The notes below the pieces were generated by a model, which worked only from the letters and a program-made list of their open reading frames with translations, searched no databases and was not told the origin of the DNA. Positions 1 through 64,000 of a stretch of DNA of 64,000 nt are shown piece after piece. Position 1 is the first letter of the stretch. Each line of letters begins with the position of its first letter. The stretch is taken from positions 1,914,001 to 1,978,000 of the forward strand of contig NZ_CP049740.1 in assembly GCF_011100465.1 (NCBI RefSeq), written 5' to 3'. Origin of the DNA: Jeotgalibaca arthritidis. GTDB taxonomy: Bacteria > Bacillota > Bacilli > Lactobacillales > Aerococcaceae. Position numbers and translations under genes: made by a program.

Positions 1-2
1 TT

Positions 3-872
3 GGTCCTATCCAAGATGTCCCGGCGGGAGATATTGGTGTTTCAGGTCGTGAAATTGGCTATATGTATGGTCAGTATAAACGCTTAAACGGGGCACATTC
101 AGGCGTATTAACCGGAAAACCTGTTAGTATGAATGGTAGTTTAGCTAGAACAGAAGCAACCGGTTATGGTTTAGTTTATTATACAGAAGAAATGCTTCAA
201 TCAAACGGTAAATCATTTAAAGATCAAAAAGTGGTTGTTTCTGGAAGTGGTAACGTTGCAACTTACGCTATTGAGAAAGTTCATGAGTTTGGTGGAACTG
301 TTATTGCTTGTTCTGATTCAAATGGCTATATCTATGATGAATCAGGCATTGATTTGGCACTACTTAAGCAAATAAAAGAAGTAGAGCGCAAACGTTTAAC
401 TGAATACGCTGATCGAAAAGACAGTGCTGACTATGTAGAAGGTAGTGTTTGGGATATTGATGTTCCGTTTGCTATTGCTCTTCCGTGTGCAACACAAAAT
501 GAAATTAGTGGCAATCAAGCAGCGCAGATGGTTAAAAATGGTGTGTATTGCGTTAGTGAAGGGGCAAATATGCCAAGTGACTTGGATGCTATTCATGTTT
601 ATTTGGAAAATGGCGTTTACTATGGACCTGCTAAGGCAGCTAATGCTGGTGGGGTTGCAACGAGTGCGTTAGAAATGGCGCAAAATGCACAGCACGGCCA
701 TTGGACGTTTGAACGTGTTGATGAAGAATTGAAAGCAATAATGAAAAATATCTTTAAAACCGTTGAAGAAACAGCTAAAGAATATGATTTAGAGGGTAAT
801 TATTTAGCTGGCGTTAATATTGCATCATTTTTAAATGTAGCAAATGCAATGGTATTCCAAGGTGTCGTTTAA
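3..872 (+). CDS. gdhA: NADP-type glutamate dehydrogenase, 3' part
   Basis: This is the C-terminal part of a hexameric class I glutamate dehydrogenase, which interconverts 2-oxoglutarate plus ammonium and glutamate in the cytosol. The reading frame is open from the first bases of the window, so the true start lies upstream. The visible part begins with the family motif DVPAGDIGVSGREIGYM, continues through the KP-x-NGS-xxR segment, and has the Rossmann nucleotide-binding motif SGSGNVA. The C-terminus ends in the usual helical region with no sign of disruption. A strong terminator follows directly, so this gene is transcribed apart from pdhA. The product call is secure. The NADP preference is inferred from the family only. 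Confidence 0.95.
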   Translation, partial: GPIQDVPAGDIGVSGREIGYMYGQYKRLNGAHSGVLTGKPVSMNGSLARTEATGYGLVYYTEEMLQSNGKSFKDQKVVVSGSGNVATYAIEKVHEFGGTVIACSDSNGYIYDESGIDLALLKQIKEVERKRLTEYADRKDSADYVEGSVWDIDVPFAIALPCATQNEISGNQAAQMVKNGVYCVSEGANMPSDLDAIHVYLENGVYYGPAKAANAGGVATSALEMAQNAQHGHWTFERVDEELKAIMKNIFKTVEETAKEYDLEGNYLAGVNIASFLNVANAMVFQGVV

Positions 873-877
873 TAAGT

Positions 878-930
878 AAGAGGTAAAAGAGGCTGTTTGT
901 CAGAAAATAGCCTCTTTTACCTCTTTTATT
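878..930 (+). terminator. Rho-independent terminator of gdhA
   Basis: A perfect 17-bp stem (878-894 with 909-925) with a 14-base loop is followed by a T-rich tail. It starts six bases after the gdhA stop codon. Confidence 0.9.
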
Positions 931-2530
<1,600 letters not shown>

Positions 2531-2532
2531 TC

Positions 2533-3510
2533 ATGGCACAATTAACAATGATTCAAGCTATCACAGATGCGTTAGCTCATGAACTTGAGAATGATCCAAA
2601 TGTCCTGATTTTTGGAGAGGACGTAGGTAAAAACGGAGGTGTATTCCGTGCGACTCAAGGACTTCAAGAACAATTTGGAGAAGATCGCGTATTCGATACA
2701 CCACTTGCAGAATCTGGTATCGGTGGTTTAGCTTTCGGTTTAGCATTAGAAGGCTACCGTCCAATTCCTGAGATTCAATTCTTTGGTTTTGTCTTTGAAG
2801 TTATGGATTCAATCGTAGCTCAAATGGCACGTACACGTTTCCGTATGAGTGGATCTCGTAACATGCCTGTAGTTATCCGTTCTCCATTCGGTGGTGGGGT
2901 TCACACACCAGAATTGCACTCTGATAACCTAGAAGGATTGATTGCTCAATCACCTGGTATCAAAGTTGTTATTCCATCAAACCCATACGATGCAAAAGGA
3001 CTTTTAATTTCAGCTATTCGTGATAACGATCCAGTTATTTTCTTAGAGCACATGAAACTATACCGTTCATTCCGTGAAGAAGTTCCTGAAGAAGGATACA
3101 CTGTTCCACTAGGAAAAGCTGCTATTACTCGTGAGGGTACTGATGTTTCAGTTATTACTTACGGTGCAATGGTTCGTGAAGCAGTTAAAGCTGCAGAAAA
3201 CCTAGAAAAAGAAGGCATCTCTGTAGAAGTTGTTGACTTACGTACTGTTTCTCCATTAGATATTGAAACAATCACAGCTACAGTTGAAAAAACTGGTCGT
3301 GTTGTTGTTGTTCAAGAAGCACAACGTCAAGCTGGTGTTGGTGCAATGGTTATGTCAGAAATTTCTGAACGTTCAGTTCTTTCATTAGAAGCACCAATCG
3401 GTCGTGTTGCAGCTCCTGATACGATTTACCCATTCGGACAAGCTGAAAATGCATGGTTGCCAAACGCAGCAGATATCGAAGCAAAAGTTAGAGAAACTTA
3501 TAACTTCTAA
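2533..3510 (+). CDS. pdhB: Pyruvate dehydrogenase E1 component, beta subunit
   Basis: The beta subunit forms the second half of the E1 active site, and its GEDVG glutamate (about residue 29) activates the thiamine cofactor. The 325 residues cover a pyrimidine-binding domain followed by a C-terminal transketolase domain, the usual length. It begins two bases after pdhA, so the subunits are almost certainly translationally coupled. A 118-base gap with a stable hairpin separates it from pdhC. The gap is unusual within an otherwise tight operon and may set the E1 to E2/E3 ratio. Confidence 0.95.
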
Positions 3511-3529
3511 TTAATGGATGACAAGATAA

Positions 3530-3572
3530 AAGAGCAAATACGGTTCTGACCACTAGAACTGTATTTTCTCTT
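3530..3572 (+). promoter_or_regulatory. Hairpin between pdhB and pdhC (attenuator or processing site)
   Basis: The arms 3530-3547 and 3555-3572 pair over 18 positions, with one mismatch and one G-U pair, around a 7-base loop. The tail has only a weak T-run, so partial termination or RNase processing is more likely than full termination. Confidence 0.55.
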
Positions 3573-3628
3573 ATTCTGTTAAACATGGATAAAACAAATC
3601 GATCTTTATACGAAGGGATGTTAATATA

Positions 3629-5248
3629 ATGGCTTTTAAATTCAAATTGCCAGCTCTAGGCGAAGGAATTATGGAAGGTGAAATCGCTTCTTGGCCAGTT
3701 AAAGAAGGCGACACAATCAATGAGGATGATACATTAGTAGAAATCCAAAATGACAAATCTGTTGAAGAGATCCCATCTCCAGTAACAGGTAAAATTGTTA
3801 AAATTATTGTTCCAGAAGGTCAAGTAGCTGTTATCGGTGATGTATTGGTAGAAATCGATGCACCTGGTTACGAAGATAGTGAAGAGTCTGCACCTGCTAC
3901 TGAAGCTCCAGCGGCTCCAGTACAAGAAGCAGCAGCTCCAGCAGCATCAGCTGGCGTTTTCCAATTCAAATTACCAGCACTAGGCGAAGGAATTATGGAA
4001 GGCGAAATCGCTTCTTGGCCAGTTAAAGAAGGCGATACAATCAATGAAGATGATACGCTAGTAGAAATCCAAAACGACAAATCTGTTGAAGAGATTCCAT
4101 CTCCAGTAACAGGTAAAATCGTAAGAATCGTTGTTCCAGAAGGTCAAGTAGCTGTTATCGGTGATGTATTAGTAGAAATTGATGCACCTGGTCATAACGA
4201 CGCTCCAGCTTCTGCTCCAGCAGCGCAAGCAGCACCAGCACAAGAAGCAGCAGCTCCAGCAGCACAAGCTGTTCCTGTAGCAGCAGACCCTAACCGTCGT
4301 GTACTAGCGATGCCTTCAGTACGTCAATATGCACGTGAAAAGGGTGTTGATATTACACAAGTTACGGCAACTGGTAAAGGTGGCCGTGTCATTAAAGCTG
4401 ATATTGATAACTTCAATGGCGTTGCAGCAGCACCAGCGGCTCCAGCACAAGAAGCAGCAACTCCAGTAGCTACTGAAACAACTCAAGCAGCTCCAGCTGA
4501 AAAAGCAGTAGCAGCTCCTCAAGCTTACACTTCAAATGTTCAAGAGCTTGAAAGACGTGAAAAATTAACACCAATGAGAAAAGCAATTTCAAAAGCAATG
4601 GTGAACAGCAAGCATACTGCTCCTCACGTAACATTGCATGATGATGTTGAAGTTTCTAAACTATGGGATCACCGTAAGAAATTCAAAGATGTTGCTGCTA
4701 ACCGCGGAACTAAATTGACATTCTTACCTTACGTTGTTAAAGCATTGACTGCTACAGTTCGTGACTTCCCAGTATTGAACGCATCAATTGATGACGCAAC
4801 TCAAGAAATTGTATACAAAAACTACTTCAATATCGGTATTGCAACTGATACAGATTTAGGTTTATTTGTACCAAACGTTAAAGATACAAATTCAAAAGGT
4901 ATGTTTGATATCGCTGACGAAATTAACGCATTAGCTGCTAAAGCTCATGACGGTAAATTAACTGCAGCTGAAATGAAGAATGGTTCGATTACAATCTCTA
5001 ACATCGGTTCTGTTGGTGGTGGCTGGTTTACACCAGTTATTAACTTCCCAGAAGTTGCGATCTTAGGTGTTGGTACAATCGCTCAACAACCAATCGTTAA
5101 TGCTGAAGGTGAACTTGCTGTTGGCCGTGTAATGAAACTTTCATTAAGCTTCGACCACCGTATCGTTGATGGAGCAACTGCTCAAAAAGCTATGAACAAT
5201 ATTAAACGTTTATTAGCTGATCCAGAATTATTATTAATGGAAGGATGA
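3629..5248 (+). CDS. pdhC: Dihydrolipoamide acetyltransferase (PDH E2) with two lipoyl domains
   Basis: E2 is the core of the pyruvate dehydrogenase complex and transfers the acetyl group to CoA. Domain order is lipoyl 1 (about 1-80, lipoyl-lysine K43 in QNDKS), an Ala/Pro linker, lipoyl 2 (about 110-188, K151), a linker, the E1/E3-binding domain (about 224-262), a third Ala/Pro linker, and the catalytic domain (about 305-539). The active-site motif is FDHRIVDG, with H510 and D514. The two lipoyl domains differ at only four of about 79 residues. Two lipoyl domains are known in some Lactobacillales such as Enterococcus. The protein is complete at 539 residues. pdhD starts eight bases after the stop. 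Confidence 0.96.
3632..4194 (+). repeat. Tandem lipoyl-domain duplication inside pdhC
   Basis: Bases about 3632-3870 and 3956-4194 encode nearly identical lipoyl domains, offset by exactly 324 bases (108 codons). DNA identity is high even at third codon positions, which suggests recent duplication or continuing gene conversion. Confidence 0.85.
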
Positions 5249-5255
5249 TAGAAGA

Positions 5256-6662
5256 ATGGTAGTAGGCGATTTCGCAGTAGAATTAGATACAGTTGTAATT
5301 GGTTCAGGACCTGGTGGCTATGTAGCTGCTATCCGCGCTGCTCAACTAGGACAAAAAGTTGCAGTAATCGAGAAAGAATACATCGGAGGCGTTTGTTTAA
5401 ACGTTGGCTGTATTCCTTCTAAAGCATTGATCTCTGCAGGACACCGTTACCAAGAAGCACTTAACTCAGAAATTTTCGGAGTAACAGCTGAAGGTGTTAA
5501 ATTAGACTTTACAAAAACACAAGAATGGAAAGATAACAAAGTTGTTAATACTTTGACAAGTGGTATTTCATACTTATTGAAGAAAAACAAAGTTGAAATC
5601 ATTATGGGGACTGCTTTCTTTAATGATGCAAACACATTACGTGTATTCACTGAAGACGCTGCACAAACCTATACATTCAAAAATGCTATCGTTGCAACAG
5701 GTAGCCGTCCAATTGAAATCAAAGGATTTAAATTTGGAAAACGCGTTATCGATTCAACTGGTGCCTTGAACTTGAAAGAAGTTCCTAAGAAACTTGTTGT
5801 TATTGGTGGTGGGGTTGTTGGTTCTGAGTTAGGAACAGCTTACGCTAACCTAGGTGCAGAAGTAACGATTCTTGAAGGTTCGCCACAGTTATTACCATCG
5901 TTCGAAAAAGACATGGTTAAACTTGTTGAAAAGTCATTCAAAGAAAAAGGCATTAACTTCGTAACAAACGCTATGGCTAAAGAAGCGATCGACAACGGAG
6001 ACAGTGTAACAATTAAATATGAATCTAACGGTAAGGAAGAATCGATCGAAGCGGACTATGTAATGGTATCTGTAGGTCGTCGTCCAAATACTGATGATTT
6101 AGGACTTGAAGTTGTTGGCGTTGAAATGACAGATCGTGGCTTAGTTAAAGTTGATAACCAAGGTCGTACAAACGTTTCAAACATTTTCGCAATTGGTGAT
6201 ATCACACCAGGCGCTGCACTTGCTCATAAAGCAAGTTACGAAGCTAAAATTGCTGCTGAAGCAATTTCTGGACATCCATCTGCAATTGACTACGTAGCAA
6301 TGCCTGCTGTAGCATTTACAGATCCTGAACTAGCGTCAGTTGGTTTAACAGAAAAAGAAGCTAAAGCACAAGGCTTGAACGTTAAAGCATCTAAATTCCC
6401 ATTATCTGGAAATGGACGTGCTCTTTCTCTTAACGCTACTGAAGGTTTCGTACGTTTAGTAACAACTAAAGAAGATAACGTTATTGTTGGTGCACAAGTT
6501 GCCGGTGTAAGTGCAAGTGATGTGATTGCTGAACTTGGTTTAGCGGTTGAATCTGGCATGAACGCTGATGATATTGCATTAACAATCCACTCTCATCCAT
6601 CATTGGCAGAGACAGTTATGGATGCTGCTGAATTAGCATTGGGACTACCAATCCATATCTAA
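5256..6662 (+). CDS. pdhD: Dihydrolipoamide dehydrogenase (PDH E3)
   Basis: This flavoprotein reoxidises the dihydrolipoyl groups of E2 with NAD+. The 468 residues show the FAD motif GSGPGG (16-21), the redox-active disulfide CLNVGC (C47 and C52), a second GGGVVGSE nucleotide motif, and the C-terminal active-site His/Glu pair in HSHPSLAE (H447, E452). The start is ATG, preceded by a modest AAGGA site. It is the last pdh gene and is closed by a strong terminator. Confidence 0.96.
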
Positions 6663-6675
6663 TCCGTAAAATTAA

Positions 6676-6714
6676 AAAAAAGAGACCTTGAACTTGTTTT
6701 CAAGGTCTCTTTTT
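6676..6714 (+). terminator. Terminator of the pdh operon
   Basis: The stem AGAGACCTTGA/TCAAGGTCTCT is flanked by an A-run and followed by TTTTT. It ends transcription after pdhD. Confidence 0.92.
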
Positions 6715-6752
6715 CATATGATAGTGGTATAAAGAACTAAGGAGAATGTTTA

Positions 6753-7031
6753 GTGGCAGATTATCAGTACCCAATCGATTTGGATTGGACATACGAGGAA
6801 ATGGATCAAGTTATTAAGCTTTGGAATGCAGTAGAAGAAGCTTATGAAAATAGAATTGAGCGTGAGGTATTTTTAAACCGCTACCGTGCCTTTAAGGAGG
6901 TTATCCCTTCGAAGGGCGAGGAGAAACGCTACGCTAATCAGTTTGAAAAAGATAGTGGTTATTCCTTATATCAAGTAGTGAAAAAGGCTCAAGACAAGAC
7001 GTTAAAAACGATTAAAATGAGTGGAAAGTAG
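6753..7031 (+). CDS. UPF0223 family protein (YktA-like)
   Basis: This is a 92-residue cytosolic protein of the UPF0223 family, whose function is not established. The sequence is highly charged and starts YQYPIDLDWT, typical of the family. The start is GTG, eight bases after AAGGAG (6739-6744). An extended -10 (TGG-TATAAA at 6725-6733) lies very close upstream and could give a very short leader. It stands eight bases before the inositol-phosphatase gene. The same pairing (yktA near yktC) occurs in Bacillus subtilis. The family is secure, but no molecular role can be given. Confidence 0.85.
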   Translation: MADYQYPIDLDWTYEEMDQVIKLWNAVEEAYENRIEREVFLNRYRAFKEVIPSKGEEKRYANQFEKDSGYSLYQVVKKAQDKTLKTIKMSGK

Positions 7032-7039
7032 GAGATATC

Positions 7040-7819
7040 ATGACATATGGAGCGATTGCTGAGCTAGCTAAACAATGGGTAGAAGAGGCAGGTGACTTGT
7101 TGAGAGAATCATTGTCTAATCAATCACTTAAAATAGAGGAAAAAACGAATGCCAGTGACTTAGTAACAGAAATGGATCGTTCGATTGAAGCTTTTTTTGT
7201 TGAGAAAATTAGAGAACACTTTCCTCACCATAAAATTTTTGGCGAAGAGGGAACTTATGATGACATCACAGACATGAGTGGCTTTATTTGGATTATTGAT
7301 CCCATTGATGGCACATTAAACTATGTAAAGCAAAAGAGTAATTTCTGTTCGATGATTGCCTTGTTTGAAGATGGTGAGGGCGTTGTTTCATTTATTAATG
7401 ATGTCATTAACAACGACATTTATATGGGTGTGAAAGGTCATGGTGTTTTTCGTAACGACGATCAACTTAAGCCTATCCCTGATCATTCAATAAATGAAGG
7501 GTTAATTGCAATCTCTACTAAGATGGTGACTAAAGAAACAGCAATCACTCAGGAATTAGTCAATGATACATTGGGAGTTCGCCTCATTGGGTCTGCTGGT
7601 TTGGAAATGATACAAGTGTTAACGAACCGAGTATCTGCCTACGTTACTAATGAATTAAATGCTTGGGACATTGCTCAAGGCTATATGATGGCAACCGAAT
7701 TAGGTTTATCGTTTACAACAAGAGAAGGAAAAGCTGTTAACTTATTGACTAAGAATCCAATTGTTGTGGCTAATCCGAAAGCACACCAAGAAATTATCTC
7801 TAAATTTATGAAAGAATAA
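7040..7819 (+). CDS. suhB: Inositol monophosphatase family protein
   Basis: This is a Mg2+-dependent sugar-phosphate phosphatase of the inositol monophosphatase family (YktC/SuhB group). The metal-binding motifs are complete: GEE at 68-70, DPIDGT at 87-92, and a C-terminal AWD at 208-210. Length (259) is normal. The substrate cannot be read from the sequence. Members act on inositol phosphate, fructose-1,6-bisphosphate, NADP or PAP. It is probably co-transcribed with the preceding UPF0223 gene. Confidence 0.88.
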   Translation: MTYGAIAELAKQWVEEAGDLLRESLSNQSLKIEEKTNASDLVTEMDRSIEAFFVEKIREHFPHHKIFGEEGTYDDITDMSGFIWIIDPIDGTLNYVKQKSNFCSMIALFEDGEGVVSFINDVINNDIYMGVKGHGVFRNDDQLKPIPDHSINEGLIAISTKMVTKETAITQELVNDTLGVRLIGSAGLEMIQVLTNRVSAYVTNELNAWDIAQGYMMATELGLSFTTREGKAVNLLTKNPIVVANPKAHQEIISKFMKE

Positions 7820-7848
7820 TTAATTTCACTTGATATTGATCTTTTTTC

Positions 7849-7877
7849 TTTCCAAATGAAAAGAGCCGTGATACAAT
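7849..7877 (+). promoter_or_regulatory. Promoter of typA
   Basis: TTTCCA (7849-7854) and TACAAT (7872-7877) are 17 bases apart. The leader to the typA start is about 125 bases and contains a terminator-like hairpin. Confidence 0.6.
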
Positions 7878-7932
7878 AGAGCAGTTGAAATGGACCGTCA
7901 ATAAAAAGATAAATTGATGAAAAGTATTTTCA

Positions 7933-7984
7933 AGAGACCGTTGGACCGACCCTTAAACTAGATTCAGTTTGGGTCTTTCTTTTT
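7933..7984 (+). promoter_or_regulatory. Candidate transcription attenuator in the typA leader
   Basis: A 10-bp stem with a TT bulge (7948-7959 with 7966-7975) is followed by TTTCTTTTT. It has the form of an intrinsic terminator and lies between the typA promoter and start codon. AGACC at 7935-7939 can pair with the 3' arm GGTCT at 7972-7976 and would then act as an antiterminator. No known riboswitch or T-box motif is visible. Confidence 0.5.
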
Positions 7985-8010
7985 GGGATGTAAATGTTTG
8001 GAGGAAAAAC

Positions 8011-9858
8011 ATGAAATTAAGAAATGATATCAGAAACGTTGCAATTATTGCCCACGTTGACCATGGTAAAACGACTATGGTAGATGAACTGTTAAAACAA
8101 TCAGAAACATTGAATGAACGTACACAATTAGATGACCGCGTAATGGATTCAAATGATATTGAAAAAGAACGTGGTATTACAATTTTAGCTAAGAATACTG
8201 CTGTTTCATACAAAGGAACGCGCGTTAACATCTTGGATACACCAGGACACGCGGACTTTGGTGGAGAAGTAGAACGTATCATGAAAATGGTTGATGGTGT
8301 TGTTTTAATTGTTGATGCTTATGAAGGTACAATGCCACAAACACGTTTTGTATTGAAAAAAGCACTTGAACAAAAGTTAACACCAATCGTAGTAGTAAAC
8401 AAAATTGACAAACCAACAGCTCGTCCAGCTGAAGTGGTTGATGAAGTATTAGAATTGTTTATTGAATTGGGTGCGGATGATGACCAATTGGAGTTCCCAG
8501 TTGTTTATGCATCTGGTATTAACGGAACATCAAGCTTGACAGATGATCCAGCTGATCAAGAAGATACAATGGACTTCTTGTTTGATACTATTTTGGAACA
8601 TATTCCAGCTCCAGTTGATAATTCTGAAGAGCCACTTCAATTCCAAGTAGCTTTACTAGATTACAACGACTTTGTTGGTCGTATTGGTATCGGTCGTGTT
8701 TTCAGAGGAACAATTAAAGTTGGCGATCAAGTATCACTTCTAAAACTTGATGGCACAACTAAGAACTTCCGTGTTACAAAATTATTTGGTTTCTTCGGTT
8801 TAGACCGTGTAGAGATTGATCAAGCTGTAGCAGGAGATTTAATTGCTGTTTCTGGTATGGAAGACATTTTCGTTGGTGAAACAATCACACCGGTTGATCA
8901 TCAAGAAGCATTACCAGTGTTACATATTGATGAGCCAACACTACAAATGACATTCTTAACAAATAACTCACCATTTGCAGGTCGTGAAGGTAAACACGTT
9001 ACGTCTCGTAAATTAGAAGAGCGTTTGATGAAAGAATTGCACACAGACGTGTCACTTAAAGTTGAAAATACAGGTTCACCTGATGCTTGGATTGTATCTG
9101 GGCGTGGAGAGCTACACTTGTCAATTTTAATTGAAAATATGCGTCGTGAAGGTTACGAACTACAAGTTTCGCGTCCAGAAGTAATTATCAAGAATTTTGA
9201 TGGCGAACGTTGTGAACCATTTGAACGTGTACAAATTGATACACCGGAAGAATATATGGGATCTGTTATTGAATCATTGAGCCAACGTAAAGGTGAAATG
9301 CAGGATATGCAAAATACAGGAAATGGTCAAATTCGTTTGATTTTCCTTGTACCATCTCGTGGATTAATTGGTTATTCAACTGAATTCCTTTCATTGACAC
9401 GTGGTTATGGTATTATGTCTCATACGTTTGAAGCATACCTACCAGAATTAAATGGAAAAATTGGTGGCCGTCGTAATGGTGCACTTGTGTCAACAGAAAC
9501 TGGTAAATCAACAACTTACGGTATCATGGGTGTTGAAGACCGTGGAACGATCTTTATCGAGCCTGGTGTTGATATTTATGAAGGTATGGTTGTCGGAGAA
9601 AACTCCCGTGAAAATGACATTGCCGTTAATATTACGAAAGCAAAACAACAAACTAACGTTCGTTCTGCTAATAAAGACCAAACGAATGTTATCAAACGTC
9701 CACGTCAATTAACACTAGAAGAAACGATTGAATTCATGGATGAAGATGAATATTGTGAAATTACGCCAGTAAGCATCCGTCTACGTAAACAAATTCTAGA
9801 TAAAAATGAACGTGAAAAATCTGCTAAACGTAAGAAAAAAGCACTTGAACAAGACTAA
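8011..9858 (+). CDS. typA: Ribosome-associated translational GTPase TypA/BipA
   Basis: TypA/BipA is an EF-G-like GTPase that binds ribosomes and supports ribosome assembly and growth under stress and cold. The 615-residue protein has the G1 motif AHVDHGKT (14-21), DTPGH and NKID motifs, then domain 2 and EF-G-like domains III and V, and the TypA-specific C-terminal domain. I choose the ATG at 8011 because it follows GGAGGA at the right distance. An in-frame TTG 42 bases upstream would lie inside the leader hairpin and has no ribosome-binding site. It is monocistronic, between its own promoter and terminator. Confidence 0.96.
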   Translation: MKLRNDIRNVAIIAHVDHGKTTMVDELLKQSETLNERTQLDDRVMDSNDIEKERGITILAKNTAVSYKGTRVNILDTPGHADFGGEVERIMKMVDGVVLIVDAYEGTMPQTRFVLKKALEQKLTPIVVVNKIDKPTARPAEVVDEVLELFIELGADDDQLEFPVVYASGINGTSSLTDDPADQEDTMDFLFDTILEHIPAPVDNSEEPLQFQVALLDYNDFVGRIGIGRVFRGTIKVGDQVSLLKLDGTTKNFRVTKLFGFFGLDRVEIDQAVAGDLIAVSGMEDIFVGETITPVDHQEALPVLHIDEPTLQMTFLTNNSPFAGREGKHVTSRKLEERLMKELHTDVSLKVENTGSPDAWIVSGRGELHLSILIENMRREGYELQVSRPEVIIKNFDGERCEPFERVQIDTPEEYMGSVIESLSQRKGEMQDMQNTGNGQIRLIFLVPSRGLIGYSTEFLSLTRGYGIMSHTFEAYLPELNGKIGGRRNGALVSTETGKSTTYGIMGVEDRGTIFIEPGVDIYEGMVVGENSRENDIAVNITKAKQQTNVRSANKDQTNVIKRPRQLTLEETIEFMDEDEYCEITPVSIRLRKQILDKNEREKSAKRKKKALEQD

Positions 9859-9865
9859 TTTATTT

Positions 9866-9902
9866 AAAAAGTGTGTCTTCCTTGTTGGAAGGTACACTTT
9901 TT
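9866..9902 (+). terminator. Terminator of typA
   Basis: AAAAAGTGT pairs with ACACTTTTT, and the stem extends inward through TCTTCC/GGAAGG around a short loop. Confidence 0.9.
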
Positions 9903-9944
9903 GTTTATTTTCTAAGGAAGAGCGCTTAATGTCTGCTCGTTCTG

Positions 9945-9953
9945 TGTTATAAT
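9945..9953 (+). promoter_or_regulatory. Extended -10 promoter of ylaN-ftsW
   Basis: TGT-TATAAT is a perfect -10 with the TGn extension. No good -35 is present. The start codon of ylaN is about 39 bases downstream. Confidence 0.6.
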
Positions 9954-9991
9954 AAACGAAACTTTTTAAATTCGAATCAAGGAGGATTCAT

Positions 9992-10294
9992 ATGACTATA
10001 CAAAATAAAGACCAAGCTCGCCAAATTTTGAAGCAAGATGCTGAAAAAATTTATTCCTTGATCAATAGTCAAAAAGAACACCTATGCTTTGCAGCCTGTC
10101 CTGCTTTTGAAGAAGTGGTCGACACGCAATTATTTGGCTTATCGAAACAAATTGATTTTGCAGTTCAATTGGGCATTTTGGGACAAGAAGAAGGGCACTT
10201 AATTTTATCGGACCTTGAAACATCATTAAATCATATGTACTCCGATTATTTCACTCAAAAGACAACGAAGCCTCTTAGAGAAGGGGGCAATTAA
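9992..10294 (+). CDS. ylaN: YlaN family protein (UPF0358), iron-dependent Fur partner
   Basis: This is a 100-residue member of the YlaN/UPF0358 family. The conserved cores CPAFEEVVDTQLFGLSKQID and FAVQLG match the family well. YlaN is needed by Bacillus and Staphylococcus under iron limitation. It has been reported to bind Fe(II) and relieve Fur repression. That role is knowledge from the family and is not visible here. It follows a clear AAGGAGG site and is followed after two bases by ftsW, the same neighbour as in B. subtilis. Confidence 0.88.
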   Translation: MTIQNKDQARQILKQDAEKIYSLINSQKEHLCFAACPAFEEVVDTQLFGLSKQIDFAVQLGILGQEEGHLILSDLETSLNHMYSDYFTQKTTKPLREGGN

Positions 10295-10296
10295 AG

Positions 10297-11556
10297 TTGC
10301 AACAAGTAAACCAATCAATAAGCCACTCCATCAAGCAAAAACTAGCGAATTTTAATTGGAACTTATTGATTCCTTACCTTATTTTGTTAGGTATGGGCGT
10401 TTTTATGGTATATAGTTCAAGCAGTTATTTTGCCATGACACAATTTAACAATTCGGAGCATTTCTTTCAACGTCAGTTGATGTATGCAATGATTAGCTTG
10501 ATTGTTGTCTTATTATTCTCCGTCGTTAATACCAAACTGTTAAAATCAATCGGTCTTATTAGTTCAGTTCTCTTTGTTTTACTATTTATGTTGATCTACT
10601 TAGTAACGTTTGGAGTTGATCCGATTAATGGAGCGAGCGCGTGGATTGATTTCGGTCCGATTAATATTCAACCTTCTGAGTTTTTCAAGATTGCGATGAT
10701 CTTGTATTTAGCTATCTTTCTATCTAATAATCAACGTAAGTTGGCTAATATTGGTCGAGTTTATGATGGTCCTGCTAAAGAGAACGGTAAAAAAAGAGGG
10801 ATTATTTCCCAAATTTTTACAGTAGTTAAAAAGCCTATTCTTTGCTTAGGGCTGTTTATTGGTTTGATCCTTATTCAACCAGACTTAGGTGGGGTGATTA
10901 TTCTCCTGAGTATTTGTGTGGTCATGATTTTATTGAGTGGTGTGCCCTTTAAAATAAGTTTATCAACGTTTGGAATTGCTGGCGTAGCCTACAGTGTGTT
11001 TATTTTATTTATTCAACTAGTAGGCACCATTCCATTTATACCCTCGTATATGTTGAATCGCTTCACTGCGTATTTAGATCCTTTTGGAGATGTACAAAAT
11101 TCTTCCTTTCAGTTGGTCAATTCTTTCTATGCGCTGGCAAGGGGAGGATTGTTTGGAGTAGGGATCGGTGAAAGTATCCAGAAATCGGGCTATTTGCCAG
11201 AATCCTACACAGACTTTATTATTCCAATCATGGGAGAAGAGATTGGGCTTGTCGGAGTCGTCTTTATTTTAGCTATTTTCTTCTACTTCGTTTATGTTAT
11301 TTTCCGGACAAGTTTACAAGTGACAGACTCATTTGGCCAATTGGTTTATATCGGTATAGCAGCCATGTTTTTAATTCAAGGTTCCATTAACTTAGGTGGA
11401 GCCGTTGGTATTATGCCATTAACGGGTGTGACCTTCCCGTTTATTAGTTACGGTGGGTCAAGTATGTTAGTGTCATCTATTGCCGTTGGAATTATGAATA
11501 ACCTTTTCATTAATCAACGACTAAATCAGCATATTTTAGAAAAGGAAGCCAATTAG
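10297..11556 (+). CDS. ftsW: Septal peptidoglycan polymerase FtsW (SEDS family)
   Basis: FtsW is the multi-pass SEDS glycosyltransferase that polymerises septal peptidoglycan with a class B PBP. The 419-residue protein has about ten membrane segments, the motif NGASAWIDFGPINIQPSEF, and the C-terminal PLTGVTFPFISYGGSS signature. RodA is the alternative. Position next to ylaN, as in B. subtilis, favours FtsW. The start is TTG, two bases after the ylaN stop, with an AAGGGGG site inside the end of ylaN, so translation is probably coupled. The terminator overlaps its own stop codon. Confidence 0.92.
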   Translation: MQQVNQSISHSIKQKLANFNWNLLIPYLILLGMGVFMVYSSSSYFAMTQFNNSEHFFQRQLMYAMISLIVVLLFSVVNTKLLKSIGLISSVLFVLLFMLIYLVTFGVDPINGASAWIDFGPINIQPSEFFKIAMILYLAIFLSNNQRKLANIGRVYDGPAKENGKKRGIISQIFTVVKKPILCLGLFIGLILIQPDLGGVIILLSICVVMILLSGVPFKISLSTFGIAGVAYSVFILFIQLVGTIPFIPSYMLNRFTAYLDPFGDVQNSSFQLVNSFYALARGGLFGVGIGESIQKSGYLPESYTDFIIPIMGEEIGLVGVVFILAIFFYFVYVIFRTSLQVTDSFGQLVYIGIAAMFLIQGSINLGGAVGIMPLTGVTFPFISYGGSSMLVSSIAVGIMNNLFINQRLNQHILEKEAN

Positions 11557-11568
11557 CGCTTCCTTTTT
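11541..11568 (+). terminator. Terminator overlapping the ftsW stop codon
   Basis: AAAGGAAGC (11541-11549) pairs with GCTTCCTTT (11558-11566). The TAG stop at 11554-11556 lies in the loop. Confidence 0.8.
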
Positions 11569-11617
11569 GGTAAAATAAAACTTATATAAGAAAGACGGTT
11601 AGAAATGGACGGGTGTT

Positions 11618-12646
11618 ATGATTAAACAATTTATTGCATCATTGTTATTTTTTTTATTGGCGCTCTACTATATACCGATTTTCATGTCTTCACCTGACTA
11701 TAGCCAACCTAAAATTGAAACAAATCAACAAACTATGTCGCTTGAAATAGATGGTGTTTACCCATTACCAGTAAGCGGCTATGAACATTACCTTGGACAA
11801 TCGGTAGCTGATTACCAAAGTCGCTATGGCGATCCTGAACACATGATAACGTCCGAACAAGACCCACAGACAAGTTGGTGGTCTTATCTGGAAAACAGTC
11901 ATGAATATGTTCAAATAGAAGTTAACAATCAAGAGATTCAATCCATATTTGTTTTAGGTGATGCGATTAATACGGGGTCATTGAAAATTGGGATGAGCCG
12001 AGAAAATGTGTTAGATGAAACGCAATTAGGCGAACAATTTATGTTTAGTCACAGTGACCGAATGTATCGACTGACGTTATCTAAGAGAAATATGAAACTC
12101 TTCCCATTAGTTGAATTTGATAACCAATCATTTGCTATTCTTTATTTTTATCCTGATTGTGATGAAATTTATGCAATCCGTTATTTGACTTATGAAAAGA
12201 TATTAGGATTAAATTATTATTTCATTGAAGAAATGAATAGTGACGAAGAGGGGATTTCAATCAAAAATAGAAACAGACTAGCGAATGATCAGATTAACCA
12301 AGCTATGCTCGAAGAGTATATCAATGTGCTACGCTTAAATGCTAATTTGGCCCCTTATCCTCACATTGATGAGGGACGATCGATCGTAAACGACTTGTTA
12401 AGAGACGACACGATTGACTTCCAAAGCTATAAAGAACTAACGTCTTACAGACATCCTGAATTTCCAGATCAAGCATTTAAGCTTAAATATATGAGTGGAA
12501 CACAAGTTTATGACCCAGCTATGAAATTTGGCTTGTTTTATTCAACTAAAGAAAATCAACGAATTGTCCTTAATGAAAATAATCAAGATATGAGTATCGC
12601 GATAGAGGATGATAATCTACTCTTATTTGTAAATGAATCGAAATAA
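11618..12646 (+). CDS. Membrane-anchored protein with CAP-associated N-terminal domain (YlbC-like)
   Basis: A 342-residue protein with one N-terminal membrane segment (about residues 5-25) and an extracellular region. Residues about 55-180 fit the CAP-associated domain of Bacillus YlbC (GQSVADYQSRYGDPE, repeated later as GSLKIGMSRENV). YlbC itself ends in a cysteine-rich-secretory (CAP) domain. Here the C-terminal third (about 220-342) keeps only faint traces such as YINVLRLNANLAPY and lacks the usual conserved His/Glu residues. The CAP domain therefore appears degenerate or replaced. The gene stands before ylbF-ylbG, as ylbC does in B. subtilis. Function unknown; a cell-envelope role is inference. 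Confidence 0.7.
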   Translation: MIKQFIASLLFFLLALYYIPIFMSSPDYSQPKIETNQQTMSLEIDGVYPLPVSGYEHYLGQSVADYQSRYGDPEHMITSEQDPQTSWWSYLENSHEYVQIEVNNQEIQSIFVLGDAINTGSLKIGMSRENVLDETQLGEQFMFSHSDRMYRLTLSKRNMKLFPLVEFDNQSFAILYFYPDCDEIYAIRYLTYEKILGLNYYFIEEMNSDEEGISIKNRNRLANDQINQAMLEEYINVLRLNANLAPYPHIDEGRSIVNDLLRDDTIDFQSYKELTSYRHPEFPDQAFKLKYMSGTQVYDPAMKFGLFYSTKENQRIVLNENNQDMSIAIEDDNLLLFVNESK

Positions 12647-12660
12647 GAAAGGTGATTGAG

Positions 12661-13113
12661 ATGATTTATGACGAAGCTTTATTAGCTTTGGAAGATCAAT
12701 GTGATCAATTGATTATTCGAATTTTAGAAAGCGAGGCAATGGTAGGTTATTTAGAAGCCAAGCAAAGAATCGAATCATCTGAAGAAGCACAACTTAAAAT
12801 TGAACAATTTAAACGCAAGCAAGAACAATTTGAACTGATAGAACCTTATGGTGAATATGCACCGGACTTTTTAAGCTACCGCCAGCAATTATATCAAGCT
12901 AAGCGAGAAATGGACTTAGATGAAGTCGTCTATGAGTTTCGTATTGCAGAGCGGCAACTACAAGTCCAATTGGATTTGATTGCTGATAAACTAGCAAAAT
13001 CAGTTTCTACAAATATTCTAGTGTCCGCAGGTGATGCGTTCTCGCTATCATTAATCGGCCTGCCAACAGCTTGTGAAATTCATTTAGGAAAGAGGAAAGA
13101 CATTGAACTTTGA
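12661..13113 (+). CDS. ylbF: YlbF/YmcA family protein
   Basis: A mostly helical 150-residue protein of the YlbF/YmcA family. In B. subtilis, YlbF forms the Ric complex with YmcA and YaaT, which assists RNase Y mRNA processing, competence and biofilm development. The helical region with YLEAKQRI and QFKRKQEQFE around residues 30-65 is typical. I choose ATG 12661, eight bases after an AAAGG site. An in-frame GTG nine bases upstream overlaps that site. It overlaps the next gene ylbG by 11 bases. Confidence 0.85.
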   Translation: MIYDEALLALEDQCDQLIIRILESEAMVGYLEAKQRIESSEEAQLKIEQFKRKQEQFELIEPYGEYAPDFLSYRQQLYQAKREMDLDEVVYEFRIAERQLQVQLDLIADKLAKSVSTNILVSAGDAFSLSLIGLPTACEIHLGKRKDIEL

Positions 13114-13378
13114 ACTAAGGAAACGTCAAGGCATCATCGTATGGGTTTACACCTTACGTCAAATTAAAAACTTAAAGCGTATTGGCTACATTCACTATGT
13201 ATCAAGCCGCCTTAAATATATTGTTATGTATGTGGATCAAATAGAAGTATCGGATACAGTTGATCGATTAAACAGTTTACACTATGTGCGTAAAGTAGAG
13301 ATTTCGCATCGACCAGAAATTGATATGACATTTGAACACGCACTTGAAGGCAATCAGGAAGAGAAAGTAGAAGGTTAA
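13103..13378 (+). CDS. ylbG: UPF0298 family protein YlbG
   Basis: A 91-residue member of UPF0298. The N-terminal QGIIVWVYTLRQIKNLKRIG and the central YVMYVD-like strand fit the family. The function is unknown. The start is TTG, overlapping the end of ylbF, with an AAGAGG-type site upstream. rsmD follows after 10 bases. Order ylbF-ylbG-rsmD-coaD equals that of B. subtilis. Confidence 0.85.
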   Translation: MNFELRKRQGIIVWVYTLRQIKNLKRIGYIHYVSSRLKYIVMYVDQIEVSDTVDRLNSLHYVRKVEISHRPEIDMTFEHALEGNQEEKVEG

Positions 13379-13388
13379 GGGGAACTTT

Positions 13389-13946
13389 ATGAGAGTAGTA
13401 GCAGGTGAATATAAAGGAAGACATTTAAAGGCTGTTCCAGGTGATTCAACACGACCGACAACCGATAAAGTAAAGGAATCTATGTTCAATATTATTGGGC
13501 CTTACTTTGCTGGTGGGAGTTGTTTAGACATGTTTGCTGGGAGTGGTGGACTTGCTATTGAAGCTGTATCACGTGGCATTGACCATGCCTTCTTGTCTGA
13601 GAAAAATAGAAAAGCCCAAGACGTTATCCGTACTAATATTGAAATAACAAAAGAGCAAGATAAGTTTACGGTCTTAGCCGGTGATTCTAGACGAAATGTT
13701 GTGAAGTTAGCTAGTCAACAAGACAATCTAACGTTTCGTTTAGTGTTCATTGATCCTCCTTATCAAGCAGAAAAAACAGAAGAAGATATTTTATTGCTTG
13801 TTAAAGAAGGGTTAGTCGACGACCGTACTACCTTTGTTTGTGAAATGGATAAACATACTCAATTAACTGATCAAATTGCCGGTTATCAAAAAATAAAACG
13901 GGTAGAATATGGCACCATTGCGATAGAAATATTTGAAGCATTATAG
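13389..13946 (+). CDS. rsmD: 16S rRNA (guanine966-N2)-methyltransferase RsmD
   Basis: RsmD methylates G966 of 16S rRNA with S-adenosylmethionine. The 185 residues contain the N-terminal RVVAGEYKGRHL, the SAM motif LDMFAGSGGLAIEA, and the amino-methyltransferase catalytic motif DPPY (122-125). The ATG follows AAGGGGA. coaD follows ten bases after the stop codon, behind an AGGAGG site that overlaps the end of rsmD. Confidence 0.93.
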   Translation: MRVVAGEYKGRHLKAVPGDSTRPTTDKVKESMFNIIGPYFAGGSCLDMFAGSGGLAIEAVSRGIDHAFLSEKNRKAQDVIRTNIEITKEQDKFTVLAGDSRRNVVKLASQQDNLTFRLVFIDPPYQAEKTEEDILLLVKEGLVDDRTTFVCEMDKHTQLTDQIAGYQKIKRVEYGTIAIEIFEAL

Positions 13947-13956
13947 GAGGGATAGT

Positions 13957-14442
13957 TTGAAGAAAGTCGCTTTATTTGCGGGTAGCTTTGATCCACTAAC
14001 GAATGGGCACATTGATACCATTCAAAGAGGCTTACGCGTCTTTGATGAAATTATTGTAGCAGTTTCAACAAATACATCTAAAAAATCCTTGTTTAATGGT
14101 GAAGAACGCTTTGAATTGATTCAGTCTGTTCTAAAGGATTTAACCTCTGTAAAAGTTGTGAAGCATAGCGGTGGCTTAACGGTTGATATGGCAAAGGACT
14201 ATCACTGTCATGCCTTATTAAGAGGAGTCCGCAATGTTAAGGACTTTGAATATGAAGAGAGCATTGCTCTGTTGAATAAAACCCAGCATCCAGAACTTGA
14301 AACAGTTATTCTGATGGCATCAGCTGAATATCGCTTTTTAAGTTCAAGTTTGATAAAAGAAGTCGCTATGTTTGGCGGAGATGTTTCGAAACTCCTTCCG
14401 CCAGCCATTAATCAAGCTGTTATTGAAAAATACAAGCAGTAA
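13957..14442 (+). CDS. coaD: Phosphopantetheine adenylyltransferase
   Basis: CoaD makes dephospho-CoA from 4'-phosphopantetheine and ATP, the penultimate step of CoA synthesis. The nucleotidyltransferase motif GSFDPLTNGH is at the N-terminus, followed by LRGVRN and the C-terminal SSSLIKEVA. I choose TTG 13957 because it is seven bases after AGGAGG and gives the standard 161-residue protein. An in-frame ATG 24 bases upstream has no such site. Confidence 0.93.
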   Translation: MKKVALFAGSFDPLTNGHIDTIQRGLRVFDEIIVAVSTNTSKKSLFNGEERFELIQSVLKDLTSVKVVKHSGGLTVDMAKDYHCHALLRGVRNVKDFEYEESIALLNKTQHPELETVILMASAEYRFLSSSLIKEVAMFGGDVSKLLPPAINQAVIEKYKQ

Positions 14443-14448
14443 AATAGC

Positions 14449-14487
14449 AAGAGCCCGAAATTTATGAAAAATTTCGGGCTCTTTTTT
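14449..14487 (+). terminator. Terminator of the ylbF-coaD cluster
   Basis: AAGAGCCCGAAAT (14449-14461) pairs perfectly with ATTTCGGGCTCTT (14471-14483) and is followed by TTTT. Confidence 0.93.
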
Positions 14488-14590
14488 GACTGTAAAAGTA
14501 AGACGAGGAAGTTCAGGAGTAAATGATCATCTGAAGTTCCATAAGAGACGATAAAAGATTTTGAAATAAAAAAACGGAAATTAATTCTTT

Positions 14591-14598
14591 TGCGGATA
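14591..14598 (+). promoter_or_regulatory. Possible ComX/SigH-type cin-box before comEA
   Basis: TGCGGATA matches the late-competence -10 box TNCGAATA at all but one defined position. It follows a T-rich stretch and lies about 24 bases before comEA. Such an 8-base match could be chance. Confidence 0.3.
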
Positions 14599-14621
14599 TT
14601 ATTAGTAGAGGAGGAATAAAC

Positions 14622-15284
14622 ATGAGAGCAGTTAAAGGGTGGCTGATAGACAATAAATGGTTATTGCTAGTTGTTCTCTTGGTCGTGCAATCATTATTTT
14701 TAATGATGCAATGGATTTTTCCAAAGTCTGATAAGGAGGAGAGTGATGAAGCAGATTTGTCCAGTTTATTACTAGAAACGCCTATGGTTGAAAGTTGGGA
14801 AGAGGAAGCACCAGAATCACTAGAAGAAAGTCATACCATTTGGATTGTTGATATTAAAGGAGCTGTTCAACGTCCGGGTATCTACCAAGTTAACCAAGAG
14901 ATGCGGATTTATGACGCCATCCAATTGGCTGGTGGCTTAACAGATGGCGCAGTTACCAAACACCTTAATTTTGCCCAGCACTTAAGTGATCAAATGCTGA
15001 TATATGTGCCATTAGAAGGAGAAGAAGTTGACTTAGCGACAGTTACAACGGATTCTACGCCCGGTCAATCTCAAAAACAAAGCAGTAAAATTAATATTAA
15101 TACGGCGGATGCCATCCAACTGCAAGAACTGAATGGTATCGGTCAAAAGAAAGCGGAAATGATTATTCAATATCGAGAGGATGTCGGCTTGTTTAGTAAA
15201 ATAGAAGATTTAATGAACGTTAGTGGTATAGGGAGTAAGACATTTGAAGCCATTGCTGACAAAATAACCATTTCAAACAACTAA
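14622..15284 (+). CDS. comEA: Competence DNA receptor ComEA
   Basis: ComEA is the membrane-anchored receptor that binds double-stranded DNA during natural transformation. The 220 residues comprise a cytosolic start, one membrane segment (about 12-32), an acidic spacer, an SLBB domain (about 72-125, with DIKGAVQRPGIYQV), and two C-terminal helix-hairpin-helix motifs (about 155-218, with NINTADAIQLQELNGIGQKK). Length and order are typical for Firmicutes. AGAGGAGG precedes the ATG. It heads the comEA-comEB-comEC cluster. An imperfect GGAAGTTCAG hairpin at 14507-14540 precedes it. Confidence 0.93.
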   Translation: MRAVKGWLIDNKWLLLVVLLVVQSLFLMMQWIFPKSDKEESDEADLSSLLLETPMVESWEEEAPESLEESHTIWIVDIKGAVQRPGIYQVNQEMRIYDAIQLAGGLTDGAVTKHLNFAQHLSDQMLIYVPLEGEEVDLATVTTDSTPGQSQKQSSKININTADAIQLQELNGIGQKKAEMIIQYREDVGLFSKIEDLMNVSGIGSKTFEAIADKITISNN

Positions 15285-15344
15285 AAAACATCTGTTAAAG
15301 TAGGCTGAATAGTGTATGATAACATGTAAAAGGAGTGGTCATTG

Positions 15345-15860
15345 ATGCAAGAAAGAATTCCATGGAATCAATATTTTATGGCACAGGCGGTCTTATTATC
15401 TTTAAGAAGTACATGTAAACGATTGGAAGTTGGCGCAACGATTGTCCGCGATAAGCGAATTATTGCTGGCGGTTATAATGGGTCAGTATCAGGTGATGTT
15501 CATTGTATTGATGACGGTTGCTATATCGTTAATGGACATTGTTTAAGAACGATTCATGCTGAAATGAATGCTATTTTGCAATGTGCAAAGCTAGGCGTTC
15601 AAACAGATGGCGCTGAAATTTATGTAACCCATTTTCCATGTCTGCAATGTATGAAGATGCTCTTGCAAGCGGGTATTAAAAAAGTTTACTATCTTGAAGA
15701 TTATCGGAATGATCCCTACGCTATTCATTTGCTTGAAGAGATGGCTATACCATATGAAAAAGTATCATTAGATCCAAGCTATTTTACAACGCTTGTTAAA
15801 CCGACCCATTCGAATCATGAATCGGTGGGGGAGAAAGATGGCAATCACAACTGCTGTTAA
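15345..15860 (+). CDS. comEB: ComE operon protein 2, dCMP deaminase family
   Basis: A zinc-dependent deoxycytidylate/cytidine deaminase-family protein that accompanies ComEA and ComEC in Bacillus-type operons. The catalytic zinc motif is complete: HAE at residues 71-73 and PCLQC with C99 and C102. The probable reaction is dCMP to dUMP. It is not needed for transformation in B. subtilis. I choose ATG 15345, nine bases after AGGAG; a TTG directly before it is possible. Its end overlaps comEC by 23 bases. Confidence 0.88.
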   Translation: MQERIPWNQYFMAQAVLLSLRSTCKRLEVGATIVRDKRIIAGGYNGSVSGDVHCIDDGCYIVNGHCLRTIHAEMNAILQCAKLGVQTDGAEIYVTHFPCLQCMKMLLQAGIKKVYYLEDYRNDPYAIHLLEEMAIPYEKVSLDPSYFTTLVKPTHSNHESVGEKDGNHNCC

Positions 15861-18192
15861 ACAGTTTAAAGAACGTTTTAAAATCATTAAAGGCTATTAT
15901 AGTTTCTTTGCTCTATTTTCAATCAACCTCATTCTACTCATTTTGCTACCCGAAAATGGCTATGTCTGGGGTCTTTTTTGTTTTTTACTATTAAGACTTA
16001 TTAGCTTTAAAGAACCGGCATTTTTAATAGTGGCTCTCGTCATTGCTACAGTGACACTAGGCGTAACGATATGGCATGTAAAAGACAATCACACGCAGTT
16101 AGACGAGGCAATGACGTCGGGCACATTCTATTTGAACCCCGAGTCCTATAAGGTTGATGGGAATTTACTTAGTGGAACCGTTGAATTGCAATTAGCTGAT
16201 AAAAACGAATGCTTAGCCTTTTACTATCAAATCCCTTCAGAAGAAGAAAAGAAGCAGTGGGAATCCCTAACTTATCCCATTTCCTTTTCTGCCTCAATGC
16301 AGTTAAAAGAACCATCTGTTGCTCGAAACGCTCATCAATTCAATTATAAAACATATTTATTTAGGCGAAAAATTCACTGGACTGCTAGCTTAAGTGAGTT
16401 TCAACAGATTGCTAAAGATGAACGTATAGCGACTGTTTTTAGTCGACTCAGACTCAACATCATCCATGCCGTTAAACATAAACTGGCTGATGGTAAGACG
16501 ACTGACTACTTATTGGCAATTTTGTTTAATGTGACGGACGATATTGATAGTCAGGCGATGGCAGATTATCAAAAGATAGGGGTTATTCATTTATTTTCAA
16601 TATCAGGGATGCATATTCATTTTTTAATCCAGCTGCTGCGTTATGTGTTGTTGCGATTGGGCATTAGTAGAGAGACAACTGTTCCGATCTTACTCCTTAG
16701 TATTTTGTTTTATGGACTAGTCGTTGGCTACGGTGTGGGGATTTTTCGTGCAATTGTAACGAACGGCCTATTACTAATCGCTCAAATCTTAAGAAAAGAT
16801 TTTCAGCCACTGGATGCTTTCGCATGGACTCTTTTATTGGCGATTTGGATAAATCCTTATGTGGTCTTTTCGCTTGCGTTTCAACTGAGTTATAGTTTGT
16901 CGGCAGTTTTATATGTCCTATCTAAACGGCTAAATGACCATTCTATTCGACTTTTAAATGATTTGTTTTTATCGTTTTTGATGACAACAGTATCCTTTTT
17001 ATTTTTAAGTTACCATTATTTTGAGGTGAGTTGGATAGGGCTGTTTGTGAATATTGTGTTTTCCTTTATTTTTTCTGTCTGCTTTTTCCCGTTGTTTTGG
17101 TTGATTACCTTACTGATTAGCGTGAATGTTCCTATCACGTTTTATCAGCTATTAATTACAGCTCTAGATCGAGCCATTGAGGCGGTCGAAAGGGTGACTC
17201 ACTTCTTAGCTAGTTATAATGGTTTTTCGGTTGTAACGGGACGGCCTTATCACGTTTTTTATTTTCTAGTCGCGATAGCTATTCTAGTCTTTTTAATAGC
17301 AAAAGAACGGCAACAGCTGGTTTCAAATTCGACCATCCTATTGCTGGCGACAATGCTCATTTTTTATGTGTCACCCTACTTAACCCACTATGGACAGCTC
17401 ATCATGCTAGATGTGGGGCAAGGGGACGCCTTTCTTTTGATTAGTCCCTTTTATCGTAGTTGTGTGCTGATTGACACTGGTGGGAAACTATCATTTGGAA
17501 GGGACGAAAAATGGCAAGAAAGGACAAACCAGACAAGCCACGCTAAGCAGTTAACAGCTTCGATTAAAGCGCAAGGTGTTAGAAAGTTGGATGCTCTTAT
17601 TTTGACGCATAGCGATATTGATCATATTGGCAATCTCGTTTTTTTATCAGAACAATTAGCGATTGACCACATTTACTATGCTGATGGAATGGCAAAAGAT
17701 GCTTACTTTCTATCGCTGTTGGAGGAGATAGATAAGTCTATTACGCGATCCGAGCTGAAAGCAGGCGATAATATTCAATTGAATGGTTTTAACTTTCATG
17801 TTTTAGCACCTTACGGACAAGGTAAGGGCGAAAATAATGATTCCTTAGTTTTGTTCAGTCGAATTGGTGGGCTGGATTGGCTCTTTACGGGTGATTTAGA
17901 AAAAGAAGGAGAGACAGTCTTGTTGAACACCTATCCTAACTTAAACGTAGATGTTTTAAAAGTAGGCCATCATGGCAGCAAAACATCAACGACCGATGCC
18001 TTTATCAATCAACTATCTCCTCAGCTTGCCTTTGTATCAGTCGGCGAAAATAATCATTACGGACACCCACATGCTGATGTGATTGATCGTTTAACAAAAA
18101 AAGAGATCTCTGTATTTCGGACTGATCGTGACGGAGCTGTTCATTTTTCCTATACTTCAGATAAGAAAGGCATCAAGATTATGGTACAATAA
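15838..18192 (+). CDS. comEC: DNA internalisation channel ComEC/Rec2
   Basis: ComEC is the polytopic channel that moves single-stranded transforming DNA across the membrane. The 784 residues have an N-terminal membrane pair and an OB-like DUF4131 region. A central competence domain follows with many membrane segments (about 200-500; HLFSISGMHIHFL is the typical motif). The C-terminal metallo-beta-lactamase-like domain has the metal motif THSDIDH (590-596) and later KVGHHGSKTS. The protein is full length with no frameshift. I choose ATG 15838 after GGTGGGGGAG. The intact comEA/comEC pair means the uptake machinery encoded here could work. Confidence 0.93.
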   Translation: MAITTAVKQFKERFKIIKGYYSFFALFSINLILLILLPENGYVWGLFCFLLLRLISFKEPAFLIVALVIATVTLGVTIWHVKDNHTQLDEAMTSGTFYLNPESYKVDGNLLSGTVELQLADKNECLAFYYQIPSEEEKKQWESLTYPISFSASMQLKEPSVARNAHQFNYKTYLFRRKIHWTASLSEFQQIAKDERIATVFSRLRLNIIHAVKHKLADGKTTDYLLAILFNVTDDIDSQAMADYQKIGVIHLFSISGMHIHFLIQLLRYVLLRLGISRETTVPILLLSILFYGLVVGYGVGIFRAIVTNGLLLIAQILRKDFQPLDAFAWTLLLAIWINPYVVFSLAFQLSYSLSAVLYVLSKRLNDHSIRLLNDLFLSFLMTTVSFLFLSYHYFEVSWIGLFVNIVFSFIFSVCFFPLFWLITLLISVNVPITFYQLLITALDRAIEAVERVTHFLASYNGFSVVTGRPYHVFYFLVAIAILVFLIAKERQQLVSNSTILLLATMLIFYVSPYLTHYGQLIMLDVGQGDAFLLISPFYRSCVLIDTGGKLSFGRDEKWQERTNQTSHAKQLTASIKAQGVRKLDALILTHSDIDHIGNLVFLSEQLAIDHIYYADGMAKDAYFLSLLEEIDKSITRSELKAGDNIQLNGFNFHVLAPYGQGKGENNDSLVLFSRIGGLDWLFTGDLEKEGETVLLNTYPNLNVDVLKVGHHGSKTSTTDAFINQLSPQLAFVSVGENNHYGHPHADVIDRLTKKEISVFRTDRDGAVHFSYTSDKKGIKIMVQ

Positions 18193-18211
18193 GAATAGAT
18201 AATTTTTTGGA

Positions 18212-19249
18212 ATGAGATGTGAGCAAATGACTTATGCAGCAGAAATAGCAAAAATAAAAAAAGGGCAATTCAGTCCCGTTTATCTTTTTTTAGGAACAGA
18301 AACCTACTTTATTCAAGAAGCGCGGAAGCTCTTATTAGAGCATGCCATGCCTGAAGAAGATCAAGATTTGAATGTGGGAACGTATAACTTAGATGAGGTA
18401 CCACTTAGCCATGCGTTAGAAGATGCGGAATCAATCCCTTTTTTTGGTGATCGCAGAGTGGTTATTGTCGACCAGCCCGTTTTTTTAACTGGTGAAAAAG
18501 CTAAGGCGGGGATAGAGCACGATACGGAGTGGTTGGAACGTTATTTAAATAATCCTTCTGACTCAACGATTCTTGTCTTTTTTGCAGCTTACGAGAAGTT
18601 AGACAATCGTAAGAAAATTAGTAAGCTCATTCAAAAAAAAGCGACTGTTGTTAGTGTGGCACCATTAAAGGAAGCAGAAGCTAGAAATTACTTGAACCAA
18701 GTCATTCAAAATGAAGGCTATCATATGGATCGTCAGAGCCTACAATTTTTCTTTGAAAGGATTGAAGACAATCTATCTAAGGGAATGGATGAGCTTCAGA
18801 AGTTATTTTTAGCAGCGATGACGGATAAAAAAATAACGAAACAGATGGTAGAAGACTTAGTGCCTCGAAATTTGGAGCAAAATATCTTTGATATTGTGAC
18901 CTATGTGTTGAAGAAAGATAGTCAAAAAGCGATTCAAACTTATCGTGATTTACTACTTCAAAAGGAAGAACCCATTAAGATTAATGCTATTTTACTTGGA
19001 CAGTTTCGCTTGTTAATTCAAGTTCGACTGCTGGCTAAGAAAGGCTACCAACAGCCTGATATTGCTAAAGTATTAAAAATTCATCCTTACCGGGTGAAGT
19101 TAGCGAGTGGGCAAATTCGAAATATGGATGAAAATCGTTTGCAAAAAGCCTATTTAGGCCTCGTAGAAGCAGAGAAGAAGATGAAGACGGGCGATGGATT
19201 AAAGGATATCCAGTTTGAATTATTTATGCTGAAATATGCTAACCAATAA
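18212..19249 (+). CDS. holA: DNA polymerase III delta subunit
   Basis: HolA is the clamp-loader subunit that opens the sliding clamp during replication. The 345-residue protein has the N-terminal KKGQFSPVYLFLGTETYFI segment and the overall delta architecture ending in a helical collar domain. It lacks an obvious strong ribosome-binding site. ATG 18212 and the in-frame ATG 18227 are both possible, the latter slightly better placed. It follows comEC by 20 bases, as in B. subtilis, and converges on rpsT across a shared terminator. Confidence 0.9.
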   Translation: MRCEQMTYAAEIAKIKKGQFSPVYLFLGTETYFIQEARKLLLEHAMPEEDQDLNVGTYNLDEVPLSHALEDAESIPFFGDRRVVIVDQPVFLTGEKAKAGIEHDTEWLERYLNNPSDSTILVFFAAYEKLDNRKKISKLIQKKATVVSVAPLKEAEARNYLNQVIQNEGYHMDRQSLQFFFERIEDNLSKGMDELQKLFLAAMTDKKITKQMVEDLVPRNLEQNIFDIVTYVLKKDSQKAIQTYRDLLLQKEEPIKINAILLGQFRLLIQVRLLAKKGYQQPDIAKVLKIHPYRVKLASGQIRNMDENRLQKAYLGLVEAEKKMKTGDGLKDIQFELFMLKYANQ

Positions 19250-19280
19250 AAAAACAGACCTAAGGGGGTCTGTTTTTTTA
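19248..19280. terminator. Bidirectional terminator between holA and rpsT
   Basis: AAAAACAGACC/GGTCTGTTTTT is flanked by A- and T-runs on both sides. It serves holA on the plus strand and rpsT on the minus strand. Confidence 0.92.
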
Positions 19281-19535
19281 TTATTTGTTCAATTTTTTAG
19301 CTAGACGTGATTTGTCACGAGACGCTTTGTTATTGTGGATTAAGCCTTTAGATGCTGCTGAGTCAATAGCTTTGAATGCATCTTGTAATAGAGCTTCACT
19401 GTTTTCTGCATTTGCAGCTACAGCTTCTTCAAATTTTTTGATTGCAGTACGCATAGCGCTTTTTTTAGCGTTGTTCAATTCGTTAGCTTTTTCGCTTGTA
19501 CGAACACGTTTGATTGCTGAATCGATATTTGGCAA
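19281..19535 (-). CDS. rpsT: 30S ribosomal protein S20
   Basis: S20 binds 16S rRNA early in 30S assembly. The family N-terminus is MPNI-SAIKRV. Here that start is coded by TTG (19535-19533), eight bases after an AGAGGGG site, giving 84 residues. A GTG three codons upstream would sit directly on the ribosome-binding site and add residues foreign to the family. A non-AUG start is known for Escherichia coli rpsT, where it is part of autoregulation. The rest is the usual Lys/Ala-rich helical protein. Confidence 0.92.
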
Positions 19536-19598
19536 TGGGTTCACCCCTCTTTCAGTATTTCGGTTAAAAACGTCAGATGTTTGTTACCAACACGCAAT

Positions 19599-19627
19599 AT
19601 TATACCTAAAGATGATTGCAAATGCAA
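19599..19627 (-). promoter_or_regulatory. Promoter of rpsT
   Basis: On the minus strand TTGCAT and a perfect TATAAT are separated by 17 bases. The leader is about 60 bases. Confidence 0.8.
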
Positions 19628-19682
19628 TAAAAATTAAGAAACCGACTTTTTATTTTCATTAATATGAGCTAAATCGCCTTAT

Positions 19683-19711
19683 TTGGTGAAAAAGCCTTGT
19701 GGTGGTAAACT
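19683..19711 (+). promoter_or_regulatory. Probable promoter of uvrB
   Basis: TTGGTG and TAAACT have 17-base spacing, with a TGG extension before the -10. No LexA box is visible nearby. Confidence 0.45.
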
Positions 19712-19769
19712 AGACTAGAACGGAACGAGAGATGAATGGCTATTATTTCTTACTATAAGGAGTACACAT

Positions 19770-21755
19770 ATGAAAGATCAATTTAAGTTAGTATCAAATT
19801 ATAAACCTAGTGGAGATCAACCAGAAGCAATCCGCTATTTAGTAGAGGGCTTGAATGAAAAATATCAGGCACAAACCTTATTAGGTGCTACCGGAACGGG
19901 TAAAACATTTACAGTAGCCAATGTTATCCAAGAGGTTAACAAACCAACCCTTGTCTTAGCGCATAATAAAACCTTAGCCGGCCAACTATATGGCGAGCTA
20001 AAGGAATTTTTCCCAGACAATGCTGTTGAATATTTTGTGTCTTACTACGATTATTATCAACCAGAAGCCTATGTTCCTTCTAGTGATACTTATATTGAAA
20101 AAGAGGCTAGCGTCAATGATGAAATTGATAAGCTTCGCCACTCTGCAACAAGTTCTTTATTAGAAAGACGCGATGTGATTGTGGTTGCTTCAGTTTCTTG
20201 TATTTACGGTCTCGTTAATCCAGAAAACTACCGAGAGCACGTCCTATCGATTCGTCAAGGGATGGAGATTTCTCGTAATGATTTATTACGACGTTTAGTC
20301 GATATGCAGTTTGAACGAAATGATATTGATTTTCAACGGGGGCGCTTCCGAGTGAGAGGGGATGTTGTGGAGATTTTCCTAGCTTCACGCGATAGTGAAG
20401 CCATTAGGGTGGAGTTCTTTGGTGATGAGATTGATCGCATTCGCGAAGTAGATGTCTTAACCGGAGAAATTAAAAATGATGTCGAACATTATCCGATTTT
20501 TCCAGCCACTCACTTTGTGGCGAATGAGGAACAGACATTAGGTGCTGTTGATACCATTCGAGCAGAATTAAAAGAGCAACTGACTTTTTTACGGTCAGAA
20601 AACAAACTCTTGGAAGCACAGCGCTTGGAACAACGGACTAACTATGATTTAGAAATGTTATTAGAAATGGGTTATTGTAACGGCATTGAGAACTACTCTC
20701 GTCATATGGATGGTCGTCAACCAGGCGAGGCACCCTATACTTTACTGGATTTCTTCCCTGATGATTATTTAATTATTGTGGATGAATCGCATATGACGAT
20801 GCCACAAATTAGAGGGATGTATAACGGTGACCGAGCGCGTAAACAACAACTCATTGATTACGGCTTTAGATTACCATCAGCCTTAGATAACCGCCCGCTT
20901 CGCCTAGAAGAGTTTGAAGGCCATGTTAATCAAATTATCTATATTTCAGCAACACCGGGTCCTTATGAGGGAGAGAAAACAAACCGGATTGCTCAACAAA
21001 TCATTCGTCCAACAGGTTTATTAGATCCAATCATTGAAGTTCGCCCAATTGCGGGTCAAATTGATGATTTAATTAGTGAAATCAATATACGTGCTGAAAA
21101 GAATGAGCGGGTCTTTATTACAACTCTAACGAAAAAAATGTCCGAAGACTTATCAGATTATTTGAAAGAAGTCGGTATTAAGGTTAAATATCTCCATAGT
21201 GATATTAAAACGCTAGAGCGGACAGAGATTATTCGTGATTTAAGATTAGGTGAGTTTGACGTCCTCATCGGTATTAACTTGTTGAGGGAAGGGTTAGATG
21301 TTCCGGAGGTGTCGCTTGTAGCGATTTTAGATGCTGATAAAGAAGGGTTCTTGCGAAGCGAGCGAGCCTTGATTCAAACCATTGGGCGTTCTGCCCGAAA
21401 TGAAAATGGGAAAGTTATTATGTATGCTGACCGTATTACTGATTCCATGCAAAAGGCAATCGATGAAACCAAACGGAGACGGTCGATTCAGGAAGGCTAC
21501 AACGAAGAACACGGCATCGTTCCAAAGACTATTATTAAAGAAGTGCGGGACTTAATTCGCATTACCCATGCGCCGGAAGATGTGGCACCTGAGGCAGATA
21601 CGATGACGGTTTACAAACAAATGGATCGTCAACAACGGGCGATTTTAGTTGAAGAGTTACAGCTAGAAATGCGTCAAGCTGCTAAGGATTTAAACTTCGA
21701 AAAAGCAGCTGAATTACGCGATGTGATTTTAGAATTACAAACTGCTTACAAATAA
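19770..21755 (+). CDS. uvrB: Excinuclease ABC subunit B
   Basis: UvrB is the damage-verification helicase of nucleotide excision repair and loads UvrC. The 661 residues show Walker A GATGTGKT (39-46), the beta-hairpin region [12 protein letters not shown], the helicase motif [10 protein letters not shown], and the C-terminal UVR domain ([11 protein letters not shown]) for UvrC contact. ATG follows TAAGGAG. uvrA, its usual downstream partner, is not adjacent; rpsO follows instead. Confidence 0.96.
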
Positions 21756-21765
21756 GAATTATCAC

Positions 21766-21801
21766 TTGCAATCTTACTAAAAATAAGGTAATCTTATTTT
21801 T
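21766..21801 (+). promoter_or_regulatory. uvrB-rpsO junction: weak terminator overlapping a possible rpsO promoter
   Basis: AAAAATAAG (21779-21787) pairs with CTTATTTTT (21793-21801), an all-AU-rich stem with a T-run. The same bases can be read as TTGCAA (21766-21771) and TAATCT (21789-21794) with a 17-base spacer. Either reading is uncertain. Confidence 0.35.
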
Positions 21802-21813
21802 GTGTAAAACACA

Positions 21814-21866
21814 ATACCTTACTCTTGGTTTCACGAGTCACCAACGTGTTACTCAGACTAAGGAAT
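21814..21866 (+). ncRNA. Candidate S15-binding leader of rpsO
   Basis: Three complementary pairs lie between the probable promoter and rpsO: an outer stem 21814-21821/21859-21866 with one mismatch, an inner TTGGT/ACCAA (21825-21829/21840-21844), and GAGT/ACTC (21835-21838/21851-21854). The last crosses the inner stem and would give a pseudoknot or alternative fold. Ribosomal protein S15 autoregulates through such leaders in several phyla. The assignment here rests on position and pairing only. Confidence 0.45.
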
Positions 21867-21889
21867 ACTTTATCGAAGAGGTGAAAAGA

Positions 21890-22159
21890 ATGGCAATTTC
21901 AAAAGAAAAGAAAAACGAAATCATCAGTCAATACGCTGTTCACGAAGGAGATACTGGTTCTCCAGAAGTGCAAATTGCTGTATTAACTTATGAAATTAAT
22001 CTACTTAACGAGCATGCTCGTCTTCACAAGAAAGACCACCACTCATACCGTGGTTTGATGAAAAAAGTAGGTCACCGTCGTAATTTACTAGCTTACCTAC
22101 GTAAAAAAGACGTTGCACGTTACCGCGATCTTATCCAAAAATTAGGTCTACGTCGTTAA
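21890..22159 (+). CDS. rpsO: 30S ribosomal protein S15
   Basis: S15 binds the three-way junction of 16S rRNA helices 20-22. The 89-residue protein starts [12 protein letters not shown] and has the family motifs [25 protein letters not shown] and RRNLLAYL. I place the start at ATG 21890 after GAGGTG. The frame stays open 90 bases upstream, but those codons cover the leader structure. It stands before pnp, a very widely conserved order. Confidence 0.96.
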
Positions 22160-22178
22160 TCTATCTTAATAATAGATC

Positions 22179-22217
22179 ATAAAACGGATTCTTCATGGAG
22201 AATCCGTTTTATTTTTT
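22179..22217 (+). terminator. Terminator of rpsO
   Basis: A 14-bp stem, ATAAAACGGATTCT with its complement, has a 6-base loop and is followed by TTTTTT. Confidence 0.92.
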
Positions 22218-22266
22218 GCGATTAACATGTTTTTATGTATTTCTTTATTTAATTTAACTAATTGTG

Positions 22267-22295
22267 TGCAAAAGCAATGCGATTTCGTTTATAAT
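22267..22295 (+). promoter_or_regulatory. Promoter of pnp
   Basis: A perfect TATAAT lies at 22290-22295, with a poor -35 (TGCAAA) 17 bases upstream. The leader is about 110 bases. Confidence 0.5.
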
Positions 22296-22319
22296 AATAC
22301 TTAGCTCCCTGAGCATGGC

Positions 22320-22374
22320 ACTACTATACAAATGTGAGCCTTTTTATAGAGAAGGTTGACCTTTGTTTAGTAGT
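22320..22374 (+). ncRNA. Long stem-loop in the pnp leader
   Basis: ACTACTATACAAA (22320-22332) pairs with 22362-22374 over 12 of 13 positions. Inside, CCTT (22339-22342) can pair with AAGG (22352-22355). In E. coli, RNase III and PNPase control pnp through such a leader stem. Here the idea is inference from structure and gene identity. Confidence 0.5.
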
Positions 22375-22411
22375 CAGCAAAAGGGAAGTATGCTAAAAGG
22401 AGAATGTAGGA

Positions 22412-24523
22412 ATGACAGAAAAGAAAGTATTCCAAATGGATTGGGCAGGTCGTCCATTGCAAGTTGAAATTGGACAAGTTGCCAAACAAGCAAACGGAGC
22501 GGTATTAGTAAGATACGGCGACACAGCTGTATTAACTGCTGCAGTAGGAAGCAAGGAAGCAAAAGATACAAACTTCTTCCCACTTACTGTAAACTATGAA
22601 GAAAAAATGTATGCAGTAGGTAAAATCCCAGGTGGTTTTATTAAACGTGAAGGAAGACCAAGTGAACATGCAACACTAACGGCTCGTTTAATTGACCGTC
22701 CAATTCGTCCGATGTTCCCAGACGGTTTCCGTAACGAAGTGCAAGTAACAAACGTTGTTATGTCTGTTGATCAAGATTGTACACCAGAAATGGCTGCAAT
22801 GTTAGGATCATCATTGGCATTAGGAATCTCTGATATTCCATTTTCAGGTCCAATTGCAGGTGTAAACGTTGGTCGTGTTGATGGACAATTAATTCTTAAT
22901 CCAACACCTGAACAAGCAGAACAATCAGATATTGAATTAACAGTTGCTGGTACAAAAGAAGCGATCAACATGGTTGAGAGTAGCGCTAAAGTTGTTTCAG
23001 AAACAGATATGTTAGAAGCATTGTTATTCGGACATGAAGCTGTTAAAGCAATGTGCGAGTTCCAAGAACAAGTGATTGCTGAAATTGGCAAAGAAAAAAT
23101 GACAGTAACCCTATTAGAAACAGATGCAGACCTTCATAAAGAAGCGCAAGAAAACTTCAGCGCTCAAATGAAAGATGCGATTTTAACAAAAGATAAACAA
23201 GAACGTAATGATAACATTGAAGCTGTTATGACAGCTATTGTTGATTACTTCACTGAAAAATATATGGAATCTGAAGACTTTGTTGCCATCTTAAAAGATG
23301 CGAAACAAATTGCTGAAGACATTGAAAAAGAAGAAGTCCGTAAATTGATTACGGTTGACAAAATCCGTCCTGACTTCCGTCAATTAGATGAAATTCGCGA
23401 CCTTGATTCAGAAGTTGGTTTACTACCACGCGTTCATGGATCAGGTATGTTTACTCGTGGGCAAACACAAGCTGTTTCTGCAGCAACATTAGCACCACTT
23501 GGCGAACATCAAATCTTAGATGGCTTAGGAGTGGAAGAAAGCAAACGTTTCATCCACCACTATAACTTCCCGCAATTCTCAGTTGGATCAACGGGTCGTG
23601 CTGGTTCACCAGGTCGTCGTGAAATTGGTCACGGTGCTCTTGGAGAGCGTGCCTTAAAACAAGTTATTCCTGATGTAGAAGATTTCCCATACACAATCCG
23701 TCTTGTTGCTGAAGTATTAGAATCAAACGGTTCTTCTTCTCAAGCAAGTATCTGTGCTGGAACGTTAGCATTGATGGATGCAGGTGTTCCGATTAAAGCA
23801 CCAGTTGCAGGTATTGCAATGGGTCTCGTTAAAGATGGCGAAGATTATACAATCTTGACTGATATCCAAGGTATGGAAGACCACCTAGGCGACATGGACT
23901 TTAAAGTTGCCGGAACAAAAGATGGTATCACTGCCTTACAAATGGATATTAAAATCGAAGGAATTACAAACCAAATTCTTGAAGAAGCTTTAACACAAGC
24001 TAAAAAAGCACGTATTGAAATTTTAGATCATATGACAAGCGTAATCGCAGAACCACGCGCTGAGCTATCACCATATGCACCTAAGATTGAAATGATGCAA
24101 ATTAACCCTGATAAAATCAAAGTGGTTATCGGTAAAGGTGGCGACACTATTAACGGTATTATTGACGAAACAGGCGTTAAAATTGACATCGATCAAGATG
24201 GTAATGTAAGTATTGCTTCTGCTGACGCAGCAATGATTCAACGTGCAAAAGAAATTATCGAAGAATTAACGCATGAAGTTAAAGCAGGCGAAATTTACAA
24301 CGGTACGGTTAAACGTATTGAAAAATTCGGTGCATTCGTTGAAATTATTAAAGGTAAAGACGGCCTTGTTCATATTTCAGAAATTGCCCACGAACGTGTT
24401 CGTGCAGTTGAAGATGTACTAGCAATTGGCGATAAGATTGATGTTAAAGTCATCGAAATCGACCGTCAAGGACGTATTAACTTATCACGTAAAGCCCTAT
24501 TGAAAAAAGAAGGCGAAGAGTAA
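22412..24523 (+). CDS. pnp: Polyribonucleotide nucleotidyltransferase (PNPase)
   Basis: PNPase degrades RNA 3' to 5' by phosphorolysis. The 703 residues have two RNase PH domains separated by the helical linker, then a KH domain (about 555-615, with [10 protein letters not shown]) and an S1 domain (about 623-692, with [14 protein letters not shown]). All domains are complete. ATG follows AAAGGAGA. It has its own promoter and a structured leader. Confidence 0.97.
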
Positions 24524-24525
24524 TC

Positions 24526-24562
24526 AAAAAGCTGGGAATCGATAAGATTTCCAGCTTTTTTT
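24526..24562 (+). terminator. Terminator of pnp
   Basis: A 15-bp stem (24526-24540 with 24546-24560, one G-U pair) runs into a T-run. Confidence 0.9.
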
Positions 24563-24592
24563 GTTTAAATGAAAATAAATCTATAAAATAGA

Positions 24593-24621
24593 TTAAAAAA
24601 ATCTCATTTATGTGCTAGAAT
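24593..24621 (+). promoter_or_regulatory. Promoter of asd
   Basis: TTAAAA and TAGAAT are 17 bases apart, with a TGC extended -10. Confidence 0.65.
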
Positions 24622-24677
24622 GAGTGACATATCATTTAGAACGAGCTTTTTAAGGCTTAGAAGATGGAGTGAATAGC

Positions 24678-25715
24678 ATGAAAGAATATACAGTTGCTGT
24701 AGTAGGTGCTACAGGAGCCGTTGGACAAAAGATGATCCAACTACTAGAACATACAGAAATCCCTTTAAAAAAAGTTAAATTATTAGCGTCTAAACGTTCT
24801 GCTGGTAAGACTGTTTCATTTAAAGGAACTGACGTGACTATTGAAGAAACAACCGATCAATCATTTGAAGGCGTTGATATAGCTTTATTTAGTGCGGGCG
24901 GCTCTATCACGACACGTTTCGAGCAAGCAGCACGCCAGAGTGGGGCAGTTGTGATTGATAATACGAGTGCCTTCCGTATGGATCCTGAAACACCATTGGT
25001 TGTGCCAGAAGTAAACCCAGAGGCCTTAGCAAACCACAAACAATTGATTGCTAACCCTAATTGTTCAACAACACAAATGGTTGTAGCTTTAAAACCAATT
25101 CATGAAGCATATGGCTTAGATCGTGTCATTGTTTCAACTTACCAAGCTGTTAGTGGGGCTGGGGTTGAAGCCATTGAAGAACTAGACCAACAAAATGCCA
25201 GTCTTCTAAAAGGTGAAAAACCACAAGCGGCAATCTTACCGTCATCAGGCGACAAGAATCATTATCAGATTGCTTATAATGTCATTCCGCAAATTGATTT
25301 ATTTGCAGAAGAAGGCTATACATTCGAAGAATGGAAAATGATTAATGAAACGAAAAAAATTATGGGACTACCTGATTTGAAAGTTTCAGCAACATGTGTG
25401 CGTGTACCAGTTAAATATGGACACTCAGAGTCCGTTTATATCGAAATCGATAGAGATGATGTCACAGTAACTGATCTTCAAGCTTTGTTGGCACAAGCGG
25501 ATGGTGTGATTGTACAAGATGATCCTGCCAACCAACTCTATCCTCTCGCAACAGAGTCAGAAGATAAAAAAGAAACATTTGTGGGACGAATTCGTAAAGA
25601 TCCAGATGTTGCAAATGGCTTCCATTTGTGGATTGTATCGGATAACTTAATTAAAGGGGCTGCATGGAACTCCCTTCAAATTGCTGAAACGATGGTAAAA
25701 ATGAAACTCATTTAA
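24678..25715 (+). CDS. asd: Aspartate-semialdehyde dehydrogenase
   Basis: Asd reduces aspartyl phosphate to aspartate semialdehyde, the branch point to lysine/diaminopimelate, threonine and methionine. The NADP motif GATGAVG is at the start, and the catalytic cysteine is C129 in NPNCSTTQ. The 345-residue length is normal. ATG 24678 lies eight bases after GGAG; an in-frame GTG upstream overlaps that site. In B. subtilis the same block (rpsO-pnp-asd-rnjB) also holds dapG and dapA, which are absent here. Confidence 0.95.
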   Translation: MKEYTVAVVGATGAVGQKMIQLLEHTEIPLKKVKLLASKRSAGKTVSFKGTDVTIEETTDQSFEGVDIALFSAGGSITTRFEQAARQSGAVVIDNTSAFRMDPETPLVVPEVNPEALANHKQLIANPNCSTTQMVVALKPIHEAYGLDRVIVSTYQAVSGAGVEAIEELDQQNASLLKGEKPQAAILPSSGDKNHYQIAYNVIPQIDLFAEEGYTFEEWKMINETKKIMGLPDLKVSATCVRVPVKYGHSESVYIEIDRDDVTVTDLQALLAQADGVIVQDDPANQLYPLATESEDKKETFVGRIRKDPDVANGFHLWIVSDNLIKGAAWNSLQIAETMVKMKLI

Positions 25716-25737
25716 TCCTATTTAATAATTAAGAGCG

Positions 25738-25765
25738 AGGTTGGGAGTTTAGCCCAACCTTTTTC
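25738..25765 (+). terminator. Terminator of asd
   Basis: AGGTTGGG/CCCAACCT with a 7-base loop is followed by TTTTT. Confidence 0.88.
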
Positions 25766-25806
25766 TATTGCCCACTTGCTTTTATTAACAAAATAAATGC
25801 TAATGA

Positions 25807-25835
25807 TTACAAAACATGGCTTTATAAGGTATAAT
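25807..25835 (+). promoter_or_regulatory. Promoter of rnjB
   Basis: A perfect TATAAT (25830-25835) has a weak TTACAA 17 bases upstream. Confidence 0.6.
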
Positions 25836-25842
25836 CATTTTA

Positions 25843-26117
25843 GGAGAACTTCGGTTAGTGATATCAACGTGATATCCAATTTATTAAAAAATTTTATCAT
25901 CTTTTTAAAAACAGAAATGAACGCCATGCATGATAGCTAATTGGAATACGGTTGAAGACTGACATTATTTTATTTAGAATTTGCCAGTCACCAACTAGTC
26001 ATTCAATGGAGCTTTCTGAAAGAAAGACAGATAGTCGTTTTTAAAGGAGCATAGTCTCAGATTTCCTTAACTCCTAAATAAGCAAATAAATGATGAATAA
26101 ATAGAAGAGGTGTCAGA
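25843..26117 (+). other. Long structured untranslated leader of rnjB
   Basis: About 275 bases separate the promoter from the rnjB start, with no real gene in them. Several hairpins are possible: GATATC-AACGT-GATATC near 25859-25876, GACTG with CAGTC (about 25958-25995), and CTTTC-TGAAA-GAAAG near 26013-26027. A 12-codon open frame starts with ATG near 26007. The B. subtilis rpoY gene that precedes RNase J1 is not here. Confidence 0.45.
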
Positions 26118-27794
26118 ATGAGTGAAATAAAAATCATTCCGTTAGGTGGAGTCCGTGAGAACGGAAAAAATATGTATGTCGTCGAAGTAGACGAATTAAT
26201 TTTTGTATTAGATTGTGGATTAATGTATCCAGATAATGAACTACTAGGTATTGACGTGGTGATTCCAGACTTTACCTATTTAGAAGAAAATAAAAACCGT
26301 ATTGCTGGTATTTTCTTAACGCATGGTCATGAAGATGCGGTTGGTGCATTACCATACTTCTTAGAAAATATTGATGCACCGGTTTTCGGTACCGAGCTAA
26401 CCATCGAATTAGCGAAAATCTCAGTGAAAAGTACAGGCTTGAATCCAAATTTCAATAACTACCATGTTATTAATGAAAAAACAGAAATTGAATTTGATAA
26501 TGTGACGGTTAAATTCTTCCGTACAACACATTCTATACCGGATTCAGTTGCTATTTGCTTGGATACACAAGATGGCACCATTGTTTACACGGGTGACTTC
26601 AAGTTTGATCAAAGTGCTTCTGATATGTATAAAACTGACTTTGCAGCTATTTCGTTAATTGGTCAAAAAAATGTTTTAGCATTGATGAGTGATTCAAGCG
26701 ATGCTGAATCTTACGTTGAAAATGTTAGTGATATGCGTGTCACAGAAGAAATCATTGATACCTTTAATAATGCAGAAGGTCGTGTTATTGTTTCTTGCGT
26801 AGCAAGCAATGTGATGCGTATTCAACAAGTCTTAGATGCAGCTCACCAAACGAAACGCAAAATCTTTATGACAGGCAGCAAACTGGTTCAGGTGGTTGAT
26901 ACAGCTATTAACTTAGGTAAATTAGTATTACCATCTAAAAATGTCATTGTGACAGAGAAAAACCTGGATCAATATTCAGATGATGAACTAGTTATTTTAG
27001 AAACAGGACAAAGTGGGGAACCCTTTGAAGCATTACAAAGAATGTCAAAAGGTAAACACAAACAAGTCAACATTAAAGACGGCGATTTGGTTTATATTAC
27101 AACAACACCATCAACATCGATGGAAAAAGTTGTCGGACGTACTAAAAACATGATATATGGTGCTGGCGGAAGCGTAAAAGAAATTTCTGATACGTTTAAA
27201 GTATCCGGTCATGCTACACCAAATGACTTGAAGTTAATGATGAATTTACTACACCCAACATTCTTTATTCCTGTACAAGGTGACTACCGTGTTCAAGCAG
27301 CTCATGCTGAATTGGCGCACGAAGTGGGTATTTCTTACAAAAACATCTTTATTCCTGGTAAAGGCGATGTGATTGAATACAAAGATGGTCGTATGAGAAT
27401 GGCAGGTCAGGTAGCAGCTGGAAATGTCTTGATTGATGGTATTGGGGTAGGCGATATTGGGAATATTGTCTTAAGAGACCGTAAATTATTGGCAGATGAT
27501 GGCGTATTTATCGCTGTTGTGACTATTTCTCGTCGTCAAGGCAGAATCGTTTCAGGTCCAGAAATTATTTCTCGAGGCTTTGTTTATATGAAAGCTAGCG
27601 AAGATTTAATAAAAGAAAGTACCGAAATTACGAAAAAAGTAGTAGAAGATAATCTAGAAAACAAAGATTTTGAATGGTCTACGTTAAAACAAGAGATTCG
27701 TGATTCATTGAGTCGTTACTTGTTTGATAAGACCAAACGTCGTCCTGTTATTCTTCCAATCATTATGGAAGCATCTAGCTATTTAAAAAAATAA
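26118..27794 (+). CDS. rnjB: Ribonuclease J2 (degenerate active-site motif)
   Basis: A 558-residue RNase J family protein with metallo-beta-lactamase, beta-CASP and C-terminal domains. RNase J complexes degrade and mature RNA from the 5' end. The first metal motif reads THGHEDAVG (68-76), so the histidine of the active HxHxDH signature is replaced by A74. The later ligands are present in TTHSIPDS, TGDFKF and SGHA. This partial loss is typical of RNase J2, the weakly active partner of J1. Gene order rpsO-pnp-asd-rnjB supports J2. ATG follows AGAGGTG. Confidence 0.9.
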   Translation: MSEIKIIPLGGVRENGKNMYVVEVDELIFVLDCGLMYPDNELLGIDVVIPDFTYLEENKNRIAGIFLTHGHEDAVGALPYFLENIDAPVFGTELTIELAKISVKSTGLNPNFNNYHVINEKTEIEFDNVTVKFFRTTHSIPDSVAICLDTQDGTIVYTGDFKFDQSASDMYKTDFAAISLIGQKNVLALMSDSSDAESYVENVSDMRVTEEIIDTFNNAEGRVIVSCVASNVMRIQQVLDAAHQTKRKIFMTGSKLVQVVDTAINLGKLVLPSKNVIVTEKNLDQYSDDELVILETGQSGEPFEALQRMSKGKHKQVNIKDGDLVYITTTPSTSMEKVVGRTKNMIYGAGGSVKEISDTFKVSGHATPNDLKLMMNLLHPTFFIPVQGDYRVQAAHAELAHEVGISYKNIFIPGKGDVIEYKDGRMRMAGQVAAGNVLIDGIGVGDIGNIVLRDRKLLADDGVFIAVVTISRRQGRIVSGPEIISRGFVYMKASEDLIKESTEITKKVVEDNLENKDFEWSTLKQEIRDSLSRYLFDKTKRRPVILPIIMEASSYLKK

Positions 27795-27842
27795 ACGGAT
27801 GATTGTTTAAATTTCAAGACTTAAAAGGAGCGTTATCGTTAT

Positions 27843-28427
27843 ATGGGTTCAGCTAGTTTAAAGGCATGGATAGAAGGAGTTATAGCAGCGGGGCTTGCTA
27901 TTGGGCTATTATTTTTACCGATTACGGTAGGCGATAGTCAGTTTGTCCTATCAATCTTACCAATTTTATTTATCAGTTTAAGAAGAGGCATGCTGCAAGG
28001 CTTCTTTGCAGGGATTGTAACGGCTATTGTTGCAGTTTTCCTAAATGGCAATGCAGACTTGATTACTAATCTTGTTAATCAGTTTGGTCCCTATGCCTTT
28101 GTTGGTATTGCTGGTTTTTTTGCCAAATTTACACAACGCACATTAAATAACAAACGATTCCCTAATGCAGCCTTAAATATTGTAACAGCATCTGTTTTAG
28201 GAACCGTAGTAAGTTTTATTTGGGTGTTACTCGGATCGCTATCATCTGATGATGCTACGCTTACTTTTACTGATGCTTTAAAAAGAGAAGGTCTATCCTT
28301 CCTTTTAATTGCAGGAGCAGCAATCCTTATTTTCCTATTGCTAGCTAAAGTACTACCTCAAGTATTTATTCCAAGAGACACACCATTTTTAAGCAGAAAA
28401 GAAAAATCTAAATTATTAAATGATTAA
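27843..28427 (+). CDS. ThiT/YuaJ-like ECF substrate-binding membrane protein
   Basis: A 194-residue membrane protein with about six hydrophobic segments. It resembles ThiT, the thiamine-specific S component of energy-coupling-factor transporters, in length, in the central ISLRRG-x6-FFAGI segment, and in the C-terminal AKVLPQVFIPRD. The Glu-Tyr and Trp residues that bind thiamine in lactococcal ThiT are not found at the expected places: the segment reads NQFGPYAF, and AGIVTAIVA has no Trp. No TPP riboswitch precedes it. The family looks right, but the substrate is open. It follows rnjB without an intervening terminator. Confidence 0.6.
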   Translation: MGSASLKAWIEGVIAAGLAIGLLFLPITVGDSQFVLSILPILFISLRRGMLQGFFAGIVTAIVAVFLNGNADLITNLVNQFGPYAFVGIAGFFAKFTQRTLNNKRFPNAALNIVTASVLGTVVSFIWVLLGSLSSDDATLTFTDALKREGLSFLLIAGAAILIFLLLAKVLPQVFIPRDTPFLSRKEKSKLLND

Positions 28428-28450
28428 CTTTAACACTAAATAACCGATTT

Positions 28451-28480
28451 AAAAGAGGTGGAATGATTTTCACCTCTTTT
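28451..28480 (+). terminator. Terminator after the ThiT-like gene
   Basis: AAAAGAGGTG pairs perfectly with CACCTCTTTT around a 10-base loop. The T-tail is short. A TATAAT at 28489-28494 follows, but a transcript from it would begin within or just after the cls ribosome-binding site. Confidence 0.75.
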
Positions 28481-28511
28481 CTGTACTTTATAATGGAAAA
28501 GGAGTAGCATT

Positions 28512-29960
28512 ATGAATCTTTGGCAATGGATTATCGTCATTATATTTGCTATAAACTTTATCGGAGCAATCTACACTGTTTTTCACGAAGAACGGGATGT
28601 TCCAACAACTTGGGCATGGTTATTGACGCTCGCATTTATACCAGTCTTTGGTTTTATCCTGTATACATTTATAGGTAAAAAAATACCTGCAGATAAAATA
28701 TATGATATTAAAACGCAAAAGAGTTTAGGAATGTCCGAACTTGCAGGTTACCAAAAGGAAATGTTGGAAGAAAATGATCAAGTCATAACCGATGACGAGA
28801 GCGAAGTTAAACGTCATACGGCAATTTTGTTTTTAGAGAGCAATGAATCAATTCTAACAAGTGGAAACAAAGTTGAAGTAATGATTGATAATGTAGCTAA
28901 GTTCGAAAAAATTATCGAAGATATTATGAATGCACAACATCATGTTCACTTGTTATATTATACGTTTAGATCAGATGACCTTGGAAAACGTATTGTAGCA
29001 GCTTTAGAAAATCGTGCAGCTGCTGGGGTAGAGGTATTAGTTGTATTTGATGCTCTTGGATGTAGAGGGAATCACCCGAAATTCTTTAAGCGACTAGAAG
29101 AGTTGGGCGGAAAAACACTTGTGTTCTTCGGCTCCCGTATCCCATTTGTCAATTTACGTATGAACTACCGTAATCACCGTAAAATTATAGTTGTTGATAG
29201 TAAAGTAGCCTATATGGGTGGTTACAATATCGGTAATGAATATATTGGAGAAGGACGATTAGGGAACTGGCGTGATTCACATATTCGGATTCAAGGGAAT
29301 GCTGTGTTAACCTTACAGAGTCGTTTTTTTATGGATTGGAACGCCGTTGCATCTAAGCATGAACAACGTGCTTATGATGAGGAGTATTTTCCTATTTCAC
29401 CCAAAATAGGTGATACGGCAATGCAGATTGTCTCCAGTGGACCAGGTGATGATATTCAATCTATCAAAATGGGATTCATCAGGATGATTAGTCAGGCTAA
29501 ACACTCGATCTATATTCAAACACCTTATTTTATTCCGGATAATAGTGTTCATGAAATTCTTAAGATGGCTGCCTTGTCAGGAGTGGATGTGAACATCATG
29601 ATTCCGTGCAAGCCAGATCATCCGTTTGTTTATCGGGCAACCGAATATTTTGCTAAGGATATTATTAAGTATGGCGCGAAGGTTTATGTCTATGATGATG
29701 GATTCTTCCATTCGAAAGTTTTAATCGTCGACGGTGAAGTTGCTTCCATTGGATCAGCTAATATGGATGTTCGAAGCTTCAAATTGAATTTTGAAATTAA
29801 TTCATTTATTTATGACGATACAATAGCGATGGAATTGCAAACTAACTTTATCAATGACTTAGAAAAAAGTTTTATTGCTGATGAAGCCTATTTTGAAACC
29901 CAGTCAACTTGGCGAAAATTCAAACAGTATTTTTCACGTTTGTTATCGCCAATCTTGTAA
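28512..29960 (+). CDS. cls: Cardiolipin synthase
   Basis: Cls condenses two phosphatidylglycerol molecules to cardiolipin at the membrane. Two N-terminal membrane segments (about 3-25 and 33-55) are followed by two phospholipase D domains with complete HKD motifs: H222-K224-D229 (NHRKIIVVD) and H400-K402-D407 (FHSKVLIVD). The 482-residue length is standard. ATG lies eight bases after GGAG. Confidence 0.95.
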   Translation: MNLWQWIIVIIFAINFIGAIYTVFHEERDVPTTWAWLLTLAFIPVFGFILYTFIGKKIPADKIYDIKTQKSLGMSELAGYQKEMLEENDQVITDDESEVKRHTAILFLESNESILTSGNKVEVMIDNVAKFEKIIEDIMNAQHHVHLLYYTFRSDDLGKRIVAALENRAAAGVEVLVVFDALGCRGNHPKFFKRLEELGGKTLVFFGSRIPFVNLRMNYRNHRKIIVVDSKVAYMGGYNIGNEYIGEGRLGNWRDSHIRIQGNAVLTLQSRFFMDWNAVASKHEQRAYDEEYFPISPKIGDTAMQIVSSGPGDDIQSIKMGFIRMISQAKHSIYIQTPYFIPDNSVHEILKMAALSGVDVNIMIPCKPDHPFVYRATEYFAKDIIKYGAKVYVYDDGFFHSKVLIVDGEVASIGSANMDVRSFKLNFEINSFIYDDTIAMELQTNFINDLEKSFIADEAYFETQSTWRKFKQYFSRLLSPIL

Positions 29961-29967
29961 TGAAAAA

Positions 29968-30008
29968 AGAATAAGACTCAGTTGGCCTAGCCAGCTGGGT
30001 CTTATTCT
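29968..30008. terminator. Bidirectional terminator between cls and the LexA-controlled gene
   Basis: A 19-bp stem (29968-29986 with 29990-30008, two G-U pairs) has a 3-base loop. The run of six A at 29963-29968 gives the U-tract for the minus-strand gene. Confidence 0.88.
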
Positions 30009-30020
30009 AAGAAATGGTTA

Positions 30021-30350
30021 TTAAAGTTGTTGAATGGCCAATATTTGATCTATTTTTAGGATATAGACCATACCTTGGTCAGCTTTAAATGTGATTTGTT
30101 TGTTAGTATTCACTGATGAACCAAACGTTCCAATTAACTCAAGACGTTCGTACTGGGCATGACCAAGTTTACGTTCAATAGTAATAGAAACTTTTTTCTT
30201 TAGACCAGCAGCTTGGTTAGCGAAGCGTATAATTTGATAAAGGGGCATGACGGCGTGACTGAGTTCAGGATTAGTAGCAAGAGATAAATGTGATTGAGAG
30301 TAAGACGACTTTGCTATATTTAGTGAATGGGTATCATAATAATTTTCCAA
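30021..30350 (-). CDS. Small LexA-controlled protein, possibly YolD-like
   Basis: A 109-residue protein of unknown function. The TTG start is seven bases after a GGAGG site (30358-30362 on the plus strand), and promoter, ribosome-binding site and terminator are all well formed, so it is a real gene. Two LexA boxes flank its -10, so DNA damage should induce it. The second half (KKKVSITIERKLGHA, then a beta-rich end with ILKIDQILAI) resembles the YolD-like family often found with UmuC-type error-prone polymerases. No umuC gene is adjacent. The YolD assignment is a guess from pattern; the SOS control is much firmer. Confidence 0.7.
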   Translation of the reverse strand: MENYYDTHSLNIAKSSYSQSHLSLATNPELSHAVMPLYQIIRFANQAAGLKKKVSITIERKLGHAQYERLELIGTFGSSVNTNKQITFKADQGMVYILKIDQILAIQQL

Positions 30351-30361
30351 TTCAATACCTC

Positions 30362-30375
30362 CGAACGTTTGTTTG
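30362..30375 (-). promoter_or_regulatory. LexA box 2 (downstream operator)
   Basis: CGAACGTTTGTTTG fits the Gram-positive SOS box CGAAC-N4-GTTYG. It overlaps the expected start of transcription of the minus-strand gene, 30 bases centre-to-centre from box 1. Confidence 0.8.
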
Positions 30376-30386
30376 TATATATACTC

Positions 30387-30414
30387 ATTATAGAACGTTT
30401 GTTCGAGAAGTCAA
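30387..30414 (-). promoter_or_regulatory. SOS promoter of the minus-strand gene
   Basis: On the minus strand TTGACT and a perfect TATAAT are separated by 16 bases. The spacer contains LexA box 1. Confidence 0.85.
30392..30405 (-). promoter_or_regulatory. LexA box 1 (between -35 and -10)
   Basis: AGAACGTTTGTTCG is a near-perfect GAAC-N4-GTTC palindrome. Its placement between the promoter elements would block RNA polymerase. Confidence 0.85.
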
Positions 30415-30416
30415 GG

Positions 30417-30445
30417 TTTATTTCTATAAAAAAGAGTGTTAGAAT
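30417..30445 (+). promoter_or_regulatory. Promoter of the ntp operon
   Basis: TTTATT and TAGAAT have a 17-base spacer and a TGT extended -10. It lies two bases from the -35 of the divergent SOS promoter. Confidence 0.6.
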
Positions 30446-30482
30446 AAAGAGGTAATTTTTTAATGAAAACGGGGTGATGGTT

Positions 30483-30789
30483 ATGAATACACTTGATGAA
30501 GTTAATAAAATTGAACAGGCTGCAAGAGATTTGGAAGCATTCTATCAAGAAAAAGTTGCGCAACTGCTAAAACAATCAGAGCAAAAAATTTCAGAAATGA
30601 AAGAACAGATTAATTTAAATATAAAGGATTACCAAGAAGAGCAACTAGTGCTAAAAAATAAAAAAATCAGTGATAGCGCAAAAATTTTAGAAGAACAACA
30701 AGCAAAAGAAATTGTCGACTTAAACCAGCAGTATCTGTCTAAAAAAGACCAGCTCGTTGATCGTGTCATTGAAGAGGTGATGAAACAAT

Positions 30790-30803
<14 letters not shown>
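30483..30803 (+). CDS. ntpF: V-type ATPase peripheral stalk subunit F (G/H type)
   Basis: A 106-residue, almost fully helical, Glu/Lys/Gln-rich protein. It forms the peripheral stalk with subunit E, as NtpF does in Enterococcus hirae. There is no catalytic motif; identity comes from coiled-coil composition, length and position as first gene of the operon. I choose ATG 30483, seven bases after GGGGTG; GTG and ATG codons nine and six bases upstream overlap that site. It overlaps ntpI by 14 bases. Confidence 0.85.
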
Positions 30804-33253
<2,450 letters not shown>

Positions 33254-33281
33254 CAAAATACGGACGAAGGGATGACTAGAG

Positions 33282-33869
33282 ATGAAACAACTTGACGCAC
33301 TTTCTGAACAAATATTAAGTCGTATTAAACAGTCCGGTGAAGATCGGATTGCTAAACACGAAGTTGAATTGGCAAAAAAATTAGAAGATAGTCGTTTGCA
33401 CTTAGTTGAACAGCAGAAACAGCGTAAGCACAACATACTTCTTGCTAGTGAAGCTGATTATGATCGTCAACTTCAATCATTACAAAATAAAAAGCGAAAT
33501 GGCATCTTAAGAGAAAAGCAAATGATTTTAGAATCTGTCTATCAAGCTGTTATTGATAAGATGAGTGCTTGGGATGATGAAACATTTCAGCAGTTTACCG
33601 AAAGTATTTTGAAGCATTTTGAAGGAGTGGACTTTAAATTGACTGTTGGAGAACAGTCTAGAGCGTACTTCACAGAAAAGTTTAAAGTACATTTGAAAAA
33701 CGGCTATAGTCAAATGACTATCTCAGAGGAAACAGTTCCTAACAAAGCAGGATTTATTGTTGAAATTGATGGGATTGACTACAACTTTTTCTTTGAACAG
33801 TTAATAATGGAGATTAAAAAAGAGTTTTCTCCCGAATTAGCATCCTTAGCATTTGAAAAAAATGAATAG
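33282..33869 (+). CDS. ntpE: V-type ATPase peripheral stalk subunit E
   Basis: A 195-residue peripheral stalk subunit that pairs with NtpF. The N-terminal half is a long charged helix (about 1-100), and the C-terminal half is a mixed domain that caps the catalytic head. Sequence conservation is low in the family, so operon position supports the call. It starts 28 bases after ntpK. Confidence 0.87.
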   Translation: MKQLDALSEQILSRIKQSGEDRIAKHEVELAKKLEDSRLHLVEQQKQRKHNILLASEADYDRQLQSLQNKKRNGILREKQMILESVYQAVIDKMSAWDDETFQQFTESILKHFEGVDFKLTVGEQSRAYFTEKFKVHLKNGYSQMTISEETVPNKAGFIVEIDGIDYNFFFEQLIMEIKKEFSPELASLAFEKNE

Positions 33870-33880
33870 GAGGTGGCATC

Positions 33881-34885
33881 TTGATAAAAGATATTGATTA
33901 TAAAGCAATCAATACGTTAATTCGAACATACGAATTAAAGCTGCTTCAAAAAGATGATTTTGAACGGCTGCTGAAAGCAGATGATTTGAAGGCAACATTA
34001 GATACTTTAAAGGCAACAGACTATGAATTTGATCAAGAAGAACTTTTGCAAACTAAACAATTTAATGAGATGTTAATGGCTCACTTAGCAGATGTTTATC
34101 GAGAGATGTATGAAGTTGCACCACAACCACAGTTACTTGATTTATTTACGCTGAGATACACTTACCACAATTTAAAAGTATTGCTGAAAGATTTATTCCT
34201 TGAGTCAAACCAAGAGACTTTATTAATTCCGATTGGCAGCCTATCTGTAGACCAACTAAAAACCTTAGTTTCAAGTGGAAAGAACGATAATGCCCACCCA
34301 CTTATGGTTGAAGCAGTGAGGCTGACTAAAGAGGATTTCGAAGAGAGGCAATTAATTGAGGCAGTGACGGTTTATATGGATACCTACTACTTGCGTCACC
34401 TAAGAGCTATTTCTGATGACTTACAAAATGAGGATATTTCTGCTATCACAGATATCTTGATTGATCTTTACAATTTAACAACACTAGTCCGTAGTTTAAA
34501 TCAAGGTAAACCGCGTAGTCATTTACATGCGCTCCTATCTTCATCAGGAACTGTTTCTAAACAGGACTTAATTGACGATTCAATTAATGGGGCAGTCTCT
34601 GTATTGAAGAAGTATTATAGCAGCAAGGTGTATGGTAGTAAGTTGGAAGTTGTTATTGAAGACAATAAAATTAATACCCTCAAACTAGATAAAATCATGG
34701 ATGAGTTAATTAGTGAGATTGTATCTGAAGGAATCTATCAAGCTTTTGGACCGATGCCGCTGCTTGGTTATATTTATGCAAAAGAAACCGAAATTACTAA
34801 CCTGCGATTGCTTTTAGTTGGGAAAGATAATCAGATTGATGAAACGATATTAAGAGAAAGGATGAGAACCATTTATGGCGCATAA
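33881..34885 (+). CDS. ntpC: V-type ATPase subunit C (central rotor, d type)
   Basis: The funnel-shaped subunit that links the central stalk to the K ring. The 334-residue all-helical protein has three repeated helical segments typical of the family. It starts with TTG six bases after a strong AGGAGGTGG site. It overlaps ntpG by 11 bases. Confidence 0.9.
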   Translation: MIKDIDYKAINTLIRTYELKLLQKDDFERLLKADDLKATLDTLKATDYEFDQEELLQTKQFNEMLMAHLADVYREMYEVAPQPQLLDLFTLRYTYHNLKVLLKDLFLESNQETLLIPIGSLSVDQLKTLVSSGKNDNAHPLMVEAVRLTKEDFEERQLIEAVTVYMDTYYLRHLRAISDDLQNEDISAITDILIDLYNLTTLVRSLNQGKPRSHLHALLSSSGTVSKQDLIDDSINGAVSVLKKYYSSKVYGSKLEVVIEDNKINTLKLDKIMDELISEIVSEGIYQAFGPMPLLGYIYAKETEITNLRLLLVGKDNQIDETILRERMRTIYGA

Positions 34886-35186
34886 AATTGGTGTTGTCGG
34901 AGACAAAGATTCCATCCTGCCTTTTAAAATTTTAGGTTTTTCCGTTTTTGGTTGTCACGACGAACAAGAAGCGAGAACAACAATCGATCAACTGGCAAAA
35001 GACAATTATGGCATTATCTATCTAACAGAAACACTAGCAGCACAAATACCAGATACCATTAAGCGATATGATGCTCGCTTGACACCGGCTATTATTCTCA
35101 TTCCAAACCAAAATGGGTCATTAGGAATAGGGAAACAACGGATACAAGAAAATGTTGAAAAAGCTGTTGGTCAAAATATCTTATAA
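34875..35186 (+). CDS. ntpG: V-type ATPase central stalk subunit F
   Basis: A 103-residue protein with the Rossmann-like fold of archaeal/vacuolar subunit F (NtpG in E. hirae). The motif GVVGDKDSILPFKILGF is at the start, with YLTETLA near the middle. It binds NtpD on the rotor axis. Start ATG lies within the end of ntpC, so the two are coupled. Confidence 0.9.
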   Translation: MAHKIGVVGDKDSILPFKILGFSVFGCHDEQEARTTIDQLAKDNYGIIYLTETLAAQIPDTIKRYDARLTPAIILIPNQNGSLGIGKQRIQENVEKAVGQNIL

Positions 35187-35202
35187 ATAGGAGGGAACTT
35201 GT

Positions 35203-36990
35203 TTGAATAAAGGAAGAATTATTAAAGTTTCCGGTCCTTTAGTTATGGCTGAAAACATGGAGAACGCAAACATTCAAGACATTTGCCAAGTTGGTGAATT
35301 GGGTTTGATTGGTGAGATAATTGAAATGCGTAAGGATGTTGCTTCTATTCAGGTTTACGAGGAAACGTCAGGTCTTGGACCGGGCGAACCCGTTGTAACA
35401 ACAGGAGAAGCATTATCTGTAGAACTAGGACCAGGAATCGTATCACAAATGTTTGATGGTATTCAACGACCTTTGAATACATTTAAAACAGTGACATCAA
35501 GTGACTACCTTGTACGTGGTGTGCACGTCGATGCGCTTGATCGACAAAAAAAATGGGCATTTAAAGCAATGAAATCAGTGGGGGATTATGTGGAAGCTGG
35601 AGACATTGTAGGGGTTGTTCAAGAGACAAAAGTGATTGAGCACCGTATTATGGTCCCTTATGGTCTAAAAGGAACGATTGAAAAAATAGAAGTGTCTGGC
35701 GACTTTACCTTAGACGATACAATCTACACTATTCAAACAGAAGATGGTTTGAAATCATTTACGATGGTGCAAAAATGGCCGGTGAGAAGAGGCCGTCCGA
35801 TTAAACGAAAATTGAATCCTTATGTTCCTTTGAAAACAGGGCAACGTGTCATTGATACCTTCTTCCCGATTACAAAAGGAGGAGGAGCAGCTGTTCCTGG
35901 TCCTTTTGGTGCTGGGAAAACAGTTGTTCAACACCAAATCGCCAAGTATGCGGATGTTGACCTAGTTGTCTATGTAGGCTGTGGTGAACGTGGAAATGAG
36001 ATGACAGACGTTCTGAACGAATTTCCTGAGTTAGTTGATCCGCACACTGGTGAATCTTTGATGGAACGGACGATTCTGATTGCCAATACATCTAATATGC
36101 CAGTAGCAGCACGCGAGGCTTCTATCTACACGGGGATTACGATCGCCGAATACTTCCGCGATATGGGTTACAGTGTTGCCATTATGGCCGATTCCACATC
36201 ACGTTGGGCGGAAGCGTTGCGTGAAATGTCTGGTCGTTTAGAGGAGATGCCAGGAGACGAAGGCTATCCTGCTTATTTAGGTAGCCGTATTGCAGAATAT
36301 TACGAGCGTGCTGGTAGTGTTATTACATTAGGTAGCGATGGTAGAGAGGGCAGTATTTCAGCCATTGGTGCTGTGTCACCCCCAGGAGGAGATACGTCAG
36401 AGCCAGTTACTCAAAACACACTCCGTGTTGTTAAAGTATTCTGGGCGTTGGATGCACTCTTGGCACAAAAACGCCACTTCCCATCAATGAACTGGTTGGA
36501 TTCTTATTCGCTATATAATACCGAAGTTGGTCAATACTTAGATGAAACACTAGATTCAAATTGGTCCAATATGGTTAGTCATGCGATGAGTATTCTTCAA
36601 AAAGAGGCAGAATTACAGGAAATTGTTCGATTGGTAGGGATTGAATCGCTATCAGAAACAGACCGTTTAACGATGGCAGTTGCTGAATCGATTCGTGAAG
36701 ACTACTTACAACAAAATGCCTTTGATGATGTGGATACCTACACATCACAAGAAAAGCAATTCTTAATGTTAGACCTTATTTTGAGCTTTGAAGCAGAGGC
36801 AAAACAAGCCATGACATTGGGGGCTTATTTTGCTGAAATTATGGCAGGAACAGAAGATATTCGTGACCGTATTGCTCGAAGCAAGTTTATTTCAGAAGAA
36901 GAACTAGCTCTTATTAAGCAAATTAAAACAGATTTATCAGAAACGATGACAGAATTATTAGCTCAAGGAGGAATGACAGACCATGCTTAA
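35203..36990 (+). CDS. ntpA: V-type Na+ ATPase catalytic subunit A
   Basis: The catalytic subunit that hydrolyses ATP to drive the rotor. The 595 residues show the phosphate-binding loop GPFGAGKT (233-240), [13 protein letters not shown] with the catalytic glutamate, and [20 protein letters not shown]. The large non-homologous insertion typical of A subunits lies between the N-terminal barrel and the P-loop. The start is TTG, seven bases after AGGAGGG. It overlaps ntpB by eight bases. Confidence 0.96.
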
Positions 36991-38359
36991 AGAATATAAA
37001 ACAGTAACAGAAGTTGTCGGACCTCTAATGGCTATTGAGCAAGTAGCGGGCGTTAAATACGACGAGCTTGTTGAAATTCAAATGCAAAACGGTGATATTC
37101 GAACAGGACAAGTTCTAGAGGTTGAAGAAGATAAAGCGATGGTCCAAATTTTTGAAGGACCAGCAGGTATTAATATCAAGAATACAAAGGTTCGTTTCAG
37201 AGGGAAACCATTATCTATCGATGTATCTGAAGATATGGTTGGCCGTGTTTTCGATGGGATGGGACGCGTCATTGACGAGGGTCCAGAAATTATCCCCGAG
37301 CAATCACTTGATATTAATGGACAAGCGATTAATCCCGTTTCCCGTGACTATCCTGATGAATTTATTCAAACAGGGATTTCAGCTATTGATCATCTGAACA
37401 CCCTTGTACGTGGGCAAAAATTACCCGTTTTTTCTGGTTCAGGGCTGCCTCATAAAGAACTAGCAGCACAAATTGCTCGTCAAGCATCTGTTTTAAACAG
37501 TGATGAGAAGTTTGCCGTTGTTTTTGCAGCAATGGGGATTACCTTTGAAGAAGCAGAGTTCTTTATGGAAGATTTCCGTAAAACAGGAGCTATTGACCGT
37601 TCTGTTATGTTTGTGAACTTGGCTAATGATCCAGCTATTGAACGAATTGCTACACCCAAAATGGCATTGACTGTGGCTGAATATTTGGCTTTTGAAAAAG
37701 ATATGCATGTCTTAGTAATTATGACGGATATGACGAACTACTGTGAAGCTTTACGTGAAATTTCCGCAGCTCGCCGTGAAGTGCCAGGAAGACGTGGTTA
37801 TCCAGGTTATCTCTATACAAACCTATCAACCTTGTATGAACGTGCCGGAAGACTGATCGGTAAGAAGGGCTCAGTTACGCAAATTCCGATACTATCTATG
37901 CCAGAAGATGATATCACCCATCCTATTCCAGATTTGACGGGCTATATTACTGAAGGGCAAATTATTCTATCAAGAGATTTGGATCACGCTAATGTGAAAC
38001 CGCCAATTGATGTTCTACCATCTTTATCCCGTTTGAAAGATAAGGGAACGGGAGAAGGCAAGACGCGTAAGGATCATGCAGCGACAATGAACCAGTTATT
38101 TGCTGCTTACGCAGAAGGAAAACAAGCCAAAGAGTTAGCTGTCATTCTTGGAGAATCAGCTCTATCTCATACTGATAAGCTGTATGTTGAGTTTACTAAC
38201 CGCTTTGAAGCAGAGTATATTAATCAGGGTTTTTATACCAATAGAACGATTGAGGAGTCTCTTGATTTAGGTTGGGAACTGTTATCTATTTTGCCGAAAA
38301 CGGAATTGAAACGAATCAAGAATGATATGATCGAAGAGTTCATGCCGGAAGGAGAGTAA
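36983..38359 (+). CDS. ntpB: V-type Na+ ATPase non-catalytic subunit B
   Basis: The regulatory nucleotide-site subunit that alternates with NtpA in the hexameric head. The 458 residues include [20 protein letters not shown], which takes the place of the P-loop, and [15 protein letters not shown]. The C-terminal helical domain is complete. Spacing to ntpD is four bases. Confidence 0.96.
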
Positions 38360-38363
38360 TCCG

Positions 38364-39011
38364 ATGGCCCGTTTAAATGTGAAGCCCACTCGTATGGAAT
38401 TAGCTAACTTGAAAGAACGGTTAAAGCTATCCAAGCGAGGACATAAGCTTTTAAAAGACAAACAAGATGAATTAATGCGCCAGTTTATCGGTTTAATTAA
38501 ATCAAATAACCAATTAAGAGATCAAGTAGAAGCGGATTTGACGGATTCTATGCGAGAATTTGTGGTTGCGAAATCACTGATTAATGAACAATTTATTGAA
38601 GAGTTATTTGTAGGAGCAGAAACGAATGTGGAGCTCCACATTCAAGAAAAAAATATTATGAGTGTTAGTGTTCCGAAAATGGATTTTAATATCAAGGAAT
38701 CAGCAGTAAGTTCGGATATTCAATACGGGTATTTGAATTCAAGTAGTGAGCTAGATGAATCGATTGGTAAGATTGAGTCGGTTCTTCCTCATTTACTAAA
38801 GCTGAGTGAAATTGAAAAAACCTGCCAGCTAATGGCGGATGAAATTGAGAAAACAAGACGTCGAGTAAATGCCTTGGAATATCAAATGATTCCCCAACTG
38901 GAAGAGACCATTCGTTATATTCAATTGAAGCTTGAAGAAAATGAGCGCTCATCAATTGTTCGGATGATGAAAGTAAAAGATATGGGTAATAAAAAAACCA
39001 TCCGAAAATAA
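38364..39011 (+). CDS. ntpD: V-type ATPase central rotor subunit D
   Basis: The coiled-coil rotor axle that turns inside the A3B3 head. The 215-residue protein starts [18 protein letters not shown] and ends in a second long helix, [20 protein letters not shown], both family hallmarks. It is the last gene of the operon. The ntpH and ntpJ genes that follow in E. hirae are absent here. Confidence 0.94.
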
Positions 39012-39016
39012 TGGTA

Positions 39017-39057
39017 ACACAAAGGGCGGCAGGTGAATTTCCTGTCGTCCTTTGTGT
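39017..39057 (+). terminator. Hairpin ending the ntp operon
   Basis: A 17-bp stem (39017-39033 with 39041-39057, two G-U pairs) has a 7-base loop. The T-tail is missing, so termination efficiency is uncertain. Confidence 0.65.
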
Positions 39058-39094
39058 ATAAATTGAAAATTTGATGTGAAAAGAGCCTAGATTG

Positions 39095-39123
39095 TTTTCA
39101 GTCTTCTTGATTTATGGTACACT
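39095..39123 (+). promoter_or_regulatory. Promoter of gmk-rpoZ
   Basis: TTTTCA and TACACT are 17 bases apart, with a TGG extended -10. Confidence 0.65.
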
Positions 39124-39198
39124 AGTTGAAATAACTTACACGTTTTTTCAGTGGGAAATAACAAAGGTAAGCAAATTAGATGGATGGTGGATTTACTA

Positions 39199-39792
39199 AT
39201 GACCGAAAAGGGATTATTAATTGTGTTGTCTGGTCCTTCAGGAGTGGGTAAAGGAACAGTAAGATCAGCGATTTTTTCACAGGGTGAACAAGAATTTATG
39301 TATTCAATTTCTGCTACAACTCGTCAGCAACGTGAGGGTGAAGTAGATGGCGTTGATTACTTCTTCAAAACAAGAGAAGAATTTGAAAGAATGATTGAAC
39401 AAGATGAATTGCTCGAGTATACAGAATATGTTGGTAATTACTATGGGACACCAATCGATTATGTGAAGAAAACACTTGAAGCTGGGAACGATATCTTTCT
39501 TGAAATCGAAGTTCAAGGCGCTATGCAAGTGAAAGAACGCATGCCAGAAGGTATTTTTATCTTCCTTACGCCTCCAAATATGGATGAATTAGAATCACGT
39601 ATTGTTAATCGCGGTACAGATGCATCACCTGTTATTCGTAAACGTATGGAAAAAGCAGTTGAAGAACTTAATTTAATTCGCTACTATGATTATGCAGTAG
39701 AAAATGATACAGTAGATCATGCTGTAAATAAAGTATTAGCCATTATTAAAAGCGAGCATTTAAAAGTTTCTCGTATTTTAGATAGTAAGTAA
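39199..39792 (+). CDS. gmk: Guanylate kinase
   Basis: Gmk phosphorylates GMP to GDP. The P-loop GPSGVGKGT (12-20) is followed by the GMP-binding segment [19 protein letters not shown] and the [12 protein letters not shown] motif. I choose ATG 39199, which gives a 197-residue protein with the family N-terminus, after a GGTGG site. An in-frame GTG 48 bases upstream lacks a ribosome-binding site. Confidence 0.95.
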
Positions 39793-39817
39793 GCAAAAGA
39801 AGAGGAGTGATTTACAA

Positions 39818-40024
39818 ATGATGTTATACCCATCAATTGACAAACTACTAGATCAAGTAAACTCTAAATATTCAATGGTCATCGTCTCTGCAAAGCGTGC
39901 TCATGAATTACATGATAAGGCAGAGCCATTATTAGATGAATACAAATCTTACAAAAATGTTGGCCGCGCACTAGAAGAAATCGTTGCAGGCGAGTTAACG
40001 ATTAAAGACGGTTCACAAAACTAA
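39818..40024 (+). CDS. rpoZ: RNA polymerase omega subunit
   Basis: Omega stabilises the beta' subunit of RNA polymerase. The 68 residues match the family: [12 protein letters not shown], then the [14 protein letters not shown] helix, and [16 protein letters not shown]. Two consecutive ATG codons exist; the first is ten bases after GGAG. gmk-rpoZ is a conserved pair. The coaBC gene that follows in B. subtilis is missing. Confidence 0.93.
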
Positions 40025-40037
40025 AAAATTACATAGG

Positions 40038-40078
40038 AGTTGCTGAATTTGCTTGTCGAATCCAGCAACTTTTTATTT
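40038..40078 (+). terminator. Terminator of gmk-rpoZ
   Basis: AGTTGCTG (40038-40045) pairs with CAGCAACT (40063-40070). The stem is partly extended inward and followed by TTTTATTTTG. Confidence 0.82.
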
Positions 40079-40171
40079 TGTAGTCAGTTTATTTTCGGAA
40101 AATAAACAAGACTTTAATCTACTAATCTAGTAGAATGAATAGTGAAACAATTGGAGAAGGAGGGAAAATCA

Positions 40172-42580
40172 TTGAAACAAATTGCCAAGGTCATTGTTGA
40201 TGTACCAGCGATGCAAACGAACCGTCCATTTGATTATGTTATTCCTCTCAATCTAATGAAGAAGTTGGAAAAAGGTATGCGAGTTGAAGTACCATTTGGC
40301 CCGCGCTCGATTCAAGGATTTATTACGGAAATTGTTGACGATTCAGACTATAGCGGCGACTTAAAGGAAATTATCCGCCCATTAGATATGGAGACTGTTC
40401 TCACTGATGAATTGATTCAATTAGGAAAAGACATGGCAGATCAGGTTTATTCCTATCAAATCTATTGCTATCAAACCATGTTGCCGACCATGTTAAAGGC
40501 CAAGTACGAAAAAGAATTTGTCATCATCGAAGATAGTCACGATCACTATTTACTTGATCTTTTTGAAGGTCAAGACCATCTAGCATGGGAAAAGGCGATT
40601 GAAAGAGACTTGCTGCCACAACTTTTAGACTTAAAGAAAGAGGGAGCAGTTGATTTACGCTACCTACTTAAAAATCAAGCAAAGAGTAAAAAGATAAAGG
40701 CCTATCGTTCGAGATTATCCGATAATGAGATTGAAGAAGCCAATCATTCGCTAGCAAAGAATGCTCGTAAACAAAAAGACCTATTAATGGTCTTGAAAGA
40801 AATAAAAGACCAGTGGCTAAGCCAAAAAGACTTTCAAGAGCAGTTCGATTTGACTGTCGCTACCCTTCAAACAGCTGTCAAAAAAGGCTGGCTAGAGGAA
40901 GCAAACAAGGAAGTTTTTCGTGATCCATTGAAAAATCAGCAATTTAAACAAACTCAAAATAAAGAGCTAACAGCTGCACAACAATGGGCCTTTGATGAAG
41001 TCAAGGCGTCCAGTGACAAGAACCAACATGATGTATTTTTATTAAAAGGTGTCACCGGAAGTGGGAAGACGGAAGTTTATTTGCAACTAATAGGAGATGT
41101 GCTTGGAAAAGGGAAGACCGCTCTCATGTTAGTTCCTGAAATTGCTTTGACACCGCAAATGGTGCGTCATTTTAAAGAGCGATTCGGTGATGATGTTGCG
41201 GTTATGCACAGTGGTTTATCCGCAGGTGAGAAATATGATGAATGGCGTAAAATTAAAGGTGGTAAGGCCCATGTTGTAGTGGGCGCACGTTCATCCGTTT
41301 TTTCTCCGGTAGAGAATTTAGGAATCGTCATTATTGATGAGGAGCATGAAACGACTTATAAACAAGAAGATAATCCTCGTTATCATGCCCGAAATGTCGC
41401 TATTTACCGTGGGCAGTATCATAACTGTCCCGTTGTTTTGGGCAGTGCCACACCCTCACTAGAGTCGCGTGCACGAGCACAGAAAAATGTTTATAAATTA
41501 TTGGAATTACCAGAACGAGTGAACGCGAAACCACTGCCTGATGTTGAAGTGGTGGACATGAGAGAAGAATTTCAAAATAACAACCATGGTAGTTTTTCGC
41601 AGGTCCTGCAAGATAAATTAAGAGATCGTTTGATGAAGAAAGAACAGAGTGTTCTTCTATTAAACAGACGTGGTTACTCGTCATTCATTATGTGCCGTGA
41701 TTGTGGTTATGTTTTGGAATGTCCAAATTGTGATATTAGTATGACCTTCCATATGGATACTAAGGCGATGAAATGCCATTATTGCGGTCATGAAAAACCA
41801 CAACCACGTCATTGTCCAAAATGCTCTGGCAAACAATTTCGTTATTACGGAACGGGTACACAGAAAGTTGAACAGGAATTACAAGAGCTTATTCCGGAAG
41901 CGCGTATTATTCGGATGGATGTTGATACGACTCGAAAAAAAGGTTCTCATGAGCGATTGTTGCAAGCTTTTGGAAAAGGCGAAGCTGATATTTTGCTAGG
42001 CACTCAAATGATCGCAAAAGGCTTAGACTTTCCAAATGTTACCTTAGTAGGTGTCATTAATGCCGATACATCATTAAACCTTCCTGACTTTCGGTCATCA
42101 GAAAAGACCTTCCAACTTCTCACTCAAGTGAGTGGTCGAGCAGGGCGGGCAGATTTAACTGGTGAAGTCATTGTTCAAACCTTTAACCCTGAACACTACG
42201 CTATTTCCTATGCTAAACACCATAACTATGATGGCTTTTACCGTCAGGAGATGAGTCTAAGGCATTTGAGTGGCTATCCGCCTTATTACTTTACAACGCA
42301 AATAACAGTCAGTGATTCCGATGAGAAAAAGGCACAAGTTAAAATTTATGAAATCAATGCTTTAATCAGAAATAAAATGGGGCAAGGAACCATTGTTCTT
42401 GGCCCATCCAAAAGTTCTATTGCTAAAATGAATAACCGTTATTACTTCCAATTATTAGTGAAGTACAAGAGTGAACCACAGCTACATGAGGTTTTAAAAA
42501 CGATACTTGACCAGTCACAAAAAGATAATGCGAGAGGTTTGTATATTTCTATTGATACAGAACCCGTTAATTTCTTTTGA
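40172..42580 (+). CDS. priA: Primosomal replication-restart helicase PriA
   Basis: PriA recognises stalled forks and restarts replication. The 802 residues have the N-terminal 3' DNA-binding domain (AKVIVDVPAMQTNRPFDYVI), the helicase motifs GVTGSGKTEVY and DEEHETTYKQ, and the eight-cysteine zinc region starting MCRDCGYVLECPNC and ending HCPKC. I choose TTG 40172, seven bases after AAGGAGGG. An upstream GTG would add ten residues over that site. Confidence 0.95.
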   Translation: MKQIAKVIVDVPAMQTNRPFDYVIPLNLMKKLEKGMRVEVPFGPRSIQGFITEIVDDSDYSGDLKEIIRPLDMETVLTDELIQLGKDMADQVYSYQIYCYQTMLPTMLKAKYEKEFVIIEDSHDHYLLDLFEGQDHLAWEKAIERDLLPQLLDLKKEGAVDLRYLLKNQAKSKKIKAYRSRLSDNEIEEANHSLAKNARKQKDLLMVLKEIKDQWLSQKDFQEQFDLTVATLQTAVKKGWLEEANKEVFRDPLKNQQFKQTQNKELTAAQQWAFDEVKASSDKNQHDVFLLKGVTGSGKTEVYLQLIGDVLGKGKTALMLVPEIALTPQMVRHFKERFGDDVAVMHSGLSAGEKYDEWRKIKGGKAHVVVGARSSVFSPVENLGIVIIDEEHETTYKQEDNPRYHARNVAIYRGQYHNCPVVLGSATPSLESRARAQKNVYKLLELPERVNAKPLPDVEVVDMREEFQNNNHGSFSQVLQDKLRDRLMKKEQSVLLLNRRGYSSFIMCRDCGYVLECPNCDISMTFHMDTKAMKCHYCGHEKPQPRHCPKCSGKQFRYYGTGTQKVEQELQELIPEARIIRMDVDTTRKKGSHERLLQAFGKGEADILLGTQMIAKGLDFPNVTLVGVINADTSLNLPDFRSSEKTFQLLTQVSGRAGRADLTGEVIVQTFNPEHYAISYAKHHNYDGFYRQEMSLRHLSGYPPYYFTTQITVSDSDEKKAQVKIYEINALIRNKMGQGTIVLGPSKSSIAKMNNRYYFQLLVKYKSEPQLHEVLKTILDQSQKDNARGLYISIDTEPVNFF

Positions 42581-42641
42581 TTGCGTAAGTTAGTGGATGA
42601 AAGGGGAGAAGGTTTCTGCTATAAGGCAAGATACCGAAACA

Positions 42642-43583
42642 ATGAAACGTATTATTTTTATGGGGACACCTGCATTTTCAGTTCCTATTTTGGAAGCTTT
42701 ATTTGAGAGTGATTATGAGGTGGTGGCTGTTGTCACACAACCAGATCGCCCAGTTGGTAGAAAACGCGTATTAACTCCGCCACCTGTCAAAGAAGCTGCC
42801 TTGAAACACCAAGTACCAATCTATCAACCTGAAAGGATTGTCGGCTCTCCAGAGTTAGATGACTTAATTGCCTTAAAAGCTGATTTAATTGTGACTGCTG
42901 CCTATGGACAGTTTTTACCGACTAAATTATTAAATGCCCCAACTTATCGTGCTATCAATGTCCATGCATCATTATTACCTAAATATCGTGGTGGCGCACC
43001 TGTTCACTATTCTATTATTAATGGAGATCAAGAAACAGGGGTTTCCATTATGTATATGGAGAAAAAAATGGATGCAGGGGCCGTGTTAGCGCAACGTGCT
43101 ATTCCAATTGAAGAAGATGATGATGTTCAAAGTATGTTTGATAAATTAAGCTTGTTAGGAAAAGAGTTATTAATGGCGACTTTACCAGCTTTCTTTGCGG
43201 GAGAGATTGAGGCTGTTGAACAAGATGAAACACAGGTTTCTTTTTCGCCTAATATTTCACGCGAAGAAGAACGAATTGACTGGAATCAAACAGCTTATCA
43301 AATTGCCAATAAAGTACGTGGGATGCGTCCTTGGCCAGTTGCCCATGCTATGTTGGAAGGTCAACGATGCAAAATTTGGCAAGCCAAAGCAACAACCATG
43401 ACAACGACACAAGCTGTTGGAGCGATTGTCGATGTTTCAAAAACAGCCTTATATATTGCTTGTGGTCAAGGCAGTGTTCTTGAGATTACCGAACTACAGC
43501 AAGCAGGCAAGAAAAAAATGGCTGTTCATCAATTTATCAACGGCGTTGATATTGAGGCTGTGAAAAGAATAGGATTTGAGTAA
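42642..43583 (+). CDS. fmt: Methionyl-tRNA formyltransferase
   Basis: Fmt formylates initiator Met-tRNA with 10-formyl-THF. The family start MKRIIFMGTPAFSVPIL, the catalytic NVHASLLPKYRGGAPV motif and a complete C-terminal tRNA-binding domain are present (313 residues). ATG 42642 gives this N-terminus but has no close ribosome-binding site. An in-frame ATG at 42597 is also weakly served, and a good purine-rich site (42600-42612) lies between them. The start is therefore uncertain. def, normally upstream, is absent. Confidence 0.92.
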   Translation: MKRIIFMGTPAFSVPILEALFESDYEVVAVVTQPDRPVGRKRVLTPPPVKEAALKHQVPIYQPERIVGSPELDDLIALKADLIVTAAYGQFLPTKLLNAPTYRAINVHASLLPKYRGGAPVHYSIINGDQETGVSIMYMEKKMDAGAVLAQRAIPIEEDDDVQSMFDKLSLLGKELLMATLPAFFAGEIEAVEQDETQVSFSPNISREEERIDWNQTAYQIANKVRGMRPWPVAHAMLEGQRCKIWQAKATTMTTTQAVGAIVDVSKTALYIACGQGSVLEITELQQAGKKKMAVHQFINGVDIEAVKRIGFE

Positions 43584-43584
43584 T

Positions 43585-44961
43585 ATGAGTAAAAAGAAAC
43601 CATCAAAAATTGTTCATTCCGTTCGTTATTTAGCGATGGAAATCTTAGATGCTGTAGAAGTAGAGGGAGCTTATTCTAATATCCTTTTAAATGCGACGAT
43701 TGAAAAAGAACAATTGAGTCCTGCTGATACAGGCTTATTAACTGAATTAGTCTATGGTGTTATTCAACGCAAATTAACCTTAGATTTTTATATGAAACCA
43801 TTTGTCCGTAAACCACAAAAAATGGAGAGCTGGGTTATTAATTTACTCCGCCTATCTATTTATCAAATTGTTTATTTGGATAAGATTCCGGATCATGCTA
43901 TTTTTTATGATGCTGTTGAGATTGCCAAATACAAAGGGCATCAAGGTATCGCCAAGCTAGTCAATGCGATTTTAAGAAACTTCCAAAGAAAAGGCTGGCA
44001 AGATTGGCAAACGATTGAAAATCCAATTGAACGCTTATCCATTGGAGCTAGTGTCCCGGAATGGCTAGTTAAAAAGTTTACGACTGATTTTGGAGCAGAA
44101 AAAGCGGAAAATGTCTTGCTGTCCTTACAACACTCACCTTATTTGGCCATTCGTTTGCATGATGCATCTAAACGGTCAGAAATCATAGCAGGGCTTAAGG
44201 AAGAAGGCATTGAAACAGAAGAAAGTCCCATTTCACCAAATGGATTACGAGTAGTAAAAGGAAAAATAACCAATAGTTCATTCTTTAAAAATGGTGATGT
44301 GACGATCCAAGATGAATCTAGTCAATTGGTTGCTTTATTTGGTAAACTAAGAGAATCAGATCAAGTCTTAGATGCCTGTGCGGCACCAGGTGGTAAAACG
44401 GTTCATATGGCAAGTTACCTAAAGGATGGCCACGTTCATGCGTTAGATATTCATGATCATAAAATTGGCTTGATTGAAGAAAATGCCAAACGAATGAATG
44501 TATCAGACCGTGTTCAAACGTATTTACTAGATGCTAAAGAGGCAGATCGTAAGTTTGACGCTCAAGCCTTTGATGTAGTATTTGTGGATGCACCTTGTTC
44601 TGGACTTGGTTTAATGAGACGAAAACCGGAAATTAAATACGGCGTAACAGCAACAACCATTAATGATTTACAAAAAGAACAACTAAACATCTTAAATACA
44701 GTTGAAAAACTGGTCAAGACTGGCGGTAGATTAGTATACAGTACCTGTACATTAGCCAAGGAAGAGAACCGAGAAGTGATTGAAACCTTCTTAACTCACT
44801 ATCCTAATTATCGTGTGCTAGCTGCCAATCAGAGTGGAACTGCTTCGAAGAATGTCGCTGTTCCTGAACAAATTGTAACGTCTGAAGGATACATTCAAAT
44901 TTTTCCAGATGATTTTGGCACAGATGGCTTTTTCATTTGTGTAATGGAAAAACAAGATTAA
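43585..44961 (+). CDS. rsmB: 16S rRNA (cytosine967-C5)-methyltransferase RsmB
   Basis: RsmB (Sun) methylates C967 of 16S rRNA. The 458 residues comprise an N-terminal NusB-like domain (about 1-150) and a SAM-dependent domain with DACAAPGGKT, the DAPCSG cysteine C338 and the catalytic YSTC cysteine C388. ATG 43585 follows AGGA ten bases upstream and begins two bases after the fmt stop. The rlmN gene that follows in B. subtilis is not present; stp comes next. Confidence 0.94.
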   Translation: MSKKKPSKIVHSVRYLAMEILDAVEVEGAYSNILLNATIEKEQLSPADTGLLTELVYGVIQRKLTLDFYMKPFVRKPQKMESWVINLLRLSIYQIVYLDKIPDHAIFYDAVEIAKYKGHQGIAKLVNAILRNFQRKGWQDWQTIENPIERLSIGASVPEWLVKKFTTDFGAEKAENVLLSLQHSPYLAIRLHDASKRSEIIAGLKEEGIETEESPISPNGLRVVKGKITNSSFFKNGDVTIQDESSQLVALFGKLRESDQVLDACAAPGGKTVHMASYLKDGHVHALDIHDHKIGLIEENAKRMNVSDRVQTYLLDAKEADRKFDAQAFDVVFVDAPCSGLGLMRRKPEIKYGVTATTINDLQKEQLNILNTVEKLVKTGGRLVYSTCTLAKEENREVIETFLTHYPNYRVLAANQSGTASKNVAVPEQIVTSEGYIQIFPDDFGTDGFFICVMEKQD

Positions 44962-44979
44962 CAGAGGAGACAGAAGAAC

Positions 44980-45723
44980 ATGCAAATTGCGTATGGAAGC
45001 GATAGGGGCAAAAACCGAAAAGTAAATGAAGACTATGTCAGTTGGTTTACTAATCGAGCGAAGCAACCACTGTTGCTGTTGTGTGACGGCATGGGTGGCC
45101 ACCGCGCTGGTGATGTTGCGAGTGAAATGGCTGTTTCTCATATGGGAGAAGCTTGGAAATTAACGGAGTTTCGAGATTGTGAACAAGTATCGCGTTGGCT
45201 TCTAGATACCATCCAAAAAGTTAACCGTCTTATTTTCCAAAAATCACTTGATTATGCTGATTTAGATGGAATGGGAACAACACTCGTTGCAGCAACCTAT
45301 GTTGATCGCGAGCTAGTTATCGCTCATGTTGGTGACAGCAGAGCCTACCTTTATCGAAATTATCAATTAAAACAATTAACGGAAGACCATTCTCTAGTTC
45401 ATGAATTGGTTAAATCAGGTGAAATAACAGTGGAGGAAGCGAGAAAACACCCACAAAGAAATGTTGTGACGCGTTCAGTAGGGACAAGAGAGACCATTCA
45501 AGTTGATTTAACATCAATGCCGGTAGCGACAGAAGACTTATTAATCTTATGTACGGACGGTTTGAGTAACATGATAGAAGAAGACCAAATAAAAAATATT
45601 TTAAAAGATTGGTCGAGTCTAGATGATAAAGTAGAAACATTAATTAATGCTGCAAATGATGCAGGTGGCTTAGATAATATTTCACTTATTTTAGCTGCTT
45701 TTTCAGATAGAGAGGAGGGTTGA
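44980..45723 (+). CDS. stp: PP2C-type serine/threonine phosphatase Stp/PrpC
   Basis: A metal-dependent PP2C phosphatase that reverses PrkC phosphorylation. The motifs are complete in 247 residues: SDRGKNRKVNEDY, CDGMGGHRAGD, GDSRAYLY, DGLSNMI and GGLDNIS. ATG follows AGAGGAG. The end overlaps the kinase gene region, and the pair is conserved throughout Firmicutes. Confidence 0.95.
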   Translation: MQIAYGSDRGKNRKVNEDYVSWFTNRAKQPLLLLCDGMGGHRAGDVASEMAVSHMGEAWKLTEFRDCEQVSRWLLDTIQKVNRLIFQKSLDYADLDGMGTTLVAATYVDRELVIAHVGDSRAYLYRNYQLKQLTEDHSLVHELVKSGEITVEEARKHPQRNVVTRSVGTRETIQVDLTSMPVATEDLLILCTDGLSNMIEEDQIKNILKDWSSLDDKVETLINAANDAGGLDNISLILAAFSDREEG

Positions 45724-45725
45724 GA

Positions 45726-47702
45726 TTGTTAGAAATAGGAAGAAAAATTGGTGAGCGTTATAAAATTATTAGACACATCGGAACGGGTGGAATGGCAAAT
45801 GTATACTTGGGGCATGATTTAATTCTTGATCGCGACGTCGCGATTAAGGTTTTACGCTATGACTTTCAAAATAATAAAGAGGCGCTACGACGCTTTCAAA
45901 GAGAAGCCTTGTCAGCAACTCAACTCATCCATCCAAATATTGTAGGCGTATATGATGTTGATGAAGACAATGGCCTCCAATATATTATTATGGAATATGT
46001 TGAAGGAACGGACCTTAAGAAATTTATCGAAAAAAACGGCAATGCTACGCCTGAGGAAGCTGTTCATATTATGAGTCAAGTGCTATCCGCAATGGCGTTA
46101 GCTCATCGTAATCGCATTATTCACCGCGATATTAAGCCGCAAAACTTGTTGATTGATCAAGATAATACAATAAAAGTAACCGACTTCGGTATTGCTGTAG
46201 CACTTTCTGATACATCAATTACTCAAACGAATACCTTGCTCGGATCCGTTCATTACATTTCTCCTGAGCAAGCAAGGGGCAGTATGACAACAATTAAGTC
46301 AGATATCTATGCATTAGGTATTGTCTTATACGAACTTCTAAAAGGGAAAGTCCCCTTTGATGGTGAATCGGCAGTATCTATTGCATTGAAGCATTTCCAA
46401 GAACCGATACCGTCTGTCAGAGAGCAAAACCCTTCGATTCCACAAAGTTTGGAAAATGTTATTTTAAAGGCAACTGCTAAAGAGCCGATCGACCGTTATG
46501 AATCTTGTGAAGATATGCTCCATGACTTAGAAACATCGTTGCATAGTAGCCGTTTGAATGAAGCTGTTTTCACACCAGCTGCTATGTTAGACGAGACTAA
46601 GGTATTGGAAGTTGTCAAAGTACCCGCGCAAGCCGCACCAACGAATGGACAGGCAGTGGAAGAAAAAACTGAAGATAATAAGAAGAAGGAACGTCAATCC
46701 AAGAAAAATAATAAAAAGAAAAAAGTAATCGGCTTTATTATCTTCTTCATTCTTCTTTTGGCTGCAGCTGTGATTGGTTATGCTGTTATGAATAACCAAG
46801 AACCAGATCCGATTGAAATGCCAGAAATCGTTAATGTTAGTGAGAAGGCAGCTCGCTTAATCCTTGAAGGAAACAATCTTGTTCTGGATGATGTCATTGA
46901 AGCGTTTAGCGATGATATTGAAGAAGGGTTTGTTATAAAAACAGAACCAGAAGCAGGAAGTTTGATACAAGTCCAGTCAGAAGTTGATTTGTATATTAGT
47001 AAAGGGATTGAACCGATTCTATTCGATGACTATAAATATCGCATGTACACAGAGGTTCGAGCAGAGCTTCGCGAGTTAGGGTTTATTGTTGAACGAGAAT
47101 TTGCTTATGATCGTGCTGAAGAAGGTACGATTTTAGAACAGAGCATTGAACCGAATGAAGAAGTTATTCCTAAAGGGACAACTGTTATTTTAACGGTAAG
47201 TATGGGGGAACAAACCTTTACGATGGATAGTCTTGAGGGACGAGATCGAGAAGCTGTTGAAGAATTTGCTAATGAGTACAGCATTTATGTTGAATTCAAA
47301 GATGACTATTCTGACGATGTAGCAGAAGGTTTAGTTATCTCACAGTCTATTTCTCCTATGAGCAATTTTACAAGCGGTGATTCCTTAACAGTTGTTCTAT
47401 CGAAAGGACCAGCTGAACCTGAAATTCTAACCTTCTCACGGGACATTACGATTCCATTTGAAACAATATCATCAAACTCTGATGGTAATAGTGGCTCAGA
47501 GAGTAGTCAAGAAAACAGTAATCATATTATCATCTATATGTCGGATGCAGATCATAATATCAGTGATGTCTTTAGAGAGTTTGATATTACAGGTGATACA
47601 AAAGCAACGTTAAACTTCCGTATCCTCCAAGGCGAAAGTGGTGCCTTTATTGTTGAGAGAGATGGAAAAATCATTTTAGAAGAGAAAAACCTAACAGAGT
47701 AA
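45726..47702 (+). CDS. prkC: PASTA-domain serine/threonine kinase PrkC/StkP
   Basis: A membrane kinase that senses peptidoglycan fragments and controls growth and division. Domains: Hanks kinase (about 1-270; HRDIKPQN with H133-R134-D135, then DFG), basic juxtamembrane stretch, one membrane helix (about 334-355), three extracellular PASTA repeats (about 362-560), and a C-terminal low-complexity Ser/Asn stretch plus a beta-rich domain. I choose TTG 45726, seven bases after GAGGAGG. The TTG six bases earlier sits too close to that site. Confidence 0.95.
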   Translation: MLEIGRKIGERYKIIRHIGTGGMANVYLGHDLILDRDVAIKVLRYDFQNNKEALRRFQREALSATQLIHPNIVGVYDVDEDNGLQYIIMEYVEGTDLKKFIEKNGNATPEEAVHIMSQVLSAMALAHRNRIIHRDIKPQNLLIDQDNTIKVTDFGIAVALSDTSITQTNTLLGSVHYISPEQARGSMTTIKSDIYALGIVLYELLKGKVPFDGESAVSIALKHFQEPIPSVREQNPSIPQSLENVILKATAKEPIDRYESCEDMLHDLETSLHSSRLNEAVFTPAAMLDETKVLEVVKVPAQAAPTNGQAVEEKTEDNKKKERQSKKNNKKKKVIGFIIFFILLLAAAVIGYAVMNNQEPDPIEMPEIVNVSEKAARLILEGNNLVLDDVIEAFSDDIEEGFVIKTEPEAGSLIQVQSEVDLYISKGIEPILFDDYKYRMYTEVRAELRELGFIVEREFAYDRAEEGTILEQSIEPNEEVIPKGTTVILTVSMGEQTFTMDSLEGRDREAVEEFANEYSIYVEFKDDYSDDVAEGLVISQSISPMSNFTSGDSLTVVLSKGPAEPEILTFSRDITIPFETISSNSDGNSGSESSQENSNHIIIYMSDADHNISDVFREFDITGDTKATLNFRILQGESGAFIVERDGKIILEEKNLTE

Positions 47703-47710
47703 TAATAGGT

Positions 47711-47745
47711 AAGGTCCGGGACAGTTGTTCCGGCCTTTATTTATT
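47711..47745 (+). terminator. Probable terminator after prkC
   Basis: AAGG-CCGG pairs with CCGGCCTT with one bulge. TTTATTTATTT follows. Confidence 0.65.
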
Positions 47746-47783
47746 TAAGCCACCTATCTAAACAAGCAAAGTTAAGTAGTTTT

Positions 47784-47792
47784 TGTTATAAT
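47784..47792 (+). promoter_or_regulatory. Extended -10 promoter of rsgA
   Basis: TGT-TATAAT is a perfect extended -10, about 34 bases before the rsgA start. No clear -35. Confidence 0.6.
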
Positions 47793-47825
47793 TATAAAGA
47801 AATAAAAAGAGAAGGAGGCGTTAGC

Positions 47826-48725
47826 TTGGGAGAAGGCCAGATTAGAAAGGCTCTAAGTGGATTCTATTATGTTTATTCAAATGGCGAAACCTACCAAACT
47901 CGTGGTAGAGGAAACTTTAGAGTGAAGGATACAACGCCTTTAGTCGGTGACTTTGTTACATTTGAAAGTGACAACCTTTCAGAAGGTATTTTAAAATCCA
48001 TTAAAGCAAGAAAAAATGAGCTCGTGAGACCACCCATTGCCAATATTGATGTGGGTGTGATTGTCATGTCTGCGGTTGAACCGAAATTTTCAACTTATTT
48101 ATTAGATCGTTTTTTAGTTTATTTAGAAGGGCAGCATATGGCCGCTGTTATCTATATTTCTAAAACAGATTTATTGAATGCTGAAGAGGAAGAAGAGTTA
48201 GCAACATATCAGGAGCTCTACCAGTCGTTGGGGTATCAGGTGTTTTTATCCGACCAGCATACGAATCAAACAGCTATTGATGCCTTATTAACAGCGATTG
48301 ATAATCAAACAGCAGTCTTTATGGGACAATCAGGAGTAGGTAAATCAACCTTACTAAATCATATACTTCCGCATTTAGAACTTGAAACTGGTGAAATATC
48401 AATGGCATTAGGGCGGGGTAAACATACCACCCGTCATGTTGAACTCATACCAGTAGGTGAGGCACTTATCGCCGATACGCCAGGATTCTCTAGCGTCGAA
48501 CTAACTGAAATTGACGAGCAAGATTTACCAGATCTTTTCCCAGAATTTTTAGCTAATCGAGATGATTGTCGATTCTCTGGTTGTAAGCATTTAAACGAAC
48601 CGAAGTGTCGTATTAAAGAACTGGTTGCTCAAGGCGATATTAATCAAGAGCGATATGATCATTATTTGCAGTTCTTGGATGAAATTCAAAATCGAAAACC
48701 TAACTATCAAAAAAATAAAAAATAA
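47826..48725 (+). CDS. rsgA: Small ribosomal subunit biogenesis GTPase RsgA
   Basis: RsgA is a circularly permuted GTPase that checks late 30S maturation. The 299 residues have an N-terminal OB fold, the permuted GTPase with SKTDLL before the P-loop GQSGVGKST (167-175) and DTPGFSS, and a C-terminal zinc motif CRFSGCKHLNEPKC. TTG start eight bases after AAGGAGG. Confidence 0.95.
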   Translation: MGEGQIRKALSGFYYVYSNGETYQTRGRGNFRVKDTTPLVGDFVTFESDNLSEGILKSIKARKNELVRPPIANIDVGVIVMSAVEPKFSTYLLDRFLVYLEGQHMAAVIYISKTDLLNAEEEEELATYQELYQSLGYQVFLSDQHTNQTAIDALLTAIDNQTAVFMGQSGVGKSTLLNHILPHLELETGEISMALGRGKHTTRHVELIPVGEALIADTPGFSSVELTEIDEQDLPDLFPEFLANRDDCRFSGCKHLNEPKCRIKELVAQGDINQERYDHYLQFLDEIQNRKPNYQKNKK

Positions 48726-48740
48726 GGTGTGTGTAAGAGA

Positions 48741-49400
48741 ATGTTAATAGCTCCATCTATTTTAAGTGCAGATTTTGCAAATCTTGAACGCGATGTTAAG
48801 CGTGCTGAGAAGGCAGGTGCTAAATACATCCATATCGATGCCATGGACGGAAATTTTGTTGACAATTTAACGTTAGGGCCTAATATTGTTCAAGCCATCC
48901 GACCACATACGAAACTGCCATTAGACTGTCACTTGATGGTTGAGAACCCAGAAAAGTTCATACCGAGCTTCGCAAAAGCAGGGGCGGATATTATTTCTAT
49001 TCATGTTGAAGCAACCAAACATATCCATGGTGCTCTCCAACTCATCAAAAAAGAACAAGTTGCAGCTGGTGTAGTCATTAACCCGGGAACGCCGGTAGAT
49101 GCTATTAAGGCTGTTTTAGGCGATGTCGATCTTGTGTTAGTGATGACCGTCAATCCAGGTTTCGGTGGTCAGTCCTTTATTGAGTCCACAGTCGACAAAA
49201 TTAAAGAACTTAATGAATTAAGAAAAAAACACAACTATCGCTATTTAATTGAAGTCGATGGTGGTATTACAGATCAAACCATTAAAGTGTGTCACCAAGC
49301 GGGTGCTGATATTTTTGTGGCAGGATCTTATCTTTACGGTGCAGATGATATGGAACGTGCTTTTCAAAAGTTAGAAGGAGCTGTTAGCAATGACATCTAA
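48741..49400 (+). CDS. rpe: Ribulose-phosphate 3-epimerase
   Basis: Rpe interconverts ribulose-5-phosphate and xylulose-5-phosphate in the pentose phosphate pathway. The TIM-barrel motifs are IAPSILSADF, HIDAMDGNFV, HLMVENPEKF and VDGGI. I choose ATG 48741 (219 residues). An in-frame GTG 12 bases upstream overlaps the AAGGTG site. It overlaps thiN by 11 bases. Confidence 0.95.
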   Translation: MLIAPSILSADFANLERDVKRAEKAGAKYIHIDAMDGNFVDNLTLGPNIVQAIRPHTKLPLDCHLMVENPEKFIPSFAKAGADIISIHVEATKHIHGALQLIKKEQVAAGVVINPGTPVDAIKAVLGDVDLVLVMTVNPGFGGQSFIESTVDKIKELNELRKKHNYRYLIEVDGGITDQTIKVCHQAGADIFVAGSYLYGADDMERAFQKLEGAVSNDI

Positions 49401-50040
49401 TGTTGTCATTGTATCTGGAGGGCAAGTAGAGGGGTTGGCTGAATTAGTTGGCCAATCTCAGCAAGGTAAGAAAGTCATTGGTGTTGATAGGGGAGCATTG
49501 CGCTTAATTGATGCAGGTCTTGATTGTCATGTGGCGATTGGCGATTTTGATTCTATCTCATCAAAAGAATTAGAAAAGATTAATGATTGTGTTGAAACAG
49601 TCATTATCTTGCCTGCTGAAAAGGATATGACCGATACAGAAGCTGCGCTTGATTATGTGGTAAAGTATTACCCAGATGCCCAAATTAAAATGATAGGTCT
49701 CTTAGGAGGCCGGCTAGACCATTTAATGAGTAACCTATGGATTGCTTACCATCCAAGCTATCAGCAGCTGCTAGCGCAAATTACCATTGTCGACAGTCGC
49801 AATAGTTTGTCTTATTATAGACCAGGTCGTTATCATATTCTAAAAGAAAAGGATAAAAAGTACCTTTCTCTTGTAGGGATGACCGCGGTTAAAAAGCTTG
49901 TTATCAAAGATGCAAAGTATCCATTGACTGGTCATGATTTTTCGTTTCCGATTGCCTTAGTCAGCAATGAGTTTTTAGGAGAACAAATGACATTTTCATT
50001 TGAAGAAGGGCTGATTGCTCTTATTCAAAGTAACGATTAA
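49390..50040 (+). CDS. thiN: Thiamine pyrophosphokinase
   Basis: ThiN converts thiamine and ATP to thiamine diphosphate, the cofactor of the PDH E1 encoded at 1418-3510. Motifs GDFDSIS, DMTDTEAALDY and GGRLDHLMSN are complete, and the length (216) is normal. It is coupled to rpe by overlap and ends at a shared terminator with rpmB. Confidence 0.93.
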   Translation: MTSNVVIVSGGQVEGLAELVGQSQQGKKVIGVDRGALRLIDAGLDCHVAIGDFDSISSKELEKINDCVETVIILPAEKDMTDTEAALDYVVKYYPDAQIKMIGLLGGRLDHLMSNLWIAYHPSYQQLLAQITIVDSRNSLSYYRPGRYHILKEKDKKYLSLVGMTAVKKLVIKDAKYPLTGHDFSFPIALVSNEFLGEQMTFSFEEGLIALIQSND

Positions 50041-50045
50041 AATAT

Positions 50046-50085
50046 AAAAAATCCTCAGATACGTACGTTATCTGAGGATTTTTTA
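50046..50085. terminator. Bidirectional terminator between thiN and rpmB
   Basis: A 15-bp perfect AT-flanked stem with core TCCTCAGATA has T-runs on both strands. Confidence 0.92.
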
Positions 50086-50092
50086 TAGCGTA

Positions 50093-50281
50093 TTAAACGC
50101 GTTCTACTTTACCAGATTTCAACGCACGAGCTGAAACCCAAACTTTTTTAGGTTTACCATCAACCAAAATAGTAACTTTTTGCAAGTTAGGTTTGAAGGT
50201 ACGCTTTGAGTGGTTCAGAGCGTGAGAACGATTATTTCCTGAGCGAGTTTTACGTCCAGTGATGTAACATTCTTTTGACAT
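50093..50281 (-). CDS. rpmB: 50S ribosomal protein L28
   Basis: A 62-residue basic L28 with the family pattern [19 protein letters not shown] and a [14 protein letters not shown] end. It lacks the paired cysteines of zinc-binding L28 forms. ATG start follows AAAGGAGGTC on the minus strand. Minus-strand orientation inside this cluster is also seen in B. subtilis. Confidence 0.95.
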
Positions 50282-50589
50282 GATTTTGACCTCCTTTAGC
50301 AGTCTTTCAGAATAACTGATTTACGAGCTTTAGCTTTCCAATTTCATACACTTTAGTAATTTATCATAACTCTGAGTTGAATGCAAGCCATTCAAGCAAA
50401 AATACTTGACAGCTAATTTAAAAAATCAATGAGATTAATGAAAGAACTATTTAATATGCATCCGATTCCACTAAAATTTGATTGTTTATTATAATAAATT
50501 CAAGATAAAAGTTATTTTTTGACGGATTATATGCTATTATGGATGATGATTAGTGTTTGTTCCCATTATACTAAGGAGGCTGTATCATT
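50282..50589. other. Divergent promoter region between rpmB and the Asp23-family gene
   Basis: On the minus strand, TTGCAT and TAAATT with a 17-base spacer lie near 50362-50390 and could serve rpmB. On the plus strand, TGC-TATTAT (50532-50540) is an extended -10 about 50 bases before the Asp23 gene. A TTGACA at 50407-50412 has no good partner. No gene is seen. Confidence 0.5.
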
Positions 50590-50952
50590 ATGACAGTAAA
50601 AATCCAAACCAAGTATGGAGAAATAGAATTAACAAACGACGTTATTGCGACGGTTGTGGGAGGAGCTGCTACTGATAACTACGGTGTTGTTGGTATGGCT
50701 AGCAAAAACCAAATCAGAGATAATATCAGTGAAATATTAAAAAAAGAAAATTATTCAAAAGGTGTTATCGTCAGACAAGATGGTGACGGCGTGGCAGTTG
50801 ATGTTTACATCGTTGCGTTGTACGGCACTAAAATTTCTGAAATATCTCGCAATGTCCAAACGCAAGTGAAATATAATTTAGAAAAATTACTTGGGTTTGC
50901 AGCGGAGCAAGTGAATGTCTTTGTACAAAGTGTTCGCGTATTGAATGATTAA
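50590..50952 (+). CDS. Asp23/Gls24 family envelope stress protein (YloU-like)
   Basis: A 120-residue Asp23/Gls24 family protein without signal peptide or membrane segment. The pattern GEIELTNDVIATVVGGAA, then GDGVAVDVYIVALYG and QVKYNLEKLLG is typical. Relatives associate with the membrane in envelope stress. The YloU subgroup is fixed before the fakA gene. The ATG follows AAGGAGG. Confidence 0.9.
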   Translation: MTVKIQTKYGEIELTNDVIATVVGGAATDNYGVVGMASKNQIRDNISEILKKENYSKGVIVRQDGDGVAVDVYIVALYGTKISEISRNVQTQVKYNLEKLLGFAAEQVNVFVQSVRVLND

Positions 50953-50960
50953 TTGAGAGA

Positions 50961-50979
50961 TCACCATTCCACATGGTGA
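50961..50979 (+). promoter_or_regulatory. Hairpin abutting the fakA ribosome-binding site
   Basis: TCACCAT/ATGGTGA with a 5-base loop ends on the first base of AAGGAGG (50979-50985). It may tune translation. Confidence 0.4.
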
Positions 50980-50994
50980 AGGAGGATATGCAAG

Positions 50995-52662
50995 GTGAAG
51001 AAAACAGAACTGACTGCAATTGATTTAAAGGCGATGGTGGAGGTCGCGCAAGAGCGTTTAAGTGAACATGCAGAGTATGTAAACTCATTAAATGTTTTTC
51101 CGGTCCCCGATGGTGATACCGGTACGAATATGAACCTGTCATTTACTTCAGGAGCGGAGCGCGTTTCTTATTCTGAGACAGATCGCGTTGACCAAATGAG
51201 TAAAGATTTAGCAAAAGGCCTATTGATGGGGGCTCGAGGAAACTCAGGCGTTATTCTATCGCAACTTTTCCGTGGTTTTTCAAAAGCTATGGAAGACAGA
51301 GAGGTTTTAAATGCACAAGAGTTCGCTCAAGCATTCTCACAAGGTGTTGAAACAGCCTATAAGGCAGTAATGAAACCTGTTGAGGGGACTATTCTAACAG
51401 TAGCTAGAGAATCAGCCGCTGCTGGTGTTGAAGCAGCTAATGAAACAGACGATATTATTGATATCATGAAAACAGTAGTGGATGCTGGTAAAGTGAGTTT
51501 AGATAATACACCAAACCTATTAGCTGTCTTAAAAGAAGTAGGTGTCGTTGATAGTGGTGGACAAGGTCTATTGTACATCTATCAAGGCTTCCTAGAATCT
51601 TTAACAGGTGAGAAAGTGGCTATGTCGACATCAACTGTTAAAAAGGCTGAAGTAACTGATATTGCTCATCAAGAGAATTTTAGTAACATAGCTCATGCGG
51701 TTTCCAATGAAGATATTAAATTTGGTTACTGTACGGAGATTATGGTGAATCTTGGTGAAGGTGAAACAGTAACGGATACATTTGATTATGACACATTCCG
51801 TAATCATTTAAACGAAGTGGGCGACTCATTATTAGTTGTTGCTGATGATGAAATCGTAAAAGTTCATGTTCACACGGAATATCCTGGCGAAGTCATGAAT
51901 TATGGTCAGAAATTCGGATCATTAATTAAAATCAAAGTAGACAATATGCGTATGCAACACGACGAAGTTTCTGTTAAAGGAGCAACAAGTCAGCCAGCAG
52001 AAGTAAAACCTTATGCTGTTATTGCTGTTGCTGCTGGAGAAGGCGTTCATAATTTATTCAAGAGTCTAGGAGTATCATCAATCATTAATGGTGGACAAAC
52101 AATGAACCCTAGTACGGAAGATATTATGAAAGCAATTGATGAAGCAAATGCTGAAAAAACAATTATCTTACCAAATAACAAAAACATCTTCATGGCAGCT
52201 GATCAAGCAGCAGCAGTATCTGATAAAGATGTTGTTGTCGTGCCATCTAAAACAATTTTGCAAGGTTTGGCAGCAATGCTAGCCTTTACCGACCAAGCAG
52301 AGTTAGAAGATAACAAGACAGCTATGACGGCTGAATTGGATAATGTGAAGAGTGGCCAAATTACAACAGCTGTGCGTGATACGGCTATTGAAGGTGTATC
52401 TATTCATAAAGATGACTTCATGGGAATTATCGACGGTAAAATCGTTGTATCTAATCCAGATCGTTCATCAGCTGTTGAAGAAACGCTTCGTGCCATGATT
52501 GATGAAGACAGTGAAATTGTAACGCTAATCTATGGTGAAGATACAACTGCTGAAGAGTGCGAAGCAATTGCAGAAGCAATGGAAGCAGAATTTGAAGATA
52601 TTGAATTTGAAGTTCAAGCTGGTAACCAACCAGTTTACAGTTATTTAATATCTGTAGAATAG
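50995..52662 (+). CDS. fakA: Fatty acid kinase catalytic subunit FakA (DAK2 domain, YloV)
   Basis: FakA phosphorylates fatty acids bound to FakB so that they enter phospholipids. The N-terminal DhaL/DAK2 domain carries NVFPVPDGDTGTNM and LLMGARGNSGVILSQL, followed by the middle and C-terminal FakA domains, 555 residues in all. GTG start nine bases after AAGGAGG. FakA products feed the PlsX/acyl-phosphate route encoded 2 kb downstream. Confidence 0.93.
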   Translation: MKKTELTAIDLKAMVEVAQERLSEHAEYVNSLNVFPVPDGDTGTNMNLSFTSGAERVSYSETDRVDQMSKDLAKGLLMGARGNSGVILSQLFRGFSKAMEDREVLNAQEFAQAFSQGVETAYKAVMKPVEGTILTVARESAAAGVEAANETDDIIDIMKTVVDAGKVSLDNTPNLLAVLKEVGVVDSGGQGLLYIYQGFLESLTGEKVAMSTSTVKKAEVTDIAHQENFSNIAHAVSNEDIKFGYCTEIMVNLGEGETVTDTFDYDTFRNHLNEVGDSLLVVADDEIVKVHVHTEYPGEVMNYGQKFGSLIKIKVDNMRMQHDEVSVKGATSQPAEVKPYAVIAVAAGEGVHNLFKSLGVSSIINGGQTMNPSTEDIMKAIDEANAEKTIILPNNKNIFMAADQAAAVSDKDVVVVPSKTILQGLAAMLAFTDQAELEDNKTAMTAELDNVKSGQITTAVRDTAIEGVSIHKDDFMGIIDGKIVVSNPDRSSAVEETLRAMIDEDSEIVTLIYGEDTTAEECEAIAEAMEAEFEDIEFEVQAGNQPVYSYLISVE

Positions 52663-52668
52663 GATTTC

Positions 52669-52705
52669 TAAAAAAGGCTAAGGCGTTTGCCTAAGCCTTT
52701 TTTTA
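52669..52705 (+). terminator. Terminator of fakA
   Basis: A 14-position stem, AAAAAGGCTAAGGC with one A-A mismatch, runs into TTTTTT. Confidence 0.88.
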
Positions 52706-52721
52706 GATTGAGGAGGAAGAA

Positions 52722-54785
52722 ATGGAAGAATTAATCAAAAAAAGCCTTTATGATGAGGTTGACGTTCTTCCAGGCGTCGGACCAAAACGGCTAGAGGCTT
52801 TGCATTCATTAGGTATTTTTACTATCAATGATTTACTGACTCACTTTCCTTTTCGTTACGAAGATATCCAAGTCAAACGGTTGAGTGAGATTGAAGATCA
52901 GGATAAAGTTACGTTGAAGGGGAGAGTCGTTACCCAAGCAGTCGTTAATTTTTATGGACACCGTAAAAGCCGGCTTTCCTTTAAATTGGCAATGGAAGAT
53001 GCGGTTGTCAGTGTCACTTTCTTTAACCAACCCTATCTGAAAAGTCGCATTCAACTAGAAGAAGAAATTGCTGTTTTTGGAAAATGGGACTCGATTAGAC
53101 AGAATTTAGCTGGCTTTAAAATATTAGGGTCTTACGATTCCGATGATGAACAAAAAGAATTTGAGTCTGTTTATCATGCTAATAAGTCGATTAAGCAACA
53201 AACCATTGTGAATTTGATTGAGGCAGCTATTGAACGCTACTATCATTTGGTTCCTGAAATCATCCCAGAAGAGCTGAATCAACAGTATCATTTGATGGCG
53301 CACAAAGATGCGATTAGAGCTATTCATTTTCCTAAAAATGAAGAAGAATTTCAGCAAGCCGGTCGACAAATTGTTTACCAAGAATTCTTTACTTATCAAA
53401 TGCGATTACAGCTTCTACGCTATAATCGCAAGGCATCTAGTAAAGGAACGGCCATCCTATACGATGTTCATCGGTTGAAAGATTTTATTCAAACCTTGCC
53501 ATTTGAACTCACGGATGGCCAAAAACAAGTTGTGAATGAAATTTGTCGCGATTTGAGAGAACCCTATGAAATGAATCGCTTATTACAAGGTGATGTAGGT
53601 AGTGGAAAGACAATTGTAGCCGTTGTTTCATTGGTAGCAGCTATTTTAGATGGTTATCAAGGCGCATTGATGGCACCGACAGAAATTTTGGCAGAACAAC
53701 ATTTTCAAACCATTTCCGATTTATTTCGTGATACGCCATTCACAGTAGCCTTATTAACAGGTAGCACAAAGACCAAGGAGAGACGGTTATTGCTCGAACA
53801 ACTTGCTAATGGCGAGTTGGACTTAGTGATTGGAACCCATGCCCTGATTCAAGATGATGTTCTATTCCATCGCTTAGGCTTGGTTGTAACGGATGAACAA
53901 CACCGATTTGGGGTCGCTCAACGTCAAAAATTAAATGAAAAAGGGCAAAGTCCTAATGTTCTCTATATGACTGCCACCCCAATTCCACGAACACTTGCCA
54001 TTACGATGATGGGCGAAATGGATGTATCGGTGTTGAAACAAATGCCAGCTGGTCGTATTCCTATTAAGACCGTTTGGAGTAAATCAGAGCAAATGGAAAC
54101 CTCTCTTGATTTTATTGACAAACAGCTGCAACAAGGCCGTCAAGCATATATTATTACGCCTTTGATTGAAGAGTCTGAATTGATGGACTTGAAGAATGCG
54201 ACTGAAATGCACCAACGTGTTGAAGCATACTATCAAGGGCGGTGGCAAGTTGGCTTACTACATGGTCGCCAAAAAGCAGATGAAAAAGATGCCATTATGC
54301 AACAATTTAAAAATAACGACTATCAAGTACTCGTTTCTACAACAGTTATTGAGGTAGGCTTAAATGTTCCTAACGCCACTGTTATGGTGATTCAAGACGC
54401 TGAACGCTTTGGTTTGTCACAGCTCCACCAGCTAAGAGGACGTGTGGGAAGGGGAAGTGCAGAATCTTACTGTATTTTACTTGCCAACCCTAAAACTGAA
54501 AATGGAAAAGAACGTATGAAAATTATGACGGAATCTACCGATGGCTTTTATCTCAGTCAAAAAGACTTAGAGCTACGTGGATCAGGTGATTTATTTGGCG
54601 TTAAACAATCGGGAATGCCTGATTTTAAATACGGTGATATTGTGACCCACGCCAATGTTTTAGAGGCAGCTAACCGTGACGCTATTTCCTTGTTGACTTT
54701 AGACGATTTCTTTTCTTCTGAACGTTATCTTCCATTAAGGGAGTATGTCATGAATGAGCAAGTTATCGCTAAAAAATTACAATGA
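52722..54785 (+). CDS. recG: ATP-dependent DNA helicase RecG
   Basis: RecG remodels stalled forks and Holliday junctions. The 687 residues have the N-terminal wedge/OB domain (PGVGPKRLEAL at the start), Walker A GDVGSGKT (290-297), DEQH at about 391-394, and the C-terminal helicase and TRG motifs. ATG follows GAGGAGG. In B. subtilis fapR follows; here plsX follows directly. Confidence 0.96.
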   Translation: MEELIKKSLYDEVDVLPGVGPKRLEALHSLGIFTINDLLTHFPFRYEDIQVKRLSEIEDQDKVTLKGRVVTQAVVNFYGHRKSRLSFKLAMEDAVVSVTFFNQPYLKSRIQLEEEIAVFGKWDSIRQNLAGFKILGSYDSDDEQKEFESVYHANKSIKQQTIVNLIEAAIERYYHLVPEIIPEELNQQYHLMAHKDAIRAIHFPKNEEEFQQAGRQIVYQEFFTYQMRLQLLRYNRKASSKGTAILYDVHRLKDFIQTLPFELTDGQKQVVNEICRDLREPYEMNRLLQGDVGSGKTIVAVVSLVAAILDGYQGALMAPTEILAEQHFQTISDLFRDTPFTVALLTGSTKTKERRLLLEQLANGELDLVIGTHALIQDDVLFHRLGLVVTDEQHRFGVAQRQKLNEKGQSPNVLYMTATPIPRTLAITMMGEMDVSVLKQMPAGRIPIKTVWSKSEQMETSLDFIDKQLQQGRQAYIITPLIEESELMDLKNATEMHQRVEAYYQGRWQVGLLHGRQKADEKDAIMQQFKNNDYQVLVSTTVIEVGLNVPNATVMVIQDAERFGLSQLHQLRGRVGRGSAESYCILLANPKTENGKERMKIMTESTDGFYLSQKDLELRGSGDLFGVKQSGMPDFKYGDIVTHANVLEAANRDAISLLTLDDFFSSERYLPLREYVMNEQVIAKKLQ

Positions 54786-54861
54786 TGTCCATAGAAGGAT
54801 GACATTTCAGATGAGTTTATTTAAAATAGATGTAATACAGAAAAAGAAAAGAGGTTATTAG

Positions 54862-55878
54862 ATGAGAATTGCAGTTGATGCAATGGGAGGAGATCACGCT
54901 CCTCAGGCAATCGTAGAAGGTATTTTAATGGCAGAAAAAGAGTTCTCGGACGTTGAGTTCCTTCTTTACGGTGATGAAAAACAAATTAATCCCTTATTAG
55001 GAGATAAAGTGAATCAAACGAACATTAAGGTCATTCATACGGATGAAAAAATTACGTCGGATGATGAACCTGTTCGTGCGATTCGTTCTAAAAAGACCGC
55101 ATCAATGGTACTTGCTGCTCGTGCTGTAAAAGAAGGAGAAGCAGATGCCTTATTCTCAGCAGGAAATACAGGGGCTCTTTTAACAGCAGGGTTGTTAATA
55201 ATTGGACGTATTAAAGGAATTGATCGTCCAGGTCTAATGCCTGTTTTACCAGTTATTGGAAAAGATGACCAACAATTTGTCTTTATGGATGTGGGGGCCA
55301 ACGCCGATTCCAAGCCAGAAAATATCCACCAATTCGGAATTTTAGGCTCATACTATGCCAAGTTTGTCTTAGGGATCGAGAATCCGCGTGTTGCCCTACT
55401 TAATAACGGTTCAGAAGCTGGCAAAGGAAGTGAACTGTCTAAAAAGGCATACGAGTTATTAGAAGGTGATGATTCTCTTCACTATATTGGTAATATTGAA
55501 GCAAGAGAGTTACTAACCGGTGACGCTGATGTTATCGTGACAGATGGCTTTACAGGAAATGCTGTTTTGAAAACGATTGAGGGAACAGCATTAAGTTTGA
55601 TGAAGTTGATGAAGAGCAGCATCATGAACGGTAGTGCTAAGGCTAAAATTGGTGGCTTAATGGTTAAAGGAGCGCTCAGTGAGGTGAAAGACATCATGGA
55701 CTATTCTAAACACGGTGGGGCTGTTTTGTTTGGTCTGCGTGCACCAGTTGTTAAAACACATGGCTCTGCTGATAAGACAGCGGTCTTTTATACTATTAAG
55801 CAAATTCGCAAGATTTTGGCTTCTAGTGTGATTGATGATTTGGTTCATCATTTTGAAATACAAAAAGAAAATGAATAG
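54862..55878 (+). CDS. plsX: Phosphate acyltransferase PlsX
   Basis: PlsX converts acyl-ACP to acyl-phosphate for phosphatidic acid synthesis. The 338-residue sequence starts RIAVDAMGGDHAP and includes SAGNTGALLTAGL and the DGFTGNA motif. ATG lies after AAAGAGG. It stands between recG and acpP, as in the plsX-acpP part of the Bacillus cluster. Confidence 0.95.
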   Translation: MRIAVDAMGGDHAPQAIVEGILMAEKEFSDVEFLLYGDEKQINPLLGDKVNQTNIKVIHTDEKITSDDEPVRAIRSKKTASMVLAARAVKEGEADALFSAGNTGALLTAGLLIIGRIKGIDRPGLMPVLPVIGKDDQQFVFMDVGANADSKPENIHQFGILGSYYAKFVLGIENPRVALLNNGSEAGKGSELSKKAYELLEGDDSLHYIGNIEARELLTGDADVIVTDGFTGNAVLKTIEGTALSLMKLMKSSIMNGSAKAKIGGLMVKGALSEVKDIMDYSKHGGAVLFGLRAPVVKTHGSADKTAVFYTIKQIRKILASSVIDDLVHHFEIQKENE

Positions 55879-55903
55879 TTGAATGACTGCTTAAAAAAAA
55901 TAA

Positions 55904-55932
55904 TGGACAAAGCTTATTTTGAAAGGTAGAAT
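55904..55932 (+). promoter_or_regulatory. Promoter of acpP
   Basis: TGGACA and TAGAAT, each 5 of 6 to consensus, are separated by 17 bases. Confidence 0.75.
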
Positions 55933-55998
55933 TGATAATGTAATTTTCAAAATCGAGATCTTTATACTTTGAAAAAATTACAATCAGGAGGTGTTTTT

Positions 55999-56238
55999 TT
56001 GACTGAGAACAGTACTTTTACAAAGATTTCCCAAATGATTATCGAACGTTTTGGCGTTGATGAGGAAAAAGTAACGCGTGAATTAAAGTTCCAAGAAGAC
56101 TTAGGAGCTGATTCATTAGATGTCGTTGAGTTGATTATGGAAATGGAAGACGTTTTTGGCATCCAGATTTCCGATGAAGATGCTGAGAGAATAACCACAA
56201 TTGGCGACGCTGTTGATTATATCGACGGTAATCAATAG
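55999..56238 (+). CDS. acpP: Acyl carrier protein
   Basis: The carrier of acyl groups in fatty acid and phospholipid synthesis. The phosphopantetheine attachment serine is S39 in [11 protein letters not shown], and the acidic four-helix pattern is complete in 79 residues. TTG start six bases after AGGAGGTG; codons further upstream run over that site. The fabD and fabG genes that usually lie between plsX and acpP are absent. Confidence 0.94.
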
Positions 56239-56263
56239 GTAAACATTTGTTTAATAATAAACT

Positions 56264-56306
56264 AAAGCAACATTGCCGTTTGTTACAAAAGACAATGTTG
56301 CTTTTT
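56264..56306 (+). terminator. Terminator of acpP
   Basis: AAAGCAACATTG (56264-56275) pairs with CAATGTTGCTTT (56293-56304) around a 17-base loop. A T-run follows. Confidence 0.88.
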
Positions 56307-56547
56307 CATAAGCAAAGTTAACAAAATAACGTAAAAATAGCGGTGCATAAATTAAAAAACAATGAAAAATAGGTTGCCTTTCTAATGGTTACTGTATATA
56401 ATTGATTAATGTTAAACATTATTCACAATCTAATAATCTTCAGATATAAAGGTTTGTGACTAAGGAACAATCGTTGTTTTTAAAAATACATAAGCTATAT
56501 ACGAACAATACAATGTCACGTATAGACAATTAGAAGGAGGGTATCCC
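56307..56547 (+). promoter_or_regulatory. Promoter and leader of the opp operon
   Basis: TTGCCT (56374-56379) and a perfect TATAAT (56397-56402) have a 17-base spacer. The leader is about 140 bases and can form small hairpins such as AACAA-TCG-TTGTT and TATACG/CGTATA. A 15-base stretch at 56435-56449 matches the CodY box at about 10 positions only, which is weak. No gene is present. Confidence 0.6.
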
Positions 56548-57558
56548 ATGTCAACAGGGAAACCACTACTAGAGATTAATCATCTCCATACCGGTTTTAG
56601 AATTAAGGATGACTACTATGACGCAGTAGACGACGTGTCATTGACACTGGAAAAAAATGAAATTTTAGCAATTGTAGGTGAATCAGGTTCTGGAAAGAGT
56701 ACACTGGCAACGACAATTGTAGGTCTTCACAATAAAGCAAATACCAAGATTACAGGTGAAGTTTTATATCAAGATCTAAACTTAATTGAATTAAATGAGA
56801 CATTATACAACCGTATTCGTGGTAACGACATCGGTATGATCTTCCAAGATCCATTGTCTGCTTTAAATCCGTTAATGACAATTTCAGATCAAATTGAAGA
56901 AGCACTTATTTATCATACTAAAATGACAGCTGAAGAAAGAAAAGCTCGCGTTTTAGAACTATTAGAGCAAGTTGGTATTCCAAATCCAGTCCGTGTTTCT
57001 AAACAATATCCCCATGAACTATCAGGTGGTATGAGACAACGGGTTGTTATTGCCATTGCCTTATCTTGTAAGCCGCCAATCATTATTGCAGATGAGCCTA
57101 CAACAGCTTTAGACGTAACAATTCAAGCTCAAATTCTTGATCTTCTCAATGATTTACAAGATGAGACTGAAGCAGGCATTATTTTAATTACGCACGACTT
57201 GGGCGTAGTTGCTGAAACAGCTGACCGTGTTGCGGTTATGTATGCTGGCGAAGTGGTTGAAATGGCAACAGCAGATGAGTTGTTTACTAATCCTAAACAT
57301 CCTTATACTCGTTCATTATTAAACTCTATACCACAATCAGATGAAATAAACGGTGAATCAGAAGAATTACATGTTATTGAAGGAACTGTTCCTTCATTAA
57401 AAAATCTTCCTAGAACTGGTTGTCGTTTTGCTTCACGTATCCCGTGGATTCCAGCTGAAGCTCATGAAGGCCATCCGACTCTTCACGAAGTTTCTCCAAA
57501 TCACTTTGTGAGATGTACGTGTCATGAACATTTCCACTTTGAAGGGGAGGCTGAATAA
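56548..57558 (+). CDS. oppD: Oligopeptide ABC transporter ATP-binding protein OppD
   Basis: One of two ATPases of the oligopeptide importer. The 336 residues show Walker A GESGSGKST (44-52), the signature LSGGMRQR, Walker B IIIADEPTTALD, and a C-terminal Opp/Dpp extension with CRF and C-x-C cysteines as in iron-sulfur-type DppD/OppD proteins. ATG follows AGAAGGAGG. It is the first gene of oppDFBCA. Confidence 0.94.
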   Translation: MSTGKPLLEINHLHTGFRIKDDYYDAVDDVSLTLEKNEILAIVGESGSGKSTLATTIVGLHNKANTKITGEVLYQDLNLIELNETLYNRIRGNDIGMIFQDPLSALNPLMTISDQIEEALIYHTKMTAEERKARVLELLEQVGIPNPVRVSKQYPHELSGGMRQRVVIAIALSCKPPIIIADEPTTALDVTIQAQILDLLNDLQDETEAGIILITHDLGVVAETADRVAVMYAGEVVEMATADELFTNPKHPYTRSLLNSIPQSDEINGESEELHVIEGTVPSLKNLPRTGCRFASRIPWIPAEAHEGHPTLHEVSPNHFVRCTCHEHFHFEGEAE

Positions 57559-57559
57559 T

Positions 57560-58510
57560 TTGAGTTTTATGCAAATTAAAGATCTAAAAGTACACTACCC
57601 AATTCGAAGTGGCTTTTGGAATACTGTAACAGACCATGTATATGCTGTTGATGGCATTAACCTAGAAATCGAAGAAGGTAAAACATACGGGTTAGTAGGT
57701 GAGTCAGGATCTGGTAAATCAACAATTGGTAAATCAATTATTGGTTTAGAAAAGATTACATCAGGTCAAGTTATCTATGAAGGCCAGGACGTAACAAACA
57801 AAGCACGTAAGAGAACGTCAGATTACAATCGTAACGTTCAAATGATTTTCCAAGATTCAATGTCTAGTTTAAATCCGAGAAAACGTGTGATTGATATTAT
57901 TTCAGAACCACTAGATAACTTTGAACGCTTATCACCAGATGAAACGAAAAAACGCGTCATGGAGTTATTGGACATTGTTAATATGCCCGAAGACTCACTC
58001 TTTAAATACGCTCATGAATTTTCAGGTGGTCAAAGACAACGTATTGGTGTAGCACGTGCCGTCGCAACTAATCCTAAGTTGATTATTGCCGATGAACCAG
58101 TATCAGCCTTAGACTTATCTGTTCAAGCACAAGTATTGAACTTTATGAAACGTATTCAAGAAGAATACAATGTTTCTTATCTCTTTATTTCTCATGACTT
58201 AGGTGTTGTAAAACACATGTGTGATGACTTAGCAATTATGTATCGTGGTCGCTTTGTAGAATATGGTAACAAAAAAGATATTTATACAAACCCACAACAC
58301 ATTTATACAAAACGCTTATTATCAGCTATTCCAACGATTGATCCAATCAATCGCAAGAAACACAAGGCAGAGAGAATTGCAGTTGAGAAGGAATATGAAA
58401 TGAATCAAGAGAAATTCTATGATCCAAATGGTCGTGTTTACGATCTATCACCTCTAACTGAAACACATCAAGTAGCAATTAATGTTAATTCAGTAAAGGA
58501 GAGTGACTAA
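57560..58510 (+). CDS. oppF: Oligopeptide ABC transporter ATP-binding protein OppF
   Basis: The partner ATPase of OppD. Walker A GESGSGKST, signature FSGGQRQR and Walker B IIADEPVSALD are complete in 316 residues. I choose TTG 57560, nine bases after GAAGGGGAGG and one base after the oppD stop. An internal ATG three codons later is possible. Confidence 0.93.
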   Translation: MSFMQIKDLKVHYPIRSGFWNTVTDHVYAVDGINLEIEEGKTYGLVGESGSGKSTIGKSIIGLEKITSGQVIYEGQDVTNKARKRTSDYNRNVQMIFQDSMSSLNPRKRVIDIISEPLDNFERLSPDETKKRVMELLDIVNMPEDSLFKYAHEFSGGQRQRIGVARAVATNPKLIIADEPVSALDLSVQAQVLNFMKRIQEEYNVSYLFISHDLGVVKHMCDDLAIMYRGRFVEYGNKKDIYTNPQHIYTKRLLSAIPTIDPINRKKHKAERIAVEKEYEMNQEKFYDPNGRVYDLSPLTETHQVAINVNSVKESD

Positions 58511-58512
58511 TT

Positions 58513-59475
58513 ATGTGGAAAACGATTTTAAGACGCGTAATTTTAATGATTCCGCAAATTATTATTCTTAGTCTATTTGTCTTCTTAATGGCTCAGGCTA
58601 TGCCGGGTGACCCATTTACAGGTTTAATTACGCCGGATATGGATCCTGCAACAATTGAACGCTTGCGCGAGGCAGCAGGTTTGAATAATCCATGGTATAT
58701 CCGTTATTGGGATTGGATTGTAAATGCCCTACAAGGTGATTTTGGTAAATCATTTACTTATAAAATCCCTGTTTCTGAGGTTATTGGACAGCGTGTAGGT
58801 AACACGATTTGGTTGTCAATTGTATCTTTAATTTTCACTTATATTATTGCTATTCCACTAGGAATGTTCGCAGGTCGTTACAATGGATCATGGGGAGACA
58901 AAGCGATCAGTTTCTATAACTACTTTAGTTTTGCAATCCCAACATTCGTATTTGCACTTCTATTGATTTGGATCTTTGGATTTAACTTAGGTTGGTTCCC
59001 AACTCGAGGAACAGTTCAAACTGGTTTACAATCTGGCACCTTTGAATACGTGTGGAGTCGTTTTTATCATTTGATTTTACCGGCTTTATCTTATGCCTTG
59101 CTAGCTACGACAAGTACGATTCAGTACTTACGTACAGGGGTTATTGATGCTAAGCAAGAAGATTATGTGAAAACAGCTCGTTCAAAAGGGGTACCTGAGA
59201 ACAAAGTTTATAACAAACATATTTTCCGTAACTCAATCTTACCAATCGCTTCCTTTATTGGATATGACATTACCGGTCTTATCGGAGGATCAATCTTTAT
59301 CGAACGTATCTTCTCATTCCCTGGGATGGGTCGCTTGTTCATCGATTCTCTAATGGCTCGTGACTACAGTGTCATCACTGCATTAATTCTACTGTTTGGT
59401 TTAACAGCTCTATTTGGTACATTGTTATCAGATATTATCATGAGTATTGTTGACCCACGTATTCGAATTGAATAG
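58513..59475 (+). CDS. oppB: Oligopeptide ABC transporter permease OppB
   Basis: A 320-residue membrane permease with about six helices. The N-terminal FVFLMAQAMPGDPF and the cytosolic EAA-type loop with KTARSKGVPENKVYNKHIFRN are typical of OppB/DppB. It begins two bases after the oppF stop. Confidence 0.94.
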   Translation: MWKTILRRVILMIPQIIILSLFVFLMAQAMPGDPFTGLITPDMDPATIERLREAAGLNNPWYIRYWDWIVNALQGDFGKSFTYKIPVSEVIGQRVGNTIWLSIVSLIFTYIIAIPLGMFAGRYNGSWGDKAISFYNYFSFAIPTFVFALLLIWIFGFNLGWFPTRGTVQTGLQSGTFEYVWSRFYHLILPALSYALLATTSTIQYLRTGVIDAKQEDYVKTARSKGVPENKVYNKHIFRNSILPIASFIGYDITGLIGGSIFIERIFSFPGMGRLFIDSLMARDYSVITALILLFGLTALFGTLLSDIIMSIVDPRIRIE

Positions 59476-59503
59476 CAGCAGATAAGGAAAAGGAGGTAAT
59501 AAA

Positions 59504-60484
59504 ATGCATACGGAAGAAGATAAAAAAACAGGTAAAATGGAAGAAGTATCAACGCAAATTGAACACGTTGACCATACTGATTCTAACTTAACAACTTTAC
59601 CAGATACATCAGATGATCAAGGCGCAGTAGTTGGTTTCCAAGTTATTGCCCGTGAATTTAAAAAAGATAAATTAGCCATGTTTTCTCTAGGCTTACTAAT
59701 TACACTACTCGTTGTTATTTTCATTGGATCATATTTCTTTTTTGATCAAAGTGAGGTAATGAAAGTTCATATTCTTAGCCGCTATAAAGCACCTGGCGTG
59801 GAATATGTTCTAGGAGCAGATGAGGGTGGTCGTGATGTTCTCGGCCAACTATTTATCGGAGCTCGTAACTCGATTATTATCGGATTCAGCGTAACTATTA
59901 TCACTGGTATTATCGGAATTGGTTTAGGAATCATTTCTGGTTACTATGGTGGTATTGTTGATAATATTATCATGCGTATCGTTGACTTCATTATGGTTTT
60001 ACCTATTAATATGATTATTATTGTTTTTGTATCAGTTGTTGCCGACTATAATATCTTCACCTTTGTTGCTATCATGAGTGCGTTTAGTTGGGTAGGGAAG
60101 GCACGTATTTTTAGAAGTCGTACCTTATCTGAAGCTAACCGTGATTATGTCAATGCATCGAAGACATTAGGTACAAGTGATATCAAAATAATGTTCCGCG
60201 AAGTGATGCCAAACTTAAGTTCATTGATTATTGTTAACTCAACATTGAACTTTGCAGGGAATATCGGTATTGAAACAGGATTAAGCTTCCTTGGTTTCGG
60301 TTTACCGTCAAGTGTCCCAAGTTTAGGAACACTGATTGGGTATGCGACATCCCCAGATGTCATTGAAAATAAAACATGGGTTTGGTTACCAGCGTCACTA
60401 TTAATATTAGTATTGATGCTGAGTATAAACTATGTCGGCCAAGCGTTGCAGCGTGCGGCAGACTCTAAACAAAGACTAGGTTAA
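59504..60484 (+). CDS. oppC: Oligopeptide ABC transporter permease OppC
   Basis: The second permease, 326 residues with about six membrane helices after a long polar N-terminal tail (about 1-55). The family motifs GADEGGRDVLGQLFIGARNS, the EAA loop ASKTLGTSDIKIMFREVMPN and GLSFLGFGLPSSVPS are present. ATG follows AAAAGGAGG. Confidence 0.94.
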   Translation: MHTEEDKKTGKMEEVSTQIEHVDHTDSNLTTLPDTSDDQGAVVGFQVIAREFKKDKLAMFSLGLLITLLVVIFIGSYFFFDQSEVMKVHILSRYKAPGVEYVLGADEGGRDVLGQLFIGARNSIIIGFSVTIITGIIGIGLGIISGYYGGIVDNIIMRIVDFIMVLPINMIIIVFVSVVADYNIFTFVAIMSAFSWVGKARIFRSRTLSEANRDYVNASKTLGTSDIKIMFREVMPNLSSLIIVNSTLNFAGNIGIETGLSFLGFGLPSSVPSLGTLIGYATSPDVIENKTWVWLPASLLILVLMLSINYVGQALQRAADSKQRLG

Positions 60485-60503
60485 GAAAAGGGAGGAATTA
60501 TGT

Positions 60504-62339
60504 ATGATGAAGAAAAAATTAGGTTTACTTTCTTTGAGTGCATTTGTATTAACTTTGGCAGCATGCCAAAGCAATGGTTCTGATAACGTTGATAGTAGCG
60601 ATAATGGAGCGAACGATTCATCTGCTGGAGAAAGCGGAGAAGCGTCAGGTGTTGTAGAATTTGACACTGTGATGTCAAATGATGAAGCAGCAATTGAAGG
60701 TGGCGTATTGAACTATGCGCTTGTTTCAAGTTCACCATTCCAAGGGATTTTCTCACCAGAATTTTATGAAGATGCATATGATTCTGAATTAATGGGATTC
60801 TCTCATGAATCACTATTCTCAGTTGATGAGAGCTTCATGCTATCTCAAGACGGTATGGCAACATTTGAGTTTGATCAAGAGGCTGGAACAATCGCAATTA
60901 CATTGCGTGATGACCTAAAATGGTCTGACGGCGAACCACTAACAACAGAAGACGTCTTATTCTCTTATGAAGTGATTGGTAGCCCAGAATATGAAGGCGT
61001 ACGTTATGGTGCGGACTTTGCTAACATCGTTGGTATGGAAGAGTACCACAGCGGTGAAGCAGATAAAATTTCTGGTATTACAATTATTGATGATAAAAAC
61101 ATTACTATCCAATACATTGAAGTTAACCCATCTATTTTACAATCAGGTGGTGGTATCTGGGGTTACCCAATGCCTAAACATCAACTTGGCGAAGTTGCAA
61201 TCAAAGATATGGCTGCATCACCAGAAGTTCGTAACAACCCAGTTTCTGCAGGTCCATTCCGCGTGAAATCAATCACAGCTGGTGAGTCTGTAGAATTCGA
61301 AGCAAACGAATACTACTGGAAAGGCGCTCCTAAATTGGATGGCGTAATTGCAGAAGTTGTTGCTCCTGAAACAATCGTATCAGAAATGCAAAATGGTAAC
61401 TACGACGTTGCCTCAATGCCTACTGACCAATACGATACCTATAAAGATTCTGAAAATATAACACTATTAGGACGTCAAGAACTAGCATACACTTACCTAG
61501 GATTTAAATTAGGACACTGGGAACCAGCTGTAACAGATGAAGATGGTAAGGTAATTGAACCGGCTAAAAACGTTACTGACCCAGATGCAAAAATGGGAGA
61601 TGTTGAACTACGTAAAGCAATGGCTTACGCAATCGACAACAACGCTATCGCAACTGAGTTCTACCAAGGACTACGTGAAAATGCGAAAGCAATGATTCCA
61701 CCAGTATTCGGTGAATTCGTAAACGAAGATATCGAAGGTTTCTACTATGATCCAGAATTAGCTGCATCTATCTTAGATGACGCTGGTTACGAAGATACTG
61801 ATGGTGACGGCTTCCGTGAAACGCCAGAAGGTGAAGAGTTAGTAATTAACTTTGCATCTATGGCTGGTGGTGCAACTGCTGAACCAATCGCACAATACTA
61901 CATCCAAGAATGGCAAAATATTGGATTGAATGTCCAACTTTCAACAGGACGTTTGATCGAATTCCAAGCATTCTACGATATGTTAGAAGCTGACGATGAG
62001 CAAATCGATGTTTACCAAGCTGCATGGGGAACTGGTAGTGATCCAAACCCAACAGGTCTATATGGCGAAACAGCATCATTTAACTTCACACGTTATGTGA
62101 GCGATGAGCATACTGCTATCCTAGACAAGATTAACTCTGAAGCTTCATTCGATCCAGAGTACAAGTTTGAAGCATTCCGCGAATGGCAACAATTCATGTT
62201 TGATAACGTACCCGTTATTCCAACATTGTGGCGTTCAGAAGTATTCGCAGTTAACAACCGCGTTAAGAACTACGATATTACATACGGAACAACTGATGGT
62301 TGGGAAGTTGTAGAATTAACAAGCGAAACTGCATACTAA
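60504..62339 (+). CDS. oppA: Oligopeptide-binding lipoprotein OppA
   Basis: The extracellular substrate-binding protein, 611 residues. A lipoprotein signal with lipobox LAAC (C21) is followed by a Ser/Asp/Asn-rich linker and an SBP family 5 domain, including LKWSDGEPLTTEDVLFSYE and the C-terminal DNVPVIPTLWR. It is the last gene, which often allows higher expression. The preceding GGGAGGAA site is strong. Peptide size preference cannot be read from the sequence. Confidence 0.94.
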   Translation: MMKKKLGLLSLSAFVLTLAACQSNGSDNVDSSDNGANDSSAGESGEASGVVEFDTVMSNDEAAIEGGVLNYALVSSSPFQGIFSPEFYEDAYDSELMGFSHESLFSVDESFMLSQDGMATFEFDQEAGTIAITLRDDLKWSDGEPLTTEDVLFSYEVIGSPEYEGVRYGADFANIVGMEEYHSGEADKISGITIIDDKNITIQYIEVNPSILQSGGGIWGYPMPKHQLGEVAIKDMAASPEVRNNPVSAGPFRVKSITAGESVEFEANEYYWKGAPKLDGVIAEVVAPETIVSEMQNGNYDVASMPTDQYDTYKDSENITLLGRQELAYTYLGFKLGHWEPAVTDEDGKVIEPAKNVTDPDAKMGDVELRKAMAYAIDNNAIATEFYQGLRENAKAMIPPVFGEFVNEDIEGFYYDPELAASILDDAGYEDTDGDGFRETPEGEELVINFASMAGGATAEPIAQYYIQEWQNIGLNVQLSTGRLIEFQAFYDMLEADDEQIDVYQAAWGTGSDPNPTGLYGETASFNFTRYVSDEHTAILDKINSEASFDPEYKFEAFREWQQFMFDNVPVIPTLWRSEVFAVNNRVKNYDITYGTTDGWEVVELTSETAY

Positions 62340-62354
62340 TTCGAATTGAATGAT

Positions 62355-62391
62355 AAGAAAGGGCTGATTTATTCAGCTCTTTCTTTTTTTA
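62355..62391 (+). terminator. Terminator of the opp operon
   Basis: A 13-bp stem (62355-62367 with 62373-62385, one G-U pair) with a 5-base loop runs into TTTTTT. Confidence 0.92.
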
Positions 62392-62440
62392 TAGCGTGCT
62401 CTTTCTTTAGGATAAGGGTGCAAGAATGCTTATTTTGACG

Positions 62441-62446
62441 TATAAT
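62441..62446 (+). promoter_or_regulatory. -10 of the rnc promoter
   Basis: A perfect TATAAT lies 35 bases before rnc. The -35 is weak (TGCAAG near 62419). Confidence 0.5.
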
Positions 62447-62480
62447 ATGGGAGTATGTAAATGATGAAAGGAGGAGAATA

Positions 62481-63173
62481 ATGGAAGACTTAAAAAATAT
62501 GATTCAAACGCAATTTAATGTCAGCTTCCGTAATGACTCATTACTAGAGGAGGCATTTACTCATTCATCCTATGTGAATGAGCATCGTCAATTACAATTG
62601 AAGCATAACGAAAGAGTCGAATACTTAGGAGATGCAGTCTTAGAAGTTGTTGTATCGGAGTTTTTATTCCACCATTATCCAGAATGGAATGAAGGGAAAT
62701 TAACTCGCCTACGCGCTCAAATTGTCTGCGAACCAAGTCTAGCTGCCTTTGCTAAGGAATGTAGCTTTGATCAGTTTATTCGTCTTGGAAAAGGCGAAGA
62801 GCGGATGAATGGTCGAAAGAGACCAGCGCTGCTTTGTGATTTATTCGAAGCATTTATTGGCGCTTTATTTCTTGATCAAGGCATGCCAGCAGCTAAAGAC
62901 TTTATTTACCGTGTTGTGCTTTCGAAAATTAAAGAGGATGCTTTTTCCCATGCGATGGATTATAAAACACTTTTGCAGGAAGAATTACAAAAAGATGGCG
63001 ATATTCAAATTAAATATCAAACGGTGCTAGAAGAAGGGCCGTCACATGCTAAACATTTTGAAGTCGCTGTTTTTGTGAATGGTGATGTACTTGGACGCGG
63101 TAGTGGTACAAGTAAAAAGAGTGCGGAGCAAAATGCGGCTCAAATGGCATTAAACAAGTCCCTAAAAAAATAA
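62481..63173 (+). CDS. rnc: Ribonuclease III
   Basis: RNase III cleaves double-stranded RNA, including rRNA precursors. The 230 residues have the signature NERVEYLGDA with E44, E47 and D51, the second metal pair D120 and E123 (CDLFEAFIGA), and a C-terminal double-stranded-RNA-binding domain (about 155-225). ATG follows AAAGGAGGAG. smc follows after 22 bases, as in B. subtilis. Confidence 0.96.
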   Translation: MEDLKNMIQTQFNVSFRNDSLLEEAFTHSSYVNEHRQLQLKHNERVEYLGDAVLEVVVSEFLFHHYPEWNEGKLTRLRAQIVCEPSLAAFAKECSFDQFIRLGKGEERMNGRKRPALLCDLFEAFIGALFLDQGMPAAKDFIYRVVLSKIKEDAFSHAMDYKTLLQEELQKDGDIQIKYQTVLEEGPSHAKHFEVAVFVNGDVLGRGSGTSKKSAEQNAAQMALNKSLKK

Positions 63174-63195
63174 ATGTTATGAAAGGATGTTTTAT

Positions 63196-64000
63196 TTGCA
63201 GCTCGTAAGAATTGAGATGACAGGGTTTAAATCCTTTGCTGATAAAACAATCATTGAATTCGACAAAGGCGTAACGGCTATTGTTGGACCAAATGGGAGT
63301 GGGAAAAGCAATTTATCTGAAGCTGTCAGATGGGTATTGGGAGAGCAATCAGCCCGTAACCTGCGCGGTAAAAAAATGAATGATATTGTTTTTTCGGGCT
63401 CTCAATCGAGAAAACCCATCAATATCGCTGAAGTAACCTTAGTCCTAAACAATGAAGACCGGACATTACCGATTGATTTTACAGAAGTCAGCTTAACGCG
63501 ACGCATCAATCGCAATGGCGACAGCGATTGTTTTATTAATAAGAAGCCATGCCGTTTAAAAGATATTACGGATCTCTTGATGGATTCAGGGATTGGGAAG
63601 GATTCCTTCTCCATGATTTCTCAAGGAAAGGTTGAACAAATCTTTCAAAATAAACCAGAAGAGCGCCGGTCAATATTTGAAGATGCTGCTGGAATTGCTA
63701 AATATAAAAATCGTAAGGTCAATGCTGAAAGAAAGCTCTCTGATACTCAGGAACATTTGAACCGCGTAGAAGATATTTTACATGAAATTACTAATCAATT
63801 AGAACCACTTGAAAAACAACGTAATACCGCTCTTTTATACAAAGAAAAGAGAGCAGCTCTGAGTGAAATAGAGATTGCCCTTATCGCAGTAGAGATTGAA
63901 ACGCTAAATGAGCAGTGGCAACTTGGTAAAAAAGAAATTGAACATTATCAAGAGCAACTAACTAATTTAGAGAGCCGACAAAAACAATTGAAGGCATCAT
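63196..64000 (+). CDS. smc: Chromosome partition protein SMC, 5' part
   Basis: SMC is the chromosome-condensing ATPase. The frame starts at TTG 63196, nine bases after an AAGGA site, and stays open to the window end, so it is cut at about residue 268 of roughly 1180. It shows the N-terminal LVRIEMTGFKSFADKT, Walker A GPNGSGKS (31-38), VRWVLGEQSARNLRG, and DAAGIAKYKNRK, followed by the start of a long coiled coil. Confidence 0.95.
   Translation, partial: MQLVRIEMTGFKSFADKTIIEFDKGVTAIVGPNGSGKSNLSEAVRWVLGEQSARNLRGKKMNDIVFSGSQSRKPINIAEVTLVLNNEDRTLPIDFTEVSLTRRINRNGDSDCFINKKPCRLKDITDLLMDSGIGKDSFSMISQGKVEQIFQNKPEERRSIFEDAAGIAKYKNRKVNAERKLSDTQEHLNRVEDILHEITNQLEPLEKQRNTALLYKEKRAALSEIEIALIAVEIETLNEQWQLGKKEIEHYQEQLTNLESRQKQLKAS

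Follow-up and report, generated by a model that had tools for sequence, protein, structure and literature searches.

A small YolD-like gene with two putative LexA boxes in Jeotgalibaca arthritidis and other Lactobacillales

A 109-residue gene of Jeotgalibaca arthritidis with two SOS boxes at its promoter raises the question of what it encodes and whether it belongs to the SOS response. The gene lies in a stretch of 64,000 nucleotides, called the window here, to which positions without a genome label refer. An earlier note, made from the letters of the window, had described it as a small orphan gene under double LexA control and as a possible stand-alone DNA-damage response factor. From the comparisons of promoters and genomes given below, the gene appears to belong to the SOS response across much of the order Lactobacillales, and "stand-alone DNA-damage response factor" is still its best short description.

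Promoter and LexA boxes

The coding sequence (30021..30350, minus strand; identified from the ORF list, the homologues and the structure model) encodes 109 amino acids and begins with TTG; ATG is found at the equivalent start position in five same-genus relatives. The promoter search placed a -35 hexamer TTGACT at 30409..30414 and a -10 hexamer TATAAT at 30387..30392, both on the minus strand, and the promoter TTGACT-N16-TATAAT has 11 of 12 consensus matches and a spacer of 16. SOS box 1, the 14-mer CGAACAAACGTTCT on the minus strand (30392..30405), occupies the -35/-10 spacer. Its 12-mer, GAACAAACGTTC, lies between both promoter hexamers and is the same as the 12-mer of the recA box of the J. 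arthritidis genome. SOS box 2, the 14-mer CAAACAAACGTTCG on the minus strand (30362..30375), was found in the sequence and is conserved in relatives; its 12-mer, AAACAAACGTTC, starts twelve bases past the -10 hexamer. Box 2 extends into the Shine-Dalgarno sequence GGAGG (30358..30362, minus strand), which has one base in common with the 14-mer, and it likely lies in the leader, directly past the probable, inferred transcript start. Gene, promoter and both boxes were all located where the earlier note had put them, and the boxes over the promoter are of the Gram-positive SOS type (GAACNNNNGTTC).

The centers of the two boxes are 30 bp apart, and it had been proposed that two LexA dimers would sit on the same face of the helix. 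This part of the proposal did not hold up: 30 bp corresponds to 2.86 turns at 10.5 bp, and the spacing across homologues ranges from 25 to 35 bp, with 27 and 28 bp the commonest (32 bp in two Trichococcus-type loci, L065 and L066), so that helical phase is not conserved. Judged from these upstream regions, box spacing seems to be governed by the promoter and leader rather than by helical phase.

Single near-boxes are frequent, with 20 occurrences of CGAACRNNYGTTYG at two or fewer mismatches in the window vs. 23.4 expected. Three box pairs were detected in the window (two 12-mers, each matching 7 or more of the 8 fixed bases, at a distance of 20-40 bp) vs. a mean of 0.165 in 200 shuffles, 31 of which held at least one pair by the same criterion. 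Besides the promoter pair, the window contains the pairs 4975/4999 and 35885/35918, each within a long ORF. A cluster of near-boxes at 9649-9692 was dropped since it is inside a long ORF, which we take to be typA-like. The strict pair GAACNNNNGTT-N9..25-NAACNNNNGTT had a single occurrence in the 2.35-Mb genome, the promoter of the 109-residue gene.

Because single boxes of such quality are no rarity in the window, conservation was tested instead. Upstream regions were read for 100 loci fetched from 99 other genomes, of which 98 belong to the 171 genomes with a match to profile A2 (see below) and one, G263, had a false match to the narrower profile A1. At 92 of the 100 loci, at least two boxes (7 or more of the 8 fixed bases matched) were present with a spacing of 25-35 bp, in agreement with the claim of double LexA control. 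The eight loci lacking a pair comprise one false homologue (L106, HemA-like in appearance), three canonical YolDs immediately behind a UvrX-type polymerase (L162, L165, and L184) and four homologues from family f8 that stand alone and carry no box (L156, L160, L161, and L164); the pair is kept in 92 of the 96 stand-alone members. With the promoter of the family gene masked, no box pair was detected at 912 other ORFs (at least 100 codons) of the 92 loci, and 30 of the 912 had at least one box. Conservation of the pair in the sequences of the homologue loci is the decisive evidence against chance.

Other promoter elements recurred to different degrees. A -10-like hexamer began 0-2 nt past box 1 in 87 of the 92 relatives, the same simple rules gave a -35-like hexamer in 46, and 62 had a Shine-Dalgarno-like string within 8 bases past box 2. 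Several members of genus g9 had three boxes. Promoter-like sequence was present, and the SOS box absent, at the four stand-alone f8 homologues, and all six f8 lexA genes examined had an SOS box. The f8 homologue genes seem, from their upstream regions, to lie beyond the control of LexA.

Boxes of the same type as those of the twin-box gene were detected at lexA (G000:C1:2241004, with its own box), at uvrX and at two genes that we take to be recA and uvrA in the J. arthritidis genome. The UvrX/UmuC-like polymerase (IMS domain, E 3.9e-28) is followed by its own YolD of 121 residues at G000:C1:35.6-37.3 kb, behind a promoter with a single box. The statement that a UmuC-type polymerase is absent was correct inside the window and incorrect for the genome as a whole. 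A further canonical YolD copy at G000:C1:1225160 (L194, about positions 990-1275, minus strand) has a DRGMKKW motif and its own SOS box, and ends at 79 codons vs. about 120 in the UvrX-linked copy; by appearance it is a stand-alone duplicate that has been truncated. A full-match SOS box was also found 84 bp upstream of a gene at G000:C1:1041437 (L193), by appearance the replicative helicase gene, which to our knowledge is not familiar as an SOS gene.

Homology to YolD and predicted fold

The gene is not an orphan as had been supposed and belongs to a homologue family spread over several families of one order. A first protein search of 100 related genomes gave matches in 15, including J. arthritidis. 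A profile of 11 homologues matched in 70 of 395 Lactobacillales genomes and the wider profile A2, built from 52 homologues, in 171 of the 395; relatives carrying homologues include Jeotgalibaca caeni and Trichococcus species. Searches of Pfam, NCBIfam, and PHROGs with the window protein gave nothing worth keeping (PLAT, at E 0.017, was below its cut-off), and Pfam and NCBIfam scans of the 52 members gave no fitting model. The gene family was undescribed in the literature searched, where the 13-operon LexA regulon of Lactobacillaceae, represented by examples (PMC3616900), may list the gene without a name.

The weak YolD-likeness reported for the C-terminal half of the protein was supported by profile comparison and not by the Pfam model PF08863 used alone. 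The HMM search with PF08863, which the earlier note had proposed, gave no match for the window protein and matched 1 of 52 family members (E 0.012), each protein alone being below the Pfam YolD cut-off; the same model had no match in the J. arthritidis genome at E 0.001. BLASTP gave no alignment of the window protein with the YolD that is linked to UvrX in J. arthritidis. When 378 ORFs of 12 loci were searched with A2, seven YolD ORFs were top-ranked, six of them among the ten PF08863 matches and the seventh the J. arthritidis YolD that is linked to UvrX. The four PF08863 matches from family f7 (L050, L051, L053, and L059) ranked among the decoys or were unreported by A2. Profile A1 was discarded since it failed to separate YolDs from decoys, whereas A2 separated these seven. 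In profile-profile comparison, hhalign gave 94.2 (E 1.1e-7; reversed controls 0.1) against all ten PF08863 matches and 0.6 when only the four f7 matches were used. A value of 97.6 (reversed controls 0.1-0.2) was obtained against ten canonical YolDs, a favorable choice because A2 already matched them, and the comparison with all ten PF08863 matches is the fairer one. Taken with the lack of a BLASTP alignment, the profile matches indicate that homology to YolD is visible only with profiles.

The N-terminal part of the protein differs from that of canonical YolDs. In alignment A3, the R, K, W, S, and H of the DRGxxKW...LSxH segment did not vary among the 10 canonical YolDs, and neither the DRG motif nor the KW motif was found in 91 distinct homologues (0/91 for each). 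By homology, the gene is a variant of the YolD kind and distinct from the standard PF08863 members; it is classed outside them because the Pfam cut-off, the N-terminal segment and the linkage to a polymerase were each tested and each found to be lacking. A tree of the 75 barrel columns, which grouped 8 of the 10 canonical YolDs with a support of 0.79 and placed two elsewhere, was too weak and was set aside as a basis for this assignment. Three of the f7 YolDs (L050, L051, and L059) have a DRGM- or DRKM-type N-terminal motif and a C-terminal part that profiles did not connect to other YolDs, and the PF08863 family may, on these comparisons, contain two different C-terminal domains.

The structure prediction suggested in the earlier note gave a helix and a barrel for both the 109-residue protein and a canonical YolD. 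The AlphaFold2 model of the 109-residue protein (mean pLDDT 82; residues 8-23 below 50) has a predicted helix at residues 37-50 and a five-strand Sm/SH3-like barrel at 53-108, the first 26 or so residues being of low confidence. In the canonical YolD model (mean pLDDT 74), helix and barrel follow in matching order, and an extra N-terminal helix of low confidence spans the DRGxxKW segment. The 109-residue model aligned with the WYL domain of BrxR (Z 9.4, rmsd 1.8, 69 aligned), the WYL domain of PafBC (Z 9.3, rmsd 2.1, 71 aligned) and Hfq (Z 7.9, rmsd 2.0, 61 aligned), and with a designed barrel at Z 9.3. The canonical YolD model aligned with ssDNA-bound DriD (Z 8.2, rmsd 2.5, 65 aligned) and Hfq (Z 8.0, rmsd 2.1, 59 aligned), and with a designed barrel at Z 8.5. 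These Z values may reflect nothing beyond the common small-barrel fold, and a Foldseek search with the predicted structure returned nothing at E 0.001 or better. In 14 of 91 homologues the helix begins with Q[LI]xLF, a string that in our view resembles a beta-clamp motif; the clamp-binding reading was put aside since the hydrophobic positions suit barrel packing and most members lack the motif. The alignments to WYL domains and Hfq fit the published assignment of YolD to the WYL/Sm superfamily (as outlined in PMC4012209 and PMC6511836).

Distribution and genomic neighborhood

Gene presence followed LexA. In a set of 198 Lactobacillales genomes, the gene (A2 match, E ≤1e-8) was present in 70 of 166 LexA-positive genomes and in none of the 32 that lacked LexA (defined by the absence of a PF01726 match below E 1e-10). 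The cut-offs for LexA, for gene presence and for UvrX (negative when the best match was weaker than 1e-45) were all chosen after the lists were seen, and the 198 genomes are mutually related, so a Fisher value on the LexA link is not a fair probability. In the family to which J. arthritidis belongs, the gene was carried by 21 of 22 LexA-positive genomes vs. 0 of 4 that lacked LexA; 17 of 18 genomes of family f2 and 26 of 26 of family f6, all LexA-positive, also had it. At E 1e-8 the gene was missing from 96 of the 166 LexA-positive genomes, which belong to families f3, f7, f8, and f9 plus one each in f1 and f2, and it is therefore not a universal SOS gene. A class-wide draw of 210 genomes, which included Lactobacillales without the gene, gave no match beyond J. 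arthritidis at E 1e-4.

A UvrX-like polymerase was also present in 65 of the 70 carriers. Among LexA-positive genomes the gene was commoner with UvrX (65/143) than without it (5/23), a comparison confounded by family membership, and it was found in 0 of 19 genomes that were UvrX-positive and LexA-negative. In the 198-genome set, f1 and f6 include four LexA-positive genomes with no UvrX-like polymerase, and all four carry the gene, two of them being incomplete assemblies (G218, 85%; G231, 72%). The box pair was present in the UvrX-lacking genomes G011, G071, G279, G046, G234, and G327. The gene does not require a UvrX-type polymerase, and no such polymerase was detected within up to 6 kb on each side in any of the 92 box-paired loci (one query, E 1e-3, with shorter flanks at contig ends).

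Genome G178 contains four copies of a UvrX-like polymerase (C1:818237, 891360, 964483, and 980057), each with one in-frame TAG. At loci L052, L054, and L055 (genomes G085, G064, and G052), canonical PF08863 YolDs have a single SOS box directly upstream and no UvrX-type polymerase in their 1.5-kb flanks, and these genomes also carry the twin-box gene. Their layout indicates that a stand-alone yolD arrangement like that of Staphylococcus aureus also occurs in Lactobacillales.

The ORF list gives a convergent neighbor at 28512..29960 (plus strand), which we take to be cardiolipin-synthase-like (cls-like), and a divergent neighbor at 30474..30803 (plus strand), which presumably opens a V-type ATPase operon. 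A terminator-like hairpin (29984..30001, plus strand; one found, 0.2 expected) lies between the cls-like gene and the 109-residue gene. Of the 92 loci, 32 form a cluster with a like convergent neighbor and 29 a cluster with a like divergent neighbor. More generally, the downstream neighbor was convergent in 83 of the 88 loci that had one and the upstream neighbor was divergent in 88 of 92, which indicates that the gene is monocistronic. The neighbor sets, under names that we assigned by sequence, form an overlapping chain in which cls is paired with each of the V-ATPase gene, gmk and degV, gmk also with recN and an osmoprotectant-type permease, and the permease also with degV. The chain points to vertical descent of the gene in Lactobacillales. 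No tblastn match was found at E ≤1 in phage and plasmid records, so these records gave no sign of a mobile element. At nine loci (L115, L116, L148, L149, L151, L152, L155, L157, and L158) the gene is flanked by a convergent neighbor that we take to be recN-like and a divergent neighbor that we take to be gmk-like, and there it adjoins a DNA repair gene.

Possible roles and comparison with known systems

Our preferred reading, held tentatively and at somewhat less than an even chance, is that the locus is a LexA-repressed, monocistronic SOS gene of the Lactobacillales whose product is a cut-down YolD that serves as an SOS accessory at damaged DNA, with no dedicated polymerase. A LexA dimer at box 1, in the footprint of RNA polymerase, would block binding of the polymerase, and a second dimer at box 2, at the start of the leader, would block early transcription; RecA-driven cleavage of LexA would then release the gene from a tight off state. 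Two LexA sites at colicin promoters are associated with tight repression and late induction in the account given by PMC4482635. The product would be soluble and would consist of a short variable tail, a helix and a YolD/WYL-superfamily barrel of the Sm/SH3-like type, without the DRGxxKW segment seen in YolDs linked to a polymerase. Working in trans at damaged forks, it would serve damage tolerance as an adaptor or small accessory subunit alongside RecA and the Y-family polymerase of the genome, be it UvrX-like or DinB-like. An accessory role not tied to one polymerase is suggested by the YolD fold, the SOS control and the persistence of the gene in some UvrX-less genomes. Several findings speak against it: the gene has no operon partner, J. 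arthritidis already has a canonical YolD behind UvrX, the signature segment of YolD is gone in all 91 homologues, the profile misses the f7 YolDs, four f8 homologues have no SOS box, and the gene is commoner with UvrX. YolD is considered a counterpart of UmuD in PMC6511836, in favor of the reading; against it counts the small effect, about 1.5-fold, that deletion of yqjX had on YqjW mutagenesis in the same account, by which even the role of YolD itself is tentative.

A possible reading, to which we give roughly a third of our confidence, is an unnamed core SOS effector of the Lactobacillales, a YolD/WYL barrel under a double LexA lock, set apart from the polymerase and without the segment of polymerase-linked YolDs, that would act alone at damaged DNA, as an ssDNA-binding protein, a fork or clamp adaptor, or a checkpoint factor, with UvrX present or not. 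The product could instead be a dedicated, trans-encoded UmuD-like subunit of the UvrX-type polymerase with no separate role, as has been proposed for S. aureus yolD. Homology to YolD, the UvrX-like polymerase in 65 of 70 carriers and the separate loci of the stand-alone, LexA-controlled yolD and umuC of S. aureus (in the portions of PMC6511836 and PMC11442139 on these genes) are consistent with such a subunit, but J. arthritidis has a canonical YolD immediately behind UvrX, UvrX-less carriers exist, the gene is absent from all 19 UvrX-positive, LexA-negative genomes and the DRGxxKW segment is missing, and we regard a dedicated subunit as rather unlikely. About equally doubtful is a free nucleic-acid-binding barrel of the WYL/Sm-like type that would hold ssDNA or RNA and protect, signal or regulate during SOS. 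The WYL damage regulators PafBC and DriD bind ssDNA, and Hfq binds RNA. The models of the 109-residue protein (with BrxR, the PafBC WYL domains, and Hfq) and of the canonical YolD (with ssDNA-bound DriD and Hfq) align in a way that may argue for such a barrel, as does the membership of YolD in the WYL superfamily, whose members PMC4012209, in its discussion of them, proposes to bind nucleotides or nucleic acids. Designed barrels, however, scored equally high, Foldseek found no match, and the net charge of the homologues spreads from -11 to +12 with a median of +3.

A soluble SOS cell-division inhibitor in place of YneA, a toxic product silenced by the double operator, appears improbable. The YneA model was over its cut-off in 26 of the 198 genomes, all of family f7, and f7 has just two A2 matches, G086 (a UvrX-linked YolD with no box) and G267 (unfetched). 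No yneA adjoins lexA in the J. arthritidis genome, where the gene divergent from lexA is presumably yneF-like, and the lexA-divergent gene was un-YneA-like by eye in 35 lexA loci, J. arthritidis included (35 of 41 loci were parsed, the script having failed to locate lexA in the other 6). Two LexA sites at tightly and lately induced colicin promoters (as summarized in PMC4482635) would also suit an inhibitor. YneA and SosA, however, are membrane proteins according to the descriptions in PMC9578287 and PMC11442139, and no membrane-like segment was found in 91 homologues, whose largest 19-residue hydropathy mean was 1.33 (threshold 1.6). Homology to YolD indicates DNA repair instead. Families f3 and f8 are without YneA over the cut-off, yet their matches to the gene are weak or box-less, and the complementarity with YneA may stem from one clade.

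The accessory reading bears on a gene found by profile match in nearly all sampled LexA-positive genomes of three families (21/22, 17/18, and 26/26), with a multiple LexA operator at every promoter examined among the stand-alone copies in these families. No Pfam or NCBIfam model fits the gene despite this near-universal presence. The parting of the YolD barrel from the UvrX polymerase would be a natural route to a role of the barrel's own. In many members box 2 of the twin-operator promoter ends within the Shine-Dalgarno sequence, and the promoter offers a compact example from nature of what is likely tight SOS control.

The twin-box gene resembles the YolD family (PF08863; YolD/YqjX/YozL of Bacillus subtilis) in its predicted helix and Sm/SH3-like barrel, its LexA control as read from sequence and its profile homology to most Lactobacillales YolDs compared, the four f7 YolDs having no detectable link to it. 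It differs in that it lacks the DRGxxKW N-terminal segment and an adjoining polymerase, its protein is below the Pfam cut-off, and the gene has two or more LexA operators. The PafBC and DriD barrels align structurally with the models (PafBC with the 109-residue protein, DriD with the canonical YolD), but both are multi-domain transcription activators, whereas the protein here would be the barrel alone. Like YneA and SosA, the gene is small, lineage-restricted and LexA-controlled by its boxes; unlike those membrane-anchored proteins, the twin-box family has no predicted membrane segment. A published precedent for its layout is the stand-alone SOS yolD of S. aureus (SACOL1986, PMC6511836; SAOUHSC_02144, PMC11442139), which, in the sections of these sources that concern it, is located apart from a Y-family polymerase and has a LexA box in its promoter. 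The S. aureus gene, likened here by description and not by sequence, has one SOS box and is regarded as a partner of UmuC, and it indicates that known YolDs, too, break the rule of adjacency to a polymerase.
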